Source of the DNA: Bacteroidota bacterium | Lineage (GTDB): Bacteria > Bacteroidota > Bacteroidia > Bacteroidales > VadinHA17 | DNA length: 38,443 nt | Assembly: GCA_030605195.1 (NCBI GenBank) | Contig: JAUWBB010000003.1 | Coordinates: 1 to 38,443, forward strand | Reading direction: 5' to 3' | Part shown: one piece after another, positions 1-38,443 of the stretch | How positions within the stretch are numbered: position 1 is the first letter of the stretch | Layout of the letters: each line of letters starts with the position of its first letter | Notes under the pieces: model-generated | Databases searched by the model: none | The model's input: only the letters and a program-made list of their open reading frames with translations | Told to the model about the DNA's origin: nothing | Made by a program: the position numbers and the translations under genes

Positions 1-590
1 AGTATTATGTGATGGTTTATTTCCCGGCACAAAGAAATGATCTTCTCCAGGGTTAGTTTTTTTGTGTTATGCATGGCTCCAATCGCAAAACCGATATAGC
101 CCGAATGAAACAGGTCCGGAAGAGTTGCGGGATCGATTTCATCTTCTTCAGGAATAAAATAATCTAACCCTTCACCATCATTTTTAATATCAAAGATTTT
201 TAAGGTTTCGATATACCTGTCAACAATATGCACATCCGGAAGTCTGTCTATTTTTAATCTTACCAATAACCACTTTTTTAGATTGATTTTATTAAAAGAG
301 AGCGGAATTGCACTCAGGCACGATTTTACCAGAAAACTCCTTATGTTATGGTGAAGATCAATAATATAATGAAACTCTTCTTGTCGCAGCTCCTTTACTA
401 ATTCTGACAGATTACCATCATATTGATGTACTTTATCAACGTATGAATTAGCCATTACCAAAGGTACAAATTGTTTTTTTACAGCATAGTGAACCTCAGC
501 GTCTTCTACTTGCTTTTTCAGACATCTGACTGCCGGAGTAGTAAGAACAATATCGCCTATTGAACTAAATCGAATAAAAAGAAATTTCAC
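1..590 (-). CDS. Glycosyltransferase family 9 / heptosyltransferase-like, partial (C-terminus beyond left edge)
   Basis: Reverse translation from a GTG at 590 gives (M)KFLFIRFSSIGDIVLTTPAVRCLKKQVEDAEVHYAVKKQF..., the typical N-terminus of ADP-heptose:LPS heptosyltransferases; absent from ORF track because of GTG start and missing stop. Confidence 0.8.
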   Translation of the reverse strand, partial: MKFLFIRFSSIGDIVLTTPAVRCLKKQVEDAEVHYAVKKQFVPLVMANSYVDKVHQYDGNLSELVKELRQEEFHYIIDLHHNIRSFLVKSCLSAIPLSFNKINLKKWLLVRLKIDRLPDVHIVDRYIETLKIFDIKNDGEGLDYFIPEEDEIDPATLPDLFHSGYIGFAIGAMHNTKKLTLEKIISLCREINHHII

Positions 591-754
591 CACCCGAATG
601 GTATAAGTTATATGTTATTGGTTAGCTGTTATTTGTTTACCCCATGAAATTCTGAAAGAAAAGCATATTTCACATGGGCGAGCCCTTTCAGATGAGCGAA
701 GTGGTAAAGCTTGAAAACATGTAGATATATCGGAAGAATTGTTAAAAAACCACA

Positions 755-1000
755 TTACTCAGCGGATTCAGCAAGAATCATCACATTATTCTTTTTCACT
801 TCGACAACACCATTTTTAATGTTGAAATAATCAATACGATCGTTTTCTTCCACTATTTTGACAATCCCTTCTTCGAGAGTGGAAATAATTGGAGCATGGT
901 TTTTTAAAATTGCAAAAGAGCCTTTTGTGCCAGGCACCTTTACAAGTTTTACTTCACCCGTAAATATTTTCTTGTCAGGAGTTATTATTTCTAAATACAC
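755..1000 (-). CDS. atpC: F1Fo ATP synthase epsilon subunit (short form)
   Basis: MYLEIITPDKKIFTGEVKLVKVPGTKGSFAILKNHAPIISTLEEG; 81 aa beta-sandwich domain only. Confidence 0.93.
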   Translation of the reverse strand: MYLEIITPDKKIFTGEVKLVKVPGTKGSFAILKNHAPIISTLEEGIVKIVEENDRIDYFNIKNGVVEVKKNNVMILAESAE

Positions 1001-1085
1001 GGTATTTGTGTTTATGTATCGGAATTTTAAGATTATTCGTTGATTAATAATAAGTTATATCATTCTTATAAATATTTTTTTGTTA

Positions 1086-1112
1086 AAGGCTGAGGCTAAG
1101 GCTAAGGCTAAG
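1086..1112. repeat. Short tandem repeat, (R)AGGCT units
   Basis: aaggct gaggct aaggct aaggct aag. Confidence 0.7.
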
Positions 1113-1521
1113 ATTTCTAACTGCACATATTAACCTTTTAGCCTTCATTTAGACTTTTTTTTTGACTTTATATTAACCTGCATTATTCATACAGAAGATA
1201 AAAGACAAAAGTAAAAAGTTAAAAGTGAATTATTTGCATAAGAAATTCAGATTACTTTTTTATGGAAAATTTAATCGTCTATCAAACATACTATGTTATT
1301 AGTACTTTTATCTTTATGATTAATTTGTGAACAGGAACGAAGTGGATCTCACCGAAGGTAATTAATCAGGCTAAATCCAGTTGCCATTGTGTTATAATTG
1401 TTTGATTGTTATTTACTTTTTTTTACACTGCCGATTGTAGACTGCCGACTTGAACTAGTTCCGGGTTCTTAGTTCTCAGTTCCTTTTGTATTTTAACATG
1501 CTCCCAGCGCTCTGCCCTATT

Positions 1522-3096
<1,575 letters not shown>

Positions 3097-3254
3097 TTAA
3101 ATTACTAATGTTCATACAATCATAATCAGATAAGATTCATTCCTGATCAACTAAGATGTTTATTTTAAAAATCGAAAAGAATTGAAGAATTATTTCACTC
3201 GTCAAATTTCAGATTTTTCCTGGATATTTTTTGTATTTTTATGAAAAAACTGAA

Positions 3255-3818
3255 ATGATAAAATTAAAATTTCTTTATCTGTCTGTCCTCTTTTTCCCCC
3301 TTTCAGTAAGTCTCCCGCTTAATGCCCAATTTACGAAGGTTGGAGGAGGTCTTGTTTTCGGTACAGGTTATGAATATCACCATGTCCGTACCGGAAATCC
3401 TGGAATAAACCTGACCGGAATCTATGAATTAAACCAACCATTCCACCTCTCACCGGGTTTTACTTATGTTTTACCAAAAAAAGACAAACTGGAATACGGT
3501 GATAGGAGAACGAGTTTAATAATGTTTGATTTAGATGCACATTATGTTTTTAATTATCTGGACCGTTTTGAATTTTATGGACTTGGAGGATTAAATATAA
3601 GTTTTGTAAAGTCAAAGTATCTTGGAGATGAATTTTACCTGGAAAATTTTTCCGATAACAGATTAGGTTTAAATGTTGGAGCAGGAACCTACATGAAATT
3701 TTCTGAACAAATGGATTTTTTTGGTGAACTTAAATACATCGTTGGTAAGTATGATCAGCTTGTGGTGACTATCGGTGTTCTTTTGGATGTCCAGTGGTTT
3801 GCCAAGCATGATGAGTGA
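3255..3818 (+). CDS. Outer-membrane beta-barrel-like protein with signal peptide
   Basis: MIKLKFLYLSVLFFPLSVSLPLNAQ signal sequence, alternating aromatic beta-strand pattern; start chosen at Met 9 of ORF 3231..3818. Confidence 0.6.
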   Translation: MIKLKFLYLSVLFFPLSVSLPLNAQFTKVGGGLVFGTGYEYHHVRTGNPGINLTGIYELNQPFHLSPGFTYVLPKKDKLEYGDRRTSLIMFDLDAHYVFNYLDRFEFYGLGGLNISFVKSKYLGDEFYLENFSDNRLGLNVGAGTYMKFSEQMDFFGELKYIVGKYDQLVVTIGVLLDVQWFAKHDE

Positions 3819-3947
3819 GCAGTGAAGAGGACGACATAGAATTGTCACATTGCTAAATTGTTGGGTGAGGAGCATAGAGTGCGTGGAGCAGAGCGCAAAG
3901 GGCGTAGTGCACAGCGCTGAGAACGTATCACAGTGAATAGGATGTAG

Positions 3948-3966
3948 AGCCGAATTGTATTCGGCT
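3948..3966. repeat. Perfect hairpin 8-3-8
   Basis: agccgaat tgt attcggct. Confidence 0.65.
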
Positions 3967-4005
3967 GGAAAGGGCACATTTTAAAACCTCAGTTTTTTAT
4001 TATTA

Positions 4006-4036
4006 CTCGTAGCCCGATCTGAAGTCGGACTACGAG
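4006..4036. repeat. REP-like imperfect hairpin
   Basis: ctcgtagcccga tctgaag tcggactacgag; 12-nt arms with one mismatch. Confidence 0.7.
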
Positions 4037-4243
4037 AAAATTCTGTCGTACCCTTACTATTAATCTTTACCCTTCAAGCGGTTTGTGCCATAGACATCCA
4101 TGCCAGAGAACCGAAAACATAATAGTGGCAGCAGGCAGTTCTCCACCTAAAGAAACTGTTATATCTATTTGCCTTATCGGAAAAAAAAATAAAAGTAAAA
4201 CAGCTTAATTACCACCTAATAACGCGAGGAGCGAGGGGACGAG

Positions 4244-5218
4244 CTAATTTTCCCTCTTCATCAAACCTTCTGCCAGCTTTATCAACTCGGACTTCCTGGA
4301 TTTTTCTGCACTTACTTTATCAAGATTCCGGAAGGCTTTCTGATAAAATGACTTCACCAGGTCGTCAGCCTGATCTCTGACCCCAAGTTCATCATAAATG
4401 GCTTTCACCGCTTTAATTTTATCTTTAGGATCAAAATGTTTCCGTTCAATCTGATGTTGGAGGTTTTCAAATATTGCACCATCAGCCAACTCAAAAGCTT
4501 TTATTAGAAGAAATGTTTTTTTATTGGCAACAATATCACCTCCCGTTTCTTTTCCGAAAATCTTTGGGTCTCCATATACATCCAGAACATCATCCTGCAG
4601 TTGGAAAGCCAACCCGAGGTTTTTGCCAAAATCATACATCAGATCAGCATCCTTTGTTGTTGCTCCGCCAATAATCGAACCAATTTTCAAACACGATGCA
4701 ATCAGTACGGATGTTTTTAATTCGATCATTTTTAAGTACCCTTCCAAACTGACTCTTTTGGCTTTTTCAAAATTCATATCATATTGCTGTCCTTCACATA
4801 CCTGAAGGGCCGTTTGAGTGAAAATTCCGGTTACATCGAGCAAAACACCAGGCCGGCATTTGGAAATATATTCATAAGCCAAAATTGACATCACATCGCC
4901 CGACAAAATCGCAATATTCTCATTCCACCTGGCATGAACGGTAGGATTATTCCGGCGTACAGTCGCTTTGTCCATGATATCATCATGCAATAGTGTGAAA
5001 TTATGAAAAATTTCCAGGCCTATGGCAGGATAAACTGCATCCTCAACATTATCTGAAAACAGATTGCAAGCCATTAATACTAATGAAGGGCGCAGTCGTT
5101 TTCCTTCCAAAGACAAAATATAACGTATGGGGTCGTACAGTTCTTTTGGTTCGGAATTAAATACCAGACCTGAAATGGCCTGGTTAATGGTTGCCTGGGA
5201 AGATTTTAAAGTGTACAT
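4244..5218 (-). CDS. Polyprenyl (farnesyl/octaprenyl-type) diphosphate synthase
   Basis: GKRLRPSLVLMACNLF, LLHDDIMDKATVRRNNPTVHARW, FQLQDDVLDVYGD motifs (both Asp-rich motifs). Confidence 0.93.
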   Translation of the reverse strand: MYTLKSSQATINQAISGLVFNSEPKELYDPIRYILSLEGKRLRPSLVLMACNLFSDNVEDAVYPAIGLEIFHNFTLLHDDIMDKATVRRNNPTVHARWNENIAILSGDVMSILAYEYISKCRPGVLLDVTGIFTQTALQVCEGQQYDMNFEKAKRVSLEGYLKMIELKTSVLIASCLKIGSIIGGATTKDADLMYDFGKNLGLAFQLQDDVLDVYGDPKIFGKETGGDIVANKKTFLLIKAFELADGAIFENLQHQIERKHFDPKDKIKAVKAIYDELGVRDQADDLVKSFYQKAFRNLDKVSAEKSRKSELIKLAEGLMKREN

Positions 5219-5237
5219 GATTAAATATTGTAACTAT

Positions 5238-5459
5238 TCAGTTTACAATAATCTCTTTATAATATCCTTCTGCAATATTTCTACTGAGGCTATGAGAAGA
5301 ATCAATATCTTCATGAGCGTTCAGCGAATAATTAGATACTGTTTTCTTCAGTTCATAAGGGAATTTTGATAATAACTTAAATGTGAGGATATACAATTCA
5401 ACTGAATTATTCCAAACTCGTAATTGTTTAAACTCTCTGTTAATATTTTTTCTTTCCAT
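5238..5459 (-). pseudogene. Four-helix-bundle (23S rRNA IVS-type) protein remnant
   Basis: FKQLRVWNNSVELYILTFKLLSKFPYE...SRNIAEGYYKE matches the family N-terminal half; ORF stops right after NIAEGY and lacks the C-terminal helices. Confidence 0.6.
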
Positions 5460-5556
5460 TTTTCCCCTGTAGAAATAGCTCCCACGTTGCATTTCACAGG
5501 GCAGGCATTATTCCAACTGACACCTACTCATTTTCCGGATGAACCATATTTTATTT

Positions 5557-5640
5557 ATGCATTTTAGGCACTTATTCTATTAGACATTTTAAACTTTAGG
5601 CATTTTAGGCACTTTAGACATTTCTTTAATAGGCATTTGT
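5557..5640. repeat. Degenerate tandem TTTAGGCATTTTAGGC-type repeat
   Basis: gcattttaggcactt...tagacatttt...ctttaggcattttaggcactttagacattt...aggcattt. Confidence 0.6.
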
Positions 5641-5709
5641 TGATATAACTATAAATGATAAAAACTTTGCAAAAACAATTGAGAGATAATAATATAAAAT
5701 CATTGCCTG

Positions 5710-6591
5710 CTATCCTCTTAACGCTTCGGCACCACCGACAATTTCGAGTATTTCTTTTGTAATAGCTGCCTGTCTGGCTTTATTGTAATGGAGGGTTAAT
5801 TCACGTATCAATTCTGTAGCGTTATCGGTTGCCTGGTGCATGGCCGTCATCCTGGCGCCTTGCTCGGAAACATAAGAATCCAATATTGCCTTGTAAAATT
5901 GTATTTTTAAAGCCCGGGGTATTATTTTTTTAATGATGTGATCCTTATCAGGTTCAAATATATAATCCAAGTTTCCGGTTTCTTTATCATGTGTCAAATC
6001 TATCTCAATGGGTAAGAATTGTTCAACGGTTAGAATTTGAACAGCAGCATTCTTAAACTGGTTGTAAACCAATTCAATTTTATCGTATTTAGCATTCAGA
6101 AAATCGTTTATGGTTTGCTCAGCTAACGGAGCCACCTTGTCAAAACTCAGATCATCAAACAATTCATTATACGAAGCAACAATCTGGTATTTCCTCGATT
6201 TCAGTAATTCCGTTCCTTTTTTACCGATGGTTAGAAATTGAAGATTTCCTTTTTGCAATAGGTCCGTGTAAGTTTCATGTGCTAATTCTAACGATTGCCT
6301 TATTACATTGGCATTAAAAGGCCCACATAATCCCCGGTTTGATGTAACAACCACGATCAATACCTTTTCCAGTTCTCTTTCGGATGTAAAGATATTTTCC
6401 TCATTTTCCTGAATATCTTCGTTGAGACTTGCCAGTACCTCATGGAGTTTATTGGCGTATGGCCTTAATTGAATGATTCTGTCCTGTGCCTTTCTGAGTT
6501 TCGAAGCGGCAACCATTTTCATAGCAGAGGTAATTTTCCGTGTCGATCTTACACTTGCAATTCTTGTACGTATTTCTTTCAGGCTTTCCAT
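5710..6591 (-). CDS. atpG: F1Fo ATP synthase gamma subunit
   Basis: MESLKEIRTRIASVRSTRKITSAMKMVAASKLRKAQ ... ARMTAMHQATDNATELI. Confidence 0.97.
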   Translation of the reverse strand: MESLKEIRTRIASVRSTRKITSAMKMVAASKLRKAQDRIIQLRPYANKLHEVLASLNEDIQENEENIFTSERELEKVLIVVVTSNRGLCGPFNANVIRQSLELAHETYTDLLQKGNLQFLTIGKKGTELLKSRKYQIVASYNELFDDLSFDKVAPLAEQTINDFLNAKYDKIELVYNQFKNAAVQILTVEQFLPIEIDLTHDKETGNLDYIFEPDKDHIIKKIIPRALKIQFYKAILDSYVSEQGARMTAMHQATDNATELIRELTLHYNKARQAAITKEILEIVGGAEALRG

Positions 6592-6619
6592 GTAGATATC
6601 TCAATGGAAATCAGTTAAT

Positions 6620-8206
6620 TTAGTCAATATCTTGATATTTGGAAGCTATTTCCAGGGCAACTTTTTCCAGGGTATTTGCTGTTTCACCGGTAAGTGTTCC
6701 TTCCTTAATGGAATCCAAAATTTCTTGATGTTTTAGTTCAAGATACTCGATAAATTCTACTTCAAAATCTTTTATTTTTTCAACCGGGACATTTTTAAGC
6801 AATGCTTTTGTTCCGCAAAATATAATGGCAACTTGTTTTTCGACAAGGACAGGTGAATACTGTCCTTGTTTCAGGATTTCAACATTCTTAGCCCCTTTAT
6901 TCAGAATGGCAAGGGTTGCGGCGTCCAGGTCGGAACCGAATTTTACAAAAGCTTCCAGTTCGCGGTATTGAGCCTGATCGAGTTTCAGGGTTCCGGCAAC
7001 CTGTTTCATTGCTCTGATCTGGGCAGCACCCCCAACACGGGAAACCGAAATACCCACATTAATAGCAGGTCGAATACCGGTATTAAACAAGTCGGTTTCC
7101 AGAAATATCTGTCCATCCGTAATGGAAATAACATTGGTTGGAATATAAGCGGAAACATCCCCTGCCTGTGTTTCAATGATGGGTAATGCTGTTAGTGAAC
7201 CACCCCCTTTAACCATATGCCTGATGGAGTCAGGAATATCGTTCATTTTAGAAGCAATTTTGTCGGATTCAATAATTTTCGCAGCTCTTTCAAGCAAGCG
7301 CGAATGCAGATAGAATACATCCCCAGGGTAAGCCTCCCGTCCCGGAGGTCGTCTTAAAAGAAGGGAAACCTCGCGGTAAGAAACTGCCTGTTTAGACAAA
7401 TCATCATATATTATCAAGGCAGCCCTTCCTGTATCTCTAAAAAATTCACCTAATGCTGCTCCCGCGAACGGTGCATAAAATTGGGATGCAGCCGGATCGG
7501 AAGCATTAGCGGAAACAATGATCGTATAATCCATTGCTCCATAATCCTCGAGAGTCTTGAAAATGCTTGCAACCGTTGAGCCCTTTTGTCCAATGGCTAC
7601 ATAAATACAATAAACCGGCTTCCCTTGCTTGTAAAATTCTTTCTGATTTATTATGGTGTCGATAGCAATGGCTGTTTTCCCGGTCTGACGGTCACCAATA
7701 ATCAATTCGCGCTGTCCCCTGCCAATCGGTATCATAGCATCAATAGCCTTTATACCGGTTTGAATGGGTTCATTTACAGGTTGCCGAAAGATCACTCCCG
7801 GTGCTTTCCTTTCAAGAGGCATTTCATATGTCTTCCCCTGAATAGGACCTTTACCATCCAATGGTTCACCCATGGTTGATATAACACGCCCCAGAAGTCC
7901 TTCTCCTGCATGGATAGAGGCAATTCTTCCGGTTCTTTTAACAATATCTCCTTCTTTTATTTCTTCGGATGAACCTAAAAGAACGGCACCAACATTATCT
8001 TCCTCAAGGTTTAAAACAATAGCTTCTATTCCATTTTCAAACTCGATTAGTTCATTTGCCTGAACGTTTGATAACCCATAAATCCTGGCAATGCCATCTC
8101 CAACCTGTAAAACAGTCCCAACCTCTTCAAGTTCAATATCCAGTTGAATTCCTTCCAGTTGTTTTTTAAGGATTTTTGAAACTTCTGCCGGTTTAATGTG
8201 AATCAT
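6620..8206 (-). CDS. atpA: F1Fo ATP synthase alpha subunit
   Basis: [27 protein letters not shown]; full-length 528 aa. Confidence 0.98.
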
Positions 8207-8228
8207 TATTAAATATGTTTTAATCAGG

Positions 8229-8771
8229 TTAGTATTTTCCTGTTAGTTCTCTTTTAATTTTTTTTAGCTCTGAAGATACGCTTGCATTAAACAAATGATC
8301 TTCTATTCTCAAAACAAAACCTCCTATCAGACTCTCTTCAACCTTACCAGCCAAATCGACTTTTGTTTTATAAGCTTTGTCAATTAAATCGATGATTCTG
8401 TTCCTGACTTCACGGTCAACCGGAGTTGCCGTTGTTAATGTGGCTGAAGTAATTCCTTTGTGCTTCTTATACACACTAATAAATCTGCATATAATATCCG
8501 GAATAAATGTTTCTCTTTTGTTTAATATGATCAGGTCGAGGAAATTAAGGGTAAGTTTATTTACATCCGGTCTAAACACTTCACGCACAATAACCTTTTT
8601 CTTTGACGCGGGAATTATCGGACTATGAAACAAGTCCGTTAATTCACTTACCTGCCGGCATATATCAAGCACAAAGACAACATCATTATGGACCTTATCC
8701 AACACCTTTTTTTCTTTAGCCGACAAAAAAAGTGCCTTTGCGTATCTTACTGCAATTTTGCTGTCGTTCAT
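8229..8771 (-). CDS. atpH: F1Fo ATP synthase delta subunit
   Basis: [17 protein letters not shown]...[32 protein letters not shown]. Confidence 0.93.
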
Positions 8772-8813
8772 TATAAAGACCTAATCATCAAATCTATCGA
8801 ACCGGTTTACAGG

Positions 8814-9308
8814 TTAATTAAACTTAATTTCGTTTAAGAGTTTATCTATCAATTCTTTTTGATCCTCTTTCCCGGCAAGTTTTTGTTTTAAAATTTTCTC
8901 GGCAATCTCAACAGAGAATGTTGCAACCTGGTTTTTAATATCTGCAATAGCTGCCGTTTTCTCATTTTCAATGCTTAAACGGGCTGCCTCAATGATTTTA
9001 CCGGCTTCTTCAGAGGCCTGTTCTTTGGCCTCCTGAATCATTTTTTCTTTTACCTGTCTGGCTTCTTTTAGCAGGCCATCCCTCTCGACTTTTACTTTCC
9101 TGATCATAGCTTCATTATCAGCCTCCAGTTTCATCATTTCTTCATGAGCTTTTTCGGCCGATAACAAGGCATCCTCGATAGAATGTTCCCGCTCCTTCAA
9201 AGCATTTAAAATGGGTTTCCAGGCAAATTTTTTAAGTATCCACAATACAAGTCCAAAGGATATAATCATCCAAAATAGTAAACCAAATCCCGGAGTAACA
9301 AGTTCCAT
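8814..9308 (-). CDS. atpF: F1Fo ATP synthase b subunit
   Basis: Single N-terminal TM helix then long charged coiled coil; position between atpE and atpH. Confidence 0.94.
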   Translation of the reverse strand: MELVTPGFGLLFWMIISFGLVLWILKKFAWKPILNALKEREHSIEDALLSAEKAHEEMMKLEADNEAMIRKVKVERDGLLKEARQVKEKMIQEAKEQASEEAGKIIEAARLSIENEKTAAIADIKNQVATFSVEIAEKILKQKLAGKEDQKELIDKLLNEIKFN

Positions 9309-9398
9309 ATTTAACGTTTGAATATTTTCTTAAACCATTTTTTAATAAAAACTTTACAGTTCAACCAATCGTTGAACTGCAAAGCCTTAATCTTTTTC

Positions 9399-9659
9399 TT
9401 ACTCTGTGAAAAGAATCAGCAAACAGACAACAACCGCGAAAAAAGAAACTCCTTCAATCAGAGCTGCCGAAACGATCATATTGGCACGTATGTCTCCTGC
9501 TGCTTCGGGCTGGCGGGCAATAGATTCAACTGCTGTCGCACCTATCCGCGAGATACCCATACTCGCAGCCATAGCTGTAGCTGCTGCTCCAAATGCAGCG
9601 CCCAATTTGCCCAAAGCTGAACCAGCAGCGACCTGTAATAAAACTGATAAAGTGATCAT
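9399..9659 (-). CDS. atpE: F1Fo ATP synthase c subunit
   Basis: Two TM hairpin with ESIARQPEAAGDIRANM loop and IEGVSFF carboxylate helix. Confidence 0.96.
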   Translation of the reverse strand: MITLSVLLQVAAGSALGKLGAAFGAAATAMAASMGISRIGATAVESIARQPEAAGDIRANMIVSAALIEGVSFFAVVVCLLILFTE

Positions 9660-9686
9660 AATAAAATAGATTTGGTTAAAAATATA

Positions 9687-10796
9687 TTAATGATGTTCTG
9701 CTATTGCCATACCAAAATACAAAGCAGATAATAAGGTGAAAACATATGCCTGAATAAGGGCTACCAGAAGCTCAAGAAAGGTCATAAATATTGTAAATAG
9801 TATAGATAAGGGTGAAACAACGAATCCTAACGTCACCTGCATGTCACCGAAAACAAAAATAAGAGCAAAAAAGCCAAGTGCAATAATATGACCAGCAGTG
9901 ATGTTTGCAAAAAGACGGATCATCAGAATCAACGGTTTGGTTAACATCCCGATGATTTCAATAATCGGTACAAGAGGGAGAGGTATCTTCAGCCAAAAAG
10001 GAATTTCCGGAGAGTTGAAAATTTCCTGCCAATAAAATTTATTTCCATTAATCGCTGTAACAACAAAAGTAAAGGCTGCCAGAACCATTGTTACTGTGAT
10101 ATTACCTGTAACATTGGCGCCACCCGGGAAAATGGGTATCAAACCCATCATGTTGTTTATCCAAATAAAGAAAAACAGGGTAAGAAGGTATGGCATAAAT
10201 TTCTCATATTTCTTTTCCCCTATGGAAGGTATTGCAATCTCGTCCCGTATAAAAAGGATAATAGGTTCTACAAAATTCTGAAGGCCTTTGGGGGCTTTAC
10301 CCTGGTTGTTCTTATACACCCTTGCCACTGAAATAAAAACCCACAACATCAGGATAATACAAATAAAAATCGCAAAAACGTTTTTTGAAATGGATAAATC
10401 TATAGGCCGGGTATCCGTACCATCCTCCATAAGTTCTACAACCTTCCCTTCATACTTTCCCTCATGTGCAATTTTAAACCCTTTGTATGAATCGTGACCA
10501 TGGTGGAACTTGCTGGAAAGAAAAACATTTAACCCTTTTGTCTTACTATAAACGATAACAGGTAAGGGAATGCTTAAATGAAAATCCTTATAGGTTAGAA
10601 TGTGCCAATCGTAAGCATCTTTTATATGATCAAAGATGAAATCGCCAGGTTTAAATTCTTTATTTTGTTCTTCACTTTCTGCCTGATGTGTATGTTCCTC
10701 TGTTTCTTGCAAAGCAATGATATAACCAAAAGCAGGAGATAGGTTTAAAAAAATAATAATAACAAATATTGCTGAAAATCCAGAATTGCAAGTCAT
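9687..10796 (-). CDS. atpB: F1Fo ATP synthase a subunit
   Basis: LILMIRLFANITAGHIIALGF (essential Arg helix), N-terminal periplasmic extension. Confidence 0.96.
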   Translation of the reverse strand: MTCNSGFSAIFVIIIFLNLSPAFGYIIALQETEEHTHQAESEEQNKEFKPGDFIFDHIKDAYDWHILTYKDFHLSIPLPVIVYSKTKGLNVFLSSKFHHGHDSYKGFKIAHEGKYEGKVVELMEDGTDTRPIDLSISKNVFAIFICIILMLWVFISVARVYKNNQGKAPKGLQNFVEPIILFIRDEIAIPSIGEKKYEKFMPYLLTLFFFIWINNMMGLIPIFPGGANVTGNITVTMVLAAFTFVVTAINGNKFYWQEIFNSPEIPFWLKIPLPLVPIIEIIGMLTKPLILMIRLFANITAGHIIALGFFALIFVFGDMQVTLGFVVSPLSILFTIFMTFLELLVALIQAYVFTLLSALYFGMAIAEHH

Positions 10797-10860
10797 TTAA
10801 TAATTTTTGAACATTAACAAAAATAATGAAAAAGATTAAAATCTGCCGGAAACAAGGAAT

Positions 10861-11250
10861 TTAATGATGAGTAACTCTTTTTAAATGGGAAAGAATGGAT
10901 AATATTTCAAAAATGGAGAAAACCAAATAGACAATAAGAAAAGTAAGTAAGAAGGGTGCTGAATCCTGCTTACTAATTACCAGATAAATAATCATAAATA
11001 ACAGATAAATCATCATTTTCAATCCTGTCAGCATTAAGAACCGGTTAACTAATTTCTTTGGTTTCTTTCGGGCTGTCTTTAATAATATTGTATGAATTAC
11101 CGTGGTGAACAGGAAAATAAATAAAAGAACAAAAGGTAGAATAACCTGGTAATACGGATTAAATACCCCGGCAAAAAGAAAATAACCAATTACAGCAAGT
11201 AAAAGAGTGATTAAAATTCCCTTAACAATAAATTTTTTTAATGGGCTCAA
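10861..11250 (-). CDS. Small membrane protein of ATP synthase operon (AtpI-like position)
   Basis: 129 aa, four hydrophobic segments, between atpB and atpZ-like ORF. Confidence 0.55.
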   Translation of the reverse strand: MSPLKKFIVKGILITLLLAVIGYFLFAGVFNPYYQVILPFVLLFIFLFTTVIHTILLKTARKKPKKLVNRFLMLTGLKMMIYLLFMIIYLVISKQDSAPFLLTFLIVYLVFSIFEILSILSHLKRVTHH

Positions 11251-11273
11251 GATGATTTAGGATTTTATTAAAA

Positions 11274-11516
11274 TTAAAGGAAGTCTTTTATTGCTATATA
11301 TATTGCCAGAAAAAACGAAAGTGTTGAAAAAAGAACAATAAATAGCGGAAATCCCAAGTGTACAATCTCATCTAGTTTTAAACCTCCAAACACTCCAAGC
11401 AAAATAATAACAATCATTTGGAGCGCTATATTAGAGTATTTCACATAGGGATTAATTTGTTTTTTGTTCTTTCGCTGGTTTGAATTCCTGTTTGAATGTT
11501 TGTTTTGTTGGTTCAT
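11274..11516 (-). CDS. AtpZ/AtpI family protein
   Basis: IALQMIVIILLGVFGGLKLDEIVHLGFPLFIVLFSTLSFFLAIYIAIKDF. Confidence 0.75.
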   Translation of the reverse strand: MNQQNKHSNRNSNQRKNKKQINPYVKYSNIALQMIVIILLGVFGGLKLDEIVHLGFPLFIVLFSTLSFFLAIYIAIKDFL

Positions 11517-11868
11517 GTAGAGTTATTTCTTCACTCATATTGCAATTCCCGGTAAATTTAGATCCCGGTTCAATGGCCAACTTATTGGTTTGCATGTCAC
11601 CGTTCACCCGGGCAGTAACTTTCAATGATAATAATTGAGAAACGATCAATTTCCCCTCAACGGTACCGGAAACATCAAAATTTTTACAAGAAATCTCCCC
11701 TTTTACCTTTCCTGTTTCGCCGATAACCACTTTCCCTTTTGTTATTAAATTGCCGTATAATGTTCCATCTATACGGATATCTCCAATGGAATTAATATCC
11801 CCTGTAATTTCCGTACCAATACCAATCAGGTTTATTGCATTGTTTTCAGTCTCGTTATTCTTTGCCAT
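11452..11868 (-). CDS. Bactofilin / polymer-forming cytoskeletal protein
   Basis: NLIGIGTEITGDINSIGDIRIDGTLYGNLITKGKVVIGETGKVKGEISCKNFDVSGTVEGKL. Confidence 0.92.
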   Translation of the reverse strand: MAKNNETENNAINLIGIGTEITGDINSIGDIRIDGTLYGNLITKGKVVIGETGKVKGEISCKNFDVSGTVEGKLIVSQLLSLKVTARVNGDMQTNKLAIEPGSKFTGNCNMSEEITLHEPTKQTFKQEFKPAKEQKTN

Positions 11869-11978
11869 GGAATTAAAATGAATTTTTGTTTCGTTTAATG
11901 CACTAAAGATAAGAACATAGTTTCACAAATTGATTAAAAAAAACCTTAATTTTCAGATTTCATAAATAATTAGTTAAT

Positions 11979-12005
11979 AGTCGGCCCGACTGAAGATTGC
12001 CGACT
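11979..12005. repeat. Hairpin agtcggc...gccgact
   Basis: agtcggc ccgactgaagatt gccgact-type inverted repeat. Confidence 0.5.
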
Positions 12006-12050
12006 TAAAAATACAAAGTATAATGAAATTATCCATTATCAAGCCATAAA

Positions 12051-12138
12051 CATTGAATTTATCCCTGATGGCTATCGGAGCGATCTCATGATCCGCCATC
12101 CCGATAACTATCGGGAGGCGGAGAGTAAATTCCGATAC
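12051..12138 (-). repeat. 88-bp modular palindromic repeat, copy 1
   Basis: Reverse complement matches 22163..22250 over 88 bp with 5 mismatches counted by eye. Confidence 0.9.
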
Positions 12139-12140
12139 GT

Positions 12141-13157
12141 TTAATTATTCTTTATTTTCTTTTTTCCGTCATAGCCCCACTTCAGGTAAATCGACCCCCA
12201 GGTAAACCCACCACCAAAAGCCGTTAAAATAATATTATCTCCTTTGTTTAACTGGTCCTCCCATTCCCAAAGGCATAATGGTATAGTAGCAGTGGTAGTG
12301 TTTCCGTATCTGGTAATATTGATCATCACTTGTTCTTTCTTTATCCCCATCCGTCGGGCAGTAGCCTCAATAATTCTCATATTTGCCTGGTGTGGTACCA
12401 ACCAGGCCAGGTCTTCCGGAGTAATATTGTGTTTACGCATCATTTCGACTGAAACATCAGCCATTTTTGAAACAGCAAATTTGAATACCGTTTGCCCTTC
12501 CTGATAAATAAAGTGTTCCCTATCCATAAGCGTTTCAAAAGATGCCGGTCTTTCAGAACCGCCTGCTTTCATATGCAGATGATGGCGTCCGTAACCATCG
12601 GTGCGAAAAATATGATCCACAATTCCTACATCTTCGTTGGTTGATTCAAGCAGAACAGCACCGGCAGCATCTCCGAAAAGCGGACAGGTGGTACGGTCGG
12701 TGTAATCGGTAATAGTAGACATTTTATCCGTAGCAACTACCACCACTTTTTCATATTGGCCTGATTCAATAAATTTTGCAGCTGTTTCAAGCGTGTAAAT
12801 AAATCCTGAACAAGCTGCATTCATATCAAAACTCCAGGCATTTTTTATTCCTACTTTATCACTGATGATATTAGCCGTTGCCGGAAACATTCTGTCAGGT
12901 GTAACGGTTGTACAAATCATCAACTCCACTTCCTCTGGTAATGTTCCTGTCTTTTCCAGCAATCCTCTAACCGCTTTTTCTCCCATATATGAAGATCCCC
13001 GGGCTTCCCCCTTCAAAATTCGTCTTTCTTTAATACCAATCCTTTGCATTATCCATTCATCTGATGTATCCACCATGGAAGCCAGTTCATCATTGGATAG
13101 CCTGTATTCGGGAACCCAGCAATTTATTCCTGTTATCGACGCTCTGATGCTTTCCAT
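12141..13157 (-). CDS. fabH: 3-oxoacyl-ACP synthase III
   Basis: [17 protein letters not shown] (Cys), [17 protein letters not shown] (His), [15 protein letters not shown] (Asn). Confidence 0.96.
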
Positions 13158-14098
13158 TATTTAAAAGCTTCTTTAATTCTATCCGTTAATTTCGCATTAA
13201 TAACACTTTTTGTGTACAGTATCATATTTTTTATGGCTTTATCATTGGAAATGCCATGACCGATGATTACATTTGAATTAACTCCAAGGACAGGTGTTCC
13301 ACCGTAATTTTCAAAATTAAACCGTTCAAAGAATTCATCTTTTATTTTCCGCTTTCTCACCATTGTATAAAAAGCTTCCGCTTCCTTCAATACAACATTT
13401 CCCACAAAACCGTCACATACAATCACATCGGCTTTTTCATTGCTGAAAAAATTATTTCCTTCAACATTGCCAATAAAATTAAACTCTTTAGTTCCTTTCA
13501 TTAATTCATACGCTGACTTTGAGACCAAATTGCCTTTTGTCTCCTCTAATCCGATATTTAACAAACCGACCCTGGGATTTTCAGTATTCCAGACATGTTC
13601 AGCATATAGCGATCCCAGAATAGCATATTGAAAAAGAACGTCAGGCCGGCAATCAGGATTTATCCCAACATCCAATAGAATTGCGGGTTTGCCCTCCACG
13701 GTTGGTATTGAAGATGCGATTGCAGGTCGAATAATTCCTTCAATAACTTTTACAGTATAACGAAGCCCTATCAACATTGCCCCGGTGTTCCCTGCACTCG
13801 CCAATCCATCAATTTCACCATTTTTCAGAAGTTTGTAGCCAATACTTATGCTGGAATTTGTCTTTAAAGCCCAGGCTTTTGCAGGATGATCTCCCATTTC
13901 AATAAACACTTCAGTATGAGCAATATCGAATCTGGAAGAGGGCACATGCTCACGTTCTAAAATGCCCTGGATTCTTTTTTCATCACCAATCAAGACTAAT
14001 TTGTCGTCGGGTGTTAATTCTTTCAAAGCAAGGATTGCACCCAAAACGGTAGCTTCAGGTGCATAATCACCACCCATTACGTCAATACCTATTCTCAT
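13157..14098 (-). CDS. plsX: Phosphate acyltransferase PlsX
   Basis: [25 protein letters not shown] ... [14 protein letters not shown]. Confidence 0.96.
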
Positions 14099-14128
14099 AA
14101 AAGTGAGTTGAAGGTTAATAGTAATGAA

Positions 14129-14317
14129 CTAAGCCGTAACTTCTTTTTCGATAGCTAACTTTCCTCTGTAATACCCACACTCCGGGCAAACCCTATGATA
14201 CAGAACAGTTGCGCCACAATTTTGACAGGTAGCAATAGTGGTGGGGACAGTAGCTTTATAATGTGTCCGGCGCTTATTTCTTCTTTGCTTGGATGTTTTT
14301 CTTTTTGGATGTGCCAT
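14129..14317 (-). CDS. rpmF: 50S ribosomal protein L32 (zinc-ribbon form)
   Basis: MAHPKRKTSKQRRNKRRTHYKA...CQNCGATVLYHRVCPECGYYRG; start placed at second Met of ORF. Confidence 0.96.
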   Translation of the reverse strand: MAHPKRKTSKQRRNKRRTHYKATVPTTIATCQNCGATVLYHRVCPECGYYRGKLAIEKEVTA

Positions 14318-14849
14318 TTTCAATTAATTTTATTTTCTTTAACGGAGCCCATCTTGGATCTTCGTCAATTTTATTTTCTTTCCTGATAAGAAATTTGTTT
14401 AGTTTGTTCAACATTTCCTTATTACAAAGGCTTTTTCCGTTTTTCCCGTTTGGATGTATTCGTTTATAGGGTAAACTCAGGCAGATAAAATCAAAAAAAA
14501 TTTGAGATATATTAATTTCGTGATCTTCTGTGGAAAGAAAAATCATATCATCTGTAAGTTCTTCGTTACTCTCACCAAATTTTGCAAAAACAGTTCCGGT
14601 ATATTGAACGGGGAAATTAAAACATTCCAGGCACCGGTCACAGGTTATATTCACTTCTCCCTGAATGTTAAAATGCAACTCAATTACCGGCGGTTTTTTA
14701 TTCACCGTTACCTTCCCCGAAAGATTGCCCTCTTTTATCTCTGAATTTTCAAAATACTCAAAGAACCTGAAATCAATTTTAAAATTGAACTCGTGCTTTC
14801 CCAACCCTAATTCTTTGATCGGAATTGTATATTTCCTCATCTTTTTCAA
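14274..14849 (-). CDS. DUF177 (YceD-like) domain protein
   Basis: CDRCLECFNFPVQYTG and upstream-of-rpmF position. Confidence 0.85.
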   Translation of the reverse strand: MKKMRKYTIPIKELGLGKHEFNFKIDFRFFEYFENSEIKEGNLSGKVTVNKKPPVIELHFNIQGEVNITCDRCLECFNFPVQYTGTVFAKFGESNEELTDDMIFLSTEDHEINISQIFFDFICLSLPYKRIHPNGKNGKSLCNKEMLNKLNKFLIRKENKIDEDPRWAPLKKIKLIENGTSKKKNIQAKKK

Positions 14850-14891
14850 ATCCCATCAAAAAAATTGTCTCGCAAAAGTAGAAATTAATAT

Positions 14892-17834
14892 TTAACATAC
14901 AAATATCAGGCAATCCTTGTTAAAATTCATCCCTGTGGTTTCTAAAATAGCCGGCGCTTTAATCTCTTTTTTGCCTTTGTCTTTTGGAATAGCTCTTCCG
15001 GTCAAGAGAATAACAATTTTATCTTTAAGGTCCATATCAGGACTTTCGCCTGGATTAATTACCAATCCCTTGGATAACAAGTTCCTCAACTGAGACTGCC
15101 GCCAATGTTTATAGGGTTCTATTTGCACTAATAAATTTTCAGCCATGCGAGACCCTCCAATTCGCCACAGCCGTTTTTCAAGTTTCTCTGATGCTTTCAT
15201 GATGGAATGCATATTGGCTGATGACATCCACAAGACCGTTAGAGGCGATTCGGCAGATACTTCTGCTGTCCTTGGTAAACCAGTCAATCCAGCCATTTCG
15301 CCAATAAAATTTCCCTGGCCTATAATATCCACCACCTTTTCTTTAACCGTTACTTTTATAGTCCCTCTTGCAATAAAGAAAAATCCGTCGCCTGAACCAC
15401 CTTCACGAATGATTTTCTCTCCAACCGAATATACTTTGGTTTGAAAATGACTCACTACCTGGCTTAAAACTCCCGGTTCAAGATCCTTTAACCATGACAC
15501 ATCTTTCAGTAATTCCACTGCATCGGGTAAGGATACCGATAGTGGTGAATCCATTAACTTTTTCATCCTTTCTTCAATTCCGGAAATCATCTTTTTGGCT
15601 TCACCGCTTTCAATCCTTCCATTCTTTTGTAATCTTTCTACTGTCCTTCGTTCATAATTCAACATAGAACGTATGGCTTGTCTTGTAGCAATCGCGGAAT
15701 AAATTTCAGGAAAATTTTTCCGAATGTTTCTAATAAATGTTTGCCCATGAATTTTGTTTTCATTGATCTCTTCTTCAATAATTCCAAGGGTTTTTTCTTC
15801 TTCCTCATCATTCATCTGATCATCGGTTTTAAGACTTCTGTACATGCTTTCAACCAATTTCAGTGCTTCTTCCTGAGCCTCAACAAATCCCCTGGCACTA
15901 TCATAACTAACGGATAATCTTTCAAAAAAAGTCCGTTTTGTCATCCTCCCGGCCATCGGCATCGATTGCAACCAAGTTAATAATTTTGGTGTTTTCCAGG
16001 ATTCCTCCAGGTCTTTTCTTTCCGATAAGGGGATCATTCCTCCGGCATCAAGAATGTCGTCAATCGTCTCTGATAACCTCCGTACTGCAACGGGACCAAG
16101 TAATCCATCTCTAAATTGATGCCAATAACTGCTTTTTTCTTTTTCAAGTATCCTTCGACGGGTTTCAGCGATGGTTTCTATTTTAATGTTTTCCGTACTA
16201 ATTCTTTCGGCACTTTGGGGAAGGTATTCTTTTACCGCAGTCCAGTTAGCACGGCTCAGAAACCGGTCCTCCTTCAATTTTTCAACCGCATTTTCGGTGC
16301 TCTGTCTGAGATACTGGTTTGCATTGGAGCGCATCAGGGCTATGGCCGGTGAAACTTTGGTTAAACCAAGCTTATTAACCAAAATTTTAATAGTGGTTGC
16401 ATTAACTAACGATGTAAGGGTTACTAAACCGGCAGTTAAAAAAAGAATTTGGTCCCTTATTTGAATGGGTATTGATTCTTCCCCTGCAACAATTAATGCC
16501 AGGGCAAGACCAATTGCTCCGCGTAGCGCACCCCACCATAAAACATATGATTCTTTTACCGACAGGCCATATCCAATCCTCTTCATAAACGGATAGAATA
16601 TTCCTATTATAATTGCACGGATAATATGGATACCAATATAAACAATTCCAAGAATAAGAAAATCTTTTCCGGTAAAAACTGTTCGTTGGGCTATCACCAC
16701 ACCAACGATTAAAAAGATTAAAGTATTAGCAATAAAGGCGGCTAATTCCCAAAATTCATGGAGAAAGTGCTCAACTTCCGGACTTATTCTGGTACGTCCA
16801 ACGCTTGCCATTACCAAACCGAGGGTAACCAGACCCAGCACACCGGATACATGGAAGAAATGTTCGCAAATAAAAAATGTAATATATGCAGCCATAATAA
16901 CGACACTGATCTCAACAAGGGCATCATTAAAAACCCTTCTAACCCATGAAATGGTAAGTCCTCCTATGATTAATCCTAAAAGGATACCTCCAAATGCAAC
17001 ACGGAAAAATTCAAGTATCGGAGAACCGGATGCCTCACCGGTGAAACTCAGAAGGAAAACCATGAAAAGAACAATGGCTGTTCCGTCGTTCAATAAGGAT
17101 TCTCCCTCGATAAGTGTACCCAGTTTCTTACTTGCACCTAATTCCTTCAACAACGCTACAACCGCAACCGGGTCAGTAGCACTCGCTATTGCACCAAACA
17201 TCAATGCAATAGTCCAGCCCCAGCCCACAAGTCCTATTCCAGCTTTATCCAAACCAATAACAAGAGCAGCTGTTAAAACCATAGCCAAAATTATTCCGGG
17301 AATAGCAAGAATGGAAGCATTAGTAAAAGTCCTTCTGAACGTATGAACATCCAGTGCAAAAGCTGCCTCAAAGATCAGTATAGGCAAGAAAATAAAAAGA
17401 ATCAAATGAGGATCCATCTTTCCGGCCCATGCAATCGATTTACTGAAAAAACTTAAATTCAGATGTACAAATCCAAGATTCCAGGAATCAAACCAGCCAA
17501 CACGCGTTGCCATACCCAGACCTAAACCAAACAGAAGTAACATAACCGTAAAAGGCAGCGGACTTTTTCGTAAAAAATGCCTTACGGCAGCACCAATGAT
17601 CAAGGCGATAATAATGAAAAACAACGATGATAAATCGGGGCCATGTTTTCCCTCATCATGAACCTCCTGATCAGTATGTTCTTCAGCCTCGTGTTGTACA
17701 ACTTCAGTCTTATCTTTTCCGGGAACCTGATCCTTGTTGTGTTCCTGGCCGTAACCGGAATATGAGAGGCCTATAAACAAACAAAAAATTAAAGGGAGAA
17801 ATAACTTTAATGAAATGATTCTTTTAGCTTTCAT
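14892..17834 (-). CDS. CPA1-type Na+/H+ antiporter with C-terminal cyclic nucleotide-binding domain
   Basis: GAIASATDPVAVVALLKELGASKKLGTLIEGESLLNDGTAIV; FFFIARGTIKVTVKEKVVDIIGQGNFIGEMAGLTGLPRTAEVSAES cNMP fold; signal-like start MKAKRIISLKLF. Confidence 0.93.
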   Translation of the reverse strand: MKAKRIISLKLFLPLIFCLFIGLSYSGYGQEHNKDQVPGKDKTEVVQHEAEEHTDQEVHDEGKHGPDLSSLFFIIIALIIGAAVRHFLRKSPLPFTVMLLLFGLGLGMATRVGWFDSWNLGFVHLNLSFFSKSIAWAGKMDPHLILFIFLPILIFEAAFALDVHTFRRTFTNASILAIPGIILAMVLTAALVIGLDKAGIGLVGWGWTIALMFGAIASATDPVAVVALLKELGASKKLGTLIEGESLLNDGTAIVLFMVFLLSFTGEASGSPILEFFRVAFGGILLGLIIGGLTISWVRRVFNDALVEISVVIMAAYITFFICEHFFHVSGVLGLVTLGLVMASVGRTRISPEVEHFLHEFWELAAFIANTLIFLIVGVVIAQRTVFTGKDFLILGIVYIGIHIIRAIIIGIFYPFMKRIGYGLSVKESYVLWWGALRGAIGLALALIVAGEESIPIQIRDQILFLTAGLVTLTSLVNATTIKILVNKLGLTKVSPAIALMRSNANQYLRQSTENAVEKLKEDRFLSRANWTAVKEYLPQSAERISTENIKIETIAETRRRILEKEKSSYWHQFRDGLLGPVAVRRLSETIDDILDAGGMIPLSERKDLEESWKTPKLLTWLQSMPMAGRMTKRTFFERLSVSYDSARGFVEAQEEALKLVESMYRSLKTDDQMNDEEEEKTLGIIEEEINENKIHGQTFIRNIRKNFPEIYSAIATRQAIRSMLNYERRTVERLQKNGRIESGEAKKMISGIEERMKKLMDSPLSVSLPDAVELLKDVSWLKDLEPGVLSQVVSHFQTKVYSVGEKIIREGGSGDGFFFIARGTIKVTVKEKVVDIIGQGNFIGEMAGLTGLPRTAEVSAESPLTVLWMSSANMHSIMKASEKLEKRLWRIGGSRMAENLLVQIEPYKHWRQSQLRNLLSKGLVINPGESPDMDLKDKIVILLTGRAIPKDKGKKEIKAPAILETTGMNFNKDCLIFVC

Positions 17835-18058
17835 GGGTGAAATAATTTTTTCCAAGGTACTAAATTGATTTGATTTTTTATTTAGGAAAAACAATCATTC
17901 ATTGATTCCCCCTGAATGAAAATTAATGCTTCACTAATAATACAGCAAAAGGATATAATCACGAAAATCTTGGGGGATGGAATATAAGAATGCAAAACAG
18001 GCTAATGGTATTAACGTTTCAAGAAAAACCGCTTTTACTACCATTACCTCAATTTGTT

Positions 18059-18559
18059 CTATTCTTTGATGATTTTTTTGGTTAGAATTCGTTTTTTCAG
18101 AGTATAGAACTCTGCAAAATAGATGCCTTTATAGAAATCATCTACAGGAAAGGAAAATCGATTACTCCCGGGAGATATTTCAAAACTAAACCTTTTTACC
18201 TCTTTACCCAGTATATCCCTGATCAGTAAAATTCCATCCAATGCCCTGTCCGCATTAAATGTAAGGTTCAACATGTTCTTTACGGGATTAGGATAGATCT
18301 TGAAATCTTTTTTCAGATCCGAAAATAATGCAGGTCCCGGAGGTATTGTTGTTGAAGCGGTTGTATATGATACGCTGGTACCTTCCAGCCGTATTGTATC
18401 ATTTATCCTGTTATTCGTTAATGTATCGGGGAGAACTTTATTCCCCTGAATTTTAGTAATATGCTTTGTCGCAAAAACAGGAAGGACCGATAAACCAAAT
18501 ATCAAAACATATCCGATAATCAAATTTTGTGATTTATGTTTTATTTTTAATCGGTTCAT
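18059..18559 (-). CDS. Short secreted protein with T9SS type A C-terminal sorting domain
   Basis: DFKIYPNPVKNMLNLTF...GKEVKRFSF...FYKGIYFAEFYTLKKRILTKKIIKE. Confidence 0.82.
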   Translation of the reverse strand: MNRLKIKHKSQNLIIGYVLIFGLSVLPVFATKHITKIQGNKVLPDTLTNNRINDTIRLEGTSVSYTTASTTIPPGPALFSDLKKDFKIYPNPVKNMLNLTFNADRALDGILLIRDILGKEVKRFSFEISPGSNRFSFPVDDFYKGIYFAEFYTLKKRILTKKIIKE

Positions 18560-18777
18560 ATCTTGTTTATACAGCTTTATTTATTCTAATCACAAACAAA
18601 TTTATGATATTTTGCCCAACAATCAAAATTTCCGCAAAATTCATTCCAAATAATGTATTTTAAACATAAAGATAATCACTACTGTCCGGCTGTTTTTAGG
18701 CAAAAGTTTTAAACTGGTTAAATATTAAAAGATACAGAGGGTTCTTTGATTTTTTAATTTCAAAATTAAGAATTCAG

Positions 18778-19133
18778 CTACTTTAATTCCAGTAACCTGA
18801 CCGGTTTGCAAAGAGAATACAACAATTTATCCTGTTGGGTAATTTCAACTTCCGATTGTTCTTTGCTTTCAATAATAACTAAGGGAATGCCATTTACGAA
18901 TAGAACAATATCGGGCCGGTATGATTGAAAACTGCCTTATCGTTGAAAGGAAAATTTTTCTGTAACATGAAAAACATTATTTGAAGGATTCTTCCAATCT
19001 ATATACCGGATAATTTATTCCCTCTATGGTTATCAGCCTCCCCGGGTGTTAAATACTGATAACCTGCCTTTTGCAGAAACTGCAGGGCAGGTATTCGTGA
19101 TATGTGATCTTCTTTAAATGATGGGGTGTCCAT
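18778..19133 (-). pseudogene. hsdR: Type I restriction enzyme R subunit remnant (hsdR, N-terminal fragment with internal deletion and in-frame stop)
   Basis: MDTPSFKEDHISRIPALQFLQKAGYQYLTPGEADNHRGNKLS, then in other frames YIDWKNPSNNVFHVTEKFSFQR* and RPDIVLFVNGIPLVIIESKEQSEVE...LELK*. Confidence 0.85.
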
Positions 19134-19444
19134 AATTAGTAATGTTGGTTGATGAGGTTGACTTTTCTTTTCCTTTTGGTCAAAAAATTTGGCCAATTAA
19201 TTTGGCATCCCAACTGGTTATTTGTCAACATTTTAAAATATTTTTCAAACAGATTTCCAGATGTTTTTTGCCAATTTTTTACCAATTAGAGTTTATCATC
19301 AATTATTGTGTCTTTATTCAAGCATTACAGTGAATATCAATATATATTGTGAAACATATTTTTGTATTATTAATATGTAATATGCGAATTCAATTTTTTT
19401 CATTAAGCTGATTAATAACTTGTTTAAAAATTTATTAAAACAAG

Positions 19445-19464
19445 CACCATGCTTCAGCATGGTG
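19445..19464. repeat. Hairpin 8-4-8 downstream of transposase remnant
   Basis: caccatgc ttca gcatggtg. Confidence 0.8.
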
Positions 19465-19492
19465 TTGGATGAAATATAATAATAGCTGAATT

Positions 19493-19510
19493 AGTGCGCT
19501 TTAGCGTACT
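19493..19510. repeat. Hairpin downstream of transposase remnant
   Basis: agtgcgc ttta gcgtact (one G-T pair). Confidence 0.65.
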
Positions 19511-19516
19511 TTAAAA

Positions 19517-19799
19517 AGACCATCAATCATCTGTAAACCCATACTCATTTTTCCACTTCTTCATATTCTTCCGTAAAAGTTTTTCGTTTATGATGTGAGT
19601 CTTGATTTCTGATATAATTTCTTATAACGTCTAATTGTGAAGCACTTACTGAATATGCACCATATCCTCTTTGCCAGGCAAATTTCTCTCTTCTCTTCCG
19701 GTTTGTATAAATAATCCGGACGTTCTTACTCACACTTTTACGCTTCTTTTTACTTACAAACATAACCCTCCAAAATTCGGGACACCCAAGTTTAAACAA
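19517..19799 (-). pseudogene. IS200/RAYT-like Y1 transposase C-terminal fragment, frameshifted
   Basis: KFAWQRGYGAYSVSASQLDVIRNYIRNQDSHHKRKTFTEEYEE then +1 frame KKWKNEYGFTDD*; N-terminal HUH region absent. Confidence 0.8.
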
Positions 19800-19893
19800 A
19801 TTACATTAAAATATATTTGTTATTCAGCTATTTACAGCTTAAAAATTCAGTCGTTCAATGACAGTACGGAAAACAGAGAAAGATAATTAGTGG

Positions 19894-19910
19894 ATTGGGG
19901 TGTCCCCAAT
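19894..19910. repeat. Perfect hairpin 7-3-7
   Basis: attgggg tgt ccccaat. Confidence 0.7.
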
Positions 19911-19912
19911 CG

Positions 19913-19940
19913 GCAAAGGGTTGTGAAAGCAACTCTTTGC
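19913..19940. repeat. Hairpin 11-6-11
   Basis: gcaaagggttg tgaaag caactctttgc (one G-T pair). Confidence 0.75.
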
Positions 19941-20013
19941 TTTTGTTTCGGAGGGCAAGGCTTGTGTTATGTTTTGTTCTTTTGTCATTTAGCTGTTCAG
20001 GTTAAACTTTTCC

Positions 20014-20069
20014 ATGTTTATTATTATTAATAAACATATAAACTAATAATAAACCGCTAATGTTTATTA
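20014..20069 (-). promoter_or_regulatory. Operator-like TGTTTATTA palindrome cluster with candidate TATATTTG promoter just upstream (minus strand)
   Basis: atgtttatta ttat taataaacat perfect palindrome at 20014..20037, third copy tgtttatta at 20061..20069. Confidence 0.45.
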
Positions 20070-20111
20070 TACAAATATAAGTTTATAATGCTGATAATCA
20101 CAGCTTTATTA

Positions 20112-20879
20112 TTATTTTATATCAATATCAACTACAGCAACTCTTTGAAAAGATATATGCTCCTTATATTTCACATAGCCAAGCTGATTGGTTAGTAAGC
20201 GAGTTGTTCCTATTTCAAAGACCGGGATATTGCAGTGATGATGTCCATAAAGCCAAAAGTCAATATTGGATTGTTCTATAAAATCATACATCTCGGTAGC
20301 AAAAGCTTCATTTAATTCATCATCTTTATATTTTTCCGGATAATGTAAAAACGTAGGTACATGGTGCGTAATCATAAAGGTTGTACTTGCCTCGTTTTCA
20401 TTTACGGCCTCTTTAATAAATAGCTTGCTATCATTGTGTTGTTGGTTGGCATGCAAAGGAGTATAAAGTTCATCATTAAATTTGATAACATGAAAATCAG
20501 ACAAGTTTTGTTGAATGGCCCATTGATGAGCGGGACTAATTTCTGACCATAATGTGGAGAAAATAAATTTCACGTTTTGATGTTGCACGGACTGGTTATT
20601 CACCAGAAAAACATTGCTCCTGATCGCCTCTTTAATAACGCCATATTTATCCGCCAAATCAAAATGATAGTACTCATGATTACCGGGTATCCAATAAGTG
20701 ATTTCGAAATGATCTGAAACATAATCAAAGAAATCGGCATGTTTATTTAATATTGCAAAGGGAACAATATCACCAGCCAGCAACAAAATTTCGCCCTTGG
20801 GTTTTATAGGATTTAATTTTAAGAATTCCTTATTTTCACGAAATTCCAGATGCAGGTCTGAGCAATATTGAACTGTCAT
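20112..20879 (-). CDS. Calcineurin-like metallophosphoesterase
   Basis: YCSDLHLEF, LLAGDIVPF, IPGNHEYYHF, ITHHVP, YGHHHCN metal-ligand motifs all present. Confidence 0.93.
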   Translation of the reverse strand: MTVQYCSDLHLEFRENKEFLKLNPIKPKGEILLLAGDIVPFAILNKHADFFDYVSDHFEITYWIPGNHEYYHFDLADKYGVIKEAIRSNVFLVNNQSVQHQNVKFIFSTLWSEISPAHQWAIQQNLSDFHVIKFNDELYTPLHANQQHNDSKLFIKEAVNENEASTTFMITHHVPTFLHYPEKYKDDELNEAFATEMYDFIEQSNIDFWLYGHHHCNIPVFEIGTTRLLTNQLGYVKYKEHISFQRVAVVDIDIK

Positions 20880-20880
20880 A

Positions 20881-22135
20881 TTATATCCCCAATTCTTTTA
20901 AATATTTGTTCATTTCACTTTTTACCACTTTTAATTCCTTTTCCAGCTCCTCGATTTCTCTCTGAACAGCAGGAATATCTACCTCTTCCTTTTCTTCAAA
21001 AGTGTCCACATATATTGGAATATTAAGGTTATATTCGTTTACATTAATCTCATCAATGTTTGCCCGGTACGAGTATTTATTTATAGTTTCAAACTTTTTG
21101 TATGTAGCTACAATATAGTCAATATTTTTATCCTTCAGTTTATTCTGATTTTTACCATCCTGGTACTCACGGCCGGCATCAATAAACAACACATCCTGTG
21201 TCTCTTTTGCTTTTTTAAAAATCATAATGGCAGCCGGAATACCTGTACCATAAAACAATTTTGCAGGTAGTCCGGCCACAGCTTCCAACAGGTTTTCGTC
21301 AATAAACTGTTTGCGGATTTTCCCTTCTGCCCCTCCTCTGAAAAGCACTCCGCGAGGGACAATTACTCCAATTTTACCGTTTATATCCAAAGCGCTTTCA
21401 ATCATGTGAGTGATAAAAGCATAGTCTCCCGTACTCTTTGGTGGGATGCCTCGCCAGAAACGGTTGAATTTATCAGCCCCGGCATTTTCAGCGCCCCATT
21501 TGTCGAGTGAAAACGGAGAATTGGCAACCACAATATCAAACTTCATTAATTTGTCATCCTCAATCAACTTTGGATTATTAATGGTATCGCCCCATTCTAA
21601 CTTTGCATTATCTTTTTGATGCAAAAACATATTCATTTTACACAATGCCCAGGTACTTCCATTGCTTTCCTGACCATACAATGAGAAATCTTCAGATCCT
21701 ACTTCATTTGCCACTTTGATTAACAAAGACCCTGATCCACATTCAGGATCATAAAACCGGTTACCCGGTTGAGGGTTAAGCAGTTTAGCCAACCACATGG
21801 ATACTTCGGCGGGTGTGTAAAATTCATCACCCTTTTTACCTGAATCACCTGCAAAACGGGCAATAAGATATTCGTACGTATTACCAATTATATCCTGATT
21901 GCCAATGTGTGATGGTCTCAAGTCGAGATTTGTATCTGCCTAATGCTCTTTTCACTCTTACCTCATCGCCACTATACTTGATTCTGTAATCTTCCTCTTT
22001 GTCTTTCCACACATCACTCAAGTATTTCAAAAACAGAAATACCAGAATGTAATTTTTATATTCAGCAGGATCGACCACTCCGCGAAAAGTATCGCATGCT
22101 TTCCAGGCTATTGCATTTATTTCATTTTGATTCAC
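20881..22135 (-). pseudogene. hsdM: Type I N6-adenine methyltransferase (hsdM) with internal deletion and frameshift
   Basis: ORF 21881..22135 gives MNQNEINAIAWKACDTFRGVVDPAEYKNYILVFLFLKYLSDVWKDKEEDY...RVKRAL; other frame resumes ADTNLDLRPSHIGNQDIIGNTYEYL..., skipping the usual intervening segment. Confidence 0.87.
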
Positions 22136-22162
22136 TTTTGGCTATATAAATGTTATTTTAAT

Positions 22163-22250
22163 GTATCGGAATTTACTCTCCGCCTCCCGATAGTTATCGG
22201 GATGGCGGATCATGAGATCACCCCGATAGCCATCGGGGCTAAGTTCAATG
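22163..22250 (+). repeat. 88-bp modular palindromic repeat, copy 2
   Basis: gtatcggaatttactctccgcctcccgatagttatcgggatggcggatcatgagatcaccccgatagccatcggggctaagttcaatg. Confidence 0.92.
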
Positions 22251-22257
22251 TTTTGAG

Positions 22258-22312
22258 GTTTACAAACAATTAAACAATTAACAATTAAAAATTAACAATT
22301 AAAAAAAATTAT
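22258..22312. repeat. AT-rich AACAATTAA-type simple repeat
   Basis: aaacaattaaacaattaacaattaaaaattaacaattaaa. Confidence 0.7.
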
Positions 22313-22407
22313 TAAAGTTGTTTTTACGTTACAACCGTCTTATTCCGTTCTGCTGTTTCAATTGATTTTACAAAGATGGAAACTAATTCACCACATTCTT
22401 TTACATG

Positions 22408-22431
22408 ATGTCAGGTGTTTCCACCTGACAT
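22408..22431 (-). repeat. REP-like hairpin A (10-4-10), GAAA loop on minus strand
   Basis: atgtcaggtg tttc cacctgacat. Confidence 0.88.
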
Positions 22432-22465
22432 TGAATACTGGAGTAATTAAAATTTTGCTCATTAA

Positions 22466-22489
22466 CTGTCGGATGGAAACATCCGACAG
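22466..22489 (+). repeat. REP-like hairpin B (10-4-10), GAAA loop on plus strand
   Basis: ctgtcggatg gaaa catccgacag. Confidence 0.9.
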
Positions 22490-22540
22490 CATAGTAAACG
22501 ATGAATCATTTTTAGACCGACTTTATTATTTATCATTTGT

Positions 22541-22556
22541 CCCGATAGCTACCGGG
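22541..22556. repeat. Solo CCCGATAGNNATCGGG-type palindromic module
   Basis: cccgatagctaccggg. Confidence 0.6.
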
Positions 22557-22752
22557 ATCGAAATTTTGCCTGCCAAAGGCATTCTCCCAAAGGGATTCCT
22601 TCGGAGCTTCGGAAGAAGGCATCCCTTTTCCCGGGGGGATCTCTTTGAGAGGGAGAAATTTATTTTGCCAAAGGCATCACTTTCTGAGATATTTGAGGCT
22701 TGGTTATTAAAATTTCCGGTTAACCCGGTTAGGGATGAAGCAAAGGATTTTA

Positions 22753-22760
22753 TAACTTTG
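22753..22760 (+). promoter_or_regulatory. Candidate Bacteroidetes -7 element TAACTTTG upstream of transporter
   Basis: Matches TAnnTTTG; 37 nt before ATG; no clear -33 element. Confidence 0.35.
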
Positions 22761-22797
22761 CAGGCTGAATTCGTAAAGGGTTTGATTGTACCGTCTT

Positions 22798-24384
22798 ATG
22801 GAATTGTTATCCAATAGTTATTTCGCCCTGTTTCTGATCATTTCTTTGGGTTTTATTCTTGGTAATATCAGAATTAAGGGAATTTCGCTTGATGTATCAG
22901 CAGTTATATTTGTAGCCCTGGTTTTTGGACACTTTGGTGTTCAGGTGCCAATAGATTTTCAGAACATAGGCCTTTTGCTCTTTATATTCACCATTGGCAT
23001 TCAGGCAGGTCCGGGATTTTTTCAATCGTTTAAAAAGAGTGGGGTACAACTGGTTTTGATGCCAATTGTCCTGATCCTTGTTGCCGGTCTTTCAACAGCC
23101 ATTCTGGTTATTATCTTCCGGATAGATTCAAAAATTGCTGTGGGTCTGTTTACCGGCGCCTTAACCAGTACTCCGGGATTGGCTGCTGCAATCGATAGTA
23201 CAAATTCCTCCCTGGCATCCATAGGTTATGGTGTTGCTTATCCATTTGGGGTAATTGGCGTAATATTGTTCGTCAGGTTTTTACCCAAACTATTGCATGT
23301 AAATACCGAGACCGCTGAAAAAGAAATAAAAAAGAAAACCCTGGAAGAATATCCCGAAATAATAGGCAAGAATTTCATAGTAGAAAACCAGATTATTTTT
23401 GGGAAGACCATAGGTGAGCTTAATATACGGTCAATGACCGGTGCCAGTATCTCCAGGGTTTTAACGGAAACATCTGCAATTGCACCTTCTTCAGAAACAA
23501 CTTTAAATAAAGGCGATTTAATCAAAGCCGTTGGAACAGAAGAGGCTCTTGAAAAAATAAAACTGCTCATCGGATCAGAAACCAACCAGGAAATACCGTT
23601 AGGTAAAGATTATGAGGTCCAGTCTATTCTGGTTACAAACAAAAAAGTAATCAATAAAACCATCGGACAACTGAACTTGCTGTCCGGTTATAATGCTACC
23701 ATCACCAGGATCCGCAGGAGCGGTATCAATATAACACCATCCTTCAGCTCTCACATTCGCTTTGGTGATAAACTAATGATTGCCTGCGACAAGGAAAACA
23801 TGAAAGGAGTAATCCGTCTTCTGGGGAATGACAATAGAAAACTATCAAACACCAATTTCTTTCCTATTGCCGCAGGAATTGTACTGGGAGTTCTGCTAAG
23901 TAAAATAAAAATCAGTTTTTCCGATAGCTTTACTTTCAGTCCGGGTCTGACCGGGGGCGTTTTAATCGTTGCATTGATTCTTGGATATTTTGGAAAAACA
24001 GGTCCTGTTATCTGGACCATGTCGGGAAATGCAAATCAACTATTACGACAACTGGGCTTGTTGTTTTTTCTTGCAACCGTAGGTACTCATGCAGGTGAAC
24101 ATCTGGCAGATACTTATCATGTTTATGGTATTAAGTTATTTTATATCGGGGCGATCATAACGGTAATACCAATGTTTGTAAGTGCCTTATTTGCTCATTA
24201 TACCTTTAAGATGAATATTTTAATCATTTTAGGGGTCTTAACGGGAGGTATGACCAGTACACCGGGTTTAGCAGCCGTAGACTCTATGACGGAGACCAAT
24301 ACCCCGCACGTTGCCTATGCAGCCATATACCCTATCGCAATGGTATTTATTATTATTTGTGTACAGATTTTAACTCTTATTTAG
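22798..24384 (+). CDS. AspT/YidE/YbjL-type transporter with central TrkA_C-like domains
   Basis: Duplicated membrane halves each with GxLTxxxxSTPGLAAA/V motif (GALTSTPGLAAAIDST; GGMTSTPGLAAVDSM); start at Met 5 of ORF. Confidence 0.9.
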   Translation: MELLSNSYFALFLIISLGFILGNIRIKGISLDVSAVIFVALVFGHFGVQVPIDFQNIGLLLFIFTIGIQAGPGFFQSFKKSGVQLVLMPIVLILVAGLSTAILVIIFRIDSKIAVGLFTGALTSTPGLAAAIDSTNSSLASIGYGVAYPFGVIGVILFVRFLPKLLHVNTETAEKEIKKKTLEEYPEIIGKNFIVENQIIFGKTIGELNIRSMTGASISRVLTETSAIAPSSETTLNKGDLIKAVGTEEALEKIKLLIGSETNQEIPLGKDYEVQSILVTNKKVINKTIGQLNLLSGYNATITRIRRSGINITPSFSSHIRFGDKLMIACDKENMKGVIRLLGNDNRKLSNTNFFPIAAGIVLGVLLSKIKISFSDSFTFSPGLTGGVLIVALILGYFGKTGPVIWTMSGNANQLLRQLGLLFFLATVGTHAGEHLADTYHVYGIKLFYIGAIITVIPMFVSALFAHYTFKMNILIILGVLTGGMTSTPGLAAVDSMTETNTPHVAYAAIYPIAMVFIIICVQILTLI

Positions 24385-24407
24385 GCAAATACGGGTTCAA
24401 AACAAGC

Positions 24408-24719
24408 TCATTTCCATTCATCCTTTTTCTCCACATCAAATTCCTGCCCATCCATCCACCAGATCGCTTCAAGAGGTGGGATCACAAAGTCGAAATAGTT
24501 TTTAAGTTGAAGTTCCGGATTTTTCTTCAACATAAACTTTAAGGTATAGGCTGTACCATAAAGAGCCTCAATGCCTTCCTGAAACTCGGGGTTTTCATTC
24601 GGATCCCCTTTTCCATCCACAGATATATATTTCATATCAGGCACTTCCAGATAAGAAACCTTCTTTTGTGATGCCGAATACAATGTTCGGTATTCCTTTT
24701 TAAAATCAATTTTTTTCAT
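24408..24719 (-). pseudogene. GyrI-like small-molecule-binding protein, C-terminally truncated
   Basis: MKKIDFKKEYRTLYSASQKKVSYLEVPDMKYISVDGKGDPNENPEFQEGIEALYGTAYTLKF...VIPPLEAIWWMDGQEFDVEKKDEWK*; family members continue about as long again. Confidence 0.7.
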
Positions 24720-24769
24720 TTTTAACTATTTGTTTATTAATTGTTTTGCTACTTATACTTAATTAATAT

Positions 24770-24831
24770 GTATCGGAATTTACTCACTTCGTTCATGAGA
24801 TCGCCCCGATAGCCGTCGGGGCTAAGTTCAA
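24770..24831 (+). repeat. 88-bp repeat family, copy 3, without the first palindromic module
   Basis: gtatcggaatttactcacttcgttcatgagatcgccccgatagccgtcggggctaagttcaa. Confidence 0.88.
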
Positions 24832-25008
24832 AAACATAATCTGATATACAATGAGTTATGCCTCTTTCTAATTGCCTTATTCCACAGTCATTCAAATTTA
24901 GCAGTTTCATTTGAATAGTATTAACCTTTTTAATTACTTTGCGAAGCTATGTTCTTGTTTTATTGCCAAAACTTTGTAATTTATGCAGTCTAACTTTAAT
25001 GTAAGCTG

Positions 25009-28000
25009 ATGAAATACACCACATTCTTCCGTAAACCTATAACGTGGATTGTTTTTGCTATAATTGCGATAGTCAGTGCAATCTATGCTTATTTTAATTT
25101 CGATAAAGCCAATCCTATTGTCAGCCTGGAGATTACAATGAATCGTGAAACAGCTCTGGAAAAAGCTTCATCACTGGCAAGAAATTATGAATTGGGGCCT
25201 GACGATTATAAAACGGCAGCAGTTTTTACGAACGATGAGCGTTTCAAGAATTTTGTTGAACTGGAGGCCGGAGGTCTTGAAAAGTTTACTGAAGTGCTGG
25301 AATCCGGTTTGTATTCTTCATATAATTGGAAAGTCAGGCATTTTATGGAGCATGAAACAAACGAAGTTACTTTTTATTTTACGCCCAGAGGTGACATTTA
25401 CGGCTTTTTTGAAAAGCTGGCTGATTCAGAAAAAGGAGCGGCGCTTGAAGAAGAAGATGCATTAAAAATTGCCATAGAAGAAACCCAAAAGCACTGGAAT
25501 GTCACCTTTGCCGGATACGAACTTGTTGAGGAGTCAAAAGAAGAAGTGGAAAGCGGCAGGATAGATCATTCCTTTATTTACGAGCGTCATGATAAGCAGA
25601 TTGGAGAAGGAAGGTACAGATTACGGCTGATGGTCAGTGGTGATAAACTCACACAGGTAAAGCATTTTGTCAAGATTCCGGAAGAATTTGACCGGCGTTA
25701 TACCGAGATGCGATCCCAAAACGATTTGGTCGCTACATTCGGGGCAGTGGGTCTTGTAGTAATTTACGGACTGGGAGGAGTAATCATTGGATTATTTTTC
25801 TTGCTTCGCCGTCGTCAGCTAATATGGAAACCGGCTGTCATCTGGGGATCTATTATTGCTTTGGGTTCGGTTTTTTTGGTGTCTCTCAATGTAATTCCGT
25901 TATCCTGGTTTAGTTACGATACCTCAGCATCTGCCGGGAATTTTATAACGAACATAATTGTTAACAGCTTGCTTGGAGCTCTTGGTATCGGAGCAATGAT
26001 TACCATTACTTTTATAGCGGCAGAAGGTCTGGGCAGAATGGCCTTTCCGCATCATGTTCAGCTTTGGAGGGCATGGGGAAGCCAAGCCGGAGGTTCTTTA
26101 TCTTTGCTAGGCCAGACCATGACCGGTTATCTTTTTATGGTGATTATGATCGGGGTTGATGTCTTGTTTTATGTTGTTACCAAACATTTCGGCTGGTGGA
26201 GCCAGGCCGGTAATCTGTCAGACCCAAATATTCTCGCCAATTACATGCCGTGGTTTAACTCGGTTGCTATTTCACTTCAGGCAGGTTTCTGGGAAGAAGC
26301 CCTTTGCCGTGCGGTTCCGCTGGCAGGGATAGTATTGCTTACCCGCAACTCGAAGTACAAAAATTTTTGGATTATTCTTGTGCTAATACTTCAGACCTTT
26401 ATTTTCGGGGCTGCCCATGCCAATTATCCGCAACAGCCTTCATATGCCCGTGTGCTGGAAATGGTAATTCCATTTGTCATCATGGGGTTGATCTATATAG
26501 GATACGGGTTGATTCCTGCAATTATTGCTCATTATGCTATCGATGTTTTCTGGATATCCTTGCCGTTGTGGGTAGCAAGTTTTCCGGGAATCTGGTTCGA
26601 CCGGATTATGGTCATTCTTCTTTTCTTTGTGCCTCTTTGGGTGGTGTTGTATTTTCGTTTGAAGAACAAAAAATGGAAAAAAATTCCGGAAGAGTTGAGA
26701 AATGACGCGTGGAAACCGGCTCTAAAAGTTGAGGAAATCAAGGAGAAAATAGAAATCAGCCCCGAAAAAAAATCGTTAGGTAAATTTTTAATCCCTGCAG
26801 GTTTTGTCGGTTTGGTACTATGGCTAACTTTTACTCCGTTTACCCAGGATGCACCAAAATTAGAAGCTTCCAGATCACAAGCCATTGAAATAGCTTCAAA
26901 AGTGCTTGTGGAAAAATTTGGCATTAAGCCCGGTGAATGGACGATTTTGTGCAACATGATTGAAGAAACCACACTTCAGCATAAATTTATCTGGCAAGAA
27001 GGAGGGAAAGAAAATTATGAAAAACACCTTGGGAGTTTCCTTCCGCCGCCAAGATGGTCGGTCAGGTTAGTGAAAACAAAAGGTAAAGTTGAAGAACGAT
27101 CAGAAGAATATAGTGCGGTTATTGATGTCAGTGGAAATGTGCTTAAAGCTTATCATAAAATTCCCGAAAAAAGGGAAGGCGCATCAATGGAACAGGCACA
27201 AGCCCAGATTTTAATTGACTCTGTGCTAATTAATGACCTGGGACAAGAAAGAGAAAAGCTGAAAGAGATATCCATTACCCCGAAAAAGCTGGATAACCGG
27301 AAAAATTGGACTTTTGTGTATGCCGATACATTGAATTATACCCTGGAGAAAGGCCAGGGCAGATACCAAATTTCCATTGACGGCGATGAGGTTGTTTTGG
27401 TTTCCTCTTCTGTACATATTCCTGAAGATTGGGAAAGAAATTATGACGATCAGCAGAGTAAACGGAGCATAATACGAACAATTGGAAAGGTTTCCATAAT
27501 TATCATAGTGATTGCCGCTATGGTTTTAGGTATCATTCGGTGGACACGTAAAAGATTTTCCGTAAGGCTGTTCCTGTATTTTACCATCGGTTTGTTTGTT
27601 TTGTTTTTTCTGGACGAATTCCTGAGCTGGAACACCTTGATAGCCGGCTATCAGACCAGTTTGCCCATGAATAATTTTATTACCATGATGGTTGTTTCTA
27701 TGGCTATCGGTGGGATTTTTATTTCTGCAGGGTTAGGGATTATTGGAGGGATGTCGGTTAATCTGATCCCTGCCGGAGAAGCGGGGAAATATGACATATT
27801 AAAGGCTACAGGACTTGGCTTGGCAGTAATGGGACTGTTTGCTTTGTTTTCGGAGCTTGAAGTAAAAAATTCACCTTTTTGGGGTGAATTCCTGGCAGCA
27901 AATTCCAAATGGCCGGTTATAAGCATTGGTATCGCTAAAATTCATAAATATATTTTGTTAACCGGTTTCTTACTGACCCTTTATTCCGGACTTCATACTT

Positions 28001-28335
28001 TGACAAAAGGCTGGTCAAAGGGCCGGTTATTGTTTGGAACATTGGTCGTTCTTTTGGGAGTACTGATTGAAGCCGGTTCACTCGAAAATTATTTTTACTG
28101 GTTAATATCGGGAGGAATCCTCGGACTTATTCTACTGGGATTATATATTTTGTTTATCAGGTATCACTTTGAATGGATTCCTTTGATTGCCATGGTACCA
28201 ATTGTGCTCGAAATTCTAAAAATCACATTTACATGTGCCATACCTGCAGCTTTAACCGGCGGAATTTTAGGATTAATTTTTATAGGAGCTTTGAGTTGGT
28301 GGTGGTACTCCAAATTTTTAAAGCATAAACCATAA
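25009..28335 (+). CDS. Large CPBP-family (Rce1-like) membrane protease with duplicated extracytoplasmic/TM architecture
   Basis: FWEEALCRAVPLAG, AAHANYPQQP and AHYAIDVFW motifs in first half; second soluble domain repeats first (IPEEFDRRY / IPEDWERNY). Confidence 0.85.
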   Translation: MKYTTFFRKPITWIVFAIIAIVSAIYAYFNFDKANPIVSLEITMNRETALEKASSLARNYELGPDDYKTAAVFTNDERFKNFVELEAGGLEKFTEVLESGLYSSYNWKVRHFMEHETNEVTFYFTPRGDIYGFFEKLADSEKGAALEEEDALKIAIEETQKHWNVTFAGYELVEESKEEVESGRIDHSFIYERHDKQIGEGRYRLRLMVSGDKLTQVKHFVKIPEEFDRRYTEMRSQNDLVATFGAVGLVVIYGLGGVIIGLFFLLRRRQLIWKPAVIWGSIIALGSVFLVSLNVIPLSWFSYDTSASAGNFITNIIVNSLLGALGIGAMITITFIAAEGLGRMAFPHHVQLWRAWGSQAGGSLSLLGQTMTGYLFMVIMIGVDVLFYVVTKHFGWWSQAGNLSDPNILANYMPWFNSVAISLQAGFWEEALCRAVPLAGIVLLTRNSKYKNFWIILVLILQTFIFGAAHANYPQQPSYARVLEMVIPFVIMGLIYIGYGLIPAIIAHYAIDVFWISLPLWVASFPGIWFDRIMVILLFFVPLWVVLYFRLKNKKWKKIPEELRNDAWKPALKVEEIKEKIEISPEKKSLGKFLIPAGFVGLVLWLTFTPFTQDAPKLEASRSQAIEIASKVLVEKFGIKPGEWTILCNMIEETTLQHKFIWQEGGKENYEKHLGSFLPPPRWSVRLVKTKGKVEERSEEYSAVIDVSGNVLKAYHKIPEKREGASMEQAQAQILIDSVLINDLGQEREKLKEISITPKKLDNRKNWTFVYADTLNYTLEKGQGRYQISIDGDEVVLVSSSVHIPEDWERNYDDQQSKRSIIRTIGKVSIIIIVIAAMVLGIIRWTRKRFSVRLFLYFTIGLFVLFFLDEFLSWNTLIAGYQTSLPMNNFITMMVVSMAIGGIFISAGLGIIGGMSVNLIPAGEAGKYDILKATGLGLAVMGLFALFSELEVKNSPFWGEFLAANSKWPVISIGIAKIHKYILLTGFLLTLYSGLHTLTKGWSKGRLLFGTLVVLLGVLIEAGSLENYFYWLISGGILGLILLGLYILFIRYHFEWIPLIAMVPIVLEILKITFTCAIPAALTGGILGLIFIGALSWWWYSKFLKHKP

Positions 28336-28616
28336 ATTATTTTGCTCCCTACGCCATGTTCTCTATGCTTTGCGTTGTATTCTCTGGACCAAGGGCTCCA
28401 TACTACACACCTCAACAATTCGGCCATTTAACAATTTAACGATTTCCCGTAGAAATCCTTCGGATAATCACTACATTATTCGTCAATCGTTTGTTCGTCA
28501 TTCGATTATCCGGCAATCCTCAAAATCTCAAATCAGCATTTTAAAATCCAAAAATCCTTTTACTTTTCACATATTCTGATCACTTCTTCTTTATCATGCT
28601 TATCATATTTTATGGC

Positions 28617-28624
28617 TACATTTG
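28617..28624 (+). promoter_or_regulatory. Candidate Bacteroidetes -7 element TACATTTG upstream of rsgA
   Basis: TAnnTTTG match 15 nt before the GTG start. Confidence 0.4.
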
Positions 28625-28639
28625 TATAATTAACTTGGT

Positions 28640-29569
28640 GTGAAAACTGGGCTTGTCATAAAATCTACCGGTAGCTGGTATTCCGTTAAACTGGATAACG
28701 GAAATACAATTAATTGTAAAATTAAAGGGAAATTTCGTATCAGGGGGAGTAGATCAACAAATCCGGTCGCTGTTGGAGACCGGGTGAGAATTTTTGTCGA
28801 TGAGAAAAAACAAATTGGCGTTATTACAGAGATTTTCGACCGAAAGAATTACATCATCCGGAAATCTTCAAAGCTTTCAAAATATTCTCAGGTTATTGCT
28901 GCAAATGTCGACCAGGCTTTTCTAATCGCGACCCTTGTATCTCCTGAAACGTCAAATGAGTTTATTGACCGGTTTTTGGTCACTGCTGAAGCCTATCAAA
29001 TTCCTGTTCATATCATTTTTAATAAAATTGACCTTTACAGCGATCCAATGCTAAACACGCTAAAGGATTTAACATCCTTATACAAAAAGATTGGATATAC
29101 ATGTTATGAAACCTCTGCATTAAAACAGATAAACTTGAAAAAAGTGGGGGCAGCAATGAAAAATAAGATCAACGTGGTTTCAGGAAAATCAGGAGTGGGG
29201 AAATCAACACTGATTAATGCAATTGATTCCAATCTGAATATCAAAACAGCAGAAATCTCGGCATTTCATCAAACAGGAAAACACACAACCACATTAGCCG
29301 AAATGCATGAACTAGTTTTTGGTGGCTATATTATTGACACACCGGGCATTAAAGCATTTGGAATTGTGGATATGCAAAAGGATGAAATTTATCATTTTTT
29401 CCCGGAGATTTTCAGGCTTTCAAAAGATTGTCAGTACTATAATTGTTTACATACCCATGAGCCAAATTGTGCAGTTAAAAAAGGTGTGGAAAACGGAGAG
29501 ATCAGTACATCAAGATACAAAAGCTACATTAACATACTTTCCGATAAGGAAGAAAAATACAGGTATTAA
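28640..29569 (+). CDS. rsgA: Ribosome small subunit-dependent GTPase A
   Basis: NKIDLYSD, SGKSGVGKSTLINAI, DTPGIKAFGI, Zn motif CQYYNCLHTHEPNCAVK; GTG start. Confidence 0.95.
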   Translation: MKTGLVIKSTGSWYSVKLDNGNTINCKIKGKFRIRGSRSTNPVAVGDRVRIFVDEKKQIGVITEIFDRKNYIIRKSSKLSKYSQVIAANVDQAFLIATLVSPETSNEFIDRFLVTAEAYQIPVHIIFNKIDLYSDPMLNTLKDLTSLYKKIGYTCYETSALKQINLKKVGAAMKNKINVVSGKSGVGKSTLINAIDSNLNIKTAEISAFHQTGKHTTTLAEMHELVFGGYIIDTPGIKAFGIVDMQKDEIYHFFPEIFRLSKDCQYYNCLHTHEPNCAVKKGVENGEISTSRYKSYINILSDKEEKYRY

Positions 29570-29723
29570 GAAATTCCTGATAAGATTTGAATCCCGGTTA
29601 TTTTTATCTTAACTTGTTTATTTATATTTTTACCTTTAACATAGTATATTTGATAGTCGGTTAAATTTTTCAAAAAAAAAGTAATCTTAATTTCGTTTTA
29701 GGTAATTACAACTCAAATTCGTA

Positions 29724-32570
29724 ATGAGGAAAATTTACTTTTTAATTTCCGCGATAATTGTCATTATCCTCTCTTTAAATGTTTACTATTATTTTGACAT
29801 TTATGATCAGCAGGTTGACTTTCAAAAAAGTTTCCTTTTAAAGCAAACCCAGTTATGCGAAGAGGAGATTGAAAAAATAGGATCTCAATTTGTAAGTGAT
29901 TTGAATAGAGTTTTATTTTTAGATGATATAACGCAATTCTTCGATAATGAAGAAATAATGCAAAGAGGCACAAAGAACATTGAATTATTCTATTCTAAAT
30001 ATGATAACCTGATTATGAATATCTTACTTTATGATAACAAAAAAAACGTTTTTAATTTATATAAAGACAATAATAACAATTTTATATCCGACACATATAC
30101 TACTCATGATCATAGGGAATTAGTGCCAAGGGAAAAGATTATTTTACAAAAAAATAAACATGTCTTTTTCTTACCCGTCATCAACAACAATTTCGTTACA
30201 GGAAATGTTGCCACTACGATAGATTACATTCATTTCATTAATTCTGTTTTTAAGAATTACTATCTTGAAAACACCCAATGGCAATGGTTATTAAACGATA
30301 AAGGAGAAATCGTTTTAAACAACTTTTCAGGTGGTGAATTACAAATAAACCAGTTACTTCGTATCACAGATGACCTCATTGAAGGTTTCCAGGGAACTCT
30401 CACTCATTCCGTTTTGATCAATAACAAGAATGAGAAAGTAATTTCAGCATATCACCCGGTACGGATATTAGACAGAGAATTCGGCATTGTTTTTACACTC
30501 AAAACAGAAACCATTTTACAAACTATTATTAAGAATGCCATTATCATTATTTTCTTAACCCTGATTCTTGTTTCCTCGATTATTTTCATTTTTCTTTTCT
30601 TTATTCGCAGACAAAATATTGAAGCAGAAAAGTTGCAGGAATCCGAACTGGCACTTGCTCAAATCCTTGAATCCCTGCCCATAGGAATCCTGATGCTTGG
30701 TAAGGATAGAAAAATCAGGGAAATTAACAATATGGCTATTGAAATGTTTTCTCTGGAGAAAGAAGGAGATTTGGTTGGGAAAGATATTTCAGACCGCTTT
30801 TCCTTCGGAAAGAATTTTCTTAACAAAGAATATTTTGGTTTAACTTTCAATACAAGTAAGTTTTTTTCGTATGAGAAAAACGGGAAAGAAATCGTTGTTT
30901 ATAAAAAAGAAATACTATTTAAACTCGAGGGTGAAGATATAACGCTTGAAGCATTCGTTGATGTTACTCCGCTTGAAAAGGCACGAAAACAGGAAGTTAT
31001 TGCCAATCAGGCTAAATCAGAATTCCTGGCAAAAATGAGCCATGAGATCCGCACACCTTTAAACGGCATTATTGGTATAGCTGATGCTTTTTCACGCCAG
31101 AAATTAACTGAAAAGCAACAGGAATCTGCCCAAATAATAAGACAATCAACCGATTTATTGCTATCTATTATCAACGATATCCTTGACTTTTCGAAAATTG
31201 AAGCCGGCAAGATTATGCTTGAGGAAATTCCTTTTAGCCTTAGTAAAGAAATGGATTATGACTTAAATACTTTCAACCCGGATCTTCGGGAAAAGAATCT
31301 TGATTTTATTTTACGTATCGAACCAAATGTTCCGGACAAAATTATTGGTGATCCCTTCCGTTTACGCCAGGTCCTTTCAAATTTGGTAGGCAATGCCATA
31401 AAGTTTACCGAAAAAGGTAAAATCGCGGTGATTGTTAAATTGGTCGAGGAATACTCTGGTAATCTTACCATTCAAATTGATGTTGAAGACACGGGTATTG
31501 GTATTCCGGAAAAACAATTAAAGGGAATATTTGTATCCTTTGAACAAGCTGATGGTTCAACCATAAGAAAATACGGTGGTGCCGGACTGAATACAACCAT
31601 TTCTAAACAACTCGTTGAGCTGATGGGAGGAGAAATCTGGGTTGAGTCTCCTTCAGGCATTTCAGACGACCTGGAAACTCCCGGAACCAGATTCAGCTTC
31701 ACCATAAAAGCCTTTTCAAATGAAAAGATCAAGAAATGTATCCGGAATGAAAAAATTACCAAATATCATCAAATAAAAACCCTGATCATCAATGAAAAAA
31801 CCGGGAAAAATGATCATTTGTTAGAGATCCTTCAAAATTTTGGAATTTCTTCCTATGTTACAAATTTTCAGGAGAAAATCATAGATCTGATAAAATCGAA
31901 TATTACAAACCGTACTGAAAGCTATAATGTAATTATTATAAGTGATACCCCTTCTTTCAATGGGTTTGAAGTTGCACGACAACTTCACCAACATAAATTA
32001 AGCGACAAGTTCCTTATCATGATTGTTAGTTCCAACAATCAAAAAGAGAATTTTGCAAAATGCAAAAAACTAGGAATTGATTACTATTTGATCCAACCAT
32101 ACCAATCATCTGAAATCTTTGATATCTTCCAAACCCATTTCCCAAATATCAAACTTGATGAAGACAATACACCTGAAGTTGACATAATTAAGAAAGACAT
32201 GAAGATATTGGTCGCAGAAGATAACCTGATAAATCAACAAGTGGCAAAAGCCACATTCAAAAATTTGGGTTTTGAAATTGATATGGCAAAAAACGGCAAT
32301 GATGCAATTGCTAAAATTAATGATAATAACTATGATGTTATTTTTATGGACATAATGATGCCTGAATTAGACGGTATGGAAGCCACGAAGAAATTAAGAA
32401 AACAAAACCATAACTTGCCCATTATTGCACTTACAGCAGATATCAACAAAGAGGTTCAAGACAAAATGAAAGAGATTGGTATGAATGATTACATTGCAAA
32501 GCCCATTCGTATTAATGAAATTAAAAGGGTTTTGATAAAATGGTTTTCAGAATCAATAAAATCAGACTAA
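29724..32570 (+). CDS. Hybrid sensor histidine kinase with PAS-like, HisKA, HATPase and two receiver domains
   Basis: EFLAKMSHEIRTPLNGIIG, ILDFSKIEAGK, VGNAIKFTEKGK, ILVAEDNLINQQVA...VIFMDIMMPELDGMEA. Confidence 0.93.
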   Translation: MRKIYFLISAIIVIILSLNVYYYFDIYDQQVDFQKSFLLKQTQLCEEEIEKIGSQFVSDLNRVLFLDDITQFFDNEEIMQRGTKNIELFYSKYDNLIMNILLYDNKKNVFNLYKDNNNNFISDTYTTHDHRELVPREKIILQKNKHVFFLPVINNNFVTGNVATTIDYIHFINSVFKNYYLENTQWQWLLNDKGEIVLNNFSGGELQINQLLRITDDLIEGFQGTLTHSVLINNKNEKVISAYHPVRILDREFGIVFTLKTETILQTIIKNAIIIIFLTLILVSSIIFIFLFFIRRQNIEAEKLQESELALAQILESLPIGILMLGKDRKIREINNMAIEMFSLEKEGDLVGKDISDRFSFGKNFLNKEYFGLTFNTSKFFSYEKNGKEIVVYKKEILFKLEGEDITLEAFVDVTPLEKARKQEVIANQAKSEFLAKMSHEIRTPLNGIIGIADAFSRQKLTEKQQESAQIIRQSTDLLLSIINDILDFSKIEAGKIMLEEIPFSLSKEMDYDLNTFNPDLREKNLDFILRIEPNVPDKIIGDPFRLRQVLSNLVGNAIKFTEKGKIAVIVKLVEEYSGNLTIQIDVEDTGIGIPEKQLKGIFVSFEQADGSTIRKYGGAGLNTTISKQLVELMGGEIWVESPSGISDDLETPGTRFSFTIKAFSNEKIKKCIRNEKITKYHQIKTLIINEKTGKNDHLLEILQNFGISSYVTNFQEKIIDLIKSNITNRTESYNVIIISDTPSFNGFEVARQLHQHKLSDKFLIMIVSSNNQKENFAKCKKLGIDYYLIQPYQSSEIFDIFQTHFPNIKLDEDNTPEVDIIKKDMKILVAEDNLINQQVAKATFKNLGFEIDMAKNGNDAIAKINDNNYDVIFMDIMMPELDGMEATKKLRKQNHNLPIIALTADINKEVQDKMKEIGMNDYIAKPIRINEIKRVLIKWFSESIKSD

Positions 32571-33622
32571 AATTAATTCAGATACAGGATTTTCTTGTGA
32601 AAGTAAAAAATGTACCTGTAATTGATGTTCGCTCTCCAGGAGAATTTCTGAAAGGGCATATACCCGGAGCTAATAATGTTCCGCTTTTTAATGACGACGA
32701 ACGCGCAATTGTTGGCATCAAATACAAGAACGAAAGCCGTAATTCGGCTATCAGAGCCGGGTTAGAGATAGTGGGGCCCAAATTGGTTTCATTAGTCGAA
32801 CAATCTAAAAGAATAGCAAAGCATAACAAAGTAAAAATCCATTGCTGGAGGGGTGGTCTGCGAAGTGAGAGTATGGCATGGTTACTCAATACAGCCGGTA
32901 TTAAAACGTTTATTCTAAATGGTGGATACAAAGCCTACCGGAGATATCAAAAGGAATATTACTCGAAGAAAGTGAATCCGATTATTCTTGGAGGTAAAAC
33001 AGGAAGCGGGAAAACTGCAATCCTTTATGAAATTGAAAATCTTGGAGAACAGGTGGTCGATCTGGAAGGCATTGCTAATCATAAAGGATCGGCCTTTGGA
33101 GCCCTCGGTCAGGATGCCCAACCATCAAATGAACAGTTTGAAAATAACCTTTTTGAAAAATGGATCAGTCTGGATTTTCATCGAAACATATGGCTCGAAG
33201 ACGAAAGCAAGGCAATAGGAAAAAATTTTATTCCTGATGAAATCCGGATTCAAATGAGAAATAGTCCGGTAATTGCCCTCGAAATGGGAAAACCATTAAG
33301 GATAAAACGTTTAGAAAAAGAATATGCTCGGTTTAACAAGGAAGAATTGAAAAAATCAATTTTTAAAATCTCCAAAAAGATTGGCGGATTAAATACCAGG
33401 CAATCCATTGAAGCCATAGAAAAGAGAGATTTTTCAACAGCAATCGATCTTAGCCTTACTTATTATGACAAAGCATACCAGTTTGGCCTGTCAGGAAGAG
33501 AAAAAGAGATGGTATTCAGAATTATCCTGGAAGAAGATAATCCAAAAAGAAATGCGGAAAAGGTACTGGATTTTGCAAAAGATAACGGACTTTTAAAAAC
33601 CCTTTCCCACCTTAAGCCATAA
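32540..33622 (+). CDS. mnmH: tRNA 2-selenouridine synthase
   Basis: PVIDVRSPGEFLKGHIPGANNVPLFNDDERAIVGIKYK, HCWRGGLRSESMAWLL, GGKTGSGKTAIL. Confidence 0.95.
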   Translation: MVFRINKIRLKLIQIQDFLVKVKNVPVIDVRSPGEFLKGHIPGANNVPLFNDDERAIVGIKYKNESRNSAIRAGLEIVGPKLVSLVEQSKRIAKHNKVKIHCWRGGLRSESMAWLLNTAGIKTFILNGGYKAYRRYQKEYYSKKVNPIILGGKTGSGKTAILYEIENLGEQVVDLEGIANHKGSAFGALGQDAQPSNEQFENNLFEKWISLDFHRNIWLEDESKAIGKNFIPDEIRIQMRNSPVIALEMGKPLRIKRLEKEYARFNKEELKKSIFKISKKIGGLNTRQSIEAIEKRDFSTAIDLSLTYYDKAYQFGLSGREKEMVFRIILEEDNPKRNAEKVLDFAKDNGLLKTLSHLKP

Positions 33623-33677
33623 TAAATTAATTCCATGCCTGATACCCTGGGTATTGTAAAAAGTCTCTTTTTATCAT

Positions 33678-34940
33678 TTACTGTTGCTGAACTTCCGTAG
33701 CATCAACAAGTTTGTACAATTTATCGGATCTCCGGGCAATATGGGAAACAGGAATGGAACAAACTTCCCCTTTTTTTGTTTTTGTAACGTTTTTTAAATT
33801 AATTCTGATTTCCTTAACCCTGGACTGAATGACCCCTGTGGTTGGGCCTATAATAAGAATTTCATCATTTACATTCAGGAAGCCGGTTTCTATTTTGAAT
33901 TCGGCAACTTGTATCCTGGAAAAGTAATTGGTGATTTTCCCCAGGTATATTTTTCGTTTGGTTGCCCTGGAACCATAGCGGTGGTTCCATTCGCCAAGCC
34001 TCTTCCCCAGATAATAACCACCCCAGAAACCACGGTTAAACACCATAGATAACCTTCTTTCCCACTCCTTTATTTCCTTATCATTATAGGTGCCATTTAT
34101 AATCGACCTGACCGCTTCATCATAACATTCCACAACTGTTTTTACATATTCAGGTGATCTTGCCCTGCCTTCGATCTTTAATAACTTCACTCCTGCATCC
34201 AGTATCTTATTTAAGAAACCAATGGTGTTCAGATCTTTTGGAGACATTATGTATTCATTGTTTATCTCCAATTCATTACCGGTTTCCTTTTCTTTTACTG
34301 TATAGGCCCGGCGACATATTTGTAAACATGCTCCCCGGTTTGCCGATGAGTTAGTTTCATGTAAGCTTAAATAACACTTTCCTGATATAGCCATACACAA
34401 GGCTCCATGAGCAAAAAGTTCTATTCGGATTAAATTTCCGGAAGGGCCTTTAATTTGCTCCTCCTCAATGGCTTTGGAAATGCCCGCGATTTGATCCAAT
34501 GTTAGTTCTCTTGCCAGGACAATCACTTCAGCAAACCGTGCATAAAATTTTAATGCCTCAAGATTGCTGATGTTTACCTGGGTTGAAAGATGGATTTCAA
34601 CCCCAATGGAGCCGGCATAACTCAACACAGCCTGATCTGAAGCAATAATTACCGAAATATCTTTTTCTTTTACCGTATTGATGATCTTTTTCATAGAATC
34701 AAGATCATCATCATAAAGAACCGTATTTAGGGTTAGATACGACCGGATATTATGTTCTTTACAGATCAGGGATATGTTTGTCAAATCATCCAGGGAAAAA
34801 TTACCGGATGATTTAGCCCTCATATTCAACCGGTCAACCCCAAAGTACACCGAATCAGCACCAGCCTGAATAGCTGCCATAAGCGATTCATAAGAACCTG
34901 CCGGAGCCATTATTTCTATATCAGTTCTTTGGATTTTCAC
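33678..34940 (-). CDS. Peptidase U32 family protein (TrhP/YegQ-like)
   Basis: IMAPAGSYESLMAAIQAGADSVYFGVDRLNMRA; ELFAHGALCMAISGKCYLS; SSANRGACLQICRR. Confidence 0.9.
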   Translation of the reverse strand: MKIQRTDIEIMAPAGSYESLMAAIQAGADSVYFGVDRLNMRAKSSGNFSLDDLTNISLICKEHNIRSYLTLNTVLYDDDLDSMKKIINTVKEKDISVIIASDQAVLSYAGSIGVEIHLSTQVNISNLEALKFYARFAEVIVLARELTLDQIAGISKAIEEEQIKGPSGNLIRIELFAHGALCMAISGKCYLSLHETNSSANRGACLQICRRAYTVKEKETGNELEINNEYIMSPKDLNTIGFLNKILDAGVKLLKIEGRARSPEYVKTVVECYDEAVRSIINGTYNDKEIKEWERRLSMVFNRGFWGGYYLGKRLGEWNHRYGSRATKRKIYLGKITNYFSRIQVAEFKIETGFLNVNDEILIIGPTTGVIQSRVKEIRINLKNVTKTKKGEVCSIPVSHIARRSDKLYKLVDATEVQQQ

Positions 34941-34944
34941 CTGG

Positions 34945-36096
34945 TTACTTTTTAAGTATTATCCGGATAGTGGTTCCCTTATTGATTTCCGAATATTTTA
35001 CAAAGATATTTCCTCCATGATAAATTTCAACGATGCGTTTTGTTAAAGATAATCCAAGTCCCCACCCTCTTTCCTTTGTGGTGTAGCCAGGACTAAAGAT
35101 TGTTTTGAATCTGGATTTTGGAATGCCCTTACCATTATCATTAATATCCAGGTAAATTACCTTCGTTTGATTAGTAATAGAAATCCTTATTTTACCATCG
35201 CTGCCTATTGCATCCAGAGCATTCTTACACAAATTTTCTATTACCCACTCGAATAGTACGGTATTCAATGGGATCCAAATCTTTTCGTTTTCACCGAAAT
35301 TAAACTCAAAACTGACATTTTTTGAAGATCGGTTTTTGATATATTGCACTGTATGCAAAACCTCTTTCAATAAATTCGACCGGACTAATGCAGGTTTAGA
35401 TCCGACTTTTGAGAATCTTTCAGTGATTTTCTCAAGACGGTTAACATCTTTTTCGAATTCTGAGACCAGATTTTCATCAAGGTTCTTCATTCGAAGCAAT
35501 TCAACCCAGGCAGACAGGGAAGAAGTTGGTGTTCCCAACTGATGTGCTGTTTCCTTTGAAAGACCAACCCAAACCTGGTTTTGTTCAGCTTCGCGAGTTG
35601 CACTGAATGCATAATAGGAAACGAAAATAAATAATACAATTACCCCTAGCTGGATAAAAGGGAACCAGGCCAGCTTGGTCAGAATAAATGAATCTTTATA
35701 ATAAATATAATTCTTTTCACCATTGCTCAACTCGATTTCTATGGATTCATGTACCTGATTCATTTTCTTTAACTGCCGGTGCAGATATTCCGGATTATTT
35801 TTCCTGACAGGATTCAGGTTCCTGGTGGAAATAGTATCGCCAAGGGCATCAACAAGAATTACCGGAACCGTGTTGTTATTTTCAATAACCTCAAATAAAA
35901 ATTCAAAATCGGATTCAGTTATATCCAGCTCAATCAGTTGTTTTGTGGCTTTCGCCCATAACTCGACTTTCTTTCGCTCCTCTGTTTTTAATTCCCTTAC
36001 CAGTCTCTGGGTATAGATCAACGAGGTTAAACCAATAACCGCAGCCATTACAAATAAGAAAAATTTCCACCGAATCTTTTGCGTGTAGATATTCAA
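34945..36096 (-). CDS. Sensor histidine kinase with two TM segments
   Basis: GLSKETAHQLGTPTSSLSAWVELL; ENLCKNALDAIG; GKGIPKSRFKTIFSPGYTTKERGWGLGLSLTKRIVEIYHGG. Confidence 0.93.
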   Translation of the reverse strand: MNIYTQKIRWKFFLFVMAAVIGLTSLIYTQRLVRELKTEERKKVELWAKATKQLIELDITESDFEFLFEVIENNNTVPVILVDALGDTISTRNLNPVRKNNPEYLHRQLKKMNQVHESIEIELSNGEKNYIYYKDSFILTKLAWFPFIQLGVIVLFIFVSYYAFSATREAEQNQVWVGLSKETAHQLGTPTSSLSAWVELLRMKNLDENLVSEFEKDVNRLEKITERFSKVGSKPALVRSNLLKEVLHTVQYIKNRSSKNVSFEFNFGENEKIWIPLNTVLFEWVIENLCKNALDAIGSDGKIRISITNQTKVIYLDINDNGKGIPKSRFKTIFSPGYTTKERGWGLGLSLTKRIVEIYHGGNIFVKYSEINKGTTIRIILKK

Positions 36097-36117
36097 ATTA
36101 ATCCTGTTATAATATGT

Positions 36118-36170
36118 AAAATGCCTAAGAAAGAAATGCCTAAAATGCCTAAAGTTAAAAATGGCTAAAA
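36118..36170. repeat. AATGCCTAAAATGCCTAAAG degenerate repeat
   Basis: Shares 17-nt gcctaaaatgcctaaag with reverse complement of 5594..5610. Confidence 0.6.
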
Positions 36171-38441
36171 TTATAAATTCCGTTTCTTTTTAAACCTGGT
36201 AGTATCTTCTTCTTCTTCCCACTCGATAATAAATTTCCTGGACGTTTTCTTTTTTTCAGGTTTCTTTATTTGAATAGTATCAGCTTCCTCCCACTCAAAA
36301 ACAAACTTTTGCTGCTTATCTACAAATTCCTGGAGCGATGAATCTTTTCTGAACCAGCCAAATTCTTCCTGTAGTATCTTTTTCAATTCATTCCTTTCCT
36401 CCTTGATGGTTTCCTTTATCACATTCTTTACCTGGTCCTTATCGTATGAAATATGAATGTTCTCTTTATCGCCGGCAATTGATAAATACAAACTCGTACG
36501 TCCCAGGTTATCATCCTCAATAATTCCGAATTCCTCATTCTCTTTTTTTACCTCTCTCGCCTTTCTGGCAAGCACTTCTGAAAGCAAAACCCTCACCTTA
36601 TAATTATACTTGTTACTAAAGTGGTGAACCCCTGAGAGAGAAATATTAAATGCCGTGGAATAAATATCCATTAACGGAATAGTAACCGTTTGGTCTTTTA
36701 TAAAGATTTCGTTTTCAAGTGTTGAAAAGGTAATGTGTTTCAACTCAGATAACTCAATAAACCTGGACAACCCCAACATGGGTTCAAATTCAATCAACTC
36801 CCCGTTATTTATCACGAGAGAACTTTCGGTGATTACTTTTCCCTTTTTTATTTTCAGGCCGGGGGTTATTTCGGAAGAAAAACTTATATTTCCGGCTACG
36901 ATACCTTTTACATGATTATCCATGATAAATTTCTGTCCAAAATTATTAAACGAATAAAACATATCTCTAATATTAATTTCGTTTAACTGAACCTGTGTTT
37001 TTACAGAAAAATCACCGTTGTATTTCCGGACGATAATTCCGTTACCCGAAATTTCTCCCCACATCGATTCCAAGGATAATGAATTTACAACAGCCATATG
37101 CGGTTTATATGTAAGCAGTCCTTTACAATTATTAGCAGAGAATCTCCTGAAAGTAAAATGTCCGATGTCGAAATTGAGTTTAGCCTGCAATTTATCAGGA
37201 AATTTTATTATCGATGAATTCGAATATTGTGATTTATTACCGGACTTCTTAATAAACATTTCAAAGTCAAGTTTATCCGCTTTAATCGTACCTTCAATCA
37301 AAAGAGGTTTGGTTCCCGAGATCAGGTAGGGCATGGCATTACCCAATTTTCCTTCGAGAAGCAGTTTATTTCCCGAAATATTTAAAAAGATACCATCAAG
37401 CCAAAAATGCTTTCCAAGCATCATACTTCCGTTGATACCCGAAAAATCCAATACCGCACCTTGCAGCTTAAAGCCGACATCCTTGTATAGAATGTGTCCA
37501 ACCGGATTCAATCGCTCCAGATCACAGATTGAGATCTTATTAATATTTTGGATCCTTCCTTCCAGTTTTACATTAGCCCTGATTTCACCTGTAAGGTATT
37601 GTAAGGTATCAATATCAAAGAATTCCTTTATATCCTGCATATTAATATCACCGGTTAATAACAATTCGACGATAGGATTTTTAAAATTTATAATTGTGTA
37701 TGAACCAGCCAACTCACTTCTCCCAATTAAAGTATTAAATTTGGATACTTCCAATTTGGATGATTGGGAACTATTCTTTTCACCATTTGAATAGAAACCT
37801 TCCAGTTTCAAATCAGATAACTTAATTTTTGAATCCTCTTTGGTGATAAAACCATCCTGAACTCCAAAACCAATTTCAATATGTATAGATCCACCGGGTC
37901 CATAGGATCCCGAAATAGCAGATTGAAAGCTGATTTTCCCCCTGGGATTGTATTTCTTTAATTTATCTCTTGTTCCGGCCGGAAACAAAGGAACCAAATC
38001 AGAAACATCAAGATCTTTACCACGGATCACAAGTTGCAATCGTTTATCCTTTTTTGTAAAAAATGTGCCTGTTACATCAAATTCCAAGCCGGAAATATCA
38101 AGAACCCCTTTATGAAGGTTGTGTTTATTATCTTCAACATCAAGGTTCAATTCCAGCTTAACCGGACGATTTCTAAGTGTTTGTGCGTTGCTGATTTGTA
38201 AATGTTGTACGAATATATTTCCCTGTGTTTTCAAGCTATATCGAAAAGATGCAAAATGACCCCGAATGGCAAACTTGTTTATATACCCCTTCAAATCAAC
38301 CTGGTTCGCTTTATCAATCAAGGTTAACTCAATATTTGAAAATTTGAGATTCTGTAATGCTAAAGTAAAATTTGACTGCCCGGTATCTTGTTTCGTTTTC
38401 CAAAACCGGTAATTCACCAATCCGTCCTTTGTTGTATACAA
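36171..38441 (-). CDS. AsmA-like C-terminal region protein, partial (5' end beyond right edge)
   Basis: Long beta-rich repeats, GVLDISGLEFDVTGTFF, KGIVAGNISFSSEI; no start within window. Confidence 0.75.
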   Translation of the reverse strand: MYTTKDGLVNYRFWKTKQDTGQSNFTLALQNLKFSNIELTLIDKANQVDLKGYINKFAIRGHFASFRYSLKTQGNIFVQHLQISNAQTLRNRPVKLELNLDVEDNKHNLHKGVLDISGLEFDVTGTFFTKKDKRLQLVIRGKDLDVSDLVPLFPAGTRDKLKKYNPRGKISFQSAISGSYGPGGSIHIEIGFGVQDGFITKEDSKIKLSDLKLEGFYSNGEKNSSQSSKLEVSKFNTLIGRSELAGSYTIINFKNPIVELLLTGDINMQDIKEFFDIDTLQYLTGEIRANVKLEGRIQNINKISICDLERLNPVGHILYKDVGFKLQGAVLDFSGINGSMMLGKHFWLDGIFLNISGNKLLLEGKLGNAMPYLISGTKPLLIEGTIKADKLDFEMFIKKSGNKSQYSNSSIIKFPDKLQAKLNFDIGHFTFRRFSANNCKGLLTYKPHMAVVNSLSLESMWGEISGNGIIVRKYNGDFSVKTQVQLNEINIRDMFYSFNNFGQKFIMDNHVKGIVAGNISFSSEITPGLKIKKGKVITESSLVINNGELIEFEPMLGLSRFIELSELKHITFSTLENEIFIKDQTVTIPLMDIYSTAFNISLSGVHHFSNKYNYKVRVLLSEVLARKAREVKKENEEFGIIEDDNLGRTSLYLSIAGDKENIHISYDKDQVKNVIKETIKEERNELKKILQEEFGWFRKDSSLQEFVDKQQKFVFEWEEADTIQIKKPEKKKTSRKFIIEWEEEEDTTRFKKKRNL

Positions 38442-38443
38442 TT

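Follow-up and report, generated by a model that had tools for sequence, protein, structure and literature searches.

A REPIN-like paired-hairpin element dispersed in a Bacteroidota genome, with target duplications at some insertion sites

Introduction

Two short hairpins of opposite orientation lie between a pair of divergent genes in a 38,443-nucleotide stretch of DNA from a Bacteroidota bacterium of the VadinHA17 lineage (assembly GCA_030605195.1, contig JAUWBB010000003.1, positions 1 to 38,443, forward strand; hereafter the window), and their arrangement raises the question of whether they form a REPIN-like mobile element and, if so, how such an element inserts. The original prediction, made from the letters of the window, took them for a REPIN or BIME mobilised by a RAYT transposase. 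RAYT cleavage has been studied in vitro, and how REPINs are disseminated is, by one account, poorly understood (PMC8266576). In the Bacteroidota family described here, which has a different tag, insertion scars can be read from the sequence and compared with an orthologous empty site; this makes the insertion chemistry testable from sequence and purified enzymes, and flanking duplications of 5 to 31 bases offer a clue to how REPIN-like elements move.

The hairpin pair and its surroundings

Hairpin 1 (ATGTCAGGTG-TTTC-CACCTGACAT, 22408-22431, plus strand) and hairpin 2 (CTGTCGGATG-GAAA-CATCCGACAG, 22466-22489, minus strand) are each 24 nt long with a perfect 10-bp stem and a 4-nt loop, and they face opposite ways 34 bp apart, exactly as had been predicted. 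None of 200 dinucleotide shuffles did as well with either RNA or DNA folding (z of -8.0 and -7.0); the folding of these hairpins is not due to chance. The arm of hairpin 1 is of the CAGGTG type, while the inverted hairpin 2 has a CGGATG arm and carries its TTTC loop on the minus strand. Each hairpin has a tetranucleotide tag, ATGA directly 5′ of hairpin 1 (22405-22408, plus) and ATGC at hairpin 2 (22489-22492, minus; GCAT on the plus strand). The window has no match in Rfam.

Judged by the consensus and lengths of 57 complete copies, the core of the element in the window spans 93 bp (22403-22495) and reads ACATGA, hairpin 1, spacer, hairpin 2 and GCATAGT. The 34-bp spacer (22432-22465) represents a 4-bp deletion relative to the family, most members of which have 38 bp between their 24-nt hairpins. 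The core is bordered by TT on the left (22401-22402) and AA on the right (22496-22497; TT on the other strand), both of which are probably derived from the target. This copy lies within a larger mosaic repeat that it shares with several other copies: the upstream part (22330-22400) is found in full at loci L017, L020 and L023 and as its 5′ portion only at L018, and the downstream part, extension B (22498-22539), which begins the larger mosaic repeat, also follows the copies at L017, L018, L019, L021, L022 and L025. The flanks of the window copy hold no target duplication, and no orthologue of the locus was found in the assembly of a congener.

The genes on either side encode an N6-adenine DNA methylase (20881-21921, minus strand) and an Asp-Al_Ex permease (22786-24384, plus strand), which diverge from the element between them. 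A 151-aa open reading frame that crosses the element (22362-22817) matches no Pfam family and is probably not a gene. The window also contains a second dispersed repeat with CCCGATAGNNATCGGG palindromes (22151-22253), of which the congener has about 25 or more matches, and a decayed Y1 TnpA fragment (19551-19760, minus strand).

A dispersed and genus-restricted family

The host genome (G000) is a 3.04-Mb metagenome-assembled genome of 393 contigs that is 83.5% complete, and it was compared with a second assembly from the same genus (G001; metagenome-assembled genome CSMAG_1571, labelled Bacteroidota bacterium) that is 74% complete. Copies were counted by pattern searches and from individual stretches of the genomes. 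The pattern TGTCNGRTGNNNNCAYCNGACA matched 119 times in the host genome and its reversed control not once, an asymmetric pattern for the right end matched 62 times, and a pattern for the left-type hairpin matched 80 times in the host and 22 times in the congener. The pair in the window is one copy of a dispersed element with about 60 copies in the host genome, which disposes of the two outcomes that were to have counted against the original prediction, namely an absence of other copies or their presence as single terminators only.

Among the 57 complete copies compared, most from the host and some from the congener, the core (ACATGATGTC...GCATCGT, comprising ACATGA, hairpin, spacer, hairpin and GCATCGT) measures 97 bp in 54, and its two ends together make an imperfect terminal inverted repeat. 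Solo hairpins exist as well, along with compact inverted pairs whose spacers measure 2, 5-8, 25 or 30 bp; nearly all the pairs listed combine a CAGGTG-type arm with a CGG[A/T]TG-type arm. Of 164 hairpins, 157 carry the ATGN tag directly 5′ on the strand with the TTTC loop. Across 27 distinct hairpins, 94.2% of stem cells are paired compared with 87.3% after shuffling, and two-sided stem changes occupy 23 cells against 7.6 expected (0 of 500 shuffles), figures that are biased upward because a minimum of 6 out of 9 stem pairs was part of the criteria by which the hairpins were chosen. With that bias, the compensatory stem differences claimed for the window pair are borne out across the family.

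In an order-wide genome sample that did not list the congener, a generalised tagged hairpin matched 134 times in the host and at most once in any other genome, with only three single matches outside the genus. One of the genomes from the same family but another genus has a single copy at a site in common with the host, just after a TAG stop (L124, L212). The tagged hairpin is thus essentially confined to one genus, and viral contigs and plasmids yielded no copies of the element. Copies lie mostly between open reading frames, and where both neighbours could be identified these were tandem in 22 cases, divergent in nine and convergent in seven, so the copies show no preference for gene 3′ ends. 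Intrinsic termination, which calls for a hairpin and T-tract at gene 3′ ends, was considered and rejected on these orientations and on a terminator scan.

Several structural variants accompany the family. About one copy in three is followed by a third end-like module, ATATCGAACTCACGTTAA, which also stands inverted on the left of some (L038, L089, L136, L223 and others). Five half-elements (L223, L224, L234, L237 and L249) end at one internal point, between CATATCATT and AA, with L224 ending one base later, which might be an alternative cut site. In a subfamily at L057, L065, L077, L078 and L109, an insert with CCTGTCTGCCTCAGG makes the left-hairpin loop larger.

Insertion footprints and target duplications

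Direct repeats abutting the element and scoring at least 8 flank 12 of the 57 copies, compared with 0.3% of 674 shuffled flank pairs; two of the 12 are the same site on two contigs, leaving at least 11 sites. Exact repeats measure 31, 17, 16, 16, 15, 12, 9 and 8 bp, and imperfect ones, with mismatches, 29, 16 and 11 bp, while shorter repeats of 5-6 bp rest on evidence other than the flank score. The 17-bp repeat lies outside an added module, extension A, that ends in CGAACTCACGTT. With few exceptions the repeats start with AA and end with TT. Across the 57 copies, TT stands at the left junction in 53 and AA at the right junction in 45, and because TT also closes the second copy of the duplication, the junction TT appears to derive from the target. 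Roughly three quarters of copies, including some identical to the consensus, have no recognisable duplication.

Comparison with uninterrupted sites shows that the element, about 97 bp long, was inserted whole and that some insertions duplicated target DNA. At L035, the orthologous empty site on contig C95 of the congener (L240) holds one ACTTTAGTGATAATTT, whereas in the host two copies flank the element, a direct comparison that identifies this flanking repeat as a 16-bp target-site duplication. At L036 the element lies within a repeat. Relatives of that repeat without the insertion hold one AAATT, and these paralogous empty sites imply a 5-bp AAATT target duplication. Target duplications of at least two different lengths are thereby shown, and flanking repeats put the overall range at 5-31 bp. 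In two further cases the element interrupts a coding sequence and the resulting halves overlap by the flanking repeat: a reading frame at L041 (NIAEGY and GYSKRS, a motif that we take to be of the four-helix-bundle type) and a TnpA remnant at L008.

The empty site at L035 is the only clean orthologous one. No usable empty-site locus was found in the congener for L002, L030, L041, L101 or L026, the loci corresponding to L031 and L044 are rearranged there, and those corresponding to L089 and L104 carry other sequence where the element sits. At L104 the difference points to the loss of about 45 bp of target, a change that may have run in either direction.

The search for a cognate enzyme

Each of the two genomes encodes several Y1 proteins, and RAYT-like genes are present in both. 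Three Y1 proteins of the host were scanned, and all match the model for REP-associated tyrosine transposases, in one case with a score above the curated cut-off. The RAYT-like genes whose flanks were read have palindromes of their own (AGCCGTGCCACGG, TCGTCAGACGA, AAACCCTAAGGG and others), and none of the Y1 or RAYT-like loci inspected in the two incomplete assemblies has a hairpin of the element beside the gene. Neither a Y1_Tnp search of both genomes nor family-wide RAYT homology revealed a gene bounded by element hairpins, and the open reading frames examined between neighbouring copies, in an incomplete genome, included no such gene and no recognisable transposase. The cognate RAYT sought in the light of the original prediction was therefore not found beside element hairpins in these incomplete assemblies, and the predicted mobilisation by RAYT is unsupported. 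Other Y1 genes here resemble the motif of subclass 1.2 (WQ, YIKNQKEHH), a group of Cyanobacteria and Bacteroidetes that generally lacks typical terminal structures (PMC6006769).

Proposed mechanism and alternatives

The element, with two inverted 22-nt hairpins that each bear an ATGN tag and together form an imperfect terminal inverted repeat, is probably a non-autonomous REPIN-like mobile element inserted at TT nicks by an enzyme supplied in trans. An endonuclease would cut 3′ of TT on both strands, beside the tagged hairpins as well as at the target; because overhang polarity is not readable from sequence, a cut 5′ of AA would describe the event equally well. The two target nicks would be set independently, giving a variable stagger, and fill-in would then leave an AA...TT duplication of variable length, no duplication, or a small deletion, of which L104 may be an example. 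The leading guess for the agent is an HUH Y1 enzyme, either a RAYT or a subclass 1.2 TnpA, because TnpAREP shows dinucleotide-specific cleavage 5′ or 3′ of the REP hairpin, at CT in E. coli and at CT or CA in Marinomonas (PMC8266576); this assignment is an analogy, not a demonstration. Since IS200/IS605 transposition leaves no large target duplication (PMC2817692), duplications made by a Y1 enzyme would need an undescribed mechanism. As a more tentative generalisation, REPIN-like elements might be insertable by double-strand staggered nicks, with one hairpin-recognising nuclease cutting 3′ of TT on both strands and producing freely variable duplications, a mode of insertion for which no description was found in the open-licence literature on REPINs or HUH transposases.

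The same anatomy would be seen if the element were a canonical REPIN whose single-copy RAYT is missing from the assemblies and whose flanking repeats record occasional repair during insertion. The inverted arrangement of tagged hairpins, their occurrence singly and in pairs, confinement to one genus and covarying stems are all consistent with this, as are the RAYT-like genes in both genomes and the completeness of the assemblies (83.5% and 74%, with copies often at contig ends). The account is nevertheless unlikely: the GTAG/GGAG tag is absent, the RAYT-like genes with flanks read carry other palindromes and none of this family, and the direct repeats, mostly AA...TT, lie far above chance. A second alternative is a MITE of a DDE insertion sequence, comparable to those of one subgroup of the IS1202 family, whose target duplications are long (16-28 bp; PMC10132070). 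In common with MITEs of this subgroup, the element is short and non-autonomous, its terminal inverted repeats are imperfect, and its flanking repeats often measure 15-17 bp (five sites). However, a MITE of this kind would be expected to have one characteristic duplication length, whereas lengths from 5 to 31 bp occur within this one family; solo units and 2-bp-spaced pairs are not MITE-like, a hairpin at each end and covariation are left unexplained, and the open reading frames examined between neighbouring copies in an incomplete genome include no autonomous element or matching transposon with the same ends, which together make such an origin improbable.

Two further explanations have very little to recommend them. 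A role in bidirectional intrinsic termination or mRNA stabilisation, with copies arising by duplication and not by mobility, would suit strong hairpins in intergenic DNA, and the copy after a stop codon is conserved in two genera; against this highly improbable reading stand the mixed orientations of neighbouring genes, the absence of the window hairpins from the terminator scan, and an orthologous empty site with a duplication. The least probable of the explanations is an RNA-templated, target-primed insertion of a short transcript in the manner of eukaryotic SINEs, which would produce variable-length duplications with a junction between TT and A and some end-truncated copies, but truncation occurs at both ends, several copies have one common internal end point, and the symmetrical tagged hairpins are left unexplained.

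Relation to known elements

The REPINs and BIMEs of Pseudomonas and E. coli are among the known systems nearest to the element. The likeness extends to two tagged, inverted REP hairpins with a spacer, fixed in length in the dominant subfamily, and to high copy number, a mostly extragenic and lineage-specific distribution, solo units beside pairs, and covarying stems, so that much of the predicted REPIN or BIME identity stands, without RAYT mobilisation and without the GTAG/GGAG tetranucleotide 5′ of the hairpin. Known REPINs carry the tag GT[AG]G, whereas the tag here is ATGN; here there are two distinct arm types (CAGGTG and CGG[A/T]TG), and no cognate RAYT was found in the incomplete assemblies. 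REPINs are also expected to insert as IS200/IS605 elements do, with no target duplication, but duplications flank the present element at at least 11 sites, two of them confirmed by empty sites, while most copies have none. Target duplications of variable length, seen here as flanking direct repeats that are mostly AA...TT, are not described for REPINs or RAYTs in the open-licence literature. The element is REPIN-like in anatomy and not a proven REPIN.

IS200/IS605 elements share with the present family hairpin-bearing ends, a cleavage site beside the hairpin and a short cleavage motif, but they lack terminal inverted repeats as well as large target duplications (PMC2817692). The statement that REPINs are rarely described in Bacteroidetes was a fair one: in the open-licence literature, the survey of TnpA Y1 proteins mentions only "atypical secondary structures" beside the Bacteroidetes genes of subclass 2.6 (PMC6006769). 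That subclass comes from the same phylum and likewise has genome-dispersed palindromic repeats, and genes resembling it in length and in the YIHQNP motif are present in both genomes; the palindromes beside them (for example AGCCGTGCCACGGTT...AACCGTGGCACGGCT) nevertheless differ from the element hairpin. The RAYT-like genes, of which each genome has several (L052, L292, L293, L294, L296, L050 and L053), are flanked by palindromes that differ from gene to gene, a pattern that suggests multiple REP systems in one genus.
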